Assembly: GCF_001696615.3 (NCBI RefSeq)
Contig: NZ_CP032279.1
Span: forward strand, 2,542,001-2,606,000
DNA: 64,000 bases
Source of the DNA: Acinetobacter sp. WCHAc010034
GTDB taxonomy: Bacteria > Pseudomonadota > Gammaproteobacteria > Pseudomonadales > Moraxellaceae
Direction: 5' to 3'
Shown here: positions 1-64,000 of the stretch, in pieces
Layout: the number at the start of each line of letters is the position of its first letter
Numbering within the stretch: the stretch's first letter is position 1
Translations under genes and position numbers: made by a program
Notes under the pieces: generated by a model
What the model saw: the letters and a program-made list of their open reading frames with translations, nothing else
What the model was told of the DNA's origin: nothing
Databases searched by the model: none

Positions 1-156
1 GCCCGCCTGTAAGGCGCGACAGCGGCGGCGCTAAAACAGCGTGAGATAAGGTAAAAGGCATTGATCCTGCTGGCAATTCAGCAAATTAGTTCTAAAAGTC
101 CGCAGGCAGTCTAGCGCAGGATGCAAGAAAGAAATGTTTTTTATTGCAAAGCAAAT

Positions 157-179
157 GAAATGTTATATTATAACAAAAA
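157..179. promoter_or_regulatory. Zur-box-like operator upstream of the zinc receptor
   Basis: The core TGTTATATTATAACA is a palindrome flanked on the left by GAAA. It closely resembles the gammaproteobacterial Zur consensus (GAAATGTTATANTATAACATTTC); the right half-site decays to AAAAA. It lies about 30 bases before the start of the TonB-dependent receptor. Zinc repression by Zur is inferred from this match and from the His-rich receptor downstream. Confidence 0.75.
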
Positions 180-208
180 TTGACAAATAACCTGTTTGAG
201 CCAGCCCA

Positions 209-2272
209 ATGCGCCTTAAAAAGAATTTAATTACTGCTTCACTTTTCGCCGCCGCCGCGCCGCTGGCATTCGCCGATGAAAATGCCGTTCAGGCGCAGCG
301 GCTGGACACCATTCAAGTGCAGGTGCATCCCTTGGCGCAGACGGCTGCGGATTTCGCCGCGGCGGATCATATTGTCAGCCAGCAGCAGTTGGCGGAGCGC
401 CCCGTCACCATTGGCGATGCGCTGGCAGGCGAGCTGGGGGTGTCTTCCAACCAGTACGGCGCTGGCTCCAGCCGGCCGGTGATCCGCGGCCAGGACGGCC
501 CGCGGGTCAAAGTGCTGCAGCATGCCTCTGAACCGGCCGATGTGTCTGCGCTTTCGCCTGACCATGCGGTTACTGTCGATTCGGTCCTAGCCAAGCAGGT
601 TGAAATCATCCGCGGGCCGTCAACGCTGCTGTATGGCGCGGGCGCCGCCGGTGGGCTGGTGAATGTGACGGATCAGAAAATTCCAGCGCAAATGCCGGAA
701 AACGGCTATGAAGGCCGGGCCGGGCTGCGCTACAACTCCGGCAGCGATGAGAAGCTGGCCAGCGCCGGGGTTACGGCTGCGCTGGGCGGGCAGTTCGCTG
801 TGCGGGTGGAAGGCTCCAAGCGCAAAGCCAACAACTATATTGCTCCGGATTATTTCCATGATCATGATGATGAGCTTGAAAAAGAGCGCCGCGTGGACAA
901 CACCTTTGCCGAAGGGCAGACCGTGAATGTCGGCGGCTCATGGATTCATGACCGCGGCTTTGTCGGCGCTGCCTACAGCAGCCGCCAGGACAAATACGGC
1001 CTGCCGGGCCACAGCCATGAATATGAAGACTGCCATCCGCATGGCGACGAGCTGGATTGCCATGCGCACGGGCCTGCGCCCGTACCCGGCCACGGCCATG
1101 CGCATGAAGAGGAGCATGCAGGGCCTTGGGTTGATTTGAAATCGGAGCGCTATGATGTGCGCGCGGAACTGGCGCAGCCTTTTGCCGGCTTCCAGAAATT
1201 GCGCGCGCATGCCAGCTATACCGACTATCAGCATGACGAAAAGGAAGAAAGCGCAGTAATGACCGCCTTTAAAAGCAAGGGCTATGATGCGCGCGTGGAG
1301 CTGGCGCATCAGCCGGCTGCAGGCTGGGAAGGGGTGATTGGCGCGCAGTACAATCAGCAGAAGCTGGACATCCGCGGTGAAGAAGCGCTGATGAATCCAA
1401 GCAAAACGCAGAAATGGAGCCTGTTCGGCCTGGAGCACAGGCAGTTTGGCGATGTGCATGTTGAGCTGGGCGCGCGCGCGGATCAGCAGAAGATTGACAT
1501 TGATTCCGCGCAGAAAGGCTTTGATGATTACGCTATTTCCTATTCGGGCGCAGCCAGCTGGGATTTTGCGCCGGACTATAAGCTGTCTTTGTCTGCATCG
1601 CATCAGGAACGGCTGCCGCTGGCGCAGGAGCTGTATGCCAAGGGCAAGCATTTTGCCACCAATACCTATGAGCGCGGCAATCAAAATCTGGGCGCGGAAA
1701 AATCCAATAATCTGGAATTGGGCCTGCATTATGAGGCGGACCGGCTGGATTATCACGTGCATGCCTATCACAACTGGTATGACAGCTATATTTACGCCGC
1801 CACCACCGACCAGCATGAAAACTTCCGCCTTGTGGACTACACGCAGGACAAAGCCAAGTTTTACGGCATAGAAGCTGAAACCGGCTATGCTTTAAGCGAC
1901 AGCTACAAGCTGAGCGTATTCGGCGATTATGTGCGCGGAAAAATTGACGGCGAAAATGCGCCGCGCGTGCCTGCAGGCCGCTTAGGCGCGAAAGTCAATG
2001 CCGGCTTTGCCGGCGGCTGGTCAGGCATGGCGGAATATTCCCATGTGTTTAAGCAGGATGAGTTCGCGGCCTATGAGCAGGAAACCGCCGGTTACAATAT
2101 GCTGAATCTCGGCCTGGCCTATGCCGCAAAGTACAGCAAAGCCGGCGATTACCGGGTGTATTTCAACGCCAATAACCTGCTGGATGATCAGGTATATTCG
2201 CATGCCTCTTTCCTGTCGAATATTCCGCAAACCGGGCGCAACTTTACGGTGGGCGTTGAATTCGGCTTCTGA
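209..2272 (+). CDS. znuD: TonB-dependent zinc receptor, ZnuD-like
   Basis: Outer-membrane TonB-dependent receptor of 687 residues, likely importing zinc. A signal peptide of about 22 residues (ends AFA) precedes a TonB-box-like segment (LDTIQVQV, about residue 32). A plug domain follows (VIRGQDGPRVKVL, then EIIRGPSTLLYGAGAAGG) and then a beta-barrel ending in aromatic Phe (VGVEFGF). Around residues 269-306 an extracellular-loop segment is extremely rich in His, Asp, Glu and two Cys (HSHEYEDCHPHG, GHGHAHEEEH), as in Neisseria and Acinetobacter ZnuD. A Zur-like operator lies just upstream, which supports zinc as substrate. A strong hairpin terminator follows. Nickel or another divalent metal cannot be excluded from sequence alone. 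Confidence 0.88.
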   Translation: MRLKKNLITASLFAAAAPLAFADENAVQAQRLDTIQVQVHPLAQTAADFAAADHIVSQQQLAERPVTIGDALAGELGVSSNQYGAGSSRPVIRGQDGPRVKVLQHASEPADVSALSPDHAVTVDSVLAKQVEIIRGPSTLLYGAGAAGGLVNVTDQKIPAQMPENGYEGRAGLRYNSGSDEKLASAGVTAALGGQFAVRVEGSKRKANNYIAPDYFHDHDDELEKERRVDNTFAEGQTVNVGGSWIHDRGFVGAAYSSRQDKYGLPGHSHEYEDCHPHGDELDCHAHGPAPVPGHGHAHEEEHAGPWVDLKSERYDVRAELAQPFAGFQKLRAHASYTDYQHDEKEESAVMTAFKSKGYDARVELAHQPAAGWEGVIGAQYNQQKLDIRGEEALMNPSKTQKWSLFGLEHRQFGDVHVELGARADQQKIDIDSAQKGFDDYAISYSGAASWDFAPDYKLSLSASHQERLPLAQELYAKGKHFATNTYERGNQNLGAEKSNNLELGLHYEADRLDYHVHAYHNWYDSYIYAATTDQHENFRLVDYTQDKAKFYGIEAETGYALSDSYKLSVFGDYVRGKIDGENAPRVPAGRLGAKVNAGFAGGWSGMAEYSHVFKQDEFAAYEQETAGYNMLNLGLAYAAKYSKAGDYRVYFNANNLLDDQVYSHASFLSNIPQTGRNFTVGVEFGF

Positions 2273-2342
2273 TTCCGCCTGCGGCCGCAGCGCGCTGAAC
2301 AGGCTGAAATCACAGAAATCCTCTTGAAAAATCACAGGATAA

Positions 2343-2376
2343 AACCTAGTCTGAGCGCATTGGACTAGGTTTTTTA
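2343..2376 (+). terminator. Intrinsic terminator after the zinc receptor
   Basis: Stem AACCTAGTC / GGACTAGGTT is followed by TTTTTTATT. The U-tract ends two bases before the ATG of the next gene, which is unusual. Confidence 0.8.
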
Positions 2377-2378
2377 TT

Positions 2379-3842
2379 ATGCGTATCTTTCAGAGAATTC
2401 ACGGCAAGCTGAATTGGCCGCGTCGGCGCTACATCAGCGCAGTGATCGACTTGCTGGCCATCGGCTATCTTTCTTCGGCAATTTATCATACCTATAAGCC
2501 CCTGCCGCAGGGGCTGGATTACACCGGCAAGCTGCGCCATGCCAAGGTGCAGTTTATCGCCGATCAAAGCTATGCTGATGCCTCAGGAAAGCTGCATCTG
2601 GATCAGCAGATTTTCAAGCAGATGCTGAGCCTGATTGATCAGGCACAAACCACGGTTGTGCTGGATATGTTTCTGTTCAACAAAGAAGTCGGCACCTCTA
2701 AAATCGCCCATCAGGCGCTGACGCAGCAGCTGGCCGATGCTCTGATTCAGAAGCGCAGGCAGGCGCCGAATGTTGAAATTAAGCTGATCACCGACCCGAT
2801 CAATTCGGTGTATGGCGGCGTGGCGCCCGAACACTACCGCCAGCTGCGCCAGGCCGGAATCGACGTGATTGAAACCGATTTAACGCCGTTGCGCGCCTCC
2901 AATCCGGTATGGTCGGGCTTCTGGTACCTGTGCTGCCAGGGAATCCGCAATAATCCGGAACAGGGCTGGCTGCCGAACCCGTTCGGCCATGAAAAAATCA
3001 CCATCAGAAGCTATCTGGATTTATTCAATTTTAAAGCCAATCACCGCAAAACCTTGGTGGTAGACACGGCAGAGGGCTGGAAGGCGCTGGTGACGTCGAT
3101 GAATCCGCATGACGGCAGTTCGCGCCATTCGAATGTCGCCTTAGTGGTGAGCGGCAATACCGCGCTGGATGTGCTGAAAACCGAGCAGGCCGTGGCGGTG
3201 ATGTCCAAAGCCGATTTTCCTGCGGTGATTGCCGGCGAATTTGAAGCGGAGCCGAGTGAGCCGCAGGTGCAGGTGCTGACCGAAGCTGCAGTTTACGATG
3301 CCGTGCTGCAGCTGCTGGATAGCGCCAAGCCAAAAGAGCACATTGATTTGGCCATGTTCTATCTGTCCGAACGCAAGATTATTCAGGGCCTGATTGCAGC
3401 CCATGCGCGCGGGGTGCATGTGCGGGTGCTGCTGGACCCGAACAAGGATGCCTTCGGCCGCCAGAAGAACGGCATACCGAACCGCCAGGTGGCGTCGGAA
3501 CTGAACGATGCCGGCGTGCCGGTGCGCTGGTGCAATACGCAGGGCGAGCAGTGCCACAGCAAAATGATTGCCAAATACGGCGCGCAGCAGGCCGAGCTGA
3601 TTCTGGGCTCTTCCAACTTCACTGCGCGCAATTTGAAAAACTACAATCTGGAAACCAATCTGCGGGTGCTTGGACAGCCGCAAAGCGCTGTTTTTAAAGA
3701 TGCTGAACAGTATTTCAATGGCGCATGGTCAAATCTGCACGGCCGCCAAATGAGCGTGGACTACAGCAAGTATGCCGATGAATCCAAGCTGAAGTATATG
3801 CTGTACCGCTTTATGGAATGGAGCGGACTGTCGACGTTTTAA
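2379..3842 (+). CDS. Phospholipase D-like (cardiolipin synthase-type) protein
   Basis: 487 residues with two PLD phosphodiesterase motifs. The first is HRKTLVVD (about residue 222) with a downstream SMNPHDGSS; the second is HSKMIAKYG followed by GSSNFTARN (about residues 389-415). This is the arrangement of bacterial PLD-superfamily phosphatidyltransferases and phospholipases. A basic stretch (PRRR) and one hydrophobic segment (about residues 19-40) near the N-terminus suggest a membrane anchor. Exact substrate (cardiolipin synthesis or phospholipid cleavage) cannot be read from sequence. The ATG follows directly after the previous gene's terminator U-tract with no visible ribosome-binding site; no better in-frame start was found before residue 66. 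Transcription or translation start may be atypical. Confidence 0.8.
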   Translation: MRIFQRIHGKLNWPRRRYISAVIDLLAIGYLSSAIYHTYKPLPQGLDYTGKLRHAKVQFIADQSYADASGKLHLDQQIFKQMLSLIDQAQTTVVLDMFLFNKEVGTSKIAHQALTQQLADALIQKRRQAPNVEIKLITDPINSVYGGVAPEHYRQLRQAGIDVIETDLTPLRASNPVWSGFWYLCCQGIRNNPEQGWLPNPFGHEKITIRSYLDLFNFKANHRKTLVVDTAEGWKALVTSMNPHDGSSRHSNVALVVSGNTALDVLKTEQAVAVMSKADFPAVIAGEFEAEPSEPQVQVLTEAAVYDAVLQLLDSAKPKEHIDLAMFYLSERKIIQGLIAAHARGVHVRVLLDPNKDAFGRQKNGIPNRQVASELNDAGVPVRWCNTQGEQCHSKMIAKYGAQQAELILGSSNFTARNLKNYNLETNLRVLGQPQSAVFKDAEQYFNGAWSNLHGRQMSVDYSKYADESKLKYMLYRFMEWSGLSTF

Positions 3843-3936
3843 TGCGCTGGCTGCGCCTTGCCGGCAGAATATTGTTGAGGATGCCGGCGCGCTTTGCCCG
3901 CTTCTGAAAATAGGCGGGCCGCGCATTTTATGCTAG

Positions 3937-3968
3937 ACCGGGCTGAGTGATCCGCCCGGTTTTTTATT
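3937..3968 (+). terminator. Terminator after PLD-like gene
   Basis: Stem ACCGGGC / GCCCGGT with a 10-base loop and a following TTTTTTATT tract, located between two convergent genes. Confidence 0.7.
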
Positions 3969-4026
3969 GCCTGTTTGCAGTTTCAGCGCGCTGCGGATAA
4001 GTTAAAATTTATCCACAGTTTGCTGT

Positions 4027-5472
4027 TTAAGATGAACAGCTGACCGCCACTTCAGGCTGATCGCCCGGCAATGGCGCCAAATCGCTTTCCCGCTCCAAGT
4101 CCGGCTGCGGCGCATAGGGCTGGCGCAGCAGCTGGAACAGGCGCTCGACTTCTGAAAAGTCATCGCGCTCGGCAAGCTCGATGGCTTTCTGCGCCATGTG
4201 GTTGCGCAGAATATAGCGCGGGTTGGCTTTGGCCATCGCCGCATCCAGCTCAGCGGTGTCCTGCAGCCCGCGGATGCCGTGATACTGCGTCAGAAATGCT
4301 TCAAACTGGCGCAGGTCAAGGCAGTCATCCTTAATCAGCTCATACTGCTTGTTCTGCAGGCGGATAAAGCTTTGCGTATAGTCCAGCTGCTCGCTTTGCA
4401 GCACGCGCAAAAACGCCATGGCGCAGTCAAAGCTGTCTTTATGGAAGCTGGGCAGGCCCATTTTCTGGCATAAGCCCAGTGTGTAATGCTCCAGAAAGGC
4501 CGGCTCAAACTGTTCCAGGCACTTGGCCAGATCCTCTTTCCACTGCGCCTTGTCATCGCCTGCCGGGCACAGCGGAATTAAATTATTCAGCCAAGTCCAT
4601 AAATTCCAGTGCCCGATGCTCGGCTGCTGCTGATAGGTGTAGCGGCCCTGATAGTCCGAGTGGTTATTGATCCAGTTCGGGCGGAAGCGCTCCATAAAGC
4701 CGTAAGGGCCGAAGTCCAGAGTAGAGCCGGTGATGTTCAAATTGTCGGTATTCATGACGCCGTGCGCGAACCCCGCCAGCTGCCATTTGGCAATCATCAC
4801 CGCGGTGCGCTGAATCACCTGCGCGGCGAAAGCCAGCACCGGCTGTTCCGCCGCAAGGCATTGCGGGTAGTGCCATTCAATGCATTTCTGGGTAAATTCA
4901 GGCAGCAGAGCCGGCTGATACTGATTGATCCATTCAAAATGCCCCAGGCGGATATGGCAGTCGGAAGTCCGCAGCATCATGGCGCCCAGTTCCAGCTTCT
5001 CGCGCTGCACGCCTTGCGTGGAGGAGGTGAAGCCCACCGCATTGCTGGAGGGGATGCCTAAGGCATTCAGCGCATGGCCGGCCAGATATTCGCGGATCAC
5101 CGAGCGCAGCACCGCGCGGCCGTCGCCCATGCGTGAGTAGGGCGTGGAGCCTGCGCCTTTAAGATGCAGGTCTACGGTTTGGCCGTTTTTATCGATAATC
5201 TGCGCAATCAGCAGCCCGCGGCCATCGCCCAGCTGGCCCGCCCATTGCCCGAACTGATGGCCTGCATATACCATGGCCAAAGGCTCAAATTCGGCAAAGG
5301 TTTTCTGGCCGCTGCAGATTTCAACCCATGCGGCTTTATCGGCCTCTGACCACTGCAGCTCATCGGCCAGCGCCGCATTGAAATGTCCGGCCTTAGCGCC
5401 TTTCAGCGCCAAGGGCTGCTGATGGTGATACAGTTTTGCTGGGAGCGCAGAATAGCGTGAATTGAAATGCAT
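4027..5472 (-). CDS. selO: Protein adenylyltransferase SelO (YdiU family)
   Basis: 481 residues, full length for the family. SelO is a pseudokinase-fold enzyme that transfers AMP from ATP to Ser/Thr/Tyr of target proteins and is linked to redox stress. Recognisable family blocks include LGDGRGLLIAQ, GAGSTPYSRMGDGRAVLRS, REYLAGHALNALGIPSS and HGVMNTDNLNITG with the DFGPYGF metal-binding motif. The chain ends in Cys-Ser-Ser, the conserved bacterial equivalent of the selenocysteine-containing C-terminus of eukaryotic SelO. It is a single gene, convergent with the PLD-like gene. Confidence 0.95.
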   Translation of the reverse strand: MHFNSRYSALPAKLYHHQQPLALKGAKAGHFNAALADELQWSEADKAAWVEICSGQKTFAEFEPLAMVYAGHQFGQWAGQLGDGRGLLIAQIIDKNGQTVDLHLKGAGSTPYSRMGDGRAVLRSVIREYLAGHALNALGIPSSNAVGFTSSTQGVQREKLELGAMMLRTSDCHIRLGHFEWINQYQPALLPEFTQKCIEWHYPQCLAAEQPVLAFAAQVIQRTAVMIAKWQLAGFAHGVMNTDNLNITGSTLDFGPYGFMERFRPNWINNHSDYQGRYTYQQQPSIGHWNLWTWLNNLIPLCPAGDDKAQWKEDLAKCLEQFEPAFLEHYTLGLCQKMGLPSFHKDSFDCAMAFLRVLQSEQLDYTQSFIRLQNKQYELIKDDCLDLRQFEAFLTQYHGIRGLQDTAELDAAMAKANPRYILRNHMAQKAIELAERDDFSEVERLFQLLRQPYAPQPDLERESDLAPLPGDQPEVAVSCSS

Positions 5473-5554
5473 AGGAAAATGGGCAAGTGCTGAACAGGCT
5501 TAAACTATAGCAAAGTTGCGCCTGCGGATGTGCGGTAAATGCTTAATCCGCAAT

Positions 5555-5884
5555 TCAGTCCACAATGAACAGGCGCGCGCCGGTTTCCGAGTAGGAGCGG
5601 TGCGCTTCGGCATTGTCCGCAACCTGATAGCTCATGCCGGCCTTTAAAATGAAATGGCGCCCATCCTGCAGTTCAGTATGCAGTTCGCCCGCTATGCAGA
5701 AGAGGATATGGCCTTTGCTGCACCAGTGGTCGGCCATGTAGCCGGCGGAATATTCCACAATGCGCACGCGGATCGGCCCAAAACGCTGCGTGCGCCAAAG
5801 CGCGTAGCCGTTTTCGCCTTCATATCTTTCGGTTGCTATTTCATCCCAGTTGGTCAGGCCAAAGGGGATATTGCTTATTTCCAT
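5555..5884 (-). CDS. Small cupin-fold protein (DHCW-motif type)
   Basis: 109 residues forming a single cupin-like beta-barrel, with the family signature ADHWCSKGHILF (about residues 51-62) and a second barrel motif LKAGMSYQVADNAEAHRS. The whole family is small, cytosolic and of unknown function; metal binding through the His residues is inferred. It lies between selO and the desaturase on the same strand. A terminator at 5941-5964 separates it from the desaturase, so it probably has its own promoter. Confidence 0.7.
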   Translation of the reverse strand: MEISNIPFGLTNWDEIATERYEGENGYALWRTQRFGPIRVRIVEYSAGYMADHWCSKGHILFCIAGELHTELQDGRHFILKAGMSYQVADNAEAHRSYSETGARLFIVD

Positions 5885-5940
5885 AGTGATGCGCTTTTTA
5901 TATTGCAGATGCCCATTATTATCGTGAATTTCAAATAAAG

Positions 5941-5964
5941 AAAAGCCCCAAATGCGGGGCTTTT
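5941..5964. terminator. Terminator downstream of the desaturase
   Basis: Perfect inverted repeat AAAAGCCCC / GGGGCTTTT around AAATGC. It is symmetrical and could act on both strands; on the minus strand it follows the desaturase stop codon by about 27 bases. Confidence 0.75.
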
Positions 5965-5990
5965 GCTGATTGCGCTATGCTGTGCCGAAC

Positions 5991-7157
5991 TTAATTCGCT
6001 TGCGCTTTTTTCTTTAAGTTGTTGACCAGAAGGTTCAGTGTCTGGCGGTGGTGCGAAAGGCGCTGTTCAACCAGCTGGAATTCCATTTTCAGCTTGTCAT
6101 CGATTTGATGGATTTTCTCAGCAACCGAAGCCTTCTTGGCCTGAATTTCCAGTTCTTTCAGTTTCGCCCAGTCATTTAAGGTCTGGGAAAAAGCGTCATA
6201 TTCCTGTGAAATGCGCAGCTTTACCGTCGCCATGTCTTCATTGACGTTGTGGCCGTAGACCGCCAAGTCCTGCTCAGCGTATTTGAACTTCATCGCCAAT
6301 TCGGCTTTTTTGATATTGAAGCTTGGAATGCGGCGCAGGTTTTTCGCTAAGCCCAGCTTAGAGCAGGACCAGATCAGCCATTTGGTCGGGTCATACTGCC
6401 ACCATTTCACGCCGTTGCGGTAATCGTACTGGAAAATGTGGTGGTAGTTATGGTAGCCCTCGCCCCAAGTGGCGATTGCAAGCACAAAATTGTCGCGCGC
6501 CGTATTTTCATCGGTATACGGGCGCGAGCCCCACATATGGCACAGCGAGTTGATAAAGAAGGTTACATGGTGGCTGAGAATCAAGCGCATTAAGCCGCCC
6601 AGCAGCAGCACGCCCCACATGTCGCCTACCGCCCAGCCGATCGGCAGCAGAATGCCGGCATGCACGGCAATCACCAGCGGGACATAGTATTTGTCCTGGA
6701 ACATTACCAGTTTGTCATTCAGCAAATCCGGCGCGTTTTTATAGTTGGCGGCGCCTGACGGATAGTCGCGGAGCATCCAGCCGATATGCGCATACCAGAA
6801 GCCGCGGTTGATGGAGTACGGATCCTGCTCGACATCATCTACATGGCGGTGGTGGGTGCGGTGACCTGAAGCCCAGAACAGGATGCTGTTTTGAACAGCA
6901 AACGTGCCCATAATCATCAGGATAATTTTCAGCGGCAAGGTGGCTTCATAGGCGCGGTGCGCCCATAAGCGGTGGTAGCCTGCCGTGATGCCCAAACTGC
7001 TGACGCCCAGCAAAACAAACATGCTGATCCAGGCAGCTAGGCTGAAATCATGGTGATAGGCATATAACGGAATTGCAATTGCCGCCACGATTGGCAAGAA
7101 TATCAGGGCAAATACAGCAATCCAGTTAATTGGGGCTTTGGGTTGGGGAGCGGTCAT
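5991..7157 (-). CDS. Acyl-CoA (delta-9 type) fatty acid desaturase
   Basis: 388-residue integral-membrane di-iron desaturase. All three histidine boxes are present: HRLWAHR (about residue 62), HRTHH (about 99) and HNYHH (about 238). Four hydrophobic segments surround them. It introduces a cis double bond into saturated fatty acyl chains, adjusting membrane fluidity. The C-terminal 100 or so residues are charged and helical, likely a cytosolic coiled coil (QVEQRLSHHRQTLN region), longer than in minimal desaturases. The upstream region to 7346 is AT-rich and probably holds the promoter. The gene is divergent from the HslJ-like lipoprotein. Confidence 0.9.
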   Translation of the reverse strand: MTAPQPKAPINWIAVFALIFLPIVAAIAIPLYAYHHDFSLAAWISMFVLLGVSSLGITAGYHRLWAHRAYEATLPLKIILMIMGTFAVQNSILFWASGHRTHHRHVDDVEQDPYSINRGFWYAHIGWMLRDYPSGAANYKNAPDLLNDKLVMFQDKYYVPLVIAVHAGILLPIGWAVGDMWGVLLLGGLMRLILSHHVTFFINSLCHMWGSRPYTDENTARDNFVLAIATWGEGYHNYHHIFQYDYRNGVKWWQYDPTKWLIWSCSKLGLAKNLRRIPSFNIKKAELAMKFKYAEQDLAVYGHNVNEDMATVKLRISQEYDAFSQTLNDWAKLKELEIQAKKASVAEKIHQIDDKLKMEFQLVEQRLSHHRQTLNLLVNNLKKKAQAN

Positions 7158-7352
7158 CTCCGGCAGTACTCCTAGAACCTTGGCAGGTTTGAATAGAAAG
7201 TAAATTCCATATTCTTTATATGGATTAAGACTTCAGCATATTAGCATGCGCAAACAGCTGTTCACAGTATTTATTGTACAGTTGTATTGTACTAAACAGT
7301 AACAGAATAAGACTGACTATTTATTGATTTTATCGAAGCTTAGAGGGTGTTG

Positions 7353-7874
7353 ATGACAGTTGTTCGATATTGCCGTGAAAAACAGGGAAAATATACAGAA
7401 AAGTGCGGATGGGCGGTCATTTTGTCGGCTGCGTTTTTGCTGGCCGGCTGCCAGAGCGCAAGCCATGTTGCATCCGCCGCGCCCGGCGCAAAGCCGGCAT
7501 CTGCCGAACGGCCATTGCAGGCCATGCGCAGCATGGACGGCGTGCAGGATGTGCGCTGGGAAATCACCCAGATTTCAGGCCAGAAAGCCAAATTTTTCCA
7601 TCATCAGCCCTATCTGCAGTTCGGTTCGCAGTTCAGGCAGCTTCAGGGCAATACCGGCTGCAATGAACTGGCAGGCAGCTATGATCTGGACGCCGGGCAG
7701 CGCACCGTAAAGCTCAATGCGCGCGCCGGCCATTTCAGCTGCGATGGCGCTTTGGCGCAGGAAGCGGTGCTGATGGATGTCCTGCAGGATGCCGAGCGCT
7801 TTCAGCTGAAAGGCGGCCAGCTGATTTTGCAGGATAAAAGCGGCCAGAATCTGCTGCAGGCGCAGAAAAAATAG
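7353..7874 (+). CDS. HslJ-like (META domain) lipoprotein
   Basis: About 173 residues from the ATG at 7353; an upstream in-frame GTG at 7347 exists, but TAGAGG ends six bases before this ATG and favours it. A signal peptide ends in the lipobox LLAGC, so the protein is predicted to be lipid-anchored. The C-terminal part is a META/HslJ-type domain: WEITQISGQKAK, then NTGCNELAGSYDL, then a final LILQDKSGQNLLQ strand. META-domain proteins are associated with stress or antibiotic tolerance in other bacteria, but the biochemical role is unknown. Confidence 0.78.
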   Translation: MTVVRYCREKQGKYTEKCGWAVILSAAFLLAGCQSASHVASAAPGAKPASAERPLQAMRSMDGVQDVRWEITQISGQKAKFFHHQPYLQFGSQFRQLQGNTGCNELAGSYDLDAGQRTVKLNARAGHFSCDGALAQEAVLMDVLQDAERFQLKGGQLILQDKSGQNLLQAQKK

Positions 7875-8279
7875 CGCCTGCATGGATGATTATTCCGCAT
7901 AAAAAAGCCCTGCATTTTTGCAGTAATGCTGACTAGTTAAGGGGTTTCACCGTAAACTTCTTAACCTTTTAGGCTATTCACGGCGGAGTCTTACCGTTTT
8001 TAAATCGAATTTTTGGAGCTCGTTTTGTTCCTTGCGAAATAATGTTTCTCATTCGCCAAAAGAACCAAAAACATTTGTCATCCGCGAAACCTGTTCACTT
8101 TCTGCACTTAAACAGCTTTCATCGCAAAAACAGTCCATTTCAAAGGCTGCCACTTCGCCTTACACTGCAAACAAAGCAGTGCTTTGTTCTTGCTGCTTCG
8201 CCTTACGCTTCAAATAAAAGCAGTGCTTTTATTCTTGCTCAGGTTGCGGATGACGCTTCCGTGTATCAAATAAATTCTA
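7875..8279. other. Gene-free segment with small hairpins, left of the IS5-like element
   Basis: About 400 bases with no convincing gene; the short open frames here lack family features. It begins with AAAAGCCCTGCA (7903-7914), whose exact inverse recurs at 9178-9189. It then carries two closely related palindromes, ACAAAGCAGTGCTTTGT (8171-8187) and ATAAAAGCAGTGCTTTTAT (8214-8232), each followed by TTCTTGCT. It looks like a foreign or repeat-derived spacer. Confidence 0.55.
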
Positions 8280-9119
8280 GGGCGTGTTCTCATTTGAAGA
8301 ATGGATTTTAAAGACTTAAAATAATATTCCAAATTACTTGTATTTCAATATTATTCAATGGCACGTACTCTTTTAACAGATAATATTTGGCAGCAAATCC
8401 AGGATACAATGCGATTGCACGGTTGCTACTGTTCAAAGAATAGTAGAAATATCATGGAAGCTATCTTATGGAAACTGCGTACAGGCGCGACATGGCGTGA
8501 TATTCCTCAAGAATTTTGTCCTTGGCAAACTGCTTATAATCGTTTTAATCGTTGGGCAAGTAAGGGATTGTGGAATAAATTTTTTTTAGATTACGAGGCG
8601 TCTTGGATCAAGAATGGGTATTCATTGACGGAAGCTACATACGCGTGCATCAGCATGCAAGTGGAGCTCGGAATGGTTTCGAAAGAGCAATTGGACAATC
8701 ACGTGGTGGGCGAACAACAAAAATACATCTTGCAACCGACGCGAATGGATTACCGATTGATTTTAAAATCACTGGGGGTCAAGTCCACGATAGCCAAGTT
8801 GCAGAGCAATTGATAGAGGTTGTAGAAGAAGCAGATTATTTAATTGCAGATAAGGGATATGATGCTGAGACCATCAGAATATTTATTAAAAATAAAAATA
8901 TGATCCCAATTATTCCAATGAGATCAAATAGTAAAAGATTAAATAAAGAATTTGATAAATATCTATATCGATTAAGGCATTTAGTTGAGAATGCGTTTGC
9001 GAGGTTAAAACATTTTCGAGCGATTGCAACCCGATTTGATAAGCTTGCACGAAATTATCAGTCTATGATTTACATTGCTTGCATGTTTATTTGGTGCAAA
9101 GCCAAATGAGGACACGCCC
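8280..9119 (+). mobile_element. IS5-family (IS427-like) insertion sequence, 840 bp
   Basis: Terminal inverted repeats GGGCGTGTTCTCATTTG (8280-8296) and its near-perfect complement at 9103-9119 (one mismatch) bound two overlapping frames encoding a DDE transposase. TA is duplicated on both sides (8278-8279 and 9120-9121). The size and the two-frame organisation fit the IS427 subgroup of IS5. Removing the element and one TA restores the palindrome TAAATTCTAGAATTTA as target. Confidence 0.88.
8358..9109 (+). CDS. IS5-family transposase, two frames joined by -1 frameshift
   Basis: The upstream frame (8358-8813) encodes the N-terminal helix-turn-helix half (ILWKLRTGATWRDIPQ). The downstream frame supplies the catalytic half (VFIDGSYIRVHQHASGA, LIADKGYDAE, RHLVENAFARLKHF). 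A run of eight T at 8580-8587 gives a slippery T TTT TTT site. A -1 slip there moves translation into the second frame, which is open from that point (RLRGVLDQEWVF) to the TGA at 9107-9109 inside the right inverted repeat. With the shift, the DDE residues (first D in FIDGS, second in ADKGYD, E in VENAFAR) are all present, so the element may be active. Confidence 0.85.
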
Positions 9120-9129
9120 TAGAATTTAA

Positions 9130-9163
9130 AAAGAAAAAGCCAGTCAGTTTCTTAATTGACTGG
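9130..9163 (-). terminator. Terminator-like hairpin downstream of the glycerophosphodiesterase
   Basis: Inverted repeat CCAGTCA (9140-9146) / TGACTGG (9157-9163). Read on the minus strand it is followed by CTTTTTCTTTTT. A second hairpin with TGCAGGGCTTTT sits at 9169-9189. Confidence 0.55.
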
Positions 9164-9213
9164 TATCGCTGCATCTCTGCAGGGCTTTTCATTAAAAAAC
9201 GGTTTTGAAACTG

Positions 9214-9924
9214 TCATAAATGCTGCAGCATCATTTTGGGGAAGTCGGTAATCAGCCCGTCAATGCCTAAGCCGCGCAATTGCTGCGCGCGCTCAATATT
9301 ATTGACCGTCCAGACGCTGACGGCTAAACCCGCCTGCTGCGTTGCCCGGATGATTTCCGGCGTAGCCAGCCGGTCCATCCAGCCGATTTGGCAGCAGCCG
9401 AATGCCAAAGCCTGCGCAATCGCCTGTTCTCCGCTGTCACCCTCAATCAGCAGGCCCCGCCTGAAAGCGCTGTTCTGCCGGATTAAAGCCTGATGGATTT
9501 TCAGGTCAAAACTGGTGATCACCGCCGTGCGTTCAAAGCCTTGCAGCTGCTTCTGCAGTTCGGTGACCAGCCTTTCAGCCTGCTGCGCGCTTTCGACCGC
9601 CTTAACTTCAACTTCAAGATGCTCAAAGTCATGCATGATCCGCAATGCATCGCGCAGGGCCGGGGTGGCCTGCCTGTCCCAGTCCATCCAGATATGGGCC
9701 TGATTAAACGGCGCAAGTTCTGTGCTGGCGCATTCGTAGAGGCTTTTGTCTATGCCTGCGGTTCTGAGGAAATTGTCATCATGCATAATCACCAGCTCGC
9801 CGTCTTTGAGCTGGCGCACGTCGAACTCGGCCGCGCGGATGCCCAAGCCGTGAATATACTGAAAACCGCCTAAAGTATTTTCAGGCGCTTCACCGCGGGC
9901 GCCGCGGTGTCCGATGATTCTCAT
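9214..9924 (-). CDS. Glycerophosphodiester phosphodiesterase
   Basis: 236-residue GDPD TIM-barrel enzyme that splits glycerophosphodiesters into glycerol-3-phosphate and an alcohol. Family signature is intact: IGHRGARGEAPENTLGGF at the N-terminus (catalytic His and metal-binding Glu), HDDNFLRT (about residues 48-55, second catalytic His) and LEVEVK (metal-binding Glu). The C-terminal VSVWTVNN and GIDGLITDFP blocks are also typical. No signal peptide, so it is probably cytosolic, like UgpQ. It has the length of the short bacterial GDPDs. Confidence 0.92.
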   Translation of the reverse strand: MRIIGHRGARGEAPENTLGGFQYIHGLGIRAAEFDVRQLKDGELVIMHDDNFLRTAGIDKSLYECASTELAPFNQAHIWMDWDRQATPALRDALRIMHDFEHLEVEVKAVESAQQAERLVTELQKQLQGFERTAVITSFDLKIHQALIRQNSAFRRGLLIEGDSGEQAIAQALAFGCCQIGWMDRLATPEIIRATQQAGLAVSVWTVNNIERAQQLRGLGIDGLITDFPKMMLQHL

Positions 9925-10041
9925 GCTTGCCGCCTTAGTGTGAGCTGGAAATTTGATTATGCCGTGACGGAGGCTGAGCGCGGCTTGGCCATGCGCAAGC
10001 CGTCAAGCTCAGTCCATTTAAAGATCAATTTAGCATTAACC

Positions 10042-10620
10042 TTAAATAGTTTCGTTGATATTTTTTTGCCACAGCACTTCCGAACCGCCTTCGGCGCGCT
10101 GCAGGGCGCGCGATGCGACAAACAGCCAGTCGGACAGGCGGTTCAGCAGCTGCAGGGCGGTTGCCTGAATGTTCTGATCGCGGGCCTGCACAGACATTAA
10201 TGCGCGTTCCGCACGGCGGCAGACTGCGCGGGCCTGATGCGCATAGCTGCACGCCAGCGTTCCTGAAGGCAGGATAAAATCTTTCAGCATCGGCAGGCTT
10301 TCATTCATGCGGTCGATTTCTTTTTCCAGAAACTCAACGCAGACCGGCTGCAGCAGGGTGTAGTTGGGAATGCAGACTTCACCGCCAAGGTCAAACAGCC
10401 AGTGCTGAATCAGGCTCAGCGATTTGTCCCAGGCCGCTTCATCTGCAATTGCGCTGGCCGCAATCTGCGAGCGCAGAATGCCGACGCAGGCATTCAGTTC
10501 ATCGACATCGCCTAAGGCGCCAATGCGCAAATCATCTTTGGCAACGCGTGAACCGTCGCCTAGGCCGGTGGTGCCTGAGTCGCCTGTGCGGGTGTAAATT
10601 TTGCTTAAACGGTGGCCCAT
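10042..10620 (-). CDS. Cob(I)alamin adenosyltransferase, PduO type
   Basis: 192 residues. It transfers the adenosyl group of ATP to cob(I)alamin to make coenzyme B12. The N-terminal ATP-binding signature KIYTRTGDSGTTGLGDGSRV and the helical-bundle motifs VDELNACVG and ARAVCRRAERAL are characteristic of PduO-type enzymes. It lies directly upstream of, and divergent from, the riboswitch-btuB unit, so the two genes form a cobalamin salvage neighbourhood: BtuB brings corrinoid in and this enzyme adenosylates it. Confidence 0.93.
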   Translation of the reverse strand: MGHRLSKIYTRTGDSGTTGLGDGSRVAKDDLRIGALGDVDELNACVGILRSQIAASAIADEAAWDKSLSLIQHWLFDLGGEVCIPNYTLLQPVCVEFLEKEIDRMNESLPMLKDFILPSGTLACSYAHQARAVCRRAERALMSVQARDQNIQATALQLLNRLSDWLFVASRALQRAEGGSEVLWQKNINETI

Positions 10621-10787
10621 GCTGTATTCCTTAAAGGTTTGAAAGTCTGTATCTGTGAATAAAAAAGGATAATGCCATAGTCTGGCGCGGCAATGAATAA
10701 ACAGCGCAGCGCAAATTTTTTGATGCGGTCAGATTCAGCTTGACTTCAAGTCTGCTAAAAATTACTCTGCCTGCGCTTCAGGTGCTT

Positions 10788-10890
10788 CCATATGCGAAGT
10801 GAAACTGGGAAGTCAGTCAAACGCTGACACTGCCCCCGCAACGGTGAATAGGGTTTACCCTTAAGTCCGGAGACCGGCCTGATGCAACCT
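10788..10890 (+). promoter_or_regulatory. Cobalamin riboswitch
   Basis: Conserved aptamer segments occur in order: GGTGCTTCC, then GAAACTGGGAAGT, then the hallmark TGCCCCCGCAACGGT, then TAAGTCCGGAGACCGGCC and a B12-box end TGATGCAAC. It precedes btuB by about 120 bases. Adenosylcobalamin binding is expected to shut off btuB expression, as for most btuB leaders. Confidence 0.92.
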
Positions 10891-11010
10891 TCATATAATG
10901 CGGCGGGCGTTAGACAGGGATTGCATACTTTTTTGTATTGCTTACCCGTAATCCGCCTATGCGTTATCCATTTATATATTCGCACGGGCGGTGCGATTGG
11001 GGAATACAGC

Positions 11011-12879
11011 ATGCATCCTATCTCAAAGACCTTCTTGGGTTCTCTTTTTATTTTGTCGCCACTTTCAGCTGCAATGGCTGATGAGGCAGTTCAGCAATTT
11101 CCAGTGATTAAAAATACGGTAGCCAACCTTGTTGAGCAAGACTCGCAGAAAACTTTGGCTGCCGTGACGGTTATTGACCGTGAAGAAATTGAGCGTAAGC
11201 AGTATTCCACTTTATTGGAAGCCTTGAAAACTGTACCTGGCATTTCTCTTGCTGCCAATGGCGGGTGGGGAACGACATCTTCAGTTTCTATACGGGGAAC
11301 CAAAGCAAGTCAAATTCTGGTATTAATTGACGGGCAAAAAGTTGGATCAGCAACGACTGGTCAGACTGCTTTTGAACATATTCCGTTAGAGCAAATTGAA
11401 CGTATTGAAGTTTTACGCGGAGCGCGCTCAAGCTTATACGGTTCTGAAGCAGTAGGCGGCGTAATTCAGATTTTTACTCGTAAAGCATCTCAGGATAGTG
11501 TAAAGCCATTTGCATCATTCACCTATGGTTCGCATGAAACTTATCAAGGGAATGCTGGTGTTAATATTAAAAGCGGTAATGGCTGGGTAACAGCAAGCTT
11601 AGCTGGCTTAAAAACGCAAGGTATTGATGCAACATCAAAACCTGTTGAGCTTGATAAAGATGGCTATGAGAATAAATCTGCTTCTATTAAAGGCGGATAT
11701 AAATTCTCAGAGCAGTTAAAGGTTGAGGCAAATGCATTAACTGCCCAAGGTGAGAATGAGTATGATGGGGGAATAGACCCATATTCTGAAACTCAGCAAA
11801 ATGTTTATGGCGCGGCTTTAACTTATCAGCCAGCTGAAAGCTGGATCTCTGAATTGCGAATTGGTCAAACTGAAGATAAATTAAAAGGTTTTGATAATAA
11901 TAAATTTTCTTATGAAATTAATACGGAAAGACAAAATGCAGGTTTGCTGAATACTTTTAAAGTTAATTCTGACCATACATTAATGTTTGGCGTGGACTAT
12001 CAAAATGATCAGGTCTCTGGCAATACGCATTATGATGTAGATGAGCGCGATAACCTTGGATATTTTGCACAGTATCTGGGCGCATTTGGCAATTTTGATG
12101 TGCAGGGCGCTATTCGACTAGATGATAATGAGCAATTTGGTGAACATACTACAGGTAATGCAAGTTTAGGTTATCAATTTAGTCCAGCGCTGCAAACATA
12201 TATTAGTTATGGCAAGGCATTTAAGGCGCCGACATTTAATGATTTGTACTATCCAGCATATGCTTCGGAATATAATGGCTATACGTGGAGCGGTGTATCA
12301 AATCCTAACTTGAAGCCTGAAGAATCTGAAAATTATGAAATTGGATTTAAAGGCGCTTTATCATCGGTTTCTTATGAGTTGACTGGTTTCTATAATGAAA
12401 TTGATCATAAAATCACACTGGAAAAAACTTATACTCCAACAGGTGAACACAGCACCCCTATAAATATTGATAAGGCGCGAATCAAAGGCATTGAATTGTC
12501 TTTGGGGCAGAATTTGAATAATTTTATGTGGAATATGAACTACACATATCAAGAACCTGAAAATCGCAGCGGCGTAAATAATGGCAAGAAAATTGCCAAT
12601 ATTCCGCAGCAATTATTCAATTTATCTGCTGACTATGAAATGGATCAATGGATTGTCGGCGGTTCTGTACACGCAGAGGATAAGCGTTATAGTGCAGACA
12701 ATAAAACTTATTTAGGTTCATTTGCGACTGCTGACACGCGTGTAACTTATCAGGCAACCCCTGAATTCAGTATTCAAGCAAAATTAGCAAATATTTTTGA
12801 TAAACAGTATCAAACAGTTAATGGCTATAACCAAGACGGCCGCACCGCTTGGGTAACTTTGCGCTATGCAATGAAATAA
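11011..12879 (+). CDS. btuB: TonB-dependent vitamin B12 receptor BtuB
   Basis: About 622 residues from the ATG at 11011; the frame extends upstream into the riboswitch leader, but the signal peptide (MHPISKTFLGSLF...AAMA) starts here after a GGGGAA ribosome-binding site. A plug domain follows (VTVIDREEIERKQYSTLLEAL, VSIRGTKASQILVLIDGQKV, IEVLRGARSSLYGSEAVGGV), then a 22-strand-type barrel. Blocks such as SYGKAFKAPTFNDLYYP and NPNLKPEESENYEIGFKG are typical of BtuB. The chain ends LRYAMK rather than in the usual terminal aromatic residue. Codon use is clearly AT-richer than neighbouring genes, suggesting separate acquisition. Confidence 0.93.
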   Translation: MHPISKTFLGSLFILSPLSAAMADEAVQQFPVIKNTVANLVEQDSQKTLAAVTVIDREEIERKQYSTLLEALKTVPGISLAANGGWGTTSSVSIRGTKASQILVLIDGQKVGSATTGQTAFEHIPLEQIERIEVLRGARSSLYGSEAVGGVIQIFTRKASQDSVKPFASFTYGSHETYQGNAGVNIKSGNGWVTASLAGLKTQGIDATSKPVELDKDGYENKSASIKGGYKFSEQLKVEANALTAQGENEYDGGIDPYSETQQNVYGAALTYQPAESWISELRIGQTEDKLKGFDNNKFSYEINTERQNAGLLNTFKVNSDHTLMFGVDYQNDQVSGNTHYDVDERDNLGYFAQYLGAFGNFDVQGAIRLDDNEQFGEHTTGNASLGYQFSPALQTYISYGKAFKAPTFNDLYYPAYASEYNGYTWSGVSNPNLKPEESENYEIGFKGALSSVSYELTGFYNEIDHKITLEKTYTPTGEHSTPINIDKARIKGIELSLGQNLNNFMWNMNYTYQEPENRSGVNNGKKIANIPQQLFNLSADYEMDQWIVGGSVHAEDKRYSADNKTYLGSFATADTRVTYQATPEFSIQAKLANIFDKQYQTVNGYNQDGRTAWVTLRYAMK

Positions 12880-12894
12880 TCATTTGAAGCATGC

Positions 12895-12920
12895 AAAAGC
12901 CCTGATGACTCAGGGCTTTT
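12895..12920. terminator. Terminator after btuB
   Basis: Perfect stem AAAAGCCCTG / CAGGGCTTTT with a six-base loop, 15 bases after the btuB stop. Confidence 0.85.
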
Positions 12921-13044
12921 GTGTTTTCATAAGCAGATAAAGCTGTCGAATTTGCACGCAGCAGTTCAAAATTGCATTACAATAATTTGCCCTCAAAATA
13001 GATGAATCGGCAATTCAAAATACACCGCCATAAATAGAGCAATC

Positions 13045-13713
13045 ATGATGCGAACCCGTGCCAAAATCTGCGGCCTGACCCGGCCGCAGGATATACAGTC
13101 TGCTGTCCATGCAGGCGCAGACGCAATTGGCTTGGTTTTTTATCCGCCCAGCCCGCGCAGCGTGACAGCGGAGCAGGCCAAGGCATTGATGCGGCATATT
13201 CCCGCCTATGTGCAGAGCGTTGGCCTTTTTGTAAATGCTTCTGCCGATGAAATTGAAGCTGTGCTGAAAGAAGTGCCTTTGGACATGCTCCAGTTTCATG
13301 GCGATGAAACCGTAGCCCAATGCGCAGCTATTGCTGAGCGGACTGGACGGCGCTGGTATAAAGCCCTTCAGGTCAAGCCTGAGCTGGATCTCATAGAAAC
13401 CATAAAAAATTATCAACAAGCAGGCGCAAGTGCAGTACTCTTAGACGCTTGGCATCCTGAGCTGAAAGGCGGAACAGGGCACAGCTTTGACTGGTCGCAG
13501 TTCCCCAAACTCGATATCCCTTTAATTTTGGCAGGCGGCTTAAAGCCTGAAAATGTTGAAGACGCCATAAAGACGACGCAAGCATTTGCGGTCGATGTCA
13601 GCGGAGGCGTAGAGTCCGCAAAAGGTATCAAAGACCAACAACTCATTGAACAGTTTATGCAAGGAGTCCAACGTGGATCAGCAAAGTACAAATCACAACA
13701 GTCAGGTGATTGA
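13045..13713 (+). CDS. trpF: Phosphoribosylanthranilate isomerase
   Basis: 222-residue TIM-barrel enzyme of tryptophan synthesis (isomerises phosphoribosylanthranilate to CdRP). Signatures: [20 protein letters not shown] with the catalytic Cys, [28 protein letters not shown] with the catalytic Asp, [13 protein letters not shown] and the phosphate-binding VDVSGGVES. Two adjacent ATGs at 13045 and 13048 are possible starts. The 3' end overlaps trpB by about 41 bases, indicating translational coupling. Confidence 0.95.
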
Positions 13714-14917
13714 CTATACCCAGTTCCCGGATAAACGCGGGCATTTCGGTATCCATGGCGGACGTTTTGTGTCAGAAACGCTGATGGCGGCATTAGAAGA
13801 CTTGGAAAAGCTTTATTTCCGCATGAAAGATGATGCCCAGTTTCTGGCAGAATTCGACCGCGACCTCGCCTACTATGTAGGCCGTCCTAGTCCTCTATAT
13901 TATGCTGAACGATGGTCAAAAGAGTTGGGCGGCGCGCAAATTTACTTAAAGCGCGAAGACTTGAACCATACCGGCTCGCATAAAGTCAACAACACCATTG
14001 GGCAGGCTTTGCTGGCAAAACTGTCCGGCAAAAAACGCATTATTGCCGAAACTGGCGCAGGCCAGCATGGCGTTGCCACGGCGACCATTGCGGCGCGCTT
14101 AGGGCTGGAATGTGTGGTATTCATGGGCGCAGAAGATGTCAAGCGCCAAGCCATGAACGTGTACCGCATGCGTTTGCTGGGCGCGACCGTTGTGCCGGTG
14201 GAAAGCGGCTCAAAAACCCTGAAAGACGCCATGAACGAAGCCATGCGCGACTGGGTGACCAATGTCGATTCAACCTATTATGTAATTGGCACGGTGGCAG
14301 GCCCGCATCCGTATCCGCAGCTGGTGCGTGATTTTCAGTCGATCATTGGCCGTGAAGCGCGCAAGCAGATTCAGGAACAGGCTGGCCGCCTGCCGGATGC
14401 CTTGGTCGCCTGTGTCGGCGGCGGCTCCAATGCCATGGGCCTGTTCTATCCGTTCCTGAATGATGCAGATGTGAAAATGTACGGTGTGGAAGCTGCCGGC
14501 TACGGCATTGAAACCGGCAAGCACTCTGCGCCGCTGAACGCCGGCCATGTCGGCGTGCTGCACGGCAACCGCACTTACCTGATGTCGGATGAGCAGGGCC
14601 AGATTATTGAAACCCATTCAATTTCTGCCGGCCTGGACTATCCGGGCGTAGGCCCGGAGCACAGCTTCCTGAAAGATATGCACCGCGTTGAGTATGTGCC
14701 GATCAATGACAATGAGGCGCTGCAGGGCTTCCGCGACTTAACCCATATCGAAGGCATTATCCCAGCGCTGGAAAGCTCGCATGCGATGGCCTATGTCACT
14801 AAGCTTGCGCCGACAATGGATAAGGATCAGATCATTATTGCCACGGTTTCCGGCCGCGGTGATAAGGACTTGATGACGGTTGCGCGCATTGATGGCGTGG
14901 AAATGGTGGAGATGTAA
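13673..14917 (+). CDS. trpB: Tryptophan synthase beta subunit
   Basis: 414 residues from a GTG at 13673. AAGGAG at 13661-13666 sits six bases before this codon, deciding the start against an in-frame ATG at 13646. PLP enzyme that joins indole and serine. The PLP-lysine block is [10 protein letters not shown]; the glycine-rich phosphate loop is [20 protein letters not shown] and [16 protein letters not shown] are further signatures. It overlaps the 3' end of trpF. Its partner trpA is about 6 kb downstream, separated by five unrelated genes. Confidence 0.96.
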
Positions 14918-14952
14918 ATCTTTCCTGCATGCTTGAAGTGCAAATCAATGAA

Positions 14953-14986
14953 AACCGCGTTCAGGCAGCTGGGCGCGGTTTTTTTA
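14953..14986 (+). terminator. Terminator after trpB
   Basis: Stem AACCGCG / CGCGGTT with a loop of 14 bases followed by a run of seven T. Confidence 0.8.
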
Positions 14987-15176
14987 TGCGCGCCTTAAGG
15001 CCGGCAGGGATGCCAGCTTATCCTTAGCCATCACGGCAATGGCGCCGTGCATGGGCAGCAGAAGGCTTTTGCCTGCGCCAAGGCATTTAAATTTCTGCTG
15101 TTCAAATTATGAATGCAATTTGCGTGCATCCGCTATGATCGCTAAGCTTAATATTTGAAAAATGAAAGGAAATAAA

Positions 15177-15692
15177 ATGCCCAGCCTATTTGTTGTGATG
15201 CTCGGCGGCCGCCATGCGCGCGCCAACACAGAAGTGCATGATGTGGTTTTAGCCGCTGGCGATTCGCTGGAAGAGGTTTATCCGCAGCTGAAAAATGCAT
15301 GGTTTGGCGAACAGAAAGGCCTGCATATTGATGCATGGGCGCAGGTCAACGGCCTGCAATCTGAAGGCAGAAACTATCAAATCCATTTTGCCGATGCTCA
15401 GCCCAGCCCGGCGGATAAAAAGCTCTGGCTGATTAATCTGGGCGGCTACGATGCGCGTGAATTCGGCGAACTGCACCGCTATGTGCTGGTGGCGGCGCAA
15501 GATGCGCCGGCAGCCAAACAGCGCGGCAAGGCGCATTTCGCCGAGCATTGGCAAAAGCAGCATACTGACTGCGTGCTGGAGGTGGATGACTGCATTGCGG
15601 TGGATCAGGTGCATGGGCGCTATATTCAGCTGATTGAAGGCGGATTTGCGGGAAACCGCTGGGAGAACACCTACCTGACAATAGGCGGATAA
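15177..15692 (+). CDS. DUF1543-domain protein
   Basis: 171 residues from ATG 15177 (AAAGGA precedes it by about six bases; an earlier in-frame ATG at 15162 lacks a ribosome-binding site). Family pattern: LFVVMLGGRHARANTEVHDVV, WFGEQKGLHIDAWAQVNGL, LWLINLGGYDAREFGELH and KAHFAEHW. Two related repeats of alpha/beta character seem present. Function of DUF1543 proteins is unknown; cytosolic, no signal peptide. It stands alone between trpB and a DUF2804 gene. Confidence 0.8.
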   Translation: MPSLFVVMLGGRHARANTEVHDVVLAAGDSLEEVYPQLKNAWFGEQKGLHIDAWAQVNGLQSEGRNYQIHFADAQPSPADKKLWLINLGGYDAREFGELHRYVLVAAQDAPAAKQRGKAHFAEHWQKQHTDCVLEVDDCIAVDQVHGRYIQLIEGGFAGNRWENTYLTIGG

Positions 15693-15876
15693 AACCGCCT
15701 TGATGCTGGCCCGAGTAAAATAAAACCAAAAAATATTATTTTGACCTGCGCGGGATATCCTATATATTTTTCCTGATTTTCGGCGGAAAACAGATGCTTA
15801 GACTGTTCAGCCTAAAAAATACAGGCATAATAAGCATAAGGATTTTCAGATAAATTTATTCCATGGATATGAATAA

Positions 15877-16869
15877 ATGGATTTAATACAGCCCAATGGA
15901 CAGCCGAATTACGGCCGTTTCAGCGCTTTGCCGCGGCAGATTGACCTGAATCAGTATGTCTACAAAACCCCCTACGGCAAAGTGCTGACGGGCTGGCGCA
16001 AGCGCTTAAAATATAAAAAATTCAAATTCTGCTGCATTCAGCATCAGCACTACACGATTGGACTGGCGATTGCCGATATTGCATGGGCAGGGCACGGCTT
16101 TGTCTACATTTATGACCATTTGAAAAATGAGGTCACGGAATGGAATGCCATCAATTTTCTTTCGCTGAATACCGTGCTGGATGAGCAGCCCCTATACAGC
16201 CAGAGCCATTTTGCAAAATCCGGAATTCAGATTGATGTGCAGCATGCCAACGGTGTGCGCTACATTCAGGTCAGCAAGCACGGCGAGCTGCAGCTGAGCG
16301 CCCGCATTTTCTGCGCCGGCACTGACCCGCTCAGCATGTGCAGCCCGACCGGCATTAACGGCTGGACTTATACGCAGAAGCTGACCACGCTGGGCTGCGA
16401 AGGCTTTTTTAAAAACCGGCAGGGCGAAGTCATTCAGTTCAATGAGCGCACTTTTGCATCCCTGGATGACACCTGCGGCTTTCTGCGCCCGGAAACGGCG
16501 TGGTTCTGGCTGTCCTGCAATTTCTGGGATGCGCAAAACCGCCGGATCGGGCTGAATCTGGCTTCGGGCGTGAATGAAAGCTTCGGCAATGAAAACTGCT
16601 TATGGATTAATGGCGTACTGTATCCGGTGGCCGATGTGCTGTTCCAGCAGCAGGATGAAGACCAGTGGAGCATCCGCTCTTTGGACGGCGGGCTGAATTT
16701 GCAGGTCAGCACCGGCTGGCGCCGCTATGAAAACCTGAATTTAAGGCTGGTCGGCAGCCAGTTCAGCCAGTGGCAGGCCAAAATCAGCGGCACCATTCAG
16801 CAGGATGATCAGGAAATCGTGCTGCTGAATGAATATGGCCTGCTGGAGCAGCATTATGCCAAGTGGTAA
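15877..16869 (+). CDS. DUF2804-domain protein
   Basis: 330 residues with the DUF2804 arrangement: an N-terminal GRFSALP segment, KYKKFKFCCIQHQHYTIGLAIADIAW-like strands split over residues 44-70, then GTDPLSMCSPTGINGWTYTQ and RPETAWFWLSCNFWDA. Family members are beta-rich and of unknown biochemical role, some resembling lipocalin-like or glycan-binding folds. No signal peptide or membrane segment is seen. The upstream 180 bases are AT-rich and may hold its promoter. It is convergent with the hydrolase gene. Confidence 0.78.
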   Translation: MDLIQPNGQPNYGRFSALPRQIDLNQYVYKTPYGKVLTGWRKRLKYKKFKFCCIQHQHYTIGLAIADIAWAGHGFVYIYDHLKNEVTEWNAINFLSLNTVLDEQPLYSQSHFAKSGIQIDVQHANGVRYIQVSKHGELQLSARIFCAGTDPLSMCSPTGINGWTYTQKLTTLGCEGFFKNRQGEVIQFNERTFASLDDTCGFLRPETAWFWLSCNFWDAQNRRIGLNLASGVNESFGNENCLWINGVLYPVADVLFQQQDEDQWSIRSLDGGLNLQVSTGWRRYENLNLRLVGSQFSQWQAKISGTIQQDDQEIVLLNEYGLLEQHYAKW

Positions 16870-16948
16870 TCCATTGCCGGCTTAAGCCATTGATCGGCGG
16901 AAAGCAGCCTTGGGCGGATGCCGGAGCAGCAGGCTGATCCGGCATTTT

Positions 16949-17827
16949 TCAGCGAGCCGCCTGCCAAAAGGCTTCGCCGGCCTGAATCGGGTCGCCGGTT
17001 TCCTGCAGGGCCTGCACCCAGACCTCATACTGCGCAATCAGCGGATGCTGGCTGGGGTGGAAATCCGGCTTGAACCAGTCCAGATACTGCCGGCGCATCC
17101 TGCTTAGCACGCCGTTTTTGCCGAAGAACCACGGCAGGCCCCGCAGGTTCATCTGCAGGCGCTCGCGCAGGCTGAAGCCGTCATGCCTGAGCATCACATT
17201 GGTGCGGTACAGGGTAAAGCCCAGCATTAGCGCGGTGGTGATCGCCAATGCGCTGCGCCGGGTGAGTTCGGGCACATTGCCGGCCTGTTTCATCACATCA
17301 AAAGCCACATCGCGGTGCTCCATTTCTTCAATGGCATGCCATGCAAACAAGGCGCGCACGTAAGGATGGGCGCTGCGCAAGGTATCCCGGCTGCCGAAAA
17401 AGGTTTCCGCCATCAGCGCGGTCAAATGCTCCGCGGCGGCCGTCATGGCGATATTGTACTGCGCGGAGCGGTGCTGCAGCTCAAACCTGAAGATCCGGTT
17501 CAGGCGAGCAATGAACTGATCGACAGGCATGCCTTGGGTTTTCATCACCTGATTCATTTTGTCATGCGCCATGCCGTGCTGCGCTTCCTGACGGATGAAA
17601 TCCGCCACGCGCTGCTGCAGGCCGGGGTCGGCAATCTGATCCCGGAACAGGCGCACGGATTCAATAAAATAGCGTTCGCCGTCCGGAAAGGTCAGGCTCA
17701 GCGCGTCAAACATGCGGGTCAGGTAAGGGTCGCCGCCGAACCAGAAGCGCGGGACTTGATCCAGCTTGAAGTTCAGCTGGGTGCGGACGACAGGGCTGGC
17801 CTGCGGATAATGGGCATTGGCATTCAT
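16949..17827 (-). CDS. Predicted metal-dependent hydrolase (PF10118 family)
   Basis: 292 residues, mostly helical. Conserved acidic/His pairs expected of this ferritin-like metal-binding family are visible: RQEAQHGMAHD (about residue 80), AAAEHLTALMAETF (about 128) and WHAIEEMEHRDVAFDVM (about 166-182). These are likely di-metal ligands. The true reaction is unknown. It is divergent from the AraC-type regulator at 17995; such pairs are common, and the regulator may control this gene. Convergent with the DUF2804 gene. Confidence 0.8.
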   Translation of the reverse strand: MNANAHYPQASPVVRTQLNFKLDQVPRFWFGGDPYLTRMFDALSLTFPDGERYFIESVRLFRDQIADPGLQQRVADFIRQEAQHGMAHDKMNQVMKTQGMPVDQFIARLNRIFRFELQHRSAQYNIAMTAAAEHLTALMAETFFGSRDTLRSAHPYVRALFAWHAIEEMEHRDVAFDVMKQAGNVPELTRRSALAITTALMLGFTLYRTNVMLRHDGFSLRERLQMNLRGLPWFFGKNGVLSRMRRQYLDWFKPDFHPSQHPLIAQYEVWVQALQETGDPIQAGEAFWQAAR

Positions 17828-17994
17828 TTTCTTTTACTTCAATGGCCTTCGATGCCTGCAGTATGCCGGAGATTCCGCCGGATGTTTTGACAGCAATTGC
17901 CAATTTTTATACATTTAACGCCAGAATGAAAATTCAGCATGCCGGAAGAAAAGATAAAAACGGGGCGGGGTGATGCAGGAACTGCAAATACCCA

Positions 17995-18996
17995 ATGGCT
18001 ATATTCCAGCTGTGGAAAATGCATCTGAATGCGTTGCCGCTGGATGAGGCGGATTTGAGCTTTCTGGCGCCGCATCAGGCGCAGCTGCGGCATGCGCTGT
18101 CCTTGCCGATAGACTCGCAGTCGCCTTGCAGTTTTTTCGCTGCCGTAATGGCGCTGACGCGCCAGCATCTGGACTGCCCGCAGCTGGTGTTTGAGATGGC
18201 CAAGCATATCCGCGCAGAGCATTTTGGCGTGCTGGGCTATATGGCCACCCGCAGCGGCAGTGTGGCGGAAGCGCTGCAGTATATTATGCGCTTCAGCCGG
18301 CTGGTGATTGACGGCGCGGAAATCAGCCTGATACATTTGCGCCATCAGGGTGGGGAAATCCATCTGTCATGGCCCGTGCACGATGAGCAGTACGCCATGG
18401 TGAATGAGCTGACATCGGCCTGCATGGCGCATTTGGCCAGGCAGATTTTTCCGGCCCCGCTGCAGCTGCTGCGGATGCAGTTTGCCCATGCGCCGCAGAT
18501 GGCGCGCTATCATTATGAAAGATTCTTCGGCTGCCGCGTGGAGTTTGGCCATGCCGGCTATGCCTTTGTGATCAGCTCGGACAGCCTGGACCTGAAGTCT
18601 GAACTGGCCGATCCCTCCTTAATGCAGCTGCTGCTGAAGCAGGCGGAAGCGGCCATCGCCTCCAAGCCGCAGCATGAAAACATCCTGCAGCGGATGCATC
18701 TGCAGGCTGCGGAACATATCCGCCTGCATGCGGCGGCGCCGAAAATTGAAGCCATTGCCGGTGAGCTGCATCTGTCGGTCCGCACGCTGCAGCGCCAGCT
18801 GGATGTTCTGGGCAGCTCCTTTAAGCAGGTGCTGGAAACTGAACGGATGAAGCGCTGCGAGCAGCTGCTGGCGCAGGGCGCGCCGCTGGCTGAAATCGCC
18901 CGGCAGCTGGGCTATTCAGACCAGTCCGCTTTGGCCAGAGCCTACAAGGCCTATGCCGGGCTGACCTTAATGCAGCGCAGGCGGCAGCTGAAATAG
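17995..18996 (+). CDS. AraC-family transcriptional regulator (arabinose-binding-like N domain)
   Basis: 333 residues. The N-terminal 190 residues match the PF12625-type sensor domain (GYMATRSGSVAEALQYIMRFSRLV, then AHAPQMARYHYERFFGCRVEF). The C-terminus has two helix-turn-helix units: IAGELHLSVRTLQRQLDVLGS and IARQLGYSDQSALARAYKAY. This type often controls fatty-acid, ester or hydrocarbon catabolism, and a divergent neighbour is the usual target, here the PF10118 hydrolase. The ligand is not known. Confidence 0.88.
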   Translation: MAIFQLWKMHLNALPLDEADLSFLAPHQAQLRHALSLPIDSQSPCSFFAAVMALTRQHLDCPQLVFEMAKHIRAEHFGVLGYMATRSGSVAEALQYIMRFSRLVIDGAEISLIHLRHQGGEIHLSWPVHDEQYAMVNELTSACMAHLARQIFPAPLQLLRMQFAHAPQMARYHYERFFGCRVEFGHAGYAFVISSDSLDLKSELADPSLMQLLLKQAEAAIASKPQHENILQRMHLQAAEHIRLHAAAPKIEAIAGELHLSVRTLQRQLDVLGSSFKQVLETERMKRCEQLLAQGAPLAEIARQLGYSDQSALARAYKAYAGLTLMQRRRQLK

Positions 18997-19020
18997 AGGC
19001 CTGCTGGCATCCAATGAATA

Positions 19021-19067
19021 AAGCTCCCATCAGGCGGATGCAGATGCAACCCGCCTGATGGGAGCTT
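19021..19067. terminator. Bidirectional hairpin between convergent genes
   Basis: A perfect 17-base inverted repeat (AAGCTCCCATCAGGCGG and its complement) with a 13-base loop separates the araC-type gene and the nhaC-type gene. It is strong and symmetrical although it lacks a long T-run, so termination in both directions is inferred. Confidence 0.65.
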
Positions 19068-19073
19068 AAGCGC

Positions 19074-20432
19074 TTACAGCTCCTTCGGCTTGAGCTGCGG
19101 ATAGCGGAAAATAATCGACAGCACTGCGAAAACCGCCAGCACCCAGCAGTAATAGATGCCGCCGATCAGCTCAACCGGCGACATTTTGGCGATGGAGCAG
19201 GCCAGAAGCAGCTGTGCGCCATAAGGGATCAGGCCCTGCACGATGCAGGAGAAAATATCCATCAAAGCCGCCGCGCGCTTGGGGTCAACGCCGTATTCTT
19301 TGGCGACTTCGCGCGCCATATCGCCGGAGAGGATAATCGCCACGGTGTTGTTGGCCACAAACAGGTTGGAGAAAATCACCAGAAAGCTGATGCCCAGCTC
19401 GCCTGCGCGCTGCCTGCCGACCCTGAACAGCCGGGTCAGGCGGTAAATGCGCTGAATCAGCCACTCCAGGCCGCCTTCACGCTGCATAATCGCCGACAGG
19501 CCGCCCAGGAACATGGACAGCAGCGCCACTTCAAACATGCCGACAAAGCCGTCATAAATGGCGCTATTCAGCTGCAGCAGGGTGAAATCCGCGCGGTCGG
19601 CCAGGCCGATGATGCCGGCCAGCGCAATGCCAATGGTCAGCACCGCCAGAACATGCAGGCGGCTGAAGGCTAAAAAGAACACCGCGATATAAGGCAGAAT
19701 CAGCCAAGGGTCATAATCCTGAAATGCAATGGCCTGCGAACCGTGGCTGATCAGCACATAAATCATCAGGCTGACGACGGCTGCCGGCACCGCAATCCAG
19801 ACATTGACGCGGAATTTATCGCGCAGCTGCACTTTCAGGCTGCTGGTGGCGGCGATGGTGGTGTCTGAAATCATCGACAGGTTGTCGCCGAACATCGCGC
19901 CGCCCACCACGGCGCCAATCGCATAGACCGGCTCTATGTCCGTGGCCTGGGTAAAGCCGAAGGCAATCGGCGCGCAGGCGGCGATGGTGCCCATGGAGGT
20001 GCCCATGGCGGTGGCGATAAAGGCTGAAATCAGGAACAGCATCGGCAACACAAATTCCGGCGGAATGATGGACAGCCCGAGCTGCACCGTAGCGTCCACA
20101 CTGCCGATGGCGCTGCTGACGCTGGCGAATGCGCCGGCCAGCATGAACACCATGAACATTAAAATCAGATTGGGGTGACTGGCGCCCTTCAGAAAGGCGT
20201 CAATGCCGGCGTTCAGCTTGCCGCGGTACAGCAGCACCGCCAGAATAATGGCCGGCAGGGCTGCCACAGGCGCTTTCACCTGATAAAAAGCCAGCTCGGC
20301 GCCAATAAGGGAATGGTAAATGCCGCTGCCTAAAAAAATGGCTAAAAATACAATAAGCGGCAGCAGTGCAAAGGCGCGCGCCTGCACTTTCGCTGGGGTG
20401 TCAGAGGTCATAGGAGATAAAAAAGAAAACAA
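19074..20432 (-). CDS. NhaC-family Na+/H+ antiporter-like transporter
   Basis: 452 residues with about 11 hydrophobic segments. Motifs include the intramembrane FIATAMGTSMGTIAACAPIA and GGAMFGDNLSMISDTTIAA, characteristic of NhaC-type antiporters (ion transporter superfamily), and FVANNTVAIILSGDMA in the second half. Predicted to exchange cations, or possibly organic anions, across the inner membrane; the ion is not decidable. An alternative start is Met8. No operon partner. Confidence 0.85.
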   Translation of the reverse strand: MFSFLSPMTSDTPAKVQARAFALLPLIVFLAIFLGSGIYHSLIGAELAFYQVKAPVAALPAIILAVLLYRGKLNAGIDAFLKGASHPNLILMFMVFMLAGAFASVSSAIGSVDATVQLGLSIIPPEFVLPMLFLISAFIATAMGTSMGTIAACAPIAFGFTQATDIEPVYAIGAVVGGAMFGDNLSMISDTTIAATSSLKVQLRDKFRVNVWIAVPAAVVSLMIYVLISHGSQAIAFQDYDPWLILPYIAVFFLAFSRLHVLAVLTIGIALAGIIGLADRADFTLLQLNSAIYDGFVGMFEVALLSMFLGGLSAIMQREGGLEWLIQRIYRLTRLFRVGRQRAGELGISFLVIFSNLFVANNTVAIILSGDMAREVAKEYGVDPKRAAALMDIFSCIVQGLIPYGAQLLLACSIAKMSPVELIGGIYYCWVLAVFAVLSIIFRYPQLKPKEL

Positions 20433-20768
20433 TGCGGATAGTATAAAGCAGGTTTTGCTATTTCAGAAAACTTTAAATGTAAAAGCTAAGCCTGCTATTT
20501 ATATCAGTTTTTTACCGATAAAATTGCGTTTGCCGGAATGCATAAGCTTTTGTAATGTAGCGAAATTAGGCATCTTTGATCATTGAGAAAAAGCCTGAAA
20601 TATCCGTAAATGTTGCTTTCGGATTGTTCTGGAAGTTATGCGCGCAGCGGAAATGCAGATGGAAATGCCGGCATCCTGTTGAATGGGTGAAAAATAGCGT
20701 TACAATGCAGAGTCTTGTATTTTTACAAAGCCGATCCGTTTCGAACCATTCAAGGAAAGTATAGCCTT
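20433..20768 (+). promoter_or_regulatory. Intergenic region with trpA promoter candidate
   Basis: 336 bases without a gene. A sigma-70-like promoter TTGAAT (20679-20684) - 16 bases - TACAAT (20701-20706) lies about 60 bases before trpA, and AAGGA at 20752-20756 is the nearest ribosome-binding site. No leader peptide rich in Trp and no attenuator stem pair was recognised. Confidence 0.55.
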
Positions 20769-21572
20769 ATGTCACGTTTAGCCGCACGTTTTGAAGCACT
20801 TAAATCTCAGCAGCGTAAAGCTTTGGTTTCTTATGTTATGGCTGGCGACCCTCATCCGCATGTAACCGTGCCTTTGCTGCACCGCATGGTTGAGGCTGGG
20901 GTGGATGTCATTGAATTAGGCTTGCCTTTCTCTGACCCGATGGCGGATGGCCCTGTGATTGCGCTGGCTGCTGAGCGCGCGCTGGCAGGCGGCACCAATA
21001 CCCTTGACGCTTTAAACATGGTCAAAGAGTTCCGTAAAAATGACGCAGCGACGCCTGTGGTGTTGATGGGCTATTTGAACCCTGTAGAAGTGATTGGCTA
21101 TGAAAAATTCGTGGCTTATGCCAATGAATGCGGTGTAGACGGCGTGCTTCTGGTGGACTTGCCGCCGGAAGAAGCCCAAGGCCTGGATGAAGTGCTGCGG
21201 AAATACGGCATGGATCAGATTTTCCTGCTGGCGCCGACTTCTACCGATGAGCGCATTCAGCATGTCGTGAAGCAGGCCAGCGGTTTTATTTACTATGTTT
21301 CCCTGAAAGGGGTAACGGGCGCAGCGACTTTAGATGTGTCTGAGGCTGCCCGCCGCATTCAGAAAATCAAATCCTATACGGACATTCCAGTCGGTGTCGG
21401 TTTTGGCATCAGCGACGCAGCTTCAGCGAAAGCCATGGGCGGCGCGGCGGATGCAGTGATTGTCGGCAGCGCCTTTGTAAAACAGTTTGCAAGCTTAGCC
21501 CCAGAACAGGCCGCAACAGCAACGGTGAATAAAGTTAAGGAGCTTCGAGCCGCGCTCGATGAGTTAGTATGA
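20769..21572 (+). CDS. trpA: Tryptophan synthase alpha subunit
   Basis: 267 residues from ATG 20769, the start that matches the family N-terminus (SRLAARFEALKSQQRKALVSY). TIM-barrel lyase that releases indole from indole-3-glycerol phosphate. Catalytic Glu and Asp lie in GVDVIELGLPFSDPMADGP and GVDGVLLVDLPPEE; the phosphate-binding segments are GVGFGISD and ADAVIVGSAFV. The stop overlaps the accD start (ATGA), so trpA, accD, folC and the SPOR gene form one transcript. Confidence 0.96.
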   Translation: MSRLAARFEALKSQQRKALVSYVMAGDPHPHVTVPLLHRMVEAGVDVIELGLPFSDPMADGPVIALAAERALAGGTNTLDALNMVKEFRKNDAATPVVLMGYLNPVEVIGYEKFVAYANECGVDGVLLVDLPPEEAQGLDEVLRKYGMDQIFLLAPTSTDERIQHVVKQASGFIYYVSLKGVTGAATLDVSEAARRIQKIKSYTDIPVGVGFGISDAASAKAMGGAADAVIVGSAFVKQFASLAPEQAATATVNKVKELRAALDELV

Positions 21573-22465
21573 GTCAAGACGTGAAATCAGGGAAAATTCT
21601 TAGCCCGTCTGCGCCGTGGACGGAACGCAGCGTGCCCGGCATTGAGATGCCGGATGAGCAGCAGGCGCTCAAAGCCACTTTTACCGAACCTACAGTTGAA
21701 TGCCCTGAGTGTCATGCTTTAGTGACCCGTACGGCGATGTCTTTCAATGCCTATGTTTGCCCGCAGTGCGATGAGCATCTGCGCATGAAAGCCCGCGAAC
21801 GCCTGAACTGGTTTTTTGACCAGGTTCAGAATGAGCTCGGCCAGGAATTTAAAGCCAAAGATCCGCTGAAATTTGTTGACAGCAAGCCTTATCCTGAGCG
21901 CATGACTGAAGCGCAAAAGAAAACCGGCGAAACTGAAGCGCTGGTGGTGATGCAGGGCCTGCTGAAAGACATCCCGATGCTGGCCTGCGCCTTTGAATTC
22001 GACTTTATGGGCGGCTCAATGGGCTCAGTGGTCGGCGACCGCTTTGTGCAGGCAGCTGAACGCGCGATTGAAATGAAGCAGCCGCTGATCTGCTTTGCTG
22101 CTTCCGGCGGCGCGCGCATGCAGGAAGGCATGCTGTCGCTGATGCAGATGGCGCGGACTTCGGCGGCGATTCAGAAAATGAAGGAAGCCGGCCTGCCGTA
22201 TGTGGTGGTTTTGACCCATCCGGTCTATGGCGGCGTAACGGCATCTTTGGCCATGCTGGGCGATGTGCATATTGCTGAACCGAAAGCGATGATCGGCTTT
22301 GCCGGCAAGCGCGTGATTGAGCAGACCGTGCGCGAAAAACTGGAAGAACCGTTCCAGCGCGCGGAATATTTGCTTGATCATGGCGTAATCGATCAGATTG
22401 TTCACCGTCACGCATTACGTGATACTGTATACCGCATTATCAGTAAATTGATGAACCGGTCTTGA
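21569..22465 (+). CDS. accD: Acetyl-CoA carboxylase carboxyltransferase subunit beta
   Basis: 298 residues. Transfers carboxyl from carboxybiotin to acetyl-CoA in complex with AccA, giving malonyl-CoA for fatty-acid synthesis. An N-terminal zinc ribbon (CPEC...CPQC, about residues 49-71) is followed by the crotonase-fold carboxyltransferase: FDFMGGSMGSVVGDRF, ICFAASGGARMQEGMLSLMQM and PVYGGVTASLAMLGD. Translationally coupled to trpA (ATGA) and to folC. Confidence 0.97.
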   Translation: MSQDVKSGKILSPSAPWTERSVPGIEMPDEQQALKATFTEPTVECPECHALVTRTAMSFNAYVCPQCDEHLRMKARERLNWFFDQVQNELGQEFKAKDPLKFVDSKPYPERMTEAQKKTGETEALVVMQGLLKDIPMLACAFEFDFMGGSMGSVVGDRFVQAAERAIEMKQPLICFAASGGARMQEGMLSLMQMARTSAAIQKMKEAGLPYVVVLTHPVYGGVTASLAMLGDVHIAEPKAMIGFAGKRVIEQTVREKLEEPFQRAEYLLDHGVIDQIVHRHALRDTVYRIISKLMNRS

Positions 22466-23745
22466 ACACAGCACCCCTTGCAAGCGATTCTTTAAACACA
22501 TGGCTCGATTATTGGGGCCATGTTCATGTCAGCGGCATCGATTTAGGTTTGGAGCGCGTCATTCCCGTCGCTGAGCTGCTGGGAGTCACGCGTCCGCAGG
22601 CAAAGGTCTTCACCGTTGCCGGCACCAACGGCAAGGGGTCTACAACAGCGGCGCTGGCGGCGGTTCTTAACGCCCAAGGCTATAGCGTCGGCCTGTACCA
22701 GTCGCCGCATATTTACCGCTTCAATGAGCGGGTGAAGCTGCGGGGCAGGGAAGTGGAAGATCAGGCGCTGATTGACGCGTTTGTGGCTGTCGATCAGGCG
22801 CGGCGCGCCTGCGGCCTCAGCCTATCCTTTTTTGAAGCCACCACCTTGGCGGCTTTTGTGATTTTCAAGCAGCAGCAGTGCGATGTCTGGGTGCTGGAAG
22901 TCGGCTTAGGCGGCCGTCTGGATGTGGTGAATGTCATCGATCCGGATGTTGCGGTCATTACCAATATCGGCCTTGACCACACCGACTGGCTCGGCGACAG
23001 CATTGAAAAGATCGCCTTTGAAAAAGCCGGCATTATCCGCCCGGAAATTCCGGTAGTGTTCGGCGGCCAGCAGGACTTGCCGCAGGCCATTCAAGACAAA
23101 GCGGATGAATGCGGGGCGCAGCTGCATGCGGTGAACCGAGACTATTTCTATCAGCCTGCTGAAGACGGCCAGTCCTGGATGTTTGCTTCTGCCGGCACCA
23201 CCCTGAAGCTGCCGGCCGGCAGCCTGGCTTTGGAAAATATTTCTACAGCGGTCGCGGCGGTTCTGCTCAGCGGCTTGACGGTATCGCAGCAGGCGGTTGC
23301 GCAGGGCATCCAAAATGCCAAACTGCAGGGCCGTTTTGAAGTGCGGAACATTGCAGGAAAAACCGTTATTTTTGACGCCGGGCATAACCCGCATGGCGTT
23401 GATTTTTTGTTAAAGCAATTGCGTAAATTCTTAGAATACAATAAACAATACACTGAAGTGGTCAGTGTTTTTTCAATGCTGGCCGATAAAGATATCAATT
23501 CTGTCGCCAGCTTATTGAAAGATGCTGTTTTAATGTGGAAAATTGCGCCATTAAATGTTCCGCGCGCGGCCAGCATCACAGCCTTGGATGCCGCGCTGCA
23601 GGGGCAGCAGGCGCAGCATTTCAGCAGTGTGAAATCAGCTTTTAAGTCAGCCTTGAATGAAACAAAAAATAATCAGCTGATCTTGGTATGTGGTTCATTT
23701 CATACCTTAGAAGCGGTATGGGAGTATTTGGAAGAATGTCAATGA
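22462..23745 (+). CDS. folC: Folylpolyglutamate / dihydrofolate synthase
   Basis: 427 residues. Adds L-Glu to dihydropteroate and to folates. The ATP loop is AGTNGKGSTTAAL; SPHIYRFNERVK, LEVGLGGRLDVVN and FDAGHNPHGVDFLLKQL are Mur-ligase-family hallmarks. The frame begins with TTG at 22462, overlapping the accD stop by four bases; no in-frame ATG lies nearby and the next upstream context is inside accD, so the TTG start is likely. It ends in an ATGA overlap with the SPOR gene. Confidence 0.95.
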   Translation: MNTAPLASDSLNTWLDYWGHVHVSGIDLGLERVIPVAELLGVTRPQAKVFTVAGTNGKGSTTAALAAVLNAQGYSVGLYQSPHIYRFNERVKLRGREVEDQALIDAFVAVDQARRACGLSLSFFEATTLAAFVIFKQQQCDVWVLEVGLGGRLDVVNVIDPDVAVITNIGLDHTDWLGDSIEKIAFEKAGIIRPEIPVVFGGQQDLPQAIQDKADECGAQLHAVNRDYFYQPAEDGQSWMFASAGTTLKLPAGSLALENISTAVAAVLLSGLTVSQQAVAQGIQNAKLQGRFEVRNIAGKTVIFDAGHNPHGVDFLLKQLRKFLEYNKQYTEVVSVFSMLADKDINSVASLLKDAVLMWKIAPLNVPRAASITALDAALQGQQAQHFSSVKSAFKSALNETKNNQLILVCGSFHTLEAVWEYLEECQ

Positions 23746-24749
23746 ATAGCAGACAGCGCTGGATGGGCGGTGTCGTTTTATTAAGCGGCGGCGTTTTATT
23801 GGCGGCATTGCTTCTGAAAGGCAAAGATGAAATCCACCACAATCAAATGCATGCTCCGGAAACTGCGGCTGAGTCCGGGCAAAAAAATGCCGGCAGCAGC
23901 GCTTCCGGGCTGACTGTGGATGTAGAAACTGAAAAGCGCCTGCTGGAAGCGCAGCGCCAGACCCGCGAGAAATCTGTAGCCGAGCAGGAAGCGCGGGCCG
24001 CTGAGTTCCTGGCGATGCAGCAGCAGGCGGAAGCGGATGCAGCCCGCAAAGCTGCCGAAGAATATGCCGCGCTGAATGCGCGCCGCTCTGCGCAGCAGAG
24101 TTCAGACAATATTCCGCCGGAACTGATTGAAGATGAAGCGGCCAAGCAGAAGCGCATCGCTGAGGAAAAGCAGGCCGCGCAAAAAAAGCTGGAGCAGCAG
24201 AAGTCCGCCCAGCAGAAGGCTGAACAGTCCAAGCAGGATGCCGCCCGCAAAGCTGCTGAAGCCGAAAAGCGCGCTACGGAAGAAAAGCGCAGCGCAGAGC
24301 TGAAGCGCAAGGAAGAGGCTGAGCGCCTGGCCGCCGAGAAAAAAGCGGCTGAGAAAAAAGCCGCCGATAAGAAAGCTGCTGACAGCAAAGCTGCGGAAGA
24401 AAAGCGCAAAGCTGAAGAGCATAAAGCCGAAGCCAAGCGCAAAGAAGACGCCAAGAAAAAAGCCGAAGCTGAAAAAGCGCGTGATTTGCTGGAGCATGGC
24501 GACAAGCAGTGGATGGTGCAGGTGGCTTTGGCTGCCAATCAGGCCAATGCAGACGCTTTGGCGTCCAAGCTGAAAGCTAAAGGCTACCGCGTCACCAAAA
24601 GCCCGACTTCTAAGGGCATCCGCATTATGGTCGGGCCATCAAAAGACCGCGAAGCTGCGGACGGCGCGCGCAAGAAAATCACTTCCGATGCCAGCCTAGG
24701 CATGAAGTCCGCATGGGTCATTGACTGGGTGCCGCTGGATAAGCGCTAA
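23742..24749 (+). CDS. SPOR-domain inner-membrane protein (DedD-like)
   Basis: 335 residues from ATG 23742, chosen because GGAAG lies seven bases upstream and the ATG overlaps the folC stop (ATGA); earlier in-frame ATGs lie within folC. One transmembrane helix (about residues 8-25, GGVVLLSGGVLLAALLL) anchors it. Then follows a very long Ala/Lys/Glu/Gln-rich low-complexity coiled coil (about residues 60-250) and a C-terminal SPOR domain (about 257-335, WMVQVALAANQANADALASK). SPOR domains bind denuded septal peptidoglycan, so a role in cell division or septal wall is expected. The gene order folC-dedD supports this. Confidence 0.88.
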   Translation: MNSRQRWMGGVVLLSGGVLLAALLLKGKDEIHHNQMHAPETAAESGQKNAGSSASGLTVDVETEKRLLEAQRQTREKSVAEQEARAAEFLAMQQQAEADAARKAAEEYAALNARRSAQQSSDNIPPELIEDEAAKQKRIAEEKQAAQKKLEQQKSAQQKAEQSKQDAARKAAEAEKRATEEKRSAELKRKEEAERLAAEKKAAEKKAADKKAADSKAAEEKRKAEEHKAEAKRKEDAKKKAEAEKARDLLEHGDKQWMVQVALAANQANADALASKLKAKGYRVTKSPTSKGIRIMVGPSKDREAADGARKKITSDASLGMKSAWVIDWVPLDKR

Positions 24750-24753
24750 GCTG

Positions 24754-24780
24754 CGTCCTGCGCTTGATCAGGACGGGTTT
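24754..24780 (+). terminator. Weak terminator after the SPOR gene
   Basis: Stem CGTCCTG / CAGGACG followed by GGTTT; it overlaps the 3' end of the convergent phosphatase gene. Confidence 0.4.
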
Positions 24781-25343
24781 GCCAGCTGCTGGCGGATCCA
24801 TCCGATATTTTCAGGGCTGAACAGCTTTTCAATATTGATCCACACCGGATGAAAGCCGTAGCCGCCGTGCTTCATCTCATTCAAAGCCTCCTGCACAGTC
24901 CAGCGCTCAAAAATAATCCGGTACATGGCAATGCTGGCGCCGGTGCGGTCAGAGCCGTGATAGCAGTGGATCAGCACCTTTTGATCTTTGGCCTGAGCCT
25001 GCTGAATGGACTGCATGACCTGCAGCAGATCGCCGCGCGACATTGCCCAAGTCTTGACGGGAATATGCACCAGCTGGAACTCATCTGGACTCAGCAGCTG
25101 CCGGTCTTTATTCCGCGTGCGCAAGTTGATCACCATCTGAATGTCATGCGCTTTTAAGGCGGGAATCAGGTCCGTATCCGGCTGTTCGCTGCGGTAGACA
25201 AAATCGCTGATTTGATAGAGATTGGATTCAGCGGCTACAGCCGAGCCCCAATGCTGCGGGCGCTGCTGTTCTGGCCAGGCCGGAGCGGTCATGCATCCGG
25301 ACAGGCTGAAAGCGAGCATGAAAATCAGTGCGTTCAGTTTCAT
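24768..25343 (-). CDS. Dual-specificity-type tyrosine phosphatase, lipoprotein
   Basis: 191 residues. A signal peptide ends in the lipobox SLSGC, so the enzyme is expected to be lipid-anchored outside the cytosol. The active site CYHGSDRTG (about residues 127-135) is a perfect CX5R phosphatase loop (HCxxGxxR type), and DIQMVINLRTRNKD is the upstream family motif. Substrate is unknown: phosphotyrosine, phosphoinositide-like or phospholipid headgroups are possible for an extracytoplasmic enzyme. Its start overlaps the stop of the metallo-beta-lactamase-fold gene (ATGA), so the two are co-transcribed. Confidence 0.85.
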   Translation of the reverse strand: MKLNALIFMLAFSLSGCMTAPAWPEQQRPQHWGSAVAAESNLYQISDFVYRSEQPDTDLIPALKAHDIQMVINLRTRNKDRQLLSPDEFQLVHIPVKTWAMSRGDLLQVMQSIQQAQAKDQKVLIHCYHGSDRTGASIAMYRIIFERWTVQEALNEMKHGGYGFHPVWINIEKLFSPENIGWIRQQLANPS

Positions 25344-26215
25344 GCGGGCTGGTATCTCGCTAATTCTGCCGGGTCATGTGCGCAGATGATTTCGACCTGC
25401 GCTTCAGTTTGCGCCAGTTCCTGAATTTTATTTAAATTGGCAATCCGCTGCTGATTATCCACTGCAAACAGCCGCTCCAGCTTGTCCAGCGTTTTTAAGG
25501 AATGCTCCGGCTGCAGCTGCAGATGCGAATAGTAGGCGTCGCCGCAGAAAAACAGCCAGCCTTCCTGCTGGCGGATGGCGATGCCGCAATGCCCTGCGGT
25601 GTGGCCGATCAGCGGTATCAGCAGAATGTTATCCTGAAACAGCTTGAAGCCCTGCACGCGGTGCAGGTTAAACCAGCTTTCGCCCTGCATCGGCTCTAAA
25701 AAATTCCAGTAGCGGTGATTTTTAAACTGCTGGGTCTTGTAGCGGGCTTTGCTTTTCAGCGTTTTCAGGTGCTGCGCGGCGTTGTATTCAGTTGACAGCA
25801 CATGCACGGTGGCATGCGGGAAATCTGAAATGCCGCCGGCGTGATCAAAGTCCAGATGCGAAATCAGAATATGCTTCACATCTTTGGGCTGAAAGCCCAG
25901 CCGCTGAATTTGCGCAGTCGCGGTCAGCGCTAAATTCTGCTCAATGCGCCCCGCGCGGGCAATCAGGCCGCCCAGGCGCTGCCGGGTATGCAAATAGTCC
26001 TGCACGCCTAAGCCGGTATCGACCAGCACTAAGCCCTGATCGGTTTCCAGCAGCAGGCAGTGGCAAATGACTTTGGCTAAAAAACTGTTTTGCCCGAACA
26101 GCGGGCCGCAAATCGGGCACATGGTGCCGCAGTGCAAATGATGAATTTTATTAATCACGGTCAGAATTTTTTTAAAGATTTTGTTCTTTATAACTGATGT
26201 GGAAAATTTCACCAA
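25340..26215 (-). CDS. Metallo-beta-lactamase-fold hydrolase
   Basis: 291 residues. The metal-binding signature SHLDFDHAGGI (about residue 118), a second His in IPLIGHTAGHCGIAI and an Asp in FFCGDAYYS form a two-zinc site. The HLDFDHAGG spelling is similar to that of acyl-homoserine-lactonase-like enzymes, but this alone does not prove lactonase activity. The assigned start may be too far upstream: Met32 (MCPICGPLFGQ) is an alternative, since the first 30 residues have little family character. No signal peptide. Overlaps the downstream phosphatase gene by four bases. Confidence 0.8.
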   Translation of the reverse strand: MVKFSTSVIKNKIFKKILTVINKIHHLHCGTMCPICGPLFGQNSFLAKVICHCLLLETDQGLVLVDTGLGVQDYLHTRQRLGGLIARAGRIEQNLALTATAQIQRLGFQPKDVKHILISHLDFDHAGGISDFPHATVHVLSTEYNAAQHLKTLKSKARYKTQQFKNHRYWNFLEPMQGESWFNLHRVQGFKLFQDNILLIPLIGHTAGHCGIAIRQQEGWLFFCGDAYYSHLQLQPEHSLKTLDKLERLFAVDNQQRIANLNKIQELAQTEAQVEIICAHDPAELARYQPA

Positions 26216-26263
26216 TAGATATTTCAGCTGCTTCAGGCATGCTTTTGTAAATCAAAAGGTTTG

Positions 26264-26292
26264 AAGGTGAAAAGCCCGCCGGGAGGCGGGCG
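26264..26292 (-). terminator. Terminator downstream of the peroxiredoxin gene
   Basis: Stem GCCCGCC / GGCGGGC with loop GGGA; on the minus strand it is followed by TTTTC. Confidence 0.55.
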
Positions 26293-26345
26293 CTGCGCTG
26301 CAGCCGGAAACTGGCCCGTCAGATGGTCTCCGTGTCCGCTGACCG

Positions 26346-26981
26346 TCACTCAGGCTGCGGGGTTAGGCGCAAATACGGCTTCACTGCGGTATAGCCTTTC
26401 GGAAAGCGCTGCCGGATTTCATCTTCATCTTTTAAGGAAGGGACAATCACCACATCATCGCCGTGCTGCCAGTTGGCGGGCGTCGCTACTTTATGATGGT
26501 CAGTCAGCTGCAGCGAATCCACCACGCGCAGGATTTCATTGAAATTGCGCCCGGTGGATGCCGGATAGGTAATGATCAGGCGCACCTTTTTATTCGGGTC
26601 AATAATCAGCAGCGAACGCACTGTGAGGGTTTCGCTGGCATTCGGGTGGATGAAGCCATACAGCGCAGAGACTTTGCGGTCTTTGTCGGCAAGGATCGGG
26701 AAATTTACCGCAGTGTTCTGGGTTTCGTTAATGTCGCTGATCCAGCCCTTGTGCGATTCCGCATCATCAACCGAAAGCGCAATGGCTTTCACCCCGCGCC
26801 TGGCGAATTCATCCTGCAGTTTTGCGGTATAGCCCAGTTCGGTGGTGCAGACCGGCGTGTAGTCAGCCGGATGCGAAAACAGGATTCCCCAGCTGCTGCC
26901 CAGAAATTCATAGAAATTAATTGCGCCGTCACTGGACTCCTGTGTGAAATCTGGAGCGGTGTCTCCTAAGCGTAAACTCAT
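26346..26981 (-). CDS. 1-Cys peroxiredoxin (Prx6 family)
   Basis: 211 residues from ATG 26981 (an in-frame TTG two codons earlier is less likely). Thioredoxin-fold peroxidase reducing H2O2 and organic hydroperoxides. The peroxidatic Cys45 lies in HPADYTPVCTTELG. The extended C-terminal domain (ITYPASTGRNFNEILRVVDSLQ, DDVVIVPSL) marks the Prx6 class rather than AhpC; no resolving Cys at the usual C-terminal position. Cytosolic. It stands alone, upstream of and divergent from secA. Confidence 0.92.
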   Translation of the reverse strand: MSLRLGDTAPDFTQESSDGAINFYEFLGSSWGILFSHPADYTPVCTTELGYTAKLQDEFARRGVKAIALSVDDAESHKGWISDINETQNTAVNFPILADKDRKVSALYGFIHPNASETLTVRSLLIIDPNKKVRLIITYPASTGRNFNEILRVVDSLQLTDHHKVATPANWQHGDDVVIVPSLKDEDEIRQRFPKGYTAVKPYLRLTPQPE

Positions 26982-26987
26982 CTTCAA

Positions 26988-27320
26988 GCCTCATGATTCA
27001 TGTTGTATTCCGATGGCTCTCAATATGGCGCAGATTATTTATGATGAAAAATACTGTTTTTGAATTTCCTTATCATTAAATTGAACAAAGAGGATGCTGC
27101 AGAAAAAGGCTGAAAAATTGCTGAAAGGCATTGGAGCTTGGCTCCGCATGCGGTATAAAATCTGCTGCATTGCCGCGCTCTAGGCCCTCCAGGCTGGAAT
27201 CCGGGATCAGATTTTTTTAAGGGCTTTTTGTGCAAAGCCCTTGTACTTCAAATTTCTAGCACCATAATAACGGCTAAGAAAACATATTCATTTGACAAGC
27301 AAGATTTAGAGAGTCTATTC
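26988..27320. other. Intergenic region between peroxiredoxin and secA
   Basis: About 330 bases between divergent genes. The short open frames here show no family features. No SecM-like arrest peptide was recognised upstream of secA. It presumably holds both promoters; no clear consensus elements were assigned. Confidence 0.4.
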
Positions 27321-30050
27321 ATGTTGGCAAGTCTGATCGGAGGAATCTTCGGTACCAAAAATGAGCGCGAACTCAAACGCATGCGTAAAATCGTAGAGAA
27401 GATTAATGCGCTCGAGCCGACGATATCTGTACTAAGCGATGCAGACTTATCTGCAAAAACTGAAGAATTCAAACAGCGCTATAACAAAGGCGACAGCCTG
27501 GATAAACTGCTGCCGGAAGCCTTTGCGGTCTGCCGTGAGGCGGCCAAGCGCGTCATGGGCATGCGCCATTATGACGTGCAGCTGATCGGCGGCATCACCC
27601 TGCATGAAGGCAAAATTGCGGAAATGCGCACCGGTGAAGGTAAAACCCTGATGGGGACGCTTGCTTGTTATTTGAATGCCATCAGCGGTGAAGGCGTTCA
27701 TGTCATTACCGTGAACGATTATCTGGCGCAGCGCGATGCTGAGCTGAACCGCCCGCTGTTTGAATTTCTCGGCTTAAGCATCGGCATTATCTATTCCATG
27801 CAGGATCCGACTGAGAAAGCGCAGGCTTACCGCGCGGACATTACCTATGGCACCAACAACGAATTCGGCTTTGACTACCTGCGCGACAACATGGTGTTCT
27901 CGCTGGCGGAGAAAAAACAGCGCGGCTTAACCTATGCCATTATCGATGAGGTCGATTCGATCCTGATTGATGAAGCGCGCACCCCGCTGATTATTTCCGG
28001 CCAAAGCGAAGATTCCTCGCAGCTGTACGCCGCGATTAACCTGATTCCGCCGGCGCTGCATCCGCAAAAAGAAGAGAAAGTGGCGGACGGCGGCCATTTC
28101 TGGATTGATGAAAAGCAGCGCACTGTTGAAATGACCGAAGTCGGCTATGAAACGGTTGAAGATGCCCTGATTCAAATGGGCCTGCTGGCGGAAGGCGAGA
28201 GCCTGTATTCATCCGCCAACCTGAATCTGGTGCACCATGTTTCAGCCGCCATCCGCGCGCATTACCTGTATCAGCGCAACGTGCATTACATCATCCATGA
28301 CGGTGAAGTGATTATTGTCGATGAAAATACCGGCCGCACCATGCCGGGCCGGCGCTGGTCAGAAGGCCTGCATCAGGCGGTAGAAGCCAAAGAAGGCCTG
28401 GAGATTCAGCCGGAAAACCAGACGCTGGCGACCACAACATTCCAGAACTATTTCCGCCTGTACAAAAAGCTTTCGGGTATGACCGGCACAGCCGATACCG
28501 AAGCTGCGGAAATGAAGGAAATTTACGGCTTGGATGTGGTGCTGATTCCGACGCACCGCCCGATGATCCGCAACGACCAGAACGATTTGATTTATTTAAA
28601 CCGCAATGGCAAATACAACGCGATTATTCAGGAAATTCAGCGCGTGCATGAAGCCGGCGTTGCGCCGATCCTGATCGGCACCGCGACCATTGAAGCTTCT
28701 GAAATTCTTTCCGACAAGCTGAAGGAAGCCGGCATTGCGCATGAAGTCCTGAACGCCAAGCAGCATGAGCGCGAAGCGGACATTATTGCCCAAGCCGGCG
28801 CGCCGCAGGCGGTGACGATTGCCACCAACATGGCTGGCCGGGGCACGGACATTCTGCTCGGCGGCAACTGGAAAGCCCTGCTGGCGAAAATTGAAAATCC
28901 GACAGCTGAAGATGAAGCGCGCCTGAAAGCCGAATGGGAACAGAGCCATGAAATGGTGCTGAACTCCGGCGGCTTGCATATTATCGGTTCAGAGCGTCAC
29001 GAATCGCGCCGGATTGACAACCAGCTCCGCGGCCGCGCAGGCCGTCAAGGTGACCCGGGCGTTTCGCGCTTCTATCTGTCGCTTGAAGATGACCTGATGC
29101 GCATTTTCGCCGGTGACCGCGTGGTGGCGATGATGCGCGCTATGGGGCTGCAGGAGGATGAAGCGATTGAGCATAAAATGGTCTCGCGCTCGATTGAAAA
29201 CGCGCAGCGCAAAGTTGAGGCGCGCAACTTCGATATCCGCAAAAACCTGCTGAAATACGATGACGTCAATAACGAGCAGCGCAAGATTATTTACTCGCAG
29301 CGCGATGACATTCTGGCTGAAAATTCGCTGCAGGAATACATTGAAGAAATGATCTGTGAGGTGATGAAAGGCGTCATTGAAAATTATGTGCCGCCTGAAT
29401 CCATCCATGACCAGTGGGATATTCCCGGCCTGGAAAAAGCCCTGCGTGAAGACCTGTCGATTGACCTGCCGATTGAGCAGTGGCTGCTGCAGGACCGCCG
29501 CTTGGATGAAGAAGGGCTGGTGCAGCGCATTACCGATGAAGCGCTTGCGCGCTACCATGCGCGCCGCGCGCAGATGGGGGATGAGTCATCCGCCATGCTG
29601 GAACGCCATTTCATGCTGAATTCGCTTGACCGCCACTGGAAAGAGCATTTAGCTGCCATGGACTACCTGCGCCAGGGCATTCATTTGCGCGGCTATGCGC
29701 AGAAAAACCCTGAACAGGAATATAAGAAAGAAGCATTTAATCTGTTTGTGAACATGCTTGCAGTTATTAAATCGGACGTGGTGACTGATTTGTCACGCGT
29801 TCATGTGCCAACTGCTGAAGAGCTGGCAGAGATGGAAGCGCAGCAGCAGGCGCAGGCCGATGCCATGAAGCTGAACCTGTCGCATGCTGAATTTGACGGC
29901 CTGCTGGCGGAAGATCCGAATGCGCTGGAAATTGACGCGCAGTTTGAGCCGGTGCAAAGCGTTCAGGCGGTTCAGGCCCCGGAAAGCCGCAATTCGCCTT
30001 GCCCATGCGGTTCAGGACTGAAATACAAGCAGTGCCACGGCAAAATCTAA
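27321..30050 (+). CDS. secA: Preprotein translocase ATPase SecA
   Basis: 909 residues from ATG 27321, which gives the family N-terminus ([18 protein letters not shown]); the frame is open a further 31 codons upstream. Motor ATPase that drives Sec-dependent export through SecYEG. Walker A is MRTGEGKTL, the DEAD-like box is [20 protein letters not shown], and later motifs are [19 protein letters not shown] and [11 protein letters not shown]. The C-terminal SEC-C zinc motif ([13 protein letters not shown]) for SecB and phospholipid contact is present. Full length. Confidence 0.98.
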
Positions 30051-30063
30051 GCGTGGCCTGCAG

Positions 30064-30092
30064 AAATCAGAGCCGCAAGGCTCTGATTTTTT
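30064..30092 (+). terminator. Terminator after secA
   Basis: Stem AATCAGAGCC / GGCTCTGATT around GCAA, followed by T-run. Confidence 0.85.
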
Positions 30093-30187
30093 GTGCAGGA
30101 AACTTTTCAGGCCGGCAATAGTATTTGCAGTCCGGCAGATTAAATGTTATTTAGTTTCACATTGACAACCGGAAAACGGAACACACA

Positions 30188-30544
30188 ATGAAAAAAGTAT
30201 TACAGCCGTTGATGATTGCTGCGCTTGCAATGCCTGCTCTTGCCTTTGCGAATTCTGCGCAGACGACTACGCCGGATAAAGTGCAGCAGGCGCTTGGCGC
30301 AAAAACCGCGCAAGTTCAGGTCGGCGCAGACGGCCAGGTTACGGTCGCAAGCCCGCGCACCGGCATCCGCTACACATTTGCCAATCCTAACCGTCCGATT
30401 GTGATGCAGACCGCAGCCATTGCAGCGGCTAACTCAGCCAATGCGGACCGCATTGTCGCAGCCAACCCGGCGCTGTCTGACGCCAGCCAGCAGAAAGCCA
30501 AGCAGGCGCTGCTGAATGAAGCGGGCCAATTGGCGCGCAACTGA
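30188..30544 (+). CDS. Small secreted protein of unknown function
   Basis: 118 residues with a clear signal peptide (MKKVLQPLMIAALAMPALAFA, cleavage after about residue 21). The mature part is about 97 residues, Ala/Gln-rich, with an internal strand segment (AQVQVGADGQVTVASPRTGI) and a helical C-terminal part (SDASQQKAKQALLNEAGQLA). I do not recognise a family. A ribosome-binding-like GGAAAACGGA lies just upstream, and terminators flank the gene on both sides, so it is a monocistronic, probably periplasmic protein. Confidence 0.7.
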   Translation: MKKVLQPLMIAALAMPALAFANSAQTTTPDKVQQALGAKTAQVQVGADGQVTVASPRTGIRYTFANPNRPIVMQTAAIAAANSANADRIVAANPALSDASQQKAKQALLNEAGQLARN

Positions 30545-30573
30545 TTTTCCTGTGCTGCATTTTGCCATTCAAG

Positions 30574-30598
30574 AGCCAGTCTGATGACTGGCTTTTTT
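30574..30598 (+). terminator. Terminator after small secreted protein
   Basis: Stem AGCCAGTC / GACTGGCT followed by TTTTT. Confidence 0.85.
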
Positions 30599-30710
30599 AT
30601 GCCCGCAGCTGCGCCAAGAAAAACACGCTAAAAAGATGCCCGATGCTCGATTTTTTGCGGATTTTGCACTAAGCTGTCTTTTCCAAATAAACCGAAACGG
30701 ATATTTAAAA

Positions 30711-31931
30711 ATGGCTGTGGGTGACGTAGCAATGCCGCAGATGCATGCGGTAAAAGGTGTAAAAATTGGTTCTGCAGAAGCCTATGTGCGCTATCCGAAC
30801 CGACGTGACCTGGTCATTTTTGAATTTGCGCAAGGCACCCATGCTGCCGGGGTCTTTACCCAAAATGCATTCTGCGCCGCGCCGGTGCATGTGTCTAAAA
30901 AGCATCTTGAAATGGGCAATCCGCGCTATCTGGTGATTAATACCGGCAATGCCAACGCCGGCACAGGCAAAACCGGCATGGAAAATGCCAAAAGCACTTG
31001 CTTTAAATTTGCAGCGCTTGCCGGCGTTGAGCCTTTTGAAGTTCTGCCGTTTTCCACCGGCGTAATTGGCGAGCAGCTGCCGATGGAGCGCCTGCTGTCC
31101 GGCCTGCAGCCTGCGCTGGATTCGCTGAAAGATGACGCCTGGCTGGACGCAGCGGCGGGCATTATGACCACAGACACCACGCCTAAAGGCGCTTCTGAGC
31201 AGTTTGTGCTGGATGGCGTGACTTATGCCATGACCGGCATTTCCAAAGGCGCCGGCATGATCCGCCCGAATATGGCGACCATGCTGAGCTATGTGGCGAC
31301 CGATGCGCCGATCAGCCGCGGACTGGTGCAGCAGCTGCTGAATGATGCGGTCAACGTTTCATTCAACCGCATTACCGTGGATGGTGATACCTCAACCAAT
31401 GATTCCTGCATTTTCGCGGCCACAGGCCAGGCCGGCGGCGCGGAAATTTCATCACAGGACGATGCGCGCTATGCCGCTGTTGCGGAAGTATTGACCCGCA
31501 TCATGAAGCGCCTGGCGCAGCTGATTGTCCGTGACGGCGAAGGCGCGACCAAATTCATTACCGTGGCGGTAGAAGGCGGCGCCAATACCCAGGAATGCTG
31601 CGATATCGCCTACAGCATTGCGCATTCGCCCTTGGTGAAAACCGCATTTTTTGCCTCTGATCCGAACTGGGGCCGCATTCTGGCGGCGATCGGCTATGCC
31701 GGCGTAGAAAATTTAGACGTTGAAAAAATTCAGGTTTGGCTGGATGATGTGCAGATCTGCAAAGACGGCGGCGCAGCTGCGGATTATACGGAACAGGCCG
31801 GCGCGCGCGTCATGGCGCAGGCGGAAATGACCATCCGCGTTGACTTGGGGCGCGGTGAGGCGAAGGATACGGTATACACCTGCGATCTGTCCTATGACTA
31901 TGTGAAGATCAATGCGGATTACCGTTCCTAA
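30711..31931 (+). CDS. argJ: Glutamate N-acetyltransferase / amino-acid acetyltransferase ArgJ
   Basis: 406 residues from ATG 30711. It recycles the acetyl group from N-acetylornithine to glutamate in arginine synthesis and, in bifunctional forms, also uses acetyl-CoA. The precursor self-cleaves before a conserved Thr; the site is visible as [16 protein letters not shown] (Ala-Thr cut, about residue 188). Other signatures: [24 protein letters not shown] and [15 protein letters not shown]. It stands alone with its own terminator. Confidence 0.95.
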
Positions 31932-31950
31932 GATTTTTCAGACGTTTTGA

Positions 31951-31976
31951 AAAGCCTCCTTTGCGAGGCTTTTTTA
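31951..31976 (+). terminator. Terminator after argJ
   Basis: Stem AAGCCTC / GAGGCTT followed by TTTTT. Confidence 0.8.
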
Positions 31977-32088
31977 TAACGCTTACTTTTTAATGACTGG
32001 TCAAAATAGCCGATACGCCGTTTTTGGCCGGTAAGCTGGGTACAGTCCATGGCACAGCATGGGCGCTAAGGATAGAGAAGATTTTGTT

Positions 32089-33156
32089 ATGAATGATGCG
32101 AACAATTTAATTGCCAATGAGGCAAAATCAATTGTGCAGGCGCATTTAGACCGTTTGGGCGGAACTAAAGAGCATCTTTTAAGCGAAGAGGCCAAGCAGG
32201 AAAAATTTGCGCTGATTGCTGCGGAATTGAAAAAGCGCAATGCGGTTCTTGTTGCGCACTACTACTGCGATCCTGAAGTGCAGGAGCTGGCGGAGCTGAC
32301 CGGCGGCTGCGTTTCAGACTCTCTGGAAATGGCGCGCTTCGGCCGCGATCACGAAGCGTCCACGCTGGTGGTAGCGGGAGTGAAATTCATGGGGGAAACC
32401 TCAAAAATCCTTTCACCTGAAAAAACCGTGCTGATGCCGACGCTTGAAGCGACCTGTTCACTGGATTTAGGCTGCCCTGCGGATGAGTTCGCCAAGTTCT
32501 GCGATGCGCATCCGGACCATACCGTGGTGGTGTACGCCAATACTTCGGCGGCGGTCAAAGCCCGCGCAGACTGGGTGGTGACCTCCAGCTGCGCAGTGGA
32601 AATTATTGAGCATCTGGACAGCCTGGGCGAAAAAATCATCTGGGCGCCGGACCAGCATCTGGGGCGCTACATTCAAAAGAAAACCGGCGCCGACATGCTG
32701 CTGTGGGATGGCGCCTGCATTGTGCATGAAGAATTCCGCGCGCGCGGTATTGCCAATATGAAAGCGCTGCATCCGGATGCTGCCGTGCTGGTGCATCCTG
32801 AATCGCCTGAATCTGTCGTGGATATTGCCGATGCGGTCGGCAGCACCTCGCAGCTGATCAAGGCGGCCCAGACCCTGCCGCATGAGCGCCTGATTGTGGC
32901 GACAGACCGGGGCATTTTCTACAAAATGCAGCAGGCGGTGCCGGATAAGATTTTAATTGAAGCGCCGACTGCCGGCGAAGGCGCAACCTGCCGTTCATGC
33001 GCGCATTGCCCGTGGATGGCGATGAATGAACTGGACGGCATTCTGGAAGTTCTGCAGCAGGGCGGGCAGGAAGTATTCGTCGATCCGCAGCTGGCTGAGC
33101 GCGCGAAACAGCCTTTAGACCGCATGCTGAACTTCAGCGCCAGCCTGAAACGCTGA
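32089..33156 (+). CDS. nadA: Quinolinate synthase
   Basis: 355 residues from ATG 32089 (an ATG ten codons earlier is possible). Condenses iminoaspartate with dihydroxyacetone phosphate to quinolinate for NAD synthesis, using a [4Fe-4S] cluster. Family blocks: [30 protein letters not shown] region (residues about 60-90), [43 protein letters not shown] and the C-terminal [13 protein letters not shown]. The cluster cysteines (CSL, SSCAV, CRSC region) are all present. Monocistronic, upstream of the tRNA array. Confidence 0.96.
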
Positions 33157-33234
33157 AAGCTGCTTAAAAAATGCTTAAAATGCTTGATAAATAATCGGTT
33201 GAAGCGGATTTTTTATTTTTTTTAAATATAGGTG

Positions 33235-33263
33235 TTGACGTCTCATGGCGTCACGCCTAGAAT
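33235..33263 (+). promoter_or_regulatory. Promoter of the tRNA array
   Basis: TTGACG (33235-33240) and TAGAAT (33258-33263) are separated by 17 bases, a near-consensus sigma-70 promoter about 45 bases before the first tRNA. Confidence 0.75.
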
Positions 33264-33309
33264 GCACACCGTACCGAGCGATAAGCGGTACAGTAAAGCT
33301 GAGATGAAT

Positions 33310-33386
33310 CGGAGCATAGCACAGCCTGGTAGTGCACCTGGTTTGGGACCAGGGGGTCGTAGGTTCGAATCCTACTGCTCCGACCA
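33310..33386 (+). tRNA. tRNA-Pro (anticodon TGG)
   Basis: 77 bases with CCA encoded. Acceptor stem CGGAGCA / TGCTCCG, anticodon loop TTTGGGA and T-loop TTCGAAT are intact. Identical to the copy at 33639-33715. Confidence 0.97.
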
Positions 33387-33430
33387 ATTCCTCAAGGCAA
33401 AAATCGCGTGATATTACTATCATCGGTCAT

Positions 33431-33507
33431 GCGCCTGTAGCTCAGTTGGATAGAGCATCCGCCTTCTAAGCGGATGGTCACAGGTTCGAATCCTGTCAGG
33501 CGCGCCA
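33431..33507 (+). tRNA. tRNA-Arg (anticodon TCT)
   Basis: 77 bases with encoded CCA. Acceptor GCGCCTG / CAGGCGC, anticodon loop CTTCTAA, T-loop TTCGAAT. Confidence 0.96.
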
Positions 33508-33542
33508 TTTGGTAGCTTGGTACTTAGAGCCAAATACGTTAT

Positions 33543-33619
33543 GGTGGATGTAGCTCAGTTGGTAGAGCCCTGGATTGTGATTCCAGTTGTCGCGGGTTCG
33601 AATCCCGTCATTCACCCCA
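33543..33619 (+). tRNA. tRNA-His (anticodon GTG)
   Basis: Acceptor GTGGATG / CATTCAC preceded by an extra G-1 (33543) opposite discriminator C, the tRNA-His hallmark. Anticodon loop TTGTGAT; CCA encoded. Confidence 0.96.
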
Positions 33620-33638
33620 ACTTTTTAAAAGTTGAAAT

Positions 33639-33715
33639 CGGAGCATAGCACAGCCTGGTAGTGCACCTGGTTTGGGACCAGGGGGTCGTAGGTTCGAATC
33701 CTACTGCTCCGACCA
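33639..33715 (+). tRNA. tRNA-Pro (anticodon TGG), second copy
   Basis: Same 77-base sequence as the first tRNA of the array, including the preceding GAAAT-like leader. A duplication inside one transcription unit. Confidence 0.97.
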
Positions 33716-33747
33716 TTTATTAAAATGGCCGAAATTCGATAAAAGAT

Positions 33748-33767
33748 ACCGCGCAAGCGGTTTTTTT
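33748..33767 (+). terminator. Terminator of the tRNA array
   Basis: Stem ACCGC / GCGGT around GCAA with seven T following. Confidence 0.75.
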
Positions 33768-33802
33768 ATGCCTAAAATTCGGCTGCAGTCCATCAGCATA
33801 TA

Positions 33803-33830
33803 AAAAAGCCCCCGCAAAGGAGGCTGAATT
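33803..33830 (-). terminator. Terminator of the yfi-type operon
   Basis: On the minus strand, AGCCTCC / GGGGGCT (one G-T pair) is followed by TTTTTTA, just after the OmpA-like lipoprotein stop codon. Confidence 0.6.
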
Positions 33831-33843
33831 GAGCTGTCCGCCA

Positions 33844-34323
33844 TTAAGGAATAATGGTGATGTTGACCCGCCGATTCTTCGCCCGGTTTTCTTCGCTGTC
33901 ATTGCTGACCAGTGGCTGTTCCGCGCCCCGCCCGATAATCTGCACATCTTTTGGCTGAAAGCCGTTTTCCAGGAATACATTGGCCACGCTCTGCGCGCGC
34001 TTCTGCGACAGCTGCTGATTGTAGCTGGCCAGGCCGATATTGTCGGTATGCCCGGTAAATTTAACTTTTTCCAGCTTGTATTTCTGCAGCTGGCTGGACA
34101 GAGTCGTGATTTTGCTTTTCTGCTGTTCCTGAATCTGGTAGTCATCAAAACTGAACAGCAGGCGTTCCGGCAGGGCGAGTGTCCAGCCGTCATCAGTCAG
34201 GACAAAGCCTTCGCTTTTCAGCATGCGGGCCTGCTTGTAGTTTAAGTTGCCTAAGCTCATGCAGGCGGTTAAAACCGCGCTCAGGGTGAGGATAAAGCAG
34301 AGTGTCAAAGCTTTTTTTAACAT
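33844..34323 (-). CDS. yfiB: OmpA-family lipoprotein, YfiB-like
   Basis: 159 residues. A signal peptide ends in the lipobox VLTAC, so it is predicted to sit in the outer membrane facing the periplasm. The C-terminal OmpA-like peptidoglycan-binding domain carries KFTGHTDNIGLASYNQQLSQ and NRRVNITI. In Pseudomonas, YfiB sequesters YfiR and so activates the diguanylate cyclase YfiN; the same three-gene set is found here in the order yfiR-yfiN-yfiB on the minus strand. It is seven bases downstream of the cyclase gene. The symbol is assigned by architecture and context. Confidence 0.8.
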   Translation of the reverse strand: MLKKALTLCFILTLSAVLTACMSLGNLNYKQARMLKSEGFVLTDDGWTLALPERLLFSFDDYQIQEQQKSKITTLSSQLQKYKLEKVKFTGHTDNIGLASYNQQLSQKRAQSVANVFLENGFQPKDVQIIGRGAEQPLVSNDSEENRAKNRRVNITIIP

Positions 34324-34330
34324 AGCGGGC

Positions 34331-35554
34331 CTATTGGTTATCGGGTTGTGGGTAAAAATGCCATTTTTTATTTAATCGTTTGGCTTTGCGCAGGGCTTGA
34401 TCTGCGTGCGCAATTAAGTCTTCCGGGCTTGGCGCCTGCTGCGCCAGCGCGGCGCCAATGCTGATGCTGAGGGGAATCTGCTGCTGTTCATAGATGAATG
34501 TTGATGAAAAGCAGTCCTGCACGCGCTGGCAGTGGTGTGCGGCGGCATTTGCATCGGCTGCGTTTGGAATGATGATGGCGAACTCGTCGCCGCCGAGCCT
34601 GGAAAGCAGGGCGTCCGGCGGCAGAATCTGCCTGACGCAATAGGATAATGCGCGCAATACCGCATCGCCGGCCAAATGTCCGAATTGATCATTCACTTTT
34701 TTAAAGTGGTTGATGTCTAAAAGCAGCACAGCAGCGTTCTGATGCTGCGCCTGATCGAACAGCTGAAACAGCGCTTCATAAAAGCTGCTGCGGTTCGGCA
34801 GCTGGGTCAGCACATCACGCTTGGACTGATGCATTAATTTATCGTTTTCAGAAATCAGGCTGCGATTGGACTGCTCTATTTCGCTCAGCAGGCCATTAAA
34901 GGCAGCGCTCAGCGTTTGCAGTTCCTGAATGTTCGAATTGGATACGCGCATAGTGTAGTTTTTCTTGATGCTGATGTCCTGCGCGGATTCGGCAATTGAG
35001 CGGATGGATTGCATCAGGTACTGGTAAACTGAATTGACCGACCAGTAGGCTGCAGCCAAAAGCAGCGCAAAGCCGATGCATAAAGCCAGCAGGATTTTGT
35101 GGAAAAAGCTGACCAGCTCGGAAGAATTTCCGTAAACAGTTAAATGGCCGTAATGCTTTTGATCATGCTGAATGTCCATCTGGATTGGCTGGCTGTAAAA
35201 CAGGTAATCCAGAAAGGTTTGGCTGGAAAAGCGGTTCAGGCCTTTCTGTTCTGCATGCGCCAGCACTGCATTCTGCGCAGAAGTGACTTCAATTGAGCGG
35301 ATCGGGTGCTGCTGAGCATATTCAGATAAAATCTGCCTAATGGTGATTTGATCATTGAAAACCACCGCGGGCTGAATCCGCTCATTCAGCGCCGAAGTTA
35401 AAATATTCAGGCTGCTTTTCGCATATGCATTCATGGTGTAAGTCGATATCACCAGGAAAATCGCGGAACAGATGGCGAAAGTTAAAATAAATATGGTCAG
35501 CTGGGAGCGGGTAAACAGCTGGTGCAGTGTAATCGGCTTATACAGCTGTTTCAT
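34331..35554 (-). CDS. yfiN: Membrane diguanylate cyclase, YfiN-like
   Basis: 407 residues. Transmembrane helix at about 18-40, a periplasmic CHASE8-type sensor region (about 41-150), a second helix (about 153-172), a HAMP-like segment (about 173-230) and a GGDEF domain whose active site GGDEF is at 321-325. It should make c-di-GMP from two GTP. The RxxD product-inhibition site normally seven residues before the Arg of RLGGDEF is absent (PPDA at that place), so feedback inhibition is not expected. The upstream yfiR-like gene overlaps it by four bases (ATGA), and the YfiB-like gene follows. Biofilm and motility control is inferred. Confidence 0.87.
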   Translation of the reverse strand: MKQLYKPITLHQLFTRSQLTIFILTFAICSAIFLVISTYTMNAYAKSSLNILTSALNERIQPAVVFNDQITIRQILSEYAQQHPIRSIEVTSAQNAVLAHAEQKGLNRFSSQTFLDYLFYSQPIQMDIQHDQKHYGHLTVYGNSSELVSFFHKILLALCIGFALLLAAAYWSVNSVYQYLMQSIRSIAESAQDISIKKNYTMRVSNSNIQELQTLSAAFNGLLSEIEQSNRSLISENDKLMHQSKRDVLTQLPNRSSFYEALFQLFDQAQHQNAAVLLLDINHFKKVNDQFGHLAGDAVLRALSYCVRQILPPDALLSRLGGDEFAIIIPNAADANAAAHHCQRVQDCFSSTFIYEQQQIPLSISIGAALAQQAPSPEDLIAHADQALRKAKRLNKKWHFYPQPDNQ

Positions 35555-36060
35555 TCGCTGGACTCCGCGGATTTGGCAAGCAGTAAAACACGCGGATCAA
35601 CATGAACTTTGGCTTGAGTCAGGCTGTCTAAATTGACTTTAAACGCGAAGTTTTGACTGCGCTTATACAGGCAAAATGCGCTTCCAATTTCACATTCTGC
35701 ATTATTGGTGCTAATGGAGAGCGCTGGAAATGTTGCGGCTGTATTTAAAAGATGCTGTTCTTCCTTGGGGGATAATGTGGAAAAAATCAAAACCTGGCAC
35801 GCGCTGCTTTTAATTTCACTGGATTGAATTGCTGAAATTCTGTAGTTGGAATGGTCCGGCGCATGATTCTGAAATTGCTGTGCCAAAGGGGAGTTGTTGA
35901 CTGCGCAGATTGCGGGCGCAGGCGTATTCCACTTCGCATAGCTTAAAATGGAAAAAACTGTGCTGTACATGCTGGCAGCGGGCGCAGCAGGCAGGCTGCT
36001 GCTGAAAAGCGCTGCGCTTATAAGCATAAGCAGGGCTTTTTTTTCTAGATTGTGAACCAT
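35551..36060 (-). CDS. yfiR: YfiR-family periplasmic regulator (DUF4154)
   Basis: 169 residues with a signal peptide (LLMLISAALFSSSLPAAPA). The pattern of the mature part, with ILSYAKWN near its start, four Cys in two likely disulfide pairs (AICAV/SSACQV and AECEIGSAFCLY) and the terminal FKVNLDSLTQAKVHVDPRVLLLAKS, is that of YfiR. YfiR binds the periplasmic part of YfiN and represses it. Located first in the yfiR-yfiN-yfiB operon, which is divergent from the rrn operon. Confidence 0.82.
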   Translation of the reverse strand: MVHNLEKKALLMLISAALFSSSLPAAPAASMYSTVFSILSYAKWNTPAPAICAVNNSPLAQQFQNHAPDHSNYRISAIQSSEIKSSACQVLIFSTLSPKEEQHLLNTAATFPALSISTNNAECEIGSAFCLYKRSQNFAFKVNLDSLTQAKVHVDPRVLLLAKSAESSE

Positions 36061-36577
36061 TGCAGAATAAAGTTGAAAATGGTGAAAGGCTAAGTTTATC
36101 CAAGTTTAAAAAATAAACATAGGGCTAAGATTGGGCAATAATAATACGTCAAAATGCCAGGTTGCTTAAAAAAACAACATGCAGGCAAATAAATTTTGAA
36201 AAGGCCTTGCGTCTGTAATTTTTTCCCCTATAATGCATATCCATCGGCGGTGATGTTGATTAAAACTTGTTGAGAAACAAGGATTTAGCTAGATTGGTTA
36301 AATTTCTGAATCTTGAATGAGTTTAAAAATAATCATCAAAACCAGTTGACTTTCTTTTGAAAGAGAGTAATATAGCCGACCTAGCTTGATGCTGACGAAG
36401 CATTGAGAAGATCATTAAGAGAATATGAAGAACAACTTGTGTGGATTTTTACCGGTTGATCGATCGAAATAATTTTCATTGATTGATGGTAGAAATTACT
36501 CGAAGTTTATTTGAGAAATTAATGTCAGAAAATTGATGAGCCAGATTTGGTGTTTTGAATAAAGCACTATTGATTTT
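36061..36577 (+). promoter_or_regulatory. rrn promoter and leader region
   Basis: Two tandem sigma-70 promoters precede 16S. P1 is TTGCGT (36207-36212) - 16 bases - TATAAT (36229-36234). P2 is TTGACT (36346-36351) - 16 bases - TAATAT (36368-36373). The remaining leader is AT-rich and holds 16S processing sequences; no gene was seen. The first 100 bases presumably contain the divergent yfiR promoter. Confidence 0.75.
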
Positions 36578-38115
<1,538 letters not shown>

Positions 38116-38176
38116 ACGAAAGATTGACGATCGGTAAGAATCCACAACAAGTTGTTCTTCATGACGATGTATCTGA

Positions 38177-38253
<77 letters not shown>

Positions 38254-38303
38254 AATCTGCAAACTGAAACAGAGAATCAGAAACATTGGCCTTATGATAA
38301 GCT

Positions 38304-38379
38304 GGGGACTTAGCTTAGTTGGTAGAGCGCCTGCTTTGCACGCAGGAGGTCAGGAGTTCGACTCTCCTAGTCTCCACCA
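38304..38379 (+). tRNA. tRNA-Ala (anticodon TGC), in rrn spacer
   Basis: 76 bases; acceptor GGGGACT / AGTCTCC, anticodon stem-loop CTGCTTTGCACGCAG, CCA encoded. Confidence 0.97.
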
Positions 38380-38803
38380 AATTCGAGGAAAAACAAAGCA
38401 ACGCTTTGTCCGAGAATTTAAGCAAGAAGCTGTGCTTCGCGCAGGCTTTAAGCAAACGAAGCCCTAGATTATAGAATTTAGTAAGAAAAAGCGTATAATG
38501 CGCATCTTATTAAGTTCTGTGATTTATCACAGTTGACTGCAGTCCGACGAGGATGCAGTGAATCATTAACAGAATATATTTGAGTTGAAATAATTTGTTC
38601 ATACTCGTTTTAGCCAGCTTAACAAGCAATTGTTAATGCTGAATGAAATGAGTTACTAGCGAAATTAACTGAATCAAGCGTTTTGGTATATGAATCTAAT
38701 TGAAGCTGTACAGTGATTAAGTTCACGAAACTCTAACTGTGGCAATTAAGTTTGCGACGCGAAATACTACTTGTAAGTATTAGCGACTGTTTGGGGTTGT
38801 ATA
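38380..38803 (+). other. 16S-23S spacer, tRNA-distal part
   Basis: About 420 bases without a gene. It contains the palindrome ACAAAGCAACGCTTTGT (38393-38409), close to those at 8171 and 8214, then AT-rich sequence and the 5' side of the 23S processing stem (ATAGTCAAG at 38801). Confidence 0.8.
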
Positions 38804-41695
<2,892 letters not shown>

Positions 41696-41892
41696 TACAA
41701 CGCCCAAGCAGTTGTATACGAAGCATCAATTGATTCGAAATCAAACGATCAAACTTGATTTAGTTGAAAAGCTAAGTAAAATTGAACAAATTGCATAAAC
41801 TCAGATATACCTGTTAATAACTCATTTGGAAAAAACCTTGGCATGCACTGAAAAGTGAACAGATAAGACCAAGCGAGTATCCATAACAGTTG

Positions 41893-42008
41893 TGCTGGCG
41901 ACAATAGCGAGAGTGAACCACCTGATCCCTTCCCGAACTCAGAAGTGAAACCTCTTTGCGCTGATGGTAGTGTGGGGTTACCCATGTGAGAGTAAGTCAT
42001 CGCCAGCT
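41893..42008 (+). rRNA. rrf: 5S ribosomal RNA
   Basis: About 116 bases, from TGCTGGCGACAATAGCG to GTCATCGCCAGC, with the conserved CCCGAACTCAGAAGTGAAA and GATGGTAGTGTGG segments. Confidence 0.95.
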
Positions 42009-42018
42009 CATTATTCAA

Positions 42019-42052
42019 AACCCCCTCCGATAAAATCGGAGGGGGTTTTTTT
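42019..42052. terminator. Terminator of the rrn operon
   Basis: Perfect 13-base stem AACCCCCTCCGAT / ATCGGAGGGGGTT with AAAA loop and seven T. The next gene is convergent, and the symmetrical hairpin could serve both. Confidence 0.9.
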
Positions 42053-42095
42053 ATGTGTGGAAAAAATAAATCAGAAAAGTCTGACAGCACTCCGC

Positions 42096-42509
42096 TTATA
42101 CATCTGCTGCTTTAATTGCCTGAGAAGCCTGCTTCAGCATATACAGTACTTGGCCTAGTAAAATGTCCTTTTCTGCAAGCACGATAATAATCAAAGGATG
42201 GCGGGGCGCAGCCACTGAACTCAATATGGCTTTGCCGTTTTCGGCATCCAGAGTCAGCGTTTGACAGCCGGTTAGATTAATTTCATGCGTAAAGGCGCTG
42301 ACCATTGCTAAAATTGAGCTTCCGACAGCTGCCAGCTTACTGTTATTGTAATTTTCTTTTTTGTAAATGCTGGTCAGTTCAAAGCCATCTGTAGAGCACA
42401 CCATAATAAAATGAACGCCGCGCGCGCTGCTCATAATATTCTGTATTTCTGACCTGGCTTTCTGTATCAAATGGGCGGGCGCGGCTCTGCTTTCCTGAAT
42501 GCCGAACAT
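42096..42509 (-). CDS. Roadblock/LC7-domain protein (last gene of GTPase operon)
   Basis: 137 residues. The alternating strand-helix pattern fits a roadblock/LC7 (MglB-like) fold: GVHFIMVCSTDGFELTSIYK, then SKLAAVGSSILAMVSAFTHEI, then CQTLTLDAENGKAILSSV and PLIIIVLAEKDILLGQVLYML. Such proteins dimerise and commonly act as GTPase-activating partners or scaffolds of MglA-like GTPases. A very strong ribosome-binding site (AAGGAGG) precedes it, ten bases after the GTPase stop, so both are made together. It differs clearly from the first roadblock protein of the operon. No signal peptide; cytosolic. Confidence 0.8.
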   Translation of the reverse strand: MFGIQESRAAPAHLIQKARSEIQNIMSSARGVHFIMVCSTDGFELTSIYKKENYNNSKLAAVGSSILAMVSAFTHEINLTGCQTLTLDAENGKAILSSVAAPRHPLIIIVLAEKDILLGQVLYMLKQASQAIKAADV

Positions 42510-42519
42510 GATTCCTCCT

Positions 42520-43059
42520 TCATGTAAAAATGTTATGGTTGACTTCTACTGATGTAATTAAAGCTTCTAAAAGCAGCAGGGCATCCTCTTTTTTCCGTGC
42601 GTCAATGAAGAAAAGCGGGGAAAACAGATCCTGGCTCAGCAGCCATTCTTTGTAGATATGAGTTGATTTCAGCGTGCCGTCTACGTGGGTAATGCCTATT
42701 GCAATGTTGTCTGTATAATTTTGAAAAGTTTCTAGATACTGTTCCAGTTCTTGCAATGGCGCTTCTGCATTGTGGTCAATTAAAATGATCGCGCCTATGG
42801 CGCCGCGGCAGATCACCGGCCAAATAAAGTCAAAACGGCTTTGCCCCGGTGTTCCGTATAAGCCGATTTTTAGCCCATCGTCTAAGGATACTTCGCCATA
42901 ATCAATGCCGACGGTGGTTTCAAGTTTGGCATGGCTGTGCTGATCTGTGTTGAATGCCTCTGTAAGCAATACCGGAATATCTGACAGGGAGCGGATGGCT
43001 TCGGTTTTTCCTGCGCCCATGGAGCCTGCAAAAACAATTTTGTACTGCTGAAGAATCAT
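42520..43059 (-). CDS. MglA-like small Ras-type GTPase
   Basis: 179 residues. The P-loop GSMGAGKT is at 12-19, a Thr pair in switch I (ETTVGIDYG, 48-49), the switch II motif YGTPGQSRF at 68-76, the G4-like THVD at 124-127 and a G5-like DARK near 153. The TPGQ and THVD spellings match the bacterial GTPases of COG2229/MglA type and the CvnD proteins of Streptomyces conservons. Cytosolic molecular switch; partners are presumably the two roadblock proteins beside it. Strong Shine-Dalgarno (AAAGGAGGG), 14 bases after the preceding gene. Confidence 0.86.
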   Translation of the reverse strand: MILQQYKIVFAGSMGAGKTEAIRSLSDIPVLLTEAFNTDQHSHAKLETTVGIDYGEVSLDDGLKIGLYGTPGQSRFDFIWPVICRGAIGAIILIDHNAEAPLQELEQYLETFQNYTDNIAIGITHVDGTLKSTHIYKEWLLSQDLFSPLFFIDARKKEDALLLLEALITSVEVNHNIFT

Positions 43060-43073
43060 TGTTCAGCCCTCCT

Positions 43074-44066
43074 TTAAAAGCCGAATTTTTTACGCAGCTT
43101 TCCGATAAAGCCCTGAATAAAGCCTTTGTCTGCGCTGCTTTCGGCCTGTTCAGGCGGACTGTAATGCGCATCCCAAAGATTGATTTTACTGATATTGTTT
43201 GCCGCAATGTTAGCTGCAATGAATTGCTGAATAGTGCGGATGGGAATGCCATGCTGCTCCGAGATTTTTGAAAGTTTTGCGCCTTGAATGAAGCAGGCTG
43301 AGAGCTGGAAAATCTTTTTGCGCTGCGCCTTATCTGCCGGTTTAGGCCAGAAATGAATGCGGTAGTGCCCGTCTTCGGGCGCAATCTGATAAAAATCTGG
43401 AGAATTCCAGAATAAATTCCACAGCCAGTCCTGCAGGATGGCGCTTTCTTTCCGGTCTGCTTTTGCTAAATCGGTTGTGGAAGCTAAATCGTATTTAAAA
43501 CTTAAGTCGGTCACAGGGTGCAGGCGGCGAGGGTTGGGCCAGACCGAATTCTGCGCAACGTCAATCACGGCGATGGAGCCTTGATCATCATAAAGGTGCA
43601 GTTTGCTTGGCGGCGCACCGGTCAGCATTTGCCTGAAAAACCGTTCATTGAGCGGCTGGGCATCATGCTTTGGTGCACGATTGTCAGCGGCTTCCGGCTG
43701 TATTGGCACGGAAGAGGTATTCTGGCTGGCTGGAAGGCTTTGCATAATATGCTGCTCAAGCCAGCGGTACAGCTCTTTGGCATTCAGCAGGGGGAAATAC
43801 AGGGTGTTGTTCTGCACTGTGCTGCTGAGTTGGGCGTCCTTGGATATTTTCAGCCATGGAAAGCTTGTCCGGTTCAGGAGCTTCTGCATGCCGTCAGTGT
43901 TAAAAAAGGTTTCATGAATGAATAAGCAGTCTAAATGCAGGTCAGAGGCTTTTTTCCAGTGGATAATTAAATTGTCCGGCATTATATTGCAGAGCTGATT
44001 TTTTAATTCCGCAGAGTCCTGAATATTCAAACCAGCAATAGCAATATTAATGTACTGCTTATTCAT
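43074..44066 (-). CDS. Unknown protein of GTPase-roadblock operon, putative C-terminal HTH
   Basis: 330 residues, no family recognised with certainty. The first 105 residues show alternating hydrophobic strands and helices (YINIAIAGL, NLIIHW, LDCLFIHETFF, LYFPLL), compatible with a degenerate receiver or flavodoxin-like fold. Residues about 106-140 are a polar linker. A central mixed region contains KLHLYDDQGSIAVIDVA. Residues about 262-296 read as a helix-turn-helix (AKLSKISEQHGIPIRTIQQF). A basic tail (LRKKFGF) ends it. Conservon CvnC proteins (DUF742) also end in a winged-helix-like unit and sit between the roadblock and GTPase genes, as here; homology is only inferred. An attenuator-like hairpin lies upstream. 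Confidence 0.7.
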   Translation of the reverse strand: MNKQYINIAIAGLNIQDSAELKNQLCNIMPDNLIIHWKKASDLHLDCLFIHETFFNTDGMQKLLNRTSFPWLKISKDAQLSSTVQNNTLYFPLLNAKELYRWLEQHIMQSLPASQNTSSVPIQPEAADNRAPKHDAQPLNERFFRQMLTGAPPSKLHLYDDQGSIAVIDVAQNSVWPNPRRLHPVTDLSFKYDLASTTDLAKADRKESAILQDWLWNLFWNSPDFYQIAPEDGHYRIHFWPKPADKAQRKKIFQLSACFIQGAKLSKISEQHGIPIRTIQQFIAANIAANNISKINLWDAHYSPPEQAESSADKGFIQGFIGKLRKKFGF

Positions 44067-44118
44067 ATTATCTCTCCATCAAATTCTGGATTATGATTTT
44101 GAAATAGCTGGGAGTTAA

Positions 44119-44146
44119 AATCCCCTTTATGCCGATAAAGGGGATT
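44119..44146 (-). promoter_or_regulatory. Attenuator-like hairpin inside the GTPase operon
   Basis: Perfect 12-base stem AATCCCCTTTAT / ATAAAGGGGATT with a four-base loop, followed on the minus strand by TTAAC (GATTTTAAC overall). It lies between the first roadblock gene and the HTH-like gene, so it may lower downstream expression or protect the upstream mRNA 3' end. Confidence 0.65.
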
Positions 44147-44153
44147 GCCTGAA

Positions 44154-44513
44154 TTAGCTGAAATCCAAATTCTTTTCATAGGCTTTCAGTTCATGGCGCG
44201 CCATGGCTAAATTCGCTTTAGCGCGGTCGAGCACCAGATACAGAAAGACATTTTCATTTTTTTCCAGCGGCCTGATTAAGTGGTACTGTTTCCCTAAAGT
44301 AATAAGAATATCAACAATATGGTCGTTCAGGTTCAGTGACTGAGCGACGCGCCTTTTGGACCGGATAACTTCTGTATTTCCCGCTGCTGCAAGTTCTAAG
44401 TCAATATCTCCTCCGCCTTGAGTTGCGAGAGCGAGGCCGCTTTCGCTGTCTACCAGGGCTGCTGCATGAAAACCGTCAATATTGGTGAGTGAATCTAATG
44501 AAACTTTGGCCAT
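44154..44513 (-). CDS. Roadblock/LC7-domain protein (first gene of GTPase operon)
   Basis: 119 residues. It starts like an MglB/roadblock domain: [22 protein letters not shown], then [41 protein letters not shown] and the strand [22 protein letters not shown]. Expected to dimerise and bind the GTPase at 42520-43059. AGGGAG precedes the ATG. A consensus promoter is at 44602-44629. Because a hairpin follows, this protein may be made in excess of the other three. Confidence 0.82.
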
Positions 44514-44934
44514 ATATTTCTCCCTCTTTTTTGGTTATGCATGATTATTGGTTTTTTATCCAAGCATGTATTTAACGTGCTGTTAAGCTCTGCTTTATTT
44601 CATTATAGAAAGGCGGAAAGCGTTTTCAACGGAAATATTTTAATGCGGTAAATGGATAATATTTTTTGGCGCACTGCTGGATCAGCTTCAAATTTTAAAT
44701 GTGATTTGATCGTCAGTTTGTTTTGCACTATGTGCTTTGCGCGGTGAAATTTGAGTAAATTAGTCGGGAAAAGCAGCATGTAAGGAAATGTAACAAGGCG
44801 GCTATTTTTAGGGAAAGCGCTGCCTGAGTGGTTTTGTGATACAAAAAATAACATGGAGTATTTTTTAAGCGGTTATCCTGAATTTTGGCAATAAAAAACC
44901 AGGCTGGCCTGGTCTTTATTCTCTGCAGAAATAC
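44514..44934 (-). promoter_or_regulatory. Intergenic region with promoter of GTPase-roadblock operon
   Basis: About 420 bases without a supported gene. On the minus strand TTGAAA (44629-44624), 16 bases and TATAAT (44607-44602) make a near-consensus sigma-70 promoter, with a 5' UTR of roughly 80-90 bases. The rest is AT-rich; one 83-codon open frame has no family features. Confidence 0.75.
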
Positions 44935-45579
44935 TTATGCAAACATGCTGCAGGCCGCTGAATATAAAATCCAGAGGATGGCGAGGGCGACCGCCGGTTC
45001 CAAAACTTTAGACCAAAGCGGAACTGCTGCAACTGCTTCATCCTGTTCCTGATGGGTGTGCTGACTGACCATTTGACTGAACTCCTTCATAGATGCTTCC
45101 AATGATATCTCATCTTGGATGACGGGTTTTGAGCCTTTCAGCTCTGAAAGGCTATTTGCTGACCAAACCCAATCCTCGGCCTGGCCGGATAAATGCTCAA
45201 TTTGCCCCAGCAGCAGTTCGCGGATGCTTTGCAGGTTATGATTTCCAGTATCATGCAGCTGCTTAAGTTCGTGCAGCTGCAGGCTGAAAATCGCTGCGGT
45301 CAATGCCTCCAGCTCGGCATGGGGCAGCGGGGAAGCATTTTCTTTGGACGTGGTTAAGTGGCGCGCGACGTCCTGTATATACAGCTCATCCGGCTCAGTG
45401 ATTTCCTGATACACTTTTTTATCGTTGGCGCGCCATTGGGTAATCAGTTCGCCTAAAGTCAGAGCGTTGATTGCGGCAATATGATGGCGCCTTTCTTCCC
45501 GGGGAAACTGGCTGAGAAGCTCAGGCTGATGAGTTTCTATCTGTTCCGCAAAGTATTGCACGAGGTCAAAAGCCATCAT
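44935..45579 (-). CDS. Tail-anchored protein of unknown function
   Basis: 214 residues (Met1 and Met2 both possible). Soluble, charged and helical for about 190 residues (FPREERRHHIAAINALTLGE, HAELEALTAAIFSLQLHELK), then one hydrophobic helix at the extreme C-terminus (PAVALAILWILYSAACS). No signal peptide, so the topology is tail-anchored with the bulk in the cytosol. No family recognised. It lies just downstream of sspB on the same strand, 15 bases away, and may be co-transcribed with sspA-sspB. Confidence 0.7.
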   Translation of the reverse strand: MMAFDLVQYFAEQIETHQPELLSQFPREERRHHIAAINALTLGELITQWRANDKKVYQEITEPDELYIQDVARHLTTSKENASPLPHAELEALTAAIFSLQLHELKQLHDTGNHNLQSIRELLLGQIEHLSGQAEDWVWSANSLSELKGSKPVIQDEISLEASMKEFSQMVSQHTHQEQDEAVAAVPLWSKVLEPAVALAILWILYSAACSMFA

Positions 45580-45594
45580 ATCACTCCATATTTA

Positions 45595-46023
45595 TTAATC
45601 TAATAGCCTTAAGCTTGGTTTTTTCTTTGGCTGTTCAGTTTGTTCTTCAGCGCTCGATTTTAAAGCATCTTCGCTGTTTTGGATATGCTGATATTCATTC
45701 GGGTCGAAGAATAAGCCTTGGCCGTTTTCGCGCGCATACAGGCCCAGAACGGCAGCCAAAGGGATGTAAAGATCACGTGAAATGCCGCCAAAGCGCGCAG
45801 AAAAGGTGATGGCCTCATTGCTCATGTTGAGGGCATGCACCGCATGCGGCGCGAGATTCAGGGTAATCTGGCCATCCTGAATGAACTGCTCAGGCACCAT
45901 GGTGTTCGGCTGCGTCGCATCGACCAGCAGATACGGAGTCAGCTGATTGTCGCAGATCCATTCATAAATGGCGCGCGCCATATACGGGCGGGTCGGGCTA
46001 AGGTTCAATTCTTGTTCGGACAT
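45595..46023 (-). CDS. sspB: ClpXP specificity-enhancing factor SspB
   Basis: 142 residues. SspB binds ssrA-tagged and other substrates and hands them to ClpX. The folded domain (RPYMARAIYEWICDNQLTPY, VDATQPNTMVPEQFI, FSARFGGISRDLYIP, AVLGLYARENGQG) is intact. After a flexible acidic linker, the C-terminus ends KPSLRLLD, the ClpX-binding tail. It follows sspA by eight bases; standard sspAB pair. Confidence 0.95.
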   Translation of the reverse strand: MSEQELNLSPTRPYMARAIYEWICDNQLTPYLLVDATQPNTMVPEQFIQDGQITLNLAPHAVHALNMSNEAITFSARFGGISRDLYIPLAAVLGLYARENGQGLFFDPNEYQHIQNSEDALKSSAEEQTEQPKKKPSLRLLD

Positions 46024-46031
46024 AAGATGCT

Positions 46032-46685
46032 CTATGAATGGGTTAATAAATCACTGTAACGGTTTTTTTCCTGCAGGGTCATGGACTTTGCAAAAGCAGG
46101 GCGGCTGAAAATGCGCTGGCAGTATAAATGAATGGGGCGGCAGTGCTGCGCGGGCAGTTCAATCCCCATGGACTTCAAGCGCAGGAAGATCGGCGCCAGC
46201 ATGCAGTCCAGAATGCTGAAATGTTCCGACATGAAAAAGGGAAAATGCTGAAATAAGGGGGTGAGGGAAACAAGGGTTTCCCTGAGTTTTTTCTGCGCCT
46301 GCTTTTTGGCTGCCGGATCCAGCGTGTCCGGATGGCGCAGCATGATGTCCGCCAGTTTCAGCCAGTCCTGCTCAAAGCGCCAAATATACTGGCGCTGCTC
46401 CGCGCGGGGCACCGGCGCATCGGCATACAGCTTGTTCTGCCGGTAGCGGTCATCAATATATTCAGAAATAATGCCGGTATTGAACAGCTTAAGCTCATTT
46501 TCCAGCAGCATCGGCAGCTGATTGTAGGGATTCAGGCTGGCCAGATCTTCATCTTCCTCATCAGCGAGGATTAAATGATATTTAATCTGCTTCTCGGCAA
46601 GGACATATCGAATCCAGTGTGATCGAAAATCATCTGCATGGCTGTACAGGGTGATTCCCTGAGGAGGGGCGCTTTCGACTGACAT
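46032..46685 (-). CDS. sspA: Stringent starvation protein A
   Basis: 217 residues, glutathione-transferase fold without the usual catalytic residue. Binds RNA polymerase and affects transcription during starvation and acid stress. Features: GITLYSHADDFRSHWIRYVLAEKQ, NPYNQLPMLLENELKLFNTGIISEYIDDRY segments and a C-terminal helical domain. Upstream terminator of rpsI separates it from the ribosomal genes, but order rplM-rpsI-sspA-sspB is the conserved proteobacterial one. Confidence 0.93.
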   Translation of the reverse strand: MSVESAPPQGITLYSHADDFRSHWIRYVLAEKQIKYHLILADEEDEDLASLNPYNQLPMLLENELKLFNTGIISEYIDDRYRQNKLYADAPVPRAEQRQYIWRFEQDWLKLADIMLRHPDTLDPAAKKQAQKKLRETLVSLTPLFQHFPFFMSEHFSILDCMLAPIFLRLKSMGIELPAQHCRPIHLYCQRIFSRPAFAKSMTLQEKNRYSDLLTHS

Positions 46686-46861
46686 AAATCCTGAGCAAAG
46701 TCTGGTGAATAAGATAGGATACTAAAAATAGGCGCTAAAATCACGAGGCAGTTTGGATAATTAAAATAGTGCTGGAATCGGGGCTTGCGCAGCCTGCGCT
46801 GTTTTTGCTGATGGGGCGCGCCAGTCAGGCAATCGATGAGGGGAGTGCTGTTTTTAAGGCA

Positions 46862-46893
46862 ATAAAAAAGCCTTGGATAAACCAAGGCTTTTT
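46862..46893. terminator. Terminator after rpsI
   Basis: Stem AAGCCTTGG / CCAAGGCTT with five-base loop and A/T tracts on both sides, so it works on the minus strand after rpsI. Confidence 0.8.
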
Positions 46894-46912
46894 GTCCGAT
46901 TCGGTAAACGTA

Positions 46913-47299
46913 TTAACGTTTAGAGAATTGAGGACGCTTACGCGCTTTACGCAAGCCAAGTTTCTTACGTTCAACTTCACGAGCATCACGAGTAACGAAA
47001 CCAGCTTGACGAAGAGCAGGCTTTAAAGTTTCGTCAGCAGCGATCAATGCACGGGTAATGCCGTGACGGATTGCGCCAGCTTGACCGCCGATACCGCCAC
47101 CAGCAACAGTGATGTAAAGGTCATACTTTTCAGTAGCTTCAAGAAGCTCTAAAGGTTGACGAACAACCATGCGAGCAGTTTCGCGACCGAAGTACTGATC
47201 AAGTGTACGGTTGTTGATTACGAGTTTGCCTGTACCAGCTGACAAGAAAACACGTGCAGTTGCGGTCTTACGGCGACCTGTACCATAATTAGTAGCCAT
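46913..47299 (-). CDS. rpsI: 30S ribosomal protein S9
   Basis: 128 residues; [15 protein letters not shown] at the start, [17 protein letters not shown] in the middle and the basic C-terminal tail ending KRPQFSKR, which reaches the P-site tRNA. Follows rplM by 12 bases. Confidence 0.98.
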
Positions 47300-47311
47300 G
47301 TGCTGTATCCC

Positions 47312-47740
47312 TTAGATGTCCAAAACTTGTGGCTGTTGAGCAGCATGCGGATGCTCAGTACCAGCGTACACTTTCATTTTTTTGATCATTGCATAACCAA
47401 GAGGACCTTTTGGCAACATGCCTTTAACTGCTTTTTCAAGAACAGCTTCAGGCTTGTGAGCAATTAACTTCTCGAAGTTAGTCTCACGGATACCACCAGG
47501 GAAACCAGTATGGCGATAGTATTTCTTATCAAGCGCTTTGTTACCAGTCACTTGAATTTCTTCAGCATTGATAACAACGATGTAGTCGCCAGTGTCAACG
47601 TGAGGAGTATAAGAAGTCTTGTGCTTGCCGCGTAAACGACGAGCGATTTCAGTCGCAAGACGACCTAAAGTTTTGCCAGAAGCATCAACAACGTACCAGT
47701 CGTGTTGAACTTCAGCAGGCTTAGCGCTGAGAGTTTTCAT
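47312..47740 (-). CDS. rplM: 50S ribosomal protein L13
   Basis: 142 residues from ATG 47740, the family start ([20 protein letters not shown]); the frame extends 17 codons further upstream. Signatures: [41 protein letters not shown] and [20 protein letters not shown]. Operon with rpsI; a TATAAT-like element and AGGTAG lie just before the start. Confidence 0.98.
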
Positions 47741-48159
47741 TAAACCACTACCTATTATAGTTGGTTTGGACTGTGGAATCTGTCCAAACAAAAGGAGACG
47801 CGATTCTAAACGAAAATGTGAAGAATCACAAATGAAATATTGAATTTCAAGCGCTGTATTATAGGCTGCTGTTTAATATTTGACTAGCGTTTTTTAAGCG
47901 GCTGCGCTGTTTATTTAGGGGCTTTGCTTCTTCGGCGCGCGGATGCGTAATTTTTAGCGCATCATTGCCGTTTTATTGAAGCGGGAAGCCACATTCGCCG
48001 GCATGGCGGCGGAATTCAAAATAAAAAATAGAGCCATATAGGCTCTATTTTTAAGCGGGATGGCAGCAATTCCGGAGCATGGCTGTGCGGGCTTAAACCC
48101 GCGTGCACAGCTGCCCGGTTTATTGCGCCTGTCTGGCTGAATTTGAGCGGCTGCAGGGC
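47741..48159. other. Intergenic region between AraC-type gene and rplM
   Basis: About 420 bases. It holds the rplM promoter on its left side and, at 48024-48053, a strong hairpin AAAAATAGAGCC / GGCTCTATTTTT that terminates the AraC-type gene on the minus strand. No gene recognised in the rest. Confidence 0.65.
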
Positions 48160-49170
48160 TTAATGATAGCCGTGAAGCTGGCGGTACAGGCCTGGCGTAA
48201 CCCCCGTCCATTTTTTAAATGCGCGGTGGAAGGTGCTGGTTTCGCTGAAGCCGACCTGCTGCGCCACATCTTCCAGCGTCAGCTCCGGATTCAGCAGCAG
48301 GTGGATGGCGGCGTCGCGGCGCAAAGCGTCTTTTACGCCCTGATAGCTTTTGCCTTCGGCAGCCAGGCGGCGGCGCAAAGTCTGCGGCGACAGATACAGC
48401 ATGGAGGCTACATCGTTCAGCGTCGGCATTTCTTCGCCAATCTGGCTCTTCAGCACCTCACGGATGCGCGAAGTCAGCGAGTTGGTGTTTTTGAATTTGA
48501 CCAGCAGCTGCGCCGGCGCGGCTTTTAAGAACTCTTCAAGCGTCTCTTCAGTTTGGCGGATCGGCAGGTCCAGATAGTCGGCTGCGAAGGTGATCTCGGT
48601 GCGCGGCATGTCAAACTGCATCACCGGCGCGAAGAACAGCGCATCGTATTCATCGGCATGTTCCGGGCGGGAATAGCCGAAATGCACGCGCTCCAGCGGC
48701 AGGCGGCGCTCAATCAGCCACGAAGCCAGGCCATGCCAAATCATCAGCATGCTTTCTGTAATGAAATGATCCGGGTCCATGCTTTTAGGAATCTGCGGCA
48801 CCAGGCGCGCTTCGTGCTTGTCGCGCTCCAGCGTCACAGACCAGTCATCGCCGAACAGTTTATAGAACTGAGATGAAAGCTCCAGCGCATCGCCCAGTGT
48901 TTTCGCGTGAATAATCAGCTGGCACATAATGGCGAAAGTGCCCAGCCGGCGCGGCTGAGCGTCAAAGCCGACATGCTCGTCCTGCGTCACCATCCACAGC
49001 ATTTTGATGAAGCGGGTGTACTGTTCCGGTGAAATCCGCGCCTTAGGCTGGCGCAGCAGCTCCGCCTCAATGCCAACGTGAGACAGCAGCGTTTCGACAT
49101 CCATGCCAAGACGCTTTACGCCGGACAGGGCAGCGTTGACAAAATGGATACTGATCGTATCGCGACTCAT
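48160..49170 (-). CDS. AraC-family transcriptional regulator
   Basis: 336 residues from ATG 49170; AAGGAATT seven bases upstream favours it over an in-frame ATG ten codons earlier. The N-terminal PF12625-type domain (SPEQYTRFIKMLWMVTQDEHVGF, MCQLIIHAKTLGDALELSSQ) is followed by a C-terminal HTH pair (DVASMLYLSPQTLRRRLAAEG and DVAQQVGFSETSTFHRAFKKW). Divergent from a CaiB-type CoA-transferase gene that it may control. Ligand unknown; related regulators respond to fatty-acid or acyl-CoA metabolites. Confidence 0.9.
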   Translation of the reverse strand: MSRDTISIHFVNAALSGVKRLGMDVETLLSHVGIEAELLRQPKARISPEQYTRFIKMLWMVTQDEHVGFDAQPRRLGTFAIMCQLIIHAKTLGDALELSSQFYKLFGDDWSVTLERDKHEARLVPQIPKSMDPDHFITESMLMIWHGLASWLIERRLPLERVHFGYSRPEHADEYDALFFAPVMQFDMPRTEITFAADYLDLPIRQTEETLEEFLKAAPAQLLVKFKNTNSLTSRIREVLKSQIGEEMPTLNDVASMLYLSPQTLRRRLAAEGKSYQGVKDALRRDAAIHLLLNPELTLEDVAQQVGFSETSTFHRAFKKWTGVTPGLYRQLHGYH

Positions 49171-49238
49171 GTTAATTCCTTCAGTCTCTTTAATGTTCAC
49201 TAATGCCTGACCTAAATGACGCTAAAAAATGATTGTAT

Positions 49239-49284
49239 GGCAATTTACAACAGCAATTTCACCATTTTTACATGGTAAATTGCC
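49239..49284. promoter_or_regulatory. Inverted repeat between divergent AraC and CoA-transferase genes
   Basis: GGCAATTTAC (49239-49248) and GTAAATTGCC (49275-49284) are perfect inverse copies 26 bases apart, and a partial GGTAAATGGC follows at about 49295. It is placed where an AraC-type operator would be expected; direct evidence is lacking. Confidence 0.5.
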
Positions 49285-49381
49285 GAAACTATCAAGGTAA
49301 ATGGCTGAACATGACATTGTTTTGGCTGTTTTATATTTTTAAGATGAATGAAAAAGCAGCATAAATAGAGCAGAAACTCCA

Positions 49382-50500
49382 ATGACTTATCCGTTAAAAG
49401 GCTTGAAAGTTCTTGATTTTTCCACACTTCTTCCGGGGCCGTTCGCCACCATGTATTTGGCGGACATGGGGGCCGAAGTTGTGCATATTGAATCACCCGC
49501 GCGCCCGGATCTGATCCGCCTGATGCCGCCGTATTCAAACGGCCAGGCGGCGTCGCATAATTACTTGAACCGAAACAAGCAGTCTGTGGCGCTGGATTTA
49601 AAAAATCCTGACAGCATCGCGCTGATTCTATCCAAAATTTCCAGCTATGACATTGTTATTGAACAGTTCAGGCCGGGGGTGATGCAGCGCCTGGGCCTGG
49701 ATTACCCGCGCCTTGCGGCAATTAATCCGAGGCTGATTTACTGTTCAGTGAGCGGCTACGGGCAGACCGGCAGCCATAAAAGCCGCGCCGGCCATGACAT
49801 CAATTATCTGGCGCTGTCGGGCATTGCCGGCCACAGCGGCCGCCGGCACAGCGGGCCGCCGCTGATGGGCATTCAAATTGCCGATGTGGCCGGCGGGTCG
49901 CTGCATGCGCTGATCGGCATTTTAAGCGCGGTGATTGAGCGCAGTCAAAGCGGCCTGGGGCAGCATATTGATATTTCCATGACCGACTGCGCCGCTGCGC
50001 TGAACAGCATGGCCGCCGCCGCTGAACTTGCCGGAAAGGAGCAGCAGCATCCTGAACAGTCGTATTTAAACGGCGGCGCCCTGTATGACTATTATCAGAC
50101 GCGCGACGGGCGCTATTTATCGGTGGGCAGCCTGGAGCCGCAATTCATGGCGGGGCTGGCGCAGCTGCTGGATTTGCCGGAGGTGCTGGAAAAAGGCGCT
50201 TCATTGGACGCGGCGGACCGGAAAGCGGTGAAGCAGGCCATACGGGAGAAAATCGCCGGCAAGGATTTTGCCGAGTGGAATGCCATTTTTCAGGCGCAGG
50301 ATGTCTGTGTAGAGCCGGTGCTGACCCTGCATGAAGCGCTGCATTCAGAGCTGGCGGCGCAAAGGGGCTGGGTTGCAGATGTGCCTTTAAGCGCTGGAAG
50401 CGCGGAAACAGAGCCACAGCCGGCATGCCCGATCAAGTTTTCACGGTCAAAAATAAGATATGAATTTATTGGGAAAAAAATGGGTTTTGACCACTTGTAA
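49382..50500 (+). CDS. CaiB/BaiF family (class III) CoA-transferase
   Basis: 372 residues. Moves CoA between acyl groups or racemises 2-methylacyl-CoA. Family blocks: GLKVLDFSTLLPGPFATMYLADMGAEVVHIE region, NRNKQSVALDLKNP, SVSGYGQTGSHKSRAGHDINY with the catalytic Asp, and GQHIDISMTDCAAAL. The GAEVVHIESP and AGHDINYLALSG spellings are close to alpha-methylacyl-CoA racemase, so an AMACR-like role in branched fatty-acid or bile-acid-type degradation is possible. Divergent from the AraC regulator. Confidence 0.9.
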   Translation: MTYPLKGLKVLDFSTLLPGPFATMYLADMGAEVVHIESPARPDLIRLMPPYSNGQAASHNYLNRNKQSVALDLKNPDSIALILSKISSYDIVIEQFRPGVMQRLGLDYPRLAAINPRLIYCSVSGYGQTGSHKSRAGHDINYLALSGIAGHSGRRHSGPPLMGIQIADVAGGSLHALIGILSAVIERSQSGLGQHIDISMTDCAAALNSMAAAAELAGKEQQHPEQSYLNGGALYDYYQTRDGRYLSVGSLEPQFMAGLAQLLDLPEVLEKGASLDAADRKAVKQAIREKIAGKDFAEWNAIFQAQDVCVEPVLTLHEALHSELAAQRGWVADVPLSAGSAETEPQPACPIKFSRSKIRYEFIGKKMGFDHL

Positions 50501-50622
50501 ATATCACAGTGTGATAATTTAACTATCTTTTACACAATAAAATAACAAAAAAACATAGGGCTACATACAGCAAGGGGTTAACATAGCCATATAGTTACAA
50601 TTTGTAAGCAAGGCCGCCAATT

Positions 50623-51864
50623 ATGAATAAATCTAGAAGCAGTTTATATTTTGGTGTCAGCATCTTAACGCTAAGCTGCTGCTTTCAAAATGTTTATGCT
50701 GCAAATGCTTTTGATGCGCGCAACCCCTGGATGCTGGGTGACTGGAATGGCCAGCGCACGGCGCTGCAGCAGCAGGGCTATGATTTCAGCCTGGGCTACA
50801 CCGGTGAAATGGCCACTTTGCTGGATGCAAAGCATGCATCCAGCCACGGCACGGAATATGCGGATCAGTTTACGTTCGGCGCGCATCTGGATTTGGAAAA
50901 AATCTTAGGATGGCGGGACACCGAAGCGCAGCTCACCGTCACGCAGCGCAACGGGCGCTCGCTGTCGCAGACTTCCGATGCCTTAAGCGGGCATTTGAGT
51001 TCTGCGCAGGAAGTCTGGGGGCGCGGCCAAACCTGGCGCCTAACTGATTTCTGGATCAAGAAGAAATTCCTTGATCAGAAACTGGACATCAAGGCCGGCC
51101 GCTTTGGCGAAGGCGAAGACTTCAACAGCTTTGACTGCGATTTTCAGAACTTGGCGCTGTGCGGCTCGCAAGTCGGCAACTGGGTCGGCGACCAGTGGTA
51201 CAACTGGCCGGTCAGCCAATGGGCGGCGCGGGTTAAATACAGCGTCACGCCTGAAGTCTATGTGCAGGCGGGCGCCTATGAATACAACCCGGAAAACCTT
51301 GAGCGCAGCAAAGGCTTTAACCTCAGCACAGACGGCTCGCATGGCGCCGTTATTCCGGCAGAAGCGGTTTGGACGCCGAAGCTGGGCGCTGCAAAGCTTC
51401 CGGGTGAATACCGCGCAGGCTACTACTACAGCACAGCGGATGCGCAGCAAATCCGCCATCCGCAGCGCAGCGCGCATAAGCAGGGCGGCTGGCTGGTGCT
51501 GAAGCAGCAGCTGACCGCGCATAAGGGCGACGCCTCGCGCGGCCTGACGGCTTTCATTAATGCCACGGTGCATGACGCTGACACGAATGCGGTCAGCGAC
51601 ATGCAGAATGCCGGCGTGGTTTACACCGGCCTGATGGACGCGCGCCCGCAAGACCAGATAGCCGCAGGCTTTGCCCGCATCAATATGAATGATGAGCTGA
51701 ATGACGGCCGCAGCCGGGAATACGATGCGGAAGTGTATTACGGCATTCATGCGGCGGACTGGCTGAGCATCCGGCCGAATGTCCAGTATATCCGCCATGT
51801 CGGCGCGTATAAAAATGGCGAGAATGCATGGGTCGGCGGAATTAAATTCCAGACCGCATTCTAG
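50623..51864 (+). CDS. oprB: OprB-family carbohydrate-selective porin
   Basis: 413 residues. Signal peptide ends NVYA (about residue 26). The mature protein begins NPWMLGDWNGQRTALQQQGYDFSLGYTGE, typical of OprB, with LTDFWIKKKFLDQKLDIKAGRF and QWYNWPVSQWAARVKY later, and ends in aromatic Phe (KFQTAF). Outer-membrane sugar channel. It is immediately upstream of gcd, so it likely feeds glucose to the periplasmic dehydrogenase. Confidence 0.88.
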   Translation: MNKSRSSLYFGVSILTLSCCFQNVYAANAFDARNPWMLGDWNGQRTALQQQGYDFSLGYTGEMATLLDAKHASSHGTEYADQFTFGAHLDLEKILGWRDTEAQLTVTQRNGRSLSQTSDALSGHLSSAQEVWGRGQTWRLTDFWIKKKFLDQKLDIKAGRFGEGEDFNSFDCDFQNLALCGSQVGNWVGDQWYNWPVSQWAARVKYSVTPEVYVQAGAYEYNPENLERSKGFNLSTDGSHGAVIPAEAVWTPKLGAAKLPGEYRAGYYYSTADAQQIRHPQRSAHKQGGWLVLKQQLTAHKGDASRGLTAFINATVHDADTNAVSDMQNAGVVYTGLMDARPQDQIAAGFARINMNDELNDGRSREYDAEVYYGIHAADWLSIRPNVQYIRHVGAYKNGENAWVGGIKFQTAF

Positions 51865-52065
51865 TTTCTAGATCGATAAGTATTTGCCGGCAGCCCTGTT
51901 TTTTTAGCTGTCAATTTTTAATTCATCAAAGCTTTGGTGCATCAAGGCTTTCCGCTGTTCAGTGCCGGGCAGATACTTAAAATCTAAAAACTGTTAAAAA
52001 CAGGCGCCCATTCAGCTTCAGCGCTGTCTGGGCTTTCAACAGAATCTAAGAAATAGGTGGTCAAT

Positions 52066-54468
52066 ATGAGCACTCCATCTTCAGCTTCAGGATTAACCAC
52101 CTTTACAGCCGCGATTGCTGTAATTTTCGGTTTGGTCCTGCTGCTAGGGGGAATATACCTTGCAGTCCTTGGCGGGTCTTGGTACTACGTCATTGCAGGT
52201 TTATTCTTCATCGCTGCCGCAGTGCTGCTGCAGAAATTAAAAAGCGCCGCTTTAGCGGTTTATGCTGTGCTGATTTTAGGCACAGTAGTCTGGGGGCTGT
52301 GGGAAGTCGGCTCTGACTTCTTCGCCTTGGCGCCCCGGCTGGATATTTTAGGCGTATTCGGCTTATGGCTGCTGATTCCTGCGGTAACCCGCGGCTTTGA
52401 GCATGCCAAAGGCGCAAAAATAGCCCTGTCCGGCTCACTGGCGATTACTGTTGCGGTGATGGTTTATGCGGTATTCAATGACCCGCAGGAAATCCGCGGC
52501 GAGCTGACTGCACAGCAGCCGGCAGCGTCACAGCCGGTTCCCGGCATCGCCGATGCAGACTGGCCGGCATACGGCCGCACGCAATCCGGCCTGCGCTATT
52601 CACCGCTGAATCAGATTAATTCAGACAACGTGAAAGACCTGCAGGTGGCATGGACTTACAACACCGGCGACTTCAAGACCGAAAATGATTCAGGCGAGAC
52701 CACCAATCAGGTGACCCCAATTAAAGTGGGGGACAGCATGTACATCTGCACCACCCACCAGAAGCTGGTTGCGCTGGATCCTGCCAGCGGCAAGGCGAAA
52801 TGGACTTTTGACCCGAAACTGAAATCGGACAGGACTTTCCAGCATTTAACCTGCCGCGGCGTTTCATACTATGACGCAGCCAATACGGCCGGTTTTGAAG
52901 CCAGCCTGGCAGCCAAGAAAACTGTTTCCGCGCAGTGCCCGAAAAAAGTCATTCTTCCTGTGAATGACGGCCGCCTTGTGGCGATCAATGCCGACAATGG
53001 CCAGCGCTGCACCGACTTCGGCAAAAACGGCGAAGTTGACCTGCAGAAAGATATGCCGTTCCCGTATCCGGGCGGCTATATTCCGACCTCGCCGCCGGTA
53101 GTGACCGGCACGACCATTATCATTGCGGGCGCAACCACCGACAACTATTCAACTGAAGAGCCGTCCGGCGTGATCCGCGGCTATGATGTGAATACCGGCG
53201 CGCTCCTGTGGGTATTTGATACCGGCGCCGCCGATCCGAATGCGATTCCTGCGCCGGGCCAGAAGTATGTGCAGAATTCGCCAAACGCATGGGCGCCGCT
53301 GGCTTATGACGCGCAGCTGGATATTGTCTATGTGCCGACAGGCGTGGGCACGCCGGATATCTGGGGCGGCAACCGCACCGAACTGCATGAGCGCTACGCC
53401 AACTCCATGCTGGCGCTGAATGCCACTACCGGCAAGCTGGTGTGGAACTTCCAGACCACCCATCATGATTTGTGGGATATGGATGTGCCGTCGCAGCCGA
53501 CGCTTACCGACATTAAAGACAAATCCGGCAAGACGGTTCCAGCCATCTATGTCTTGACCAAAACCGGCAACGCCTTTGTTCTAGACCGCCGCACCGGTGA
53601 AGCGATTGTGCCGATTACCGAGCGCCCTGTGCCGCAGACCGTGAAGCGCGGCCCGCAGACCAAAGGCGAGCGCTATTCTCCAACCCAGCCGTTCTCGGAC
53701 TTTGATCTGGCGCCGCAGGAAAAACTGACGGACAAGCAGATGTGGGGCGCCACCATGTTTGACCAGCTGATGTGCCGCGTGTCTTTCCATAAGCTGAATT
53801 ACGACGGCATTTATACTCCGCCGTCTGAAAACGGCACCTTGGTGTTCCCGGGAAATTTAGGCGTATTTGAATGGGGCGGCATGTCGGTCAATCCGGAACG
53901 CCAGATTGCCGTCATGAACCCGATTGGCCTGCCGTTTGTGTCCAAGCTGATTCCTGAAGATCCGAACCGTCCGAAAACGGCCAGAGGCGCAGGCACTGAA
54001 GCGGGCGTTCAGCCGATGTACGGCGTGCCGTACGGTGTTGAAATCAGCGCGTTTCTGTCGCCGTTCGGCTTGCCGTGCAAGCAGCCGGCCTGGGGCTATG
54101 TGGCCGGCGTGGATTTGAATACCCATAAAGTGGCCTGGAAGCGCCGCATCGGCACCATCCGCGACAGCATGCCGGGCATTCCATTGCCTCCGTTTAAAAT
54201 GGGCGTGCCGATGCTGGGCGGTTCAATTTCAACTGCGGGCAACGTCATGTTTGTTGGCGGCACGCAGGATAACTACATCCGCGCCATCAACGTCAGCAAC
54301 GGCGATGAGCTGTGGAAAGGCCGCTTGCCGGCGGGCGGGCAGGCGACGCCGATGACGTATGAAGCCAACGGCAAGCAGTATGTGGTGATTATGGCCGGCG
54401 GCCACGGCTCATTCGGCACCAAAATGGGCGATGCGCTGGTGGCCTATGCGCTGCCGGATCAGAAATAG
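52066..54468 (+). CDS. gcd: Membrane-bound PQQ-dependent glucose dehydrogenase
   Basis: 800 residues from ATG 52066 (AGGTGG five bases upstream; a GTG three codons earlier is less likely). Five hydrophobic helices occupy the first 140 residues, then an eight-bladed PQQ propeller faces the periplasm. Motifs: WPAYGRTQSGLRYSPLNQIN, TTHHDLWDMDVPSQPTL with the conserved HDLWD, IYVLTKTGNAFVLDR, and the C-terminal GGQATPMTYEANGKQYVV. Oxidises glucose and other aldoses to lactones, passing electrons to ubiquinone. PQQ synthesis genes are not in this window. Confidence 0.97.
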   Translation: MSTPSSASGLTTFTAAIAVIFGLVLLLGGIYLAVLGGSWYYVIAGLFFIAAAVLLQKLKSAALAVYAVLILGTVVWGLWEVGSDFFALAPRLDILGVFGLWLLIPAVTRGFEHAKGAKIALSGSLAITVAVMVYAVFNDPQEIRGELTAQQPAASQPVPGIADADWPAYGRTQSGLRYSPLNQINSDNVKDLQVAWTYNTGDFKTENDSGETTNQVTPIKVGDSMYICTTHQKLVALDPASGKAKWTFDPKLKSDRTFQHLTCRGVSYYDAANTAGFEASLAAKKTVSAQCPKKVILPVNDGRLVAINADNGQRCTDFGKNGEVDLQKDMPFPYPGGYIPTSPPVVTGTTIIIAGATTDNYSTEEPSGVIRGYDVNTGALLWVFDTGAADPNAIPAPGQKYVQNSPNAWAPLAYDAQLDIVYVPTGVGTPDIWGGNRTELHERYANSMLALNATTGKLVWNFQTTHHDLWDMDVPSQPTLTDIKDKSGKTVPAIYVLTKTGNAFVLDRRTGEAIVPITERPVPQTVKRGPQTKGERYSPTQPFSDFDLAPQEKLTDKQMWGATMFDQLMCRVSFHKLNYDGIYTPPSENGTLVFPGNLGVFEWGGMSVNPERQIAVMNPIGLPFVSKLIPEDPNRPKTARGAGTEAGVQPMYGVPYGVEISAFLSPFGLPCKQPAWGYVAGVDLNTHKVAWKRRIGTIRDSMPGIPLPPFKMGVPMLGGSISTAGNVMFVGGTQDNYIRAINVSNGDELWKGRLPAGGQATPMTYEANGKQYVVIMAGGHGSFGTKMGDALVAYALPDQK

Positions 54469-54490
54469 CCGCTTGAGTTGATCTAAAGCA

Positions 54491-54516
54491 AAAAGCCTGA
54501 TTCGTCAGGCTTTTTT
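54491..54516 (+). terminator. Terminator after gcd
   Basis: Stem AAAGCCTGA / TCAGGCTTT with a TTCG loop and T-run. Confidence 0.85.
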
Positions 54517-54694
54517 CTTATGAAAATAAATGCTGAAGAATAAACAAAATAAGCAATGCAGCTGAAAATGAATGAAAACCGGCGCAAAGGCTTTCTCCCT
54601 GCGGAAATCCGGCATCCTTATCAATAAAACCGCTATGAAATATGTAAAAAACGCATTTTCTTGATAGAAAAAATCCCGCTATGCTGTGCATCGT

Positions 54695-54700
54695 TATAAT
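54695..54700 (+). promoter_or_regulatory. cysI: Possible cysI promoter -10 element
   Basis: TATAAT 20 bases before the cysI start codon region has no recognisable -35 at 16-18 bases, which would fit activator (CysB-type) dependence. This is weak evidence. Confidence 0.35.
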
Positions 54701-54721
54701 AGAAATTACTAGCTGTACGCC

Positions 54722-56365
54722 ATGTATTTATATACTGATTTTGACCAGCAACTGGTCAATGAACGTGTTGCACAGTTCCGTGACCAGACGGAACGTTATT
54801 TAGCCGGAAAATTGACTGAAGACGAATACCGTCCTCTGCGCCTGCAAAATGGCCTGTATGTTCAGCGCTATGCGCCAATGCTGCGGATTGCCGTGCCTTA
54901 CGGCCTGATGAACTCGAAGCAGCTGCGCAAAGTTGCGGAACTGGCCAAGGACTATGACCGCGGCTATGCGCATGTTTCTACCCGTCAGAATATTCAGTTC
55001 AACTGGCCTGCGCTGGAAAATGTGCCGGACATGCTGCAGGAGCTTGCTTCTGTGCAGATGCATGCCATCCAAACCTCAGGCAACTGCATCCGCAACACCA
55101 CCACTGACCAGTATGCAGGCGTGGTTGCCGGTGAAATTGCAGACCCGCGCCCAACCTGCGAACTGATCCGCCAGTGGTCGACGTTTCACCCGGAATTCGC
55201 GTTCCTGCCGCGCAAGTTCAAAATTGCCGTGTCCGCCTTAGCGGAAATTGACCGCGCAGCCACTTCATTCCACGATATCGGCGTGTATATTGTGCGCAAT
55301 GAAGCCGGCGAAATGGGCTACAAAATTAAAGTCGGCGGCGGCTTGGGCCGTACCCCGGTTATCGGCAGCTTTATCCGCGACTTCCTGCCGCGTGAAGACC
55401 TGATTGCCTACCTTGAGGCGGTGCTGCGCGTGTACAACCTGCACGGCCGCCGCGACAACAAATATAAAGCGCGGATTAAAATCCTGGTTAAAGCTTTAAC
55501 TCCAGCAGTCTTTGCGGAAAAAGTTGAAGCTGAATTTGCGCACACCGTCAAGACGCTGAAAGTGGACGCGGGCACCCTGAAAAAAATGGATGAGAACTTC
55601 ACGCCATTTGCCTATCAGGATTATGCGGATGAAGACTTTGCTGAGCAGTTCGCCGCTGAGCCGAAATTCAAGCAGTGGTTCAACATCAACACCAATGCGC
55701 ACAAAGTGAAAGGTTACCGCATCGTGACCATTTCATTGAAGCGCACCGGCGTTGCGCCGGGCGACATGGCGGTTGAAGAAATGAACCTGATTGCCGATCT
55801 GGCGGACAAGTACACCTTCGGCGAATTGCGCACCACGCATGAACAGAACATTTCCCTGGTCGATGTGCCGCAGAAAGACCTGTTTGAACTGTGGAAAATC
55901 CTTGATCAGCACAATTTGGCGCGCGCGCATATCGGCTTTATTACCGACATTATCTGCTGCCCGGGCGGCGACTTCTGCTCACTGGCCAATGCCAAATCCA
56001 TTCCGATTTCTGAAGCGATTTCCCGCCGTTTTGATGATCTGGATACGGTGTACAACTTGGGCCATCTTGACCTGAATATTTCAGGCTGCATGAATGCCTG
56101 CGGCCACCACCATGTCGGCAACATCGGCATTCTGGGCGTAGACAAGAAAGGCGCGGAATTCTATCAGATTACTTTAGGCGGCAACGCCGGCCATGACGCT
56201 TCAATCGGCGACATCCTCGGGCCGTCATTCGCAGCTGAAGTGGTGCCGGATATTGTCGAAGAGATCCTGAATACCTATTTAGACCTGCGCCAGGACGGCG
56301 AAGCGTTTATTGAAACTTACCGCCGTGTCGGCATTCAGCCATTCAAGGAGCGCGCATATGCTTAA
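54722..56365 (+). CDS. cysI: Sulfite/nitrite reductase hemoprotein (CysI-type)
   Basis: 547 residues. Siroheme/[4Fe-4S] reductase of the assimilatory sulfite pathway. Two ferredoxin-like nitrite/sulfite reductase half-domains are visible (RYAPMLRIAVPYGLMNSKQL and KGYRIVTISLKRTGVAPGD). Siroheme and cluster motifs are STRQNIQFNWP, IQTSGNCIRNTTTD, CCPGGDFCSLANAKS and LNISGCMNACGHHHVGNIG. It likely takes electrons from ferredoxin or a separate flavoprotein. A DUF934 gene overlaps its end by eight bases, the usual arrangement in related bacteria. Confidence 0.94.
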   Translation: MYLYTDFDQQLVNERVAQFRDQTERYLAGKLTEDEYRPLRLQNGLYVQRYAPMLRIAVPYGLMNSKQLRKVAELAKDYDRGYAHVSTRQNIQFNWPALENVPDMLQELASVQMHAIQTSGNCIRNTTTDQYAGVVAGEIADPRPTCELIRQWSTFHPEFAFLPRKFKIAVSALAEIDRAATSFHDIGVYIVRNEAGEMGYKIKVGGGLGRTPVIGSFIRDFLPREDLIAYLEAVLRVYNLHGRRDNKYKARIKILVKALTPAVFAEKVEAEFAHTVKTLKVDAGTLKKMDENFTPFAYQDYADEDFAEQFAAEPKFKQWFNINTNAHKVKGYRIVTISLKRTGVAPGDMAVEEMNLIADLADKYTFGELRTTHEQNISLVDVPQKDLFELWKILDQHNLARAHIGFITDIICCPGGDFCSLANAKSIPISEAISRRFDDLDTVYNLGHLDLNISGCMNACGHHHVGNIGILGVDKKGAEFYQITLGGNAGHDASIGDILGPSFAAEVVPDIVEEILNTYLDLRQDGEAFIETYRRVGIQPFKERAYA

Positions 56366-56843
56366 TACCGCACTTCAAGTGCTCTCTAAAGACGGCACTG
56401 TTGCAGACAATACCTATCAGCTGATCGGCGAAGACGGCGCGCTGCCGCAGGGCGATGTGGTGCTGACGGTTGAACAGCTGGATCAGCTGGCAAATATCAG
56501 CGGCCGGAAAGCGCTGTACATTACGGTAGATGCATCGCCGGAAGTCAATGAATTTCCGCTGGATCAGCTGGATGCGATTTTCATTGAATTCGCCGGCTTC
56601 AATGATGGCCGCGGCTATTCATTTGCAGCGCTTTTACGCCGTCAGGGCTATCAGGGCGAACTGCGCGCAACAGGCGATGTGTTTAAAGATGTGCTGAACT
56701 ACATGAAGCGTTCCGGTTTTGACTCTTTTGTCGTGAAAGAAGGCAAAGACATTCAGGAAGCGGCTGCCGGTTTGGGCGATTTTACCCACCCTTACCAGGC
56801 ATCGACTGCGGTGCCGCAAGCGCACTATCAGACGGGCGCTTGA
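56358..56843 (+). CDS. DUF934-domain protein of sulfite-reductase operon
   Basis: 161 residues from ATG 56358; AAGGAG seven bases upstream decides the start, and it overlaps cysI by eight bases. The family pattern includes DQLDAIFIEFAGFNDGRGYSFAALLRR and YQGELRATGDVFKDVL, then YMKRSGFDSFVVKEG. DUF934 proteins accompany cysI or nitrite reductase genes; a role in sulfite reductase maturation or electron delivery has been suggested by context only. In many relatives cysH follows; here it does not. Confidence 0.88.
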   Translation: MLNTALQVLSKDGTVADNTYQLIGEDGALPQGDVVLTVEQLDQLANISGRKALYITVDASPEVNEFPLDQLDAIFIEFAGFNDGRGYSFAALLRRQGYQGELRATGDVFKDVLNYMKRSGFDSFVVKEGKDIQEAAAGLGDFTHPYQASTAVPQAHYQTGA

Positions 56844-56860
56844 CGTTTAAAGCTAGATAA

Positions 56861-56887
56861 AAAAGCTGGATTTATTCCAGCTTTTTT
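56861..56887 (+). terminator. Terminator after the DUF934 gene
   Basis: Stem AAAAGCTGGA / TCCAGCTTTT with TTTAT loop and T-run. Confidence 0.85.
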
Positions 56888-56950
56888 ATTGGATGAAGCA
56901 AATAAAAATATGCTATTAGTGTTCTAAAAGAGAATAGATACCGTTTTATC

Positions 56951-58399
56951 ATGTGGAAATTTTTAGAAAAGCTGCTATCCCCTAAAAAATCTTATCCAGC
57001 AGCTGAGGCGGCATGCGAAACAGCAAGAATAGAAAATAATGCTGAAGCGGCTGTATTGGAATCACAGCCTGATGATTTGCATGATGGCTGCAATTACCAA
57101 TATTACTGCATTGATCCAAGCTTATCCGAATTTGAAAAGTCATTATTGAGGCTAAGAAGCTACGATGGCCATATCCGCCAAGCCGTATTGGAAGATATGA
57201 AGGAGTGCTTTGATCCTGAATTATTTCCTCATTTGCTGTGGCGTTTAAATGACTATGTCGGAATTAATCAAAAATTAGCCGCCGACCATGTACAGCGCTG
57301 GGCAGTTCGCCAAGAGTTTTCAGCTGTGTGCGCGCAGTATTTTTTAGAAATTGCGGCATTGAAAAACCGCATACGTATAAATCAGGATGTTTTTCATTTG
57401 CTTTTAGCGGGCGTTGGGGAAAATAAAGAATATCTGAGAGAAAGTTTGACGCAAAAGCAAGGCCGCCTTCCCCGGGTGATTCTAGCTTTTATTTTGGAAT
57501 ATCAATGGCTGGCAGAGGATGAATTAATGTCCCTATGCGAGCATGCAAATGATCAGCTGGTTCGCAAGCATTGGCTGGATAAAATAATACAGACGGGGCC
57601 TGAGCAGCAGCTGTCTTTGCTTAGAAATGCGCAGCAAAAAGATGTGCAGTACACCTTGTTTAATGCCTTATGGCATAAAAATGTTTTAACTGTAAATGAT
57701 CTCATACAATTTTGGCATAGCCCTTATTTGGCTGTAATGGATTATGCGGATTTTGCATTGAGGCAAAAGAATTTTGATTTTGATCAATATTTTCAGGAAC
57801 ATCCAATTCAGGATTTATCTCAAAAGTCTTTGCGTCTTCGGGCATATCAATGGATGATCAGGCGCGGTTCACAGGCTGAATTTTTTAGCATCATTCAAGC
57901 TTTAGACAATCAAGTGATCGCCAATGCAGTAATGAAATCAGCCTTGAAAAGAAAATCTGTAAATTTTGAGCAGGTTATTTCTTATTATCATCGGACTGAG
58001 CAAAAGCTGACATTCCATTTTTTTTCAAAAATACGGCAAATTTCAGGCCAGCAATTGAGCCTGTATGAAATTGAAAGCCTCATTGCCTTAATGGATGAGC
58101 CTATTCCTCTGCTGCAGAGATTAGAGCTGGCTGCCGGATATAATGCATGGGAACAGCTGTATTGGTATGCGCTGCATTGGAATTTTATCCGGAATGAAAA
58201 TGAGCAAATGATTTATGATGCCTTTGTGCAAAGGCAATTATGGCATTTAAATTATGCAATTTATCCGCCGCATTGGCAGCAGCGCCAAAAACAGAAGCTA
58301 GAGCATGTCTTGCCCAAACTGATCTATAGATTTCCTGAGGTCTTCTCTGGACAGAATGTCCAGAAAATTTTAAATCAAACTTTGAATGATGTGAGTTAA
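56951..58399 (+). CDS. Large helical protein of unknown function
   Basis: 482 residues, no recognised family. After a short N-terminal amphipathic helix (MWKFLEKLLSPKKS) and a variable, acidic linker to about residue 50, the rest is almost entirely helical with repeated 30-40-residue blocks (RQAVLEDMKECFDPELFPHLL, VILAFILEYQWLAEDELMS, QLVRKHWLDKIIQTGP), suggesting an alpha-solenoid (HEAT-like) fold. No signal peptide or membrane helix. Codon use is AT-rich relative to cysI. It is bounded by terminators upstream and by the IS-disrupted VOC gene downstream, so it is probably monocistronic. Scaffold or protein-binding role is only a guess. Confidence 0.75.
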   Translation: MWKFLEKLLSPKKSYPAAEAACETARIENNAEAAVLESQPDDLHDGCNYQYYCIDPSLSEFEKSLLRLRSYDGHIRQAVLEDMKECFDPELFPHLLWRLNDYVGINQKLAADHVQRWAVRQEFSAVCAQYFLEIAALKNRIRINQDVFHLLLAGVGENKEYLRESLTQKQGRLPRVILAFILEYQWLAEDELMSLCEHANDQLVRKHWLDKIIQTGPEQQLSLLRNAQQKDVQYTLFNALWHKNVLTVNDLIQFWHSPYLAVMDYADFALRQKNFDFDQYFQEHPIQDLSQKSLRLRAYQWMIRRGSQAEFFSIIQALDNQVIANAVMKSALKRKSVNFEQVISYYHRTEQKLTFHFFSKIRQISGQQLSLYEIESLIALMDEPIPLLQRLELAAGYNAWEQLYWYALHWNFIRNENEQMIYDAFVQRQLWHLNYAIYPPHWQQRQKQKLEHVLPKLIYRFPEVFSGQNVQKILNQTLNDVS

Positions 58400-58686
58400 T
58401 CAGCACAAGGCTCATGAAGATGGATTCATGAACCTTGTATTTTAAGCCTGCTATGGCTGTTCAAGCTGGCAATTCACCATCCACTTAATGCCGAACTGAT
58501 CGGTGAACGCGCCGTACAGCGCGCCCCAGAAAGTTTTTTCCAGCGGCATTTCAATTTGCCCATTCACAGACAAAGCGTCAAATAAGCGCCGCGCTTCATC
58601 CTGCTCATGCTTTTCCAGATTGATGGAAATGTAATGGTTGGTGCTGATGTGTGCTGAATTAGCAGGAGACTTTCACTTGGGAGATT

Positions 58687-59556
58687 CTAGGCAGCTAACC
58701 GATAAAAGTCTTCTGCCATTTGATTTGGTGTCTTAAAATCCAAGCCTTTTTGAATTCTTCGCTGATTATAAAATAACTCTATATATTTTGTAATATCCGC
58801 TTTGGCTTCTTCCCTTGTTTTGTAGTTGCGATGATGGACTAGTTCATTTTTGAGTATGCCCCAGAAACTCTCTATCGGTGCATTATCAAAGCAGTCGCCT
58901 TTTTTGCTCATTGAACCCTGAAAATCAAATTTCTCAAGTAAGTTTCGATATTCATTACTGCAATATTGGCTGCCTCTATCTGAATGTACAATGAGATCTT
59001 TAGCAGGTTTCTGATTGCGAATAGCCATATTCAATGCATCACAAACAAGCTTGGCTGTCATGCGCTCATTTAAGCTATAGCCAACAACCTGTTTCGTGTA
59101 AAGATCTTTGACAGCTGCCAAGTACAACCAGCCCTCAGCCGTCCAAATGTAGGTAATGTCACTCGACCACGCAAGATTAGGCTTCGTCATTGAAAACTGT
59201 TGCTTGAGTAAATTGTCATAAATAGAACGGTTGTGATCACTGTTCGTGGTTCTTTTGAAACGCTTATGGCGCTTACAATACAACTGATTTGATTTTTTTA
59301 TTTGGCGCACAGCATACGTACTTATTTTGATACCTTGCGCTTGTAAATGCTTGGTTAATCGAACATAGCCATAGCTTTGTTTGGTTTCTTCATGGGCTAT
59401 TTTGACCAAAATTGTCTGCTGATTTCGCTGAATTGATCTTTTACTCATGCCTCGCTTTAGCCAATCATAAAAGCGAGAAACGGATACACGAAGTAATCGA
59501 GCCATTAAAATAATCGGAAATAAGTGGCTTTGCGATTTCATATAGGCGTACCTCAC
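58687..59556 (-). CDS. IS3-family transposase OrfB (DDE integrase)
   Basis: 289 residues of the integrase-type catalytic part. Helix-turn-helix-like N-terminus (MARLLRVSVSRFYDWLKRG), then the DDE motif: SSDITYIW (first Asp), IVHSDRGSQYCSNEY (second Asp) and IESFWGILKNELVHHR (Glu), followed by the typical FYNQRRIQKGLDFKTPNQMA. The frame starts with GTG 59556, but normal expression is as an OrfAB fusion by -1 slippage at A AAA AAG (59592-59586), from which the frame is open. No disabling mutation seen. Confidence 0.92.
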   Translation of the reverse strand: MRYAYMKSQSHLFPIILMARLLRVSVSRFYDWLKRGMSKRSIQRNQQTILVKIAHEETKQSYGYVRLTKHLQAQGIKISTYAVRQIKKSNQLYCKRHKRFKRTTNSDHNRSIYDNLLKQQFSMTKPNLAWSSDITYIWTAEGWLYLAAVKDLYTKQVVGYSLNERMTAKLVCDALNMAIRNQKPAKDLIVHSDRGSQYCSNEYRNLLEKFDFQGSMSKKGDCFDNAPIESFWGILKNELVHHRNYKTREEAKADITKYIELFYNQRRIQKGLDFKTPNQMAEDFYRLAA

Positions 59557-59852
59557 TGACTTTCTTTGGCAAAGTACGCTGCTGCCTTTTTTAAAAATTC
59601 ACGTTCCATTTCAGCTGTTTTGAGCTGTTGTTTAAGCTTCTTATTTTCTTCGAGTAAGGCGTTTAGATCGGGCGAATACTGTTTTGTGCCTGCTAAAGTT
59701 CCAGCCTTTGCTTTGTTATTCCAGTTCGAAAGGGTTTGCATTGAAATGCCAAGTTGTCTAGCGGATTCCGATACATTACCTTGGTTCTCTTCAATGGCTT
59801 TTATGGCTTCAGCTTTAAATTCTGCGGTGTAAGTCTTCTGTTTCTTGCTCAT
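59553..59852 (-). CDS. IS3-family OrfA
   Basis: 99 residues. N-terminal helix-turn-helix (YTAEFKAEAIKAIEENQGNV, ESARQLGISMQTLSNW) followed by a leucine-zipper-like helix (LNALLEENKKLKQQLKTAEM), as usual for OrfA that binds the element ends and multimerises. The slippery A AAA AAG lies near its 3' end (plus-strand 59586-59592). Confidence 0.92.
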   Translation of the reverse strand: MSKKQKTYTAEFKAEAIKAIEENQGNVSESARQLGISMQTLSNWNNKAKAGTLAGTKQYSPDLNALLEENKKLKQQLKTAEMEREFLKKAAAYFAKESQ

Positions 59853-60363
59853 GGTAAACTCCTAATGAGTATGTATAGTTTACCAAGTTAAACCCTCCTG
59901 TTTTTTAAGCACACATCAGTGCCTTGGGTAAACACAGAGTTGGGCGCGCAGAATTGCGCATTGGTATCTGAAGCCATTAAAACCGTATGCTCATTGATGG
60001 GCAGCGAGACATGCAGAATCAGGTTTTTGTCCGCTTCGGAAAGGCTCACGCCATTTTCAGCCGGCATTTCGCCATAGCGCGTCAGGAAAGCAAACTCGCC
60101 GCCGAATACCGACTTGTAAAAGTTAAAGGCTGCTTCGGCTGTGCCTTGGAAATTGAGATAGTGATTCAGCTGCATGATGGCTGTCCATTGTTGTTGTTTT
60201 GAGCATTCTAATGTAGCAAGCCTGAATTTAAATGCGAATGAAAAAGTGTAAAAAATCCCCCAAAGCTGAGGGATTGATTTTTTAATTCTTGCTTAATCAT
60301 GAGATAGGGGAGATTGTTGTTTATTTCCCCCGCTGGACTTATTTTTGCGCAGGCAGGGCCTGC

Positions 60364-61539
60364 TTACAGCAGCTCAAGCGCCACAGCAGTCGCTTCACCG
60401 CCGCCGATACACAGCGCTGCAATGCCTTTTTTCCCGCCCGTGCGCTTAAGCGCATGAATCAGGGTAAGGATAATGCGCGAGCCGGTAGAGCCGACCGGAT
60501 GGCCCAGGGCGCACGCGCCGCCATTGATATTGACTTTTTCAGCATCCAGCTTGAACTCATCCATCGGGCACATGGTGACCATGGCAAAGGCTTCATTGAT
60601 TTCCCAAAGGTCAACTTCTTGCGCTGTCCAGCCTGTTTTATCCAAAACTTTTTGAATCGCGCCAACAGGAGCAATGGTGAATTCAGAAGGATGCTGGGAA
60701 TTTGATGCATAAGCCAAAATTTTTGCTAAAGGCGCTAAGCCTTTGGCGGCGGCGTTGTCAGCAGAAGTTAAGACTAAAGCTGATGCGCCGTCAGAAATAG
60801 AGCTGGCATTGGCGGCGGTAATGGTGCCGTCTTTGGCAAAAGCGGGGCGCAGTGCCGGAATTTTGTCAATATTGGCGTTAAACGGCTGTTCATCCTTATC
60901 GACAACCACATCGCCTTTGCGCGAGGAAACTGTGACCGGCACAATTTCATCTGCAAAATAGCCTTCTGTAACAGCCGTTTGCGCGCGCTTTAATGAGCGG
61001 ATCGCAAAGTCGTCCATTTGCCCGCGGGTATAGCCTTTCGTATTTGCCATATCCTGCGCAAAAGACCCCATCAGGCGGCCTGTTTCAGCATCTTCCAAGC
61101 CGTCAAGGAACATATGATCTTTGACTTCGCCGTGGCCCATGCGGTAGCCTGCGCGCGCTTTGGTCAGCACATAAGGCGCATTGCTCATGGACTCCATGCC
61201 GCCGGCAACCGCAATATTTGCAGAGCCGGCTTTAATCATGTCGGCTGCCTGCATTACCGCCTTCATGCCGGAACCGCACAGCTTGTTGATAGTCACCGCG
61301 CCTGCAGCATCCGGCAAGCCCGCCTGGCGCATCGCTTGGCGCGCCGGGCCTTGCTTGAGGCCGGCCGGCAGCACGCAGCCCATAATGACTTCCTCGACAT
61401 CGCTGGGCTGCAGGCCGGCGCGGGCAACGGCTGCTTTAATGACTGCAGCGCCCAGTTCCGGCGCAGTGACACCCGACAGGCTGCCCTGAAAGCCGCCCAT
61501 TGCCGTGCGTGCGCCATTTACAATTACGATGTCTGTCAT
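60364..61539 (-). CDS. Acetyl-CoA C-acetyltransferase (thiolase)
   Basis: 391 residues. Catalytic Cys88 lies in NKLCGSGMKAVMQA; GGMESMSNAPYVL, the His block WEINEAFAMVTM and the final ALCIGGGEATAVALELL with the second Cys are all present. INGGACALGHPVGSTGSRI carries the other active-site His. Condenses two acetyl-CoA or cleaves acetoacetyl-CoA; degradative and biosynthetic (PhaA, AtoB) roles cannot be separated. Monocistronic by appearance. Full length. Confidence 0.95.
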   Translation of the reverse strand: MTDIVIVNGARTAMGGFQGSLSGVTAPELGAAVIKAAVARAGLQPSDVEEVIMGCVLPAGLKQGPARQAMRQAGLPDAAGAVTINKLCGSGMKAVMQAADMIKAGSANIAVAGGMESMSNAPYVLTKARAGYRMGHGEVKDHMFLDGLEDAETGRLMGSFAQDMANTKGYTRGQMDDFAIRSLKRAQTAVTEGYFADEIVPVTVSSRKGDVVVDKDEQPFNANIDKIPALRPAFAKDGTITAANASSISDGASALVLTSADNAAAKGLAPLAKILAYASNSQHPSEFTIAPVGAIQKVLDKTGWTAQEVDLWEINEAFAMVTMCPMDEFKLDAEKVNINGGACALGHPVGSTGSRIILTLIHALKRTGGKKGIAALCIGGGEATAVALELL

Positions 61540-61648
61540 TGTTATTTCTCCGAATAGGTTTTAATCAAATATTCCCAGCTCAAGCAGTATATTGAAAAAT
61601 CAAGCGGAATAAAGCGCTATTGCCGGGCCAAACTAGACGCATGAGTTT

Positions 61649-62170
61649 TTAACAGGAACTTGGATTTTCTATGCGTATATGGCCCATTTTGCTCATGATG
61701 ATTTTCTGATTGGGCACATCTGTGAATGAGCAGTAATAGAAGCTGCCGTTGGAGCCGATAGGCAGTCCGGACAGCGCCTGAAAAGTCAGGCTGGGAAGGC
61801 TCAGCCCGCCTTTCCAGTCCAAGGTGCCGTACTCTAGGCCCAGTGCTTCAGTTTGCAGGATGCTTTCGCCTGCATCCACCTGCCGGTTTTTATTGGCATC
61901 TGTAAAGACAATAAAGCCGCTGCTCCATTTAGCCGGCTCACACTGCGTGAGCCCTGCGCTGGGGCAAATGACAACATTGGCGTGATGCAGCGCAGCTGAG
62001 TTTTTTGCTGATCTGTTCGCCAGAATGAGTTTGGAGATGGTTGCCTTAACTTCCTGCTCTGCCATATAGTGCTGAAAAGCCGGCAGGGCAATCGCCGCAA
62101 TGATTGCTAAAACAGCAGCGGTGACAATAAGCTCGACAAGAGTAAAGCCATTTTTAATGATAGAAAACAT
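61649..62170 (-). CDS. Type IV pilus minor pseudopilin, FimT/GspH-like
   Basis: 173 residues. A type III (prepilin) signal is plain: KNG|FTLVELIVTAAVLAIIAAIALPAF, with cleavage after Gly8, Phe as new N-terminus and Glu at +5. The globular part has GspH/FimT-like features: Cys pairs (VICPSAGLTQCEPAKW and FYYCSF/PSSC), GFIVFTDANKNRQVD and an acidic GESIL segment. Processed by PilD and probably part of the pilus-tip or assembly-priming complex, relevant to twitching and DNA uptake. It stands alone here, away from other pil genes. Confidence 0.88.
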   Translation of the reverse strand: MFSIIKNGFTLVELIVTAAVLAIIAAIALPAFQHYMAEQEVKATISKLILANRSAKNSAALHHANVVICPSAGLTQCEPAKWSSGFIVFTDANKNRQVDAGESILQTEALGLEYGTLDWKGGLSLPSLTFQALSGLPIGSNGSFYYCSFTDVPNQKIIMSKMGHIRIENPSSC

Positions 62171-62552
62171 TATATTATACCAAGTGTTATATGTTGTTTT
62201 TGTAAAGAGCGTGCTATTAGTAAGCTGTTTTTTTGATGCTTTCTTATACTGGGCAGCTAATTTTATTACTCAAATTTTTATAAAACTGCTAAGATAGCGG
62301 CAAAGTGACAATAGGCGATTCGCAAGAATTAATTGAGTAAAAATTTACCGAATTACAACGGAAATTGTAAGTAATTTTGTCAATAATTTACTTGATTAAA
62401 TTAATCAAGCACTTGGAAAAAGAAAAAAGTGTTTGTATGATTCAGCGTGAATAGCTTAAAAATAACACTGGGGTATTAGAAAGCCTATCTCAGGATAGCC
62501 AAATTTAAGGCTTGAGCTTGAACAACAATTTTTATCTCTGGAGGATAAATCC
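62171..62552 (+). promoter_or_regulatory. ompA upstream region with promoter and leader
   Basis: 380 gene-free bases. A promoter candidate is TTGGAA (62413-62418) - 17 bases - TATGAT (62436-62441), giving a leader of about 100 bases ending in GGAGGATAAATCC before the ATG. A near-palindrome CTTGATTAAATTAATCAAG (62392-62410) lies just before the -35. The left part presumably carries the pseudopilin promoter on the other strand. Confidence 0.6.
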
Positions 62553-63620
62553 ATGAAAATGAGTCGTATTGCTTTAGCAATGCTCGTAGCTGCTCCTTTA
62601 GCTGCTGCAAACGCAGGCGTAACTGTTACTCCATTAATGCTTGGTTACACTTTCCAAGACACGCAGCACAACAACAGCCGCGGTAATTTGACTAATGGCG
62701 GTCAAGAGCTGCAAGACGATTTATTCGTTGGCGCTGCGCTGGGTGTTGAATTAACTCCATGGTTAGGCTTTGAAGCTGAATACAACCAGGTGAAAGGCGA
62801 TGTTGAAGGTACAGCTGTTGCAGCTGGTTCTGAATACAAGCAGTCTCAAATCAACGGTAACTTCTACGTGACTTCTGATTTGATCACTAAAAACTACGAC
62901 AGCAAAATCAAGCCGTACGTATTATTAGGTGCTGGCCACTACAAATACGAACTTGATTCAGCTGCTGGCCGTAACGTTCCTGGCGCTCCTGCTCGCGGTC
63001 TTGAAGAAGAAGGCACTTTGGGTAACGCAGGTCTGGGTGCTTTCTGGCGCTTGAACGATGCTTTGTCTCTGCGTACTGAAGCTCGCGCGACTTACAACAT
63101 CGATGAAGATTTCTGGAACTACACAGCTTTAGCTGGCCTGAACGTTGTTCTTGGTGGCCACTTGAAGCCTGCTGCGCCTGTAGTTGAAGTTGCTCCTGTA
63201 GCTCCGACTCCAGTTGCTCCTGCACCGCAAGAGCTGACTGAAGATCTGAACATGGAACTTCGCGTGTTCTTTGATACAAACAAATCAAACATCAAAGATC
63301 AGTACAAGCCTGAAATTGCTAAAGTTGCTGAAAAACTGGTTGAATATCCAAACGCAACTGCCCGCATCGAAGGCCACACAGACAACACTGGTCCGCGCGC
63401 ATTGAACGAACGCCTGTCATTGGCTCGTGCTAACTCTGTTAAATCTTCACTTGTAAATGAATACAATGTAGATCCAGCGCGTTTGTCTACTCAAGGTTTT
63501 GCTTGGGATCAGCCGATTGCTGACAACAACACTAAAGAAGGCCGCGCTATGAACCGCCGCGTATTCGCGACGATTTCTGGCAGCCGTACAGTGATTGTAG
63601 AAGGTCAGCAAGCTCAATAA
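62553..63620 (+). CDS. ompA: Outer-membrane protein OmpA (Omp38 type)
   Basis: 355 residues. Signal peptide [21 protein letters not shown]. An eight-stranded beta-barrel follows ([17 protein letters not shown] to about residue 195), then a Pro/Ala/Val hinge ([18 protein letters not shown]) and the OmpA_C peptidoglycan-binding domain: [31 protein letters not shown] and [20 protein letters not shown], with the diaminopimelate-binding Asp and Arg ([10 protein letters not shown]). Major porin and envelope anchor; the Acinetobacter homologue is a virulence factor. Very strong ribosome-binding site and high-expression codon use. Confidence 0.97.
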
Positions 63621-63640
63621 TTCATTATTGAACTGATCTG

Positions 63641-63668
63641 AAAAAGCAGCCGAAAGGCTGCTTTTTTT
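63641..63668 (+). terminator. Terminator after ompA
   Basis: Stem AAAAAGCAGCC / GGCTGCTTTTT around GAAA with seven T. Confidence 0.9.
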
Positions 63669-63724
63669 ATTGTAAAATTCCCGGGTAAATTGAAAATTAA
63701 CTGCATTGAACTGTGAGATCCGCC

Positions 63725-64000
63725 TTGAGCCTGCAAATTCCTGAACCTCTGCTCAGCTTAGAATCCAACTGCGGCATTTTCGCAGTGTGGATGATATTTC
63801 AGCATTATGGCGTCAATATGGATATTGACAGGCTTGCGCAGGCCTGCAGGCATGACAGTGAAGACGGCGCTTTCGGCATCGGCTTGGCTGTGGCATTGGA
63901 AAAATTCGGTTTTTCCGTCACGTTTCACACAGATGATGATCCGCATATGCACGAAAAGGAGCTGCCATGCTATGCGGAAGCCCAAAAGCTGAATATTCCT
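63725..64000 (+). CDS. C39-like peptidase-fold protein, 5' part (runs off the window)
   Basis: At least 92 codons, open to the window edge. The sequence SLESNCGIFAVWMIFQHYGVNMDIDRL followed by FGIGLAVALEKFGFSVTFHTDD resembles the Cys-containing N-terminal part of papain-like C39-type peptidases (catalytic Cys in SNCG, about residue 16). The best start is a TTG at 63725; a GTG at 63713 is also possible, and the nearest upstream in-frame stop is at 63707. Starting at a later ATG would remove the Cys. A short gap after the ompA terminator suggests an independent gene. Confidence 0.6.
   Translation, partial: MSLQIPEPLLSLESNCGIFAVWMIFQHYGVNMDIDRLAQACRHDSEDGAFGIGLAVALEKFGFSVTFHTDDDPHMHEKELPCYAEAQKLNIP

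Follow-up and report, generated by a model that had tools for sequence, protein, structure and literature searches.

Do four adjoining genes for an MglA-type GTPase, two roadblock proteins and a protein of 330 residues in Acinetobacter sp. WCHAc010034 form a conservon, an MglA/MglB polarity module or a system of another kind? The genes lie in a stretch of 64,000 nucleotides that was analyzed as a whole and is called the window here. Judged by its sequence, the locus belongs with the Group 3 MglA systems; it is a relative of the conservons, not a conservon itself. Among the papers on Acinetobacter and roadblock, MglA or MglB proteins that were inspected by title and abstract opening, none dealt with the locus.

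Gene order, transcription signals and distribution of the module

The four ORFs, which adjoin on the minus strand in the order RB1, P330, GTPase, RB2, make up a genuine unit. The initial annotation had described these ORFs, and all four were found where it had placed them. The features of the locus are as follows.

44779-44793, minus strand: direct repeat TTACA-N5-TTACA, possible regulator site, upstream of the RB1 promoter
44629-44602, minus strand: sigma-70 type promoter TTGAAA-16-TATAAT, 11/12 match, upstream of RB1
44154-44513, minus strand: RB1, roadblock/LC7 protein of 119 aa (ORF; Robl_LC7 match under the curated cut-off)
44119-44146, minus strand: terminator-like hairpin in the RB1/P330 gap, 12 pairs, 4-nt loop, then UUUU (z -3.20)
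44090-44118, minus strand: weak promoter-like site TTAACT-17-CATAAT, 9/12, directly after the hairpin
43074-44066, minus strand: P330, 330 aa (ORF), with a probably receiver-like N-domain, variable linker, winged-helix-like C-domain and basic tail
43731-44066, minus strand: probably receiver-like N-domain of P330, residues 1-112 (border inferred from the alignment)
43074-43469, minus strand: C-domain of P330, residues 200-330, winged-helix-like and similar to CvnC/DUF742 (profile comparisons)
43077-43124, minus strand: C-terminal tail of P330, GFIQGFIGKLRKKFGF, possible membrane-targeting helix
42520-43059, minus strand: MglA-type small GTPase of 179 aa, with G1 GSMGAGKT, G3 GTPGQ, G4 THVD and G5 DAR
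42096-42509, minus strand: RB2, roadblock/LC7 protein of 137 aa, Asp-Gly pair present, probable GAP
42017-42049, strand unassigned: strong hairpin between RB2 and a convergent rRNA operon, which could terminate both transcripts

One promoter had been proposed to drive all four genes. The promoter is present and partly conserved, with its TTG kept in 6/6 and its TATAAT in 5/6 aligned sspB-linked loci. A single transcript cannot be taken for granted, given the terminator-like hairpin and, just after it, the weak promoter-like site in the RB1/P330 gap. The hairpin recurs: 24 RB1-P330 gaps from various loci were identified and 20 were folded (that of L074 shortened to 150 of its 163 bases), and 18 of the 20 gave z values of -2 or lower. 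The remaining gaps were those of L075, a near-copy of L074, and of L082, L084 and L097; on inspection, no hairpin was found in those of L084 and L097. Promoter-like sites in the gap were no commoner than in shuffled sequence. The hairpin suggests that the output of RB1 probably differs in amount from that of RB2. The TTACA-N5-TTACA pattern was picked after the alignment had been inspected. The repeat may be linked to the regulator BfmR; no statement of that link was found in the papers surveyed by title and abstract. No further operon genes were recognized in the ORF list between the promoter and the terminator, and no kinase was found among the eight neighborhood ORFs scanned with Pfam.

A GTPase match was obtained in 93 of the 149 Acinetobacter genomes searched, 56 of these 93 having at least two matches, and the GTPase was not found in the other 56 genomes. 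The module genes are often present in more than one diverged copy in Acinetobacter, and the genome of the window itself carries a second complete copy of the module, with a different gene order, about 630 kb away. Among 142 GTPase-bearing loci (a few contigs being counted twice), P330 was recognized in 122, and in 113 of these the GTPase gene follows it immediately. This neighborhood survey, proposed at the outset as a check, shows that the genes are kept together across genomes, beyond what chance would give. The commonest orders were P330-GTP-RB2 (41 loci), RB1-P330-GTP-RB2 (27) and P330-GTP-RB2-RB1 (21). A roadblock-like gene of about 212 aa also recurs in 39 fetched loci, and a single Acinetobacter genome (L122, G077) is among its carriers; it is absent at the window locus and at its second copy.

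Trees of the paralogues were built from 30 of 31 rows, the long-branch L117 being dropped. The GTPase, RB2 and P330 trees agreed on the clades A plus L082 and B1 core, and also on clade B2, weakly for RB2. The RB1 tree departed from these main clades, and either gene conversion or a lack of signal is possible.

The GTPase and the two roadblock proteins

The GTPase passes the Pfam cut-offs of PF03029 and PF00071, and the intact P-loop and TPGQ switch read from the sequence earlier are present as G1 GSMGAGKT and G3 GTPGQ. In 45 Acinetobacter rows, every GTPGQ position of G3 (LYGTPGQ in the window) is kept in at least 43. G2, ETTVGID, has Thr where Group 1 has Arg, each Thr being present in 43/45 rows. 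In G4, THVD, His replaces the Lys of [NT]KxD in 45/45 rows, and G5, DARK in the window, keeps its D in 45, its A in 44 and its R in 45. These motifs fit Groups 2 to 5, and DAR together with a Lys-less G4 fits Groups 2 and 3. In a tree of 47 hand-chosen rows, none taken by name from the 2014 Group 3 paper (PMC4316618), 33 proteobacterial GTPases including that of the window formed one clade (support 100/99), which takes in rows from Stenotrophomonas and Neisseriaceae. CvnD formed a separate clade, likewise with support of 100/99, and the window lies outside it.

In the Group 3 systems of beta- and gamma-Proteobacteria, the GTPase is accompanied by one MglB protein or two and by a protein whose N-terminus is receiver-like and whose C-terminus is a winged helix (PMC4316618). 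The locus is not regarded as a conservon because its GTPase falls outside the CvnD clade, its G4 reads THVD and not NxFD, and its architecture is that of Group 3. Of the resemblance to conservons and MglA/MglB modules noted in the initial annotation, the MglA/roadblock module without CvnA therefore stands and the conservon proper does not.

The roadblock proteins were labeled RB1 or RB2 according to whichever profile scored better. Pfam roadblock matches in the window were weak, with E values of 0.0023 for RB1 and 0.0013 for RB2, both below the curated cut-off. MglB proteins of Groups 2 to 5 carry an Asp-Gly pair, the Asp of which is predicted to be near MglA (Wuichet and Sogaard-Andersen; PMC4316618). 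The same paper distinguishes two 1:2 MglB clades, and RB1 might belong to one of them. A pattern-based count of this pair performed poorly, leaving 104 of 133 RB2 sequences unassigned, and was replaced by a count at the alignment column. By that count, RB2 has the Asp in 134/135 and the Gly in 135/135 sequences. At the same column, RB1 has the Asp in 0/73 and the Gly in 72/73, and the RB1 of the window has Ser (DSESG). This difference suggests that just one of the two partners is a GAP. RB1 has a further Asp three positions N-terminal to that column, kept in 72/73 sequences, which might take over the role of the lost Asp. The initial proposal of two distinct roadblock proteins holds, in that the two are different and look unequal; the heterodimeric GAP suggested with it is conjectural, and RB1 lacks the Asp predicted near MglA.

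The two domains of P330

P330 sequences were divided into a near set of 144 rows (142 distinct), from Acinetobacter and its closest relatives, and a distant set of 67 rows (64 distinct), which includes L117, L119 and L120 from the window's family and L173, named Moraxellaceae. A PDB profile search with the N-domains of 20 distant relatives returned 37 matches, of which 26 were response regulators as judged by the entry name. The receiver matches were weak (E 0.022-1.9), and two designed TIM barrels ranked first. The 20 N-domains were picked from 22, with L135 and L140 left out; since both have His for Lys, the "invariant Lys" of the 20 is partly a product of selection, and the whole distant set has Lys at that position in 48/67. 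At the position where most distant relatives read KP, the window P330 reads FP. Acinetobacter and its closest relatives have lost the receiver Lys; L119 and L120 keep it. No match was found when the P330 N-domain was compared by hhalign with 23 receivers of the same genome, the receiver family PF00072 was absent from the Pfam lists for P330 proteins, and the window N-domain itself gave no receiver match by profile search. Stop signs were removed from receiver and some MarR translations before alignment. The suggested receiver-family comparison was thus answered in part, by the weak PDB hits of distant relatives and not by hhalign or Pfam. The N-terminus, first read as a degenerate receiver, is probably receiver-like, as those PDB hits suggest.

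The C-terminal helix-turn-helix-like segment that had been noticed in P330 is borne out by helix-turn-helix matches below the cut-off and by profile resemblance to winged helices. Pfam gave HTH_23 in the window P330 at E 0.004, below the cut-off, and at E <= 1 HTH_40 was found in 23/73 and HTH_23 in 10/73 P330 proteins. When C-domain profiles were compared by hhalign with 20 DUF742 sequences, the probability was 79.6% for all P330 (E 1.5e-5), 77.9% for the distant set (E 1.8e-5) and 28.7% for the near set. The best of 60 column-shuffled controls reached 16.1, versus 32.3. The value fell to 20.5% when two smaller alignments were compared, and an earlier comparison with 10 DUF742 sequences gave 73.5% (all), 23.8% (near), 56.5% (distant) and 35.1% (whole-length profile). 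DUF742 itself matched MarR winged helices at 86.9%, and the distant P330 set matched them at 49.4%; the MarR control held 36 rows, 15 of them shorter than 80 residues. For all three P330 profiles, the C-domain score was higher against DUF742 than against MarR.

DUF742 Pfam matches were absent from the window P330 and were seen in 2/23 relatives, at E 0.12 at best. When 1407 ORFs were ranked by the DUF742 profile, 29 P330 proteins stood in the top 50, against 6.6 expected; the controls placed 24 (MarR), 1 (reversed DUF742), 9 (OmpR) and 8 (receiver) there. The OmpR control set held 3 rows. Because MarR does nearly as well, the ranking indicates a winged helix and not CvnC kinship, and it was rejected as proof of the latter. 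The DUF742 comparison suggested in the initial annotation thus yielded a resemblance for the complete and distant sets, with a weak result for the near set and with MarR matching as well. At the profile level, the C-domain resembles CvnC/DUF742. In the place of P330, one gammaproteobacterial ORF (L171:3877-4974) without a Pfam match hit the DUF742 profile at E 0.00085, and at 0.0043 once the profile held more sequences; it is a possible bridge between P330 and DUF742. The next-best ORF in the larger comparison, from L233 (E 0.0058), is not P330. For the basic tail of the window P330 the hydrophobic moment is 0.50, less than the 0.6 taken as the mark; the tail may point to the membrane.

Proposed mechanism and relation to known systems

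We lean slightly toward a membrane-linked Group 3 module in which P330 would load the GTPase, RB2 would turn it off and RB1 would serve as an adaptor. P330 would take input through its degenerate receiver-like domain and sit at the membrane through its basic tail, and its CvnC-like winged helix would act as the exchange factor, charging the GTPase with GTP. RB2, with its Asp-Gly pair, would be the GAP. RB1, in which the Asp has become Ser, would be a roadblock partner without GAP activity, adjusting or positioning RB2 or the GTPase, a role comparable to that of the extra MglB partners of Myxococcus. MglC is an extra partner in that organism. The most likely output would be surface behavior via type IV pili, to which the PilT-family counts and the Snodgrassella mutant described below provide a weak link.

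P330 could instead be a transcription factor, so that the GTPase and roadblock proteins control a DNA-binding output via the winged helix. The receiver-like and winged-helix architecture has been published with Phyre2 support, as has the suggestion of such an output for Group 3 systems (PMC4316618), and the HTH_40 and HTH_23 matches, the high MarR ranking of P330 and the 49.4% of the distant set agree with it. Nevertheless, we consider this reading unlikely, since the C-domain prefers DUF742 to MarR in all three profiles, P330 immediately precedes the GTPase, the position that CvnC has relative to CvnD, and the tail may point to the membrane. Less probable still is an obligate RB1/RB2 heterodimeric GAP with P330 as the effector of the GTP-loaded GTPase. 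Two frequent arrangements of the module, seen in 27 and 21 of the 142 loci, do contain both roadblock genes besides those for P330 and the GTPase, and heteromeric roadblock complexes that regulate GTPases exist elsewhere, according to the available part of one report (PMC9481161). However, the commonest order (41/142) is without a recognized RB1 (although another roadblock-like gene occurs in 39 loci), the hairpin suggests unequal amounts of RB1 and RB2, and the RB1 tree departs from the main paralogue split.

A further reading that we doubt is a polarity module, whose GTPase, when bound to GTP, would mark a pole and govern type IV pili in the way known for Myxococcus MglA. It draws on the same GTPase and roadblock superfamilies as in Myxococcus and on the Snodgrassella Group 3 mglB mutant, as described in a portion of that study (PMC11112851). 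In 293 Pseudomonadales genomes, a PilT-family match was found in 33/33 GTPase carriers versus 225/260 others (Fisher p 0.012, relatedness ignored), but with a PilT-family gene in 258/293 genomes the pilus link is weak. Against a polarity module stand the 56/149 Acinetobacter genomes in which the GTPase was not found and the lack of a pilus gene among the six recurrent neighbor families run through Pfam.

Returning to the module in which P330 loads the GTPase, we offer as a tentative idea, and with more doubt than conviction, that the P330 winged helix is the proteobacterial counterpart of CvnC/MfpC, which is reported to be confined to Actinobacteria, and that the published view of a Group 3 transcription regulator is wrong. 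If this is true, conservons and Group 3 systems have three core parts in common, a GTPase, a roadblock GAP and a GEF with a winged helix; Proteobacteria would have fused a receiver-like, membrane-tethered input to the GEF, and Actinobacteria would have recruited a histidine kinase. None of the papers examined works out a mechanism for Group 3 MglA systems. The diverged duplicate modules, the roadblock types that differ at a predicted GTPase-near residue and the possible CvnC-like domain make GEF, GAP and adaptor roles directly testable with four small proteins. New here are the second module copy, the GTPase distribution, the RB1/RB2 signature split, the CvnC/DUF742 resemblance and the RB1-P330 hairpin.

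Conservons (CvnA-CvnB-CvnC-CvnD) resemble the window locus in the GTPase, the roadblock protein and the winged-helix-like protein directly before the GTPase. They differ in their histidine kinase, stand-alone DUF742 protein, CvnD-clade GTPase and NxFD motif, none of which was recognized in the operon. In the parts available of two papers, the CvnC homologue MfpC is said to be, or likely to be, a GEF and the CvnB homologue MfpD a GAP (PMC13343842, PMC13015309). The Group 1 system MglA/MglB-RomY of Myxococcus xanthus, as far as the accessible text of its report goes (PMC9481161), has a GTPase, a roadblock GAP and a GAP-modifying partner, comparable to the set proposed for the window; the Group 1 signature is TVPGQ together with an intrinsic Arg finger in G2, whereas the window has GTPGQ and Thr. 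In the Snodgrassella mgl locus, several MglB genes accompany a Group 3 MglA, as in the window, and L180 shows P330-GTP-RB2; its neighbor set is different. An mglB mutation is reported to alter soft-agar spreading there, which the authors attribute to type IV pili (PMC11112851). The closest likeness is to the Group 3 MglA systems, with which the window shares the GTPase motifs, the number of MglB proteins, the neighboring protein with a winged helix and a probably receiver-like N-domain, and the clade. Acinetobacter is not among the organisms named in the main text of the Group 3 paper (PMC4316618), and the window departs from these systems in that its module is duplicated with other gene orders, has lost the receiver Lys of P330 and includes the RB1 roadblock type without the Asp.

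Layout and expression signals of the module

The module consists of four minus-strand genes encoding two roadblock/LC7 proteins (RB1 and RB2), a 330-aa protein (P330) and an MglA-type GTPase. These genes and two associated elements are as follows:

44779-44793, minus strand: direct repeat TTACATTTCCTTACA (TTACA-N5-TTACA), upstream of the RB1 promoter
44513-44154, minus strand: RB1, 119 aa, first in transcription order
44119-44146, minus strand: hairpin between RB1 and P330 with a UUUU end, followed by a weak promoter-like site
44066-43074, minus strand: P330, 330 aa, second in transcription order
43059-42520, minus strand: GTPase, 179 aa, third in transcription order
42509-42096, minus strand: RB2, 137 aa, last in transcription order

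P330 and the GTPase are separated by 14 bases, and the GTPase and RB2 by 10. The GTPase passed the Pfam cut-offs of PF03029 and PF00071; the Pfam roadblock matches of RB1 and RB2 were both under their cut-offs. Upstream lie a 214-aa protein, SspB and a GST-fold protein, which was taken for SspA, and 3' of the module a strong hairpin precedes a convergent plus-strand rRNA operon (23S end and 5S gene). The 214-aa protein (44935-45579, minus) has a hydrophobic C-terminal segment and keeps its position between sspB and the module; no Pfam family was found for it. Profiles of this protein and of SspB each matched 23 ORFs among the fetched loci.

The promoter upstream of RB1 was mostly conserved across six aligned loci. 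When the RB1-P330 gaps of Acinetobacter and other family members were folded, hairpins with z ≤ -2 relative to dinucleotide shuffles were found in 18 of 20, the exceptions being loci L072 (z, -1.45) and L079 (z, -1.59), and the sequence of the stems varied between lineages. Since a hairpin with a UUUU end and a weak promoter-like site lie between RB1 and P330, RB1 is likely made in an unequal amount. The TTACA-N5-TTACA pattern, picked after the alignment had been viewed, occurred ≤600 bases upstream of 9 of 14 four-gene sspB-linked loci (the window's type), compared with 0 of 13 other four-gene Acinetobacter loci. The window's genome contains 12 such sites and 6 of the reversed pattern. The repeat is likely a regulator site, with BfmR as a possible regulator.

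Conservation, duplication and decay

The GTPase was matched (E ≤ 1e-5) in 93 of 149 Acinetobacter genomes (one match in 37, two in 50 and three in 6), in 65 of 149 genomes and 10 of 16 genera at the family level, and in 33 of 293 genomes and 16 of 118 genera at the order level, by searches that overlap in some genomes and include some matches outside whole modules. Of 590 confirmed places, the 80 best included relatives from Methylomonas, Snodgrassella, Variovorax, Stenotrophomonas and Leucothrix, among others. A single-sequence search with P330 returned 99 proteins, and all with an organism in the name were from Acinetobacter; distant members were reached by an iterated profile over the fetched loci.

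P330 was recognized in 122 of 142 fetched GTPase loci and stood immediately before the GTPase (GTP) in 113 of these. The commonest orders were P330-GTP-RB2 (41 loci), RB1-P330-GTP-RB2 (27; the window's order), P330-GTP-RB2-RB1 (21), P330-GTP (11) and GTP-RB2-P330-RB1 (6), counts that are not independent events, since loci were picked for GTPase presence, with some loci closely related and a few contigs counted twice. The module is real and conserved, and it belongs to an already known kind of system.

A second complete module, with the order GTP-RB2-P330-RB1, lies ~630 kb away in the same genome (L003); its identity to the window's copy is 80% for RB1, 59% for the GTPase, 53% for RB2 and 25% for P330. 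The sspB-linked lineage together with locus L082 was found in the GTPase, RB2 and P330 trees (support, 88/88, 84/87 and 98/99), as was the paralogue clade B1 without locus L102 (99/97, 100/99 and 100/100). The paralogue clade B2 was strong in the GTPase and P330 trees and weak in the RB2 tree (62/51), and the RB1 tree recovered neither the sspB-linked lineage with L082 nor B1.

Single module parts seem to decay, because P330 (loci L071 and L114) or RB2 (L096) is present only as fragments. The second loci of four Acinetobacter genomes (L085, L086, L087 and L088) contain P330 and the GTPase only, and no roadblock gene was recognized there within the fetched 12.5 kb. In a Neisseria gonorrhoeae record (L145, 2891-5560), P330-like and GTPase-like genes appear to be in pieces and a roadblock gene is open. 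An Acinetobacter wuhouensis plasmid typed as conjugative (L153) carries a partial GTPase gene of the module's family (6001-6507; 59.6% identity) at the record end, near IS elements; therefore, the gene can reside on mobile DNA.

Roadblock asymmetry and P330 domains

An Asp-Gly pair is common to MglB proteins coupled to Groups 2 to 5, and its Asp is predicted to be within interaction distance of MglA (PMC4316618). With RB1 and RB2 labels assigned by the better-scoring profile, this Asp, counted by alignment column, was present in 134 of 135 RB2 proteins compared with 0 of 73 RB1 proteins (Ser in 68, Thr in 3, Asn in 1 and Ala in 1), consistent with the initial view that the two proteins are distinct. 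RB1 keeps the Gly (72/73) and has another Asp three residues before the lost one (72/73). Because the Asp is kept in RB2 and lost in RB1, we infer that GAP activity would reside in RB2, with RB1 as a partner that lacks it. Roadblock complexes of heteromeric make-up have been published, as has RomY, a stimulator of MglB (PMC9481161).

The initial annotation had also compared the gene set with conservons, in which CvnC is winged-helix-like, and had noted that the N terminus of P330 looks like a degenerate receiver. Relatives were divided into a near set (144 rows; Acinetobacter and closest relatives) and a distant set (67 rows, including some of the window's family). Against 20 DUF742 (CvnC) sequences, the hhalign probability of the P330 C-domain was 79.6% for all, 77.9% for distant and 28.7% for near members; against MarR helices, it was 14.7%, 49.4% and 3.7%. 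Since DUF742 itself matched MarR at 86.9%, a shared winged helix probably accounts for part of this similarity. For the N-domain, PDB matches were weak and came through distant relatives: a profile of 20 of them matched 37 sequences (E ≤ 10), and 26 of these were response regulators (E, 0.022 to 1.9), counting EvgA, YycF, AdeR, PmrA and PhoP, which we take to be such; the top two were designed TIM barrels. The Lys preceding a nearly invariant Pro is found in 0 of 144 near but 48 of 67 distant members, and for this reason, provided that the homology is real, the window's N-domain would be a degenerate receiver. The P330 C terminus contains a basic segment, and a simple tail pattern fits 142 of 143 near and 18 of 67 distant members. 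A moment of ≥0.6 with a charge of ≥+3 was found for 86 of 144 near and 28 of 67 distant tails, and for 44 of 919 neighbouring proteins; the window's tail (hydrophobic moment, 0.50) is under the 0.6 mark. Such tails presumably resemble those of MinD or FtsA type, which bind membranes.

MfpC (CvnC homologue) and MfpD (CvnB homologue) are reported to be, or likely to be, a GEF and a GAP, respectively, for MfpB (CvnD homologue) (PMC13343842; preprint PMC13015309), and the preprint describes MfpC as exclusive to Actinobacteria. Tentatively, and with the odds somewhat against it, the P330 C-domain might be a CvnC relative, which would make P330 the GEF that is missing from Group 3 systems. The overall mechanism, with P330 as GEF, RB2 as GAP and RB1 as non-GAP partner, may be marginally favoured. 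A gammaproteobacterial protein at the P330 position (L171, 3877-4974) gave the best DUF742-profile match among the set's ORFs outside conservon loci and is a possible bridge to CvnC.

Function, neighbouring sensors and relation to known systems

Among the 293 order genomes, a PilT-family match (TIGR01420, E ≤ 1e-60; paired with carriers by eye) was present in 33 of 33 GTPase carriers compared with 225 of 260 others (Fisher p, 0.012, relatedness ignored). In Snodgrassella, a mutation in an unlinked mglB of Group 3 was accompanied by altered soft-agar spreading and improved non-native bee colonisation (PMC11112851). Both findings point, weakly, to surface behaviour as the function. Recurring neighbours of the GTPase, mostly in other beta/gamma-Proteobacteria, included proteins of the PAS-domain (22 loci), phosphonate-type binding (24), weakly TPR-like (23) and CheY-like (10) kinds, as if lineages couple different sensors to the core module. 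Within the window's genus, one genome (G077) contains both a four-gene module (L102) and a locus of the other beta/gamma-proteobacterial type (L122). A protein of 212 aa that matched roadblock weakly recurs beside the GTPase at L157 (5543-6181) and 38 other beta/gamma loci, one of which (L122) is in the window's genus; a 120-aa form of RB2 occurs alongside it.

Interest centres on the asymmetry between RB1 and RB2, the duplication of modules and the possible link to CvnC. Wuichet and Sogaard-Andersen sorted the MglA GTPases of prokaryotes into five groups, of which Group 3 is found almost solely in beta/gamma-Proteobacteria, in a conserved neighbourhood where MglA is joined by one or two MglB proteins and by a further protein with a receiver-like N terminus, a variable linker and a winged-helix C terminus (PMC4316618). 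The window's GTPase has GTPGQ, Thr in G2, THVD without Lys in G4 and DAR in G5. In a tree of 47 rows hand-picked from larger sets, it fell inside a proteobacterial clade with Stenotrophomonas and Neisseriaceae (33 rows; support, 100/99), and CvnD formed a separate clade without it (7 rows; 100/99). The name "conservon-like" was thus close, but the proper one is Group 3 MglA system: judged from its sequences, the module is such a system because it resembles Group 3 in this placement, in its GTPase motifs, in having roadblock genes and in the layout of P330, the receiver part of which is weakly supported.
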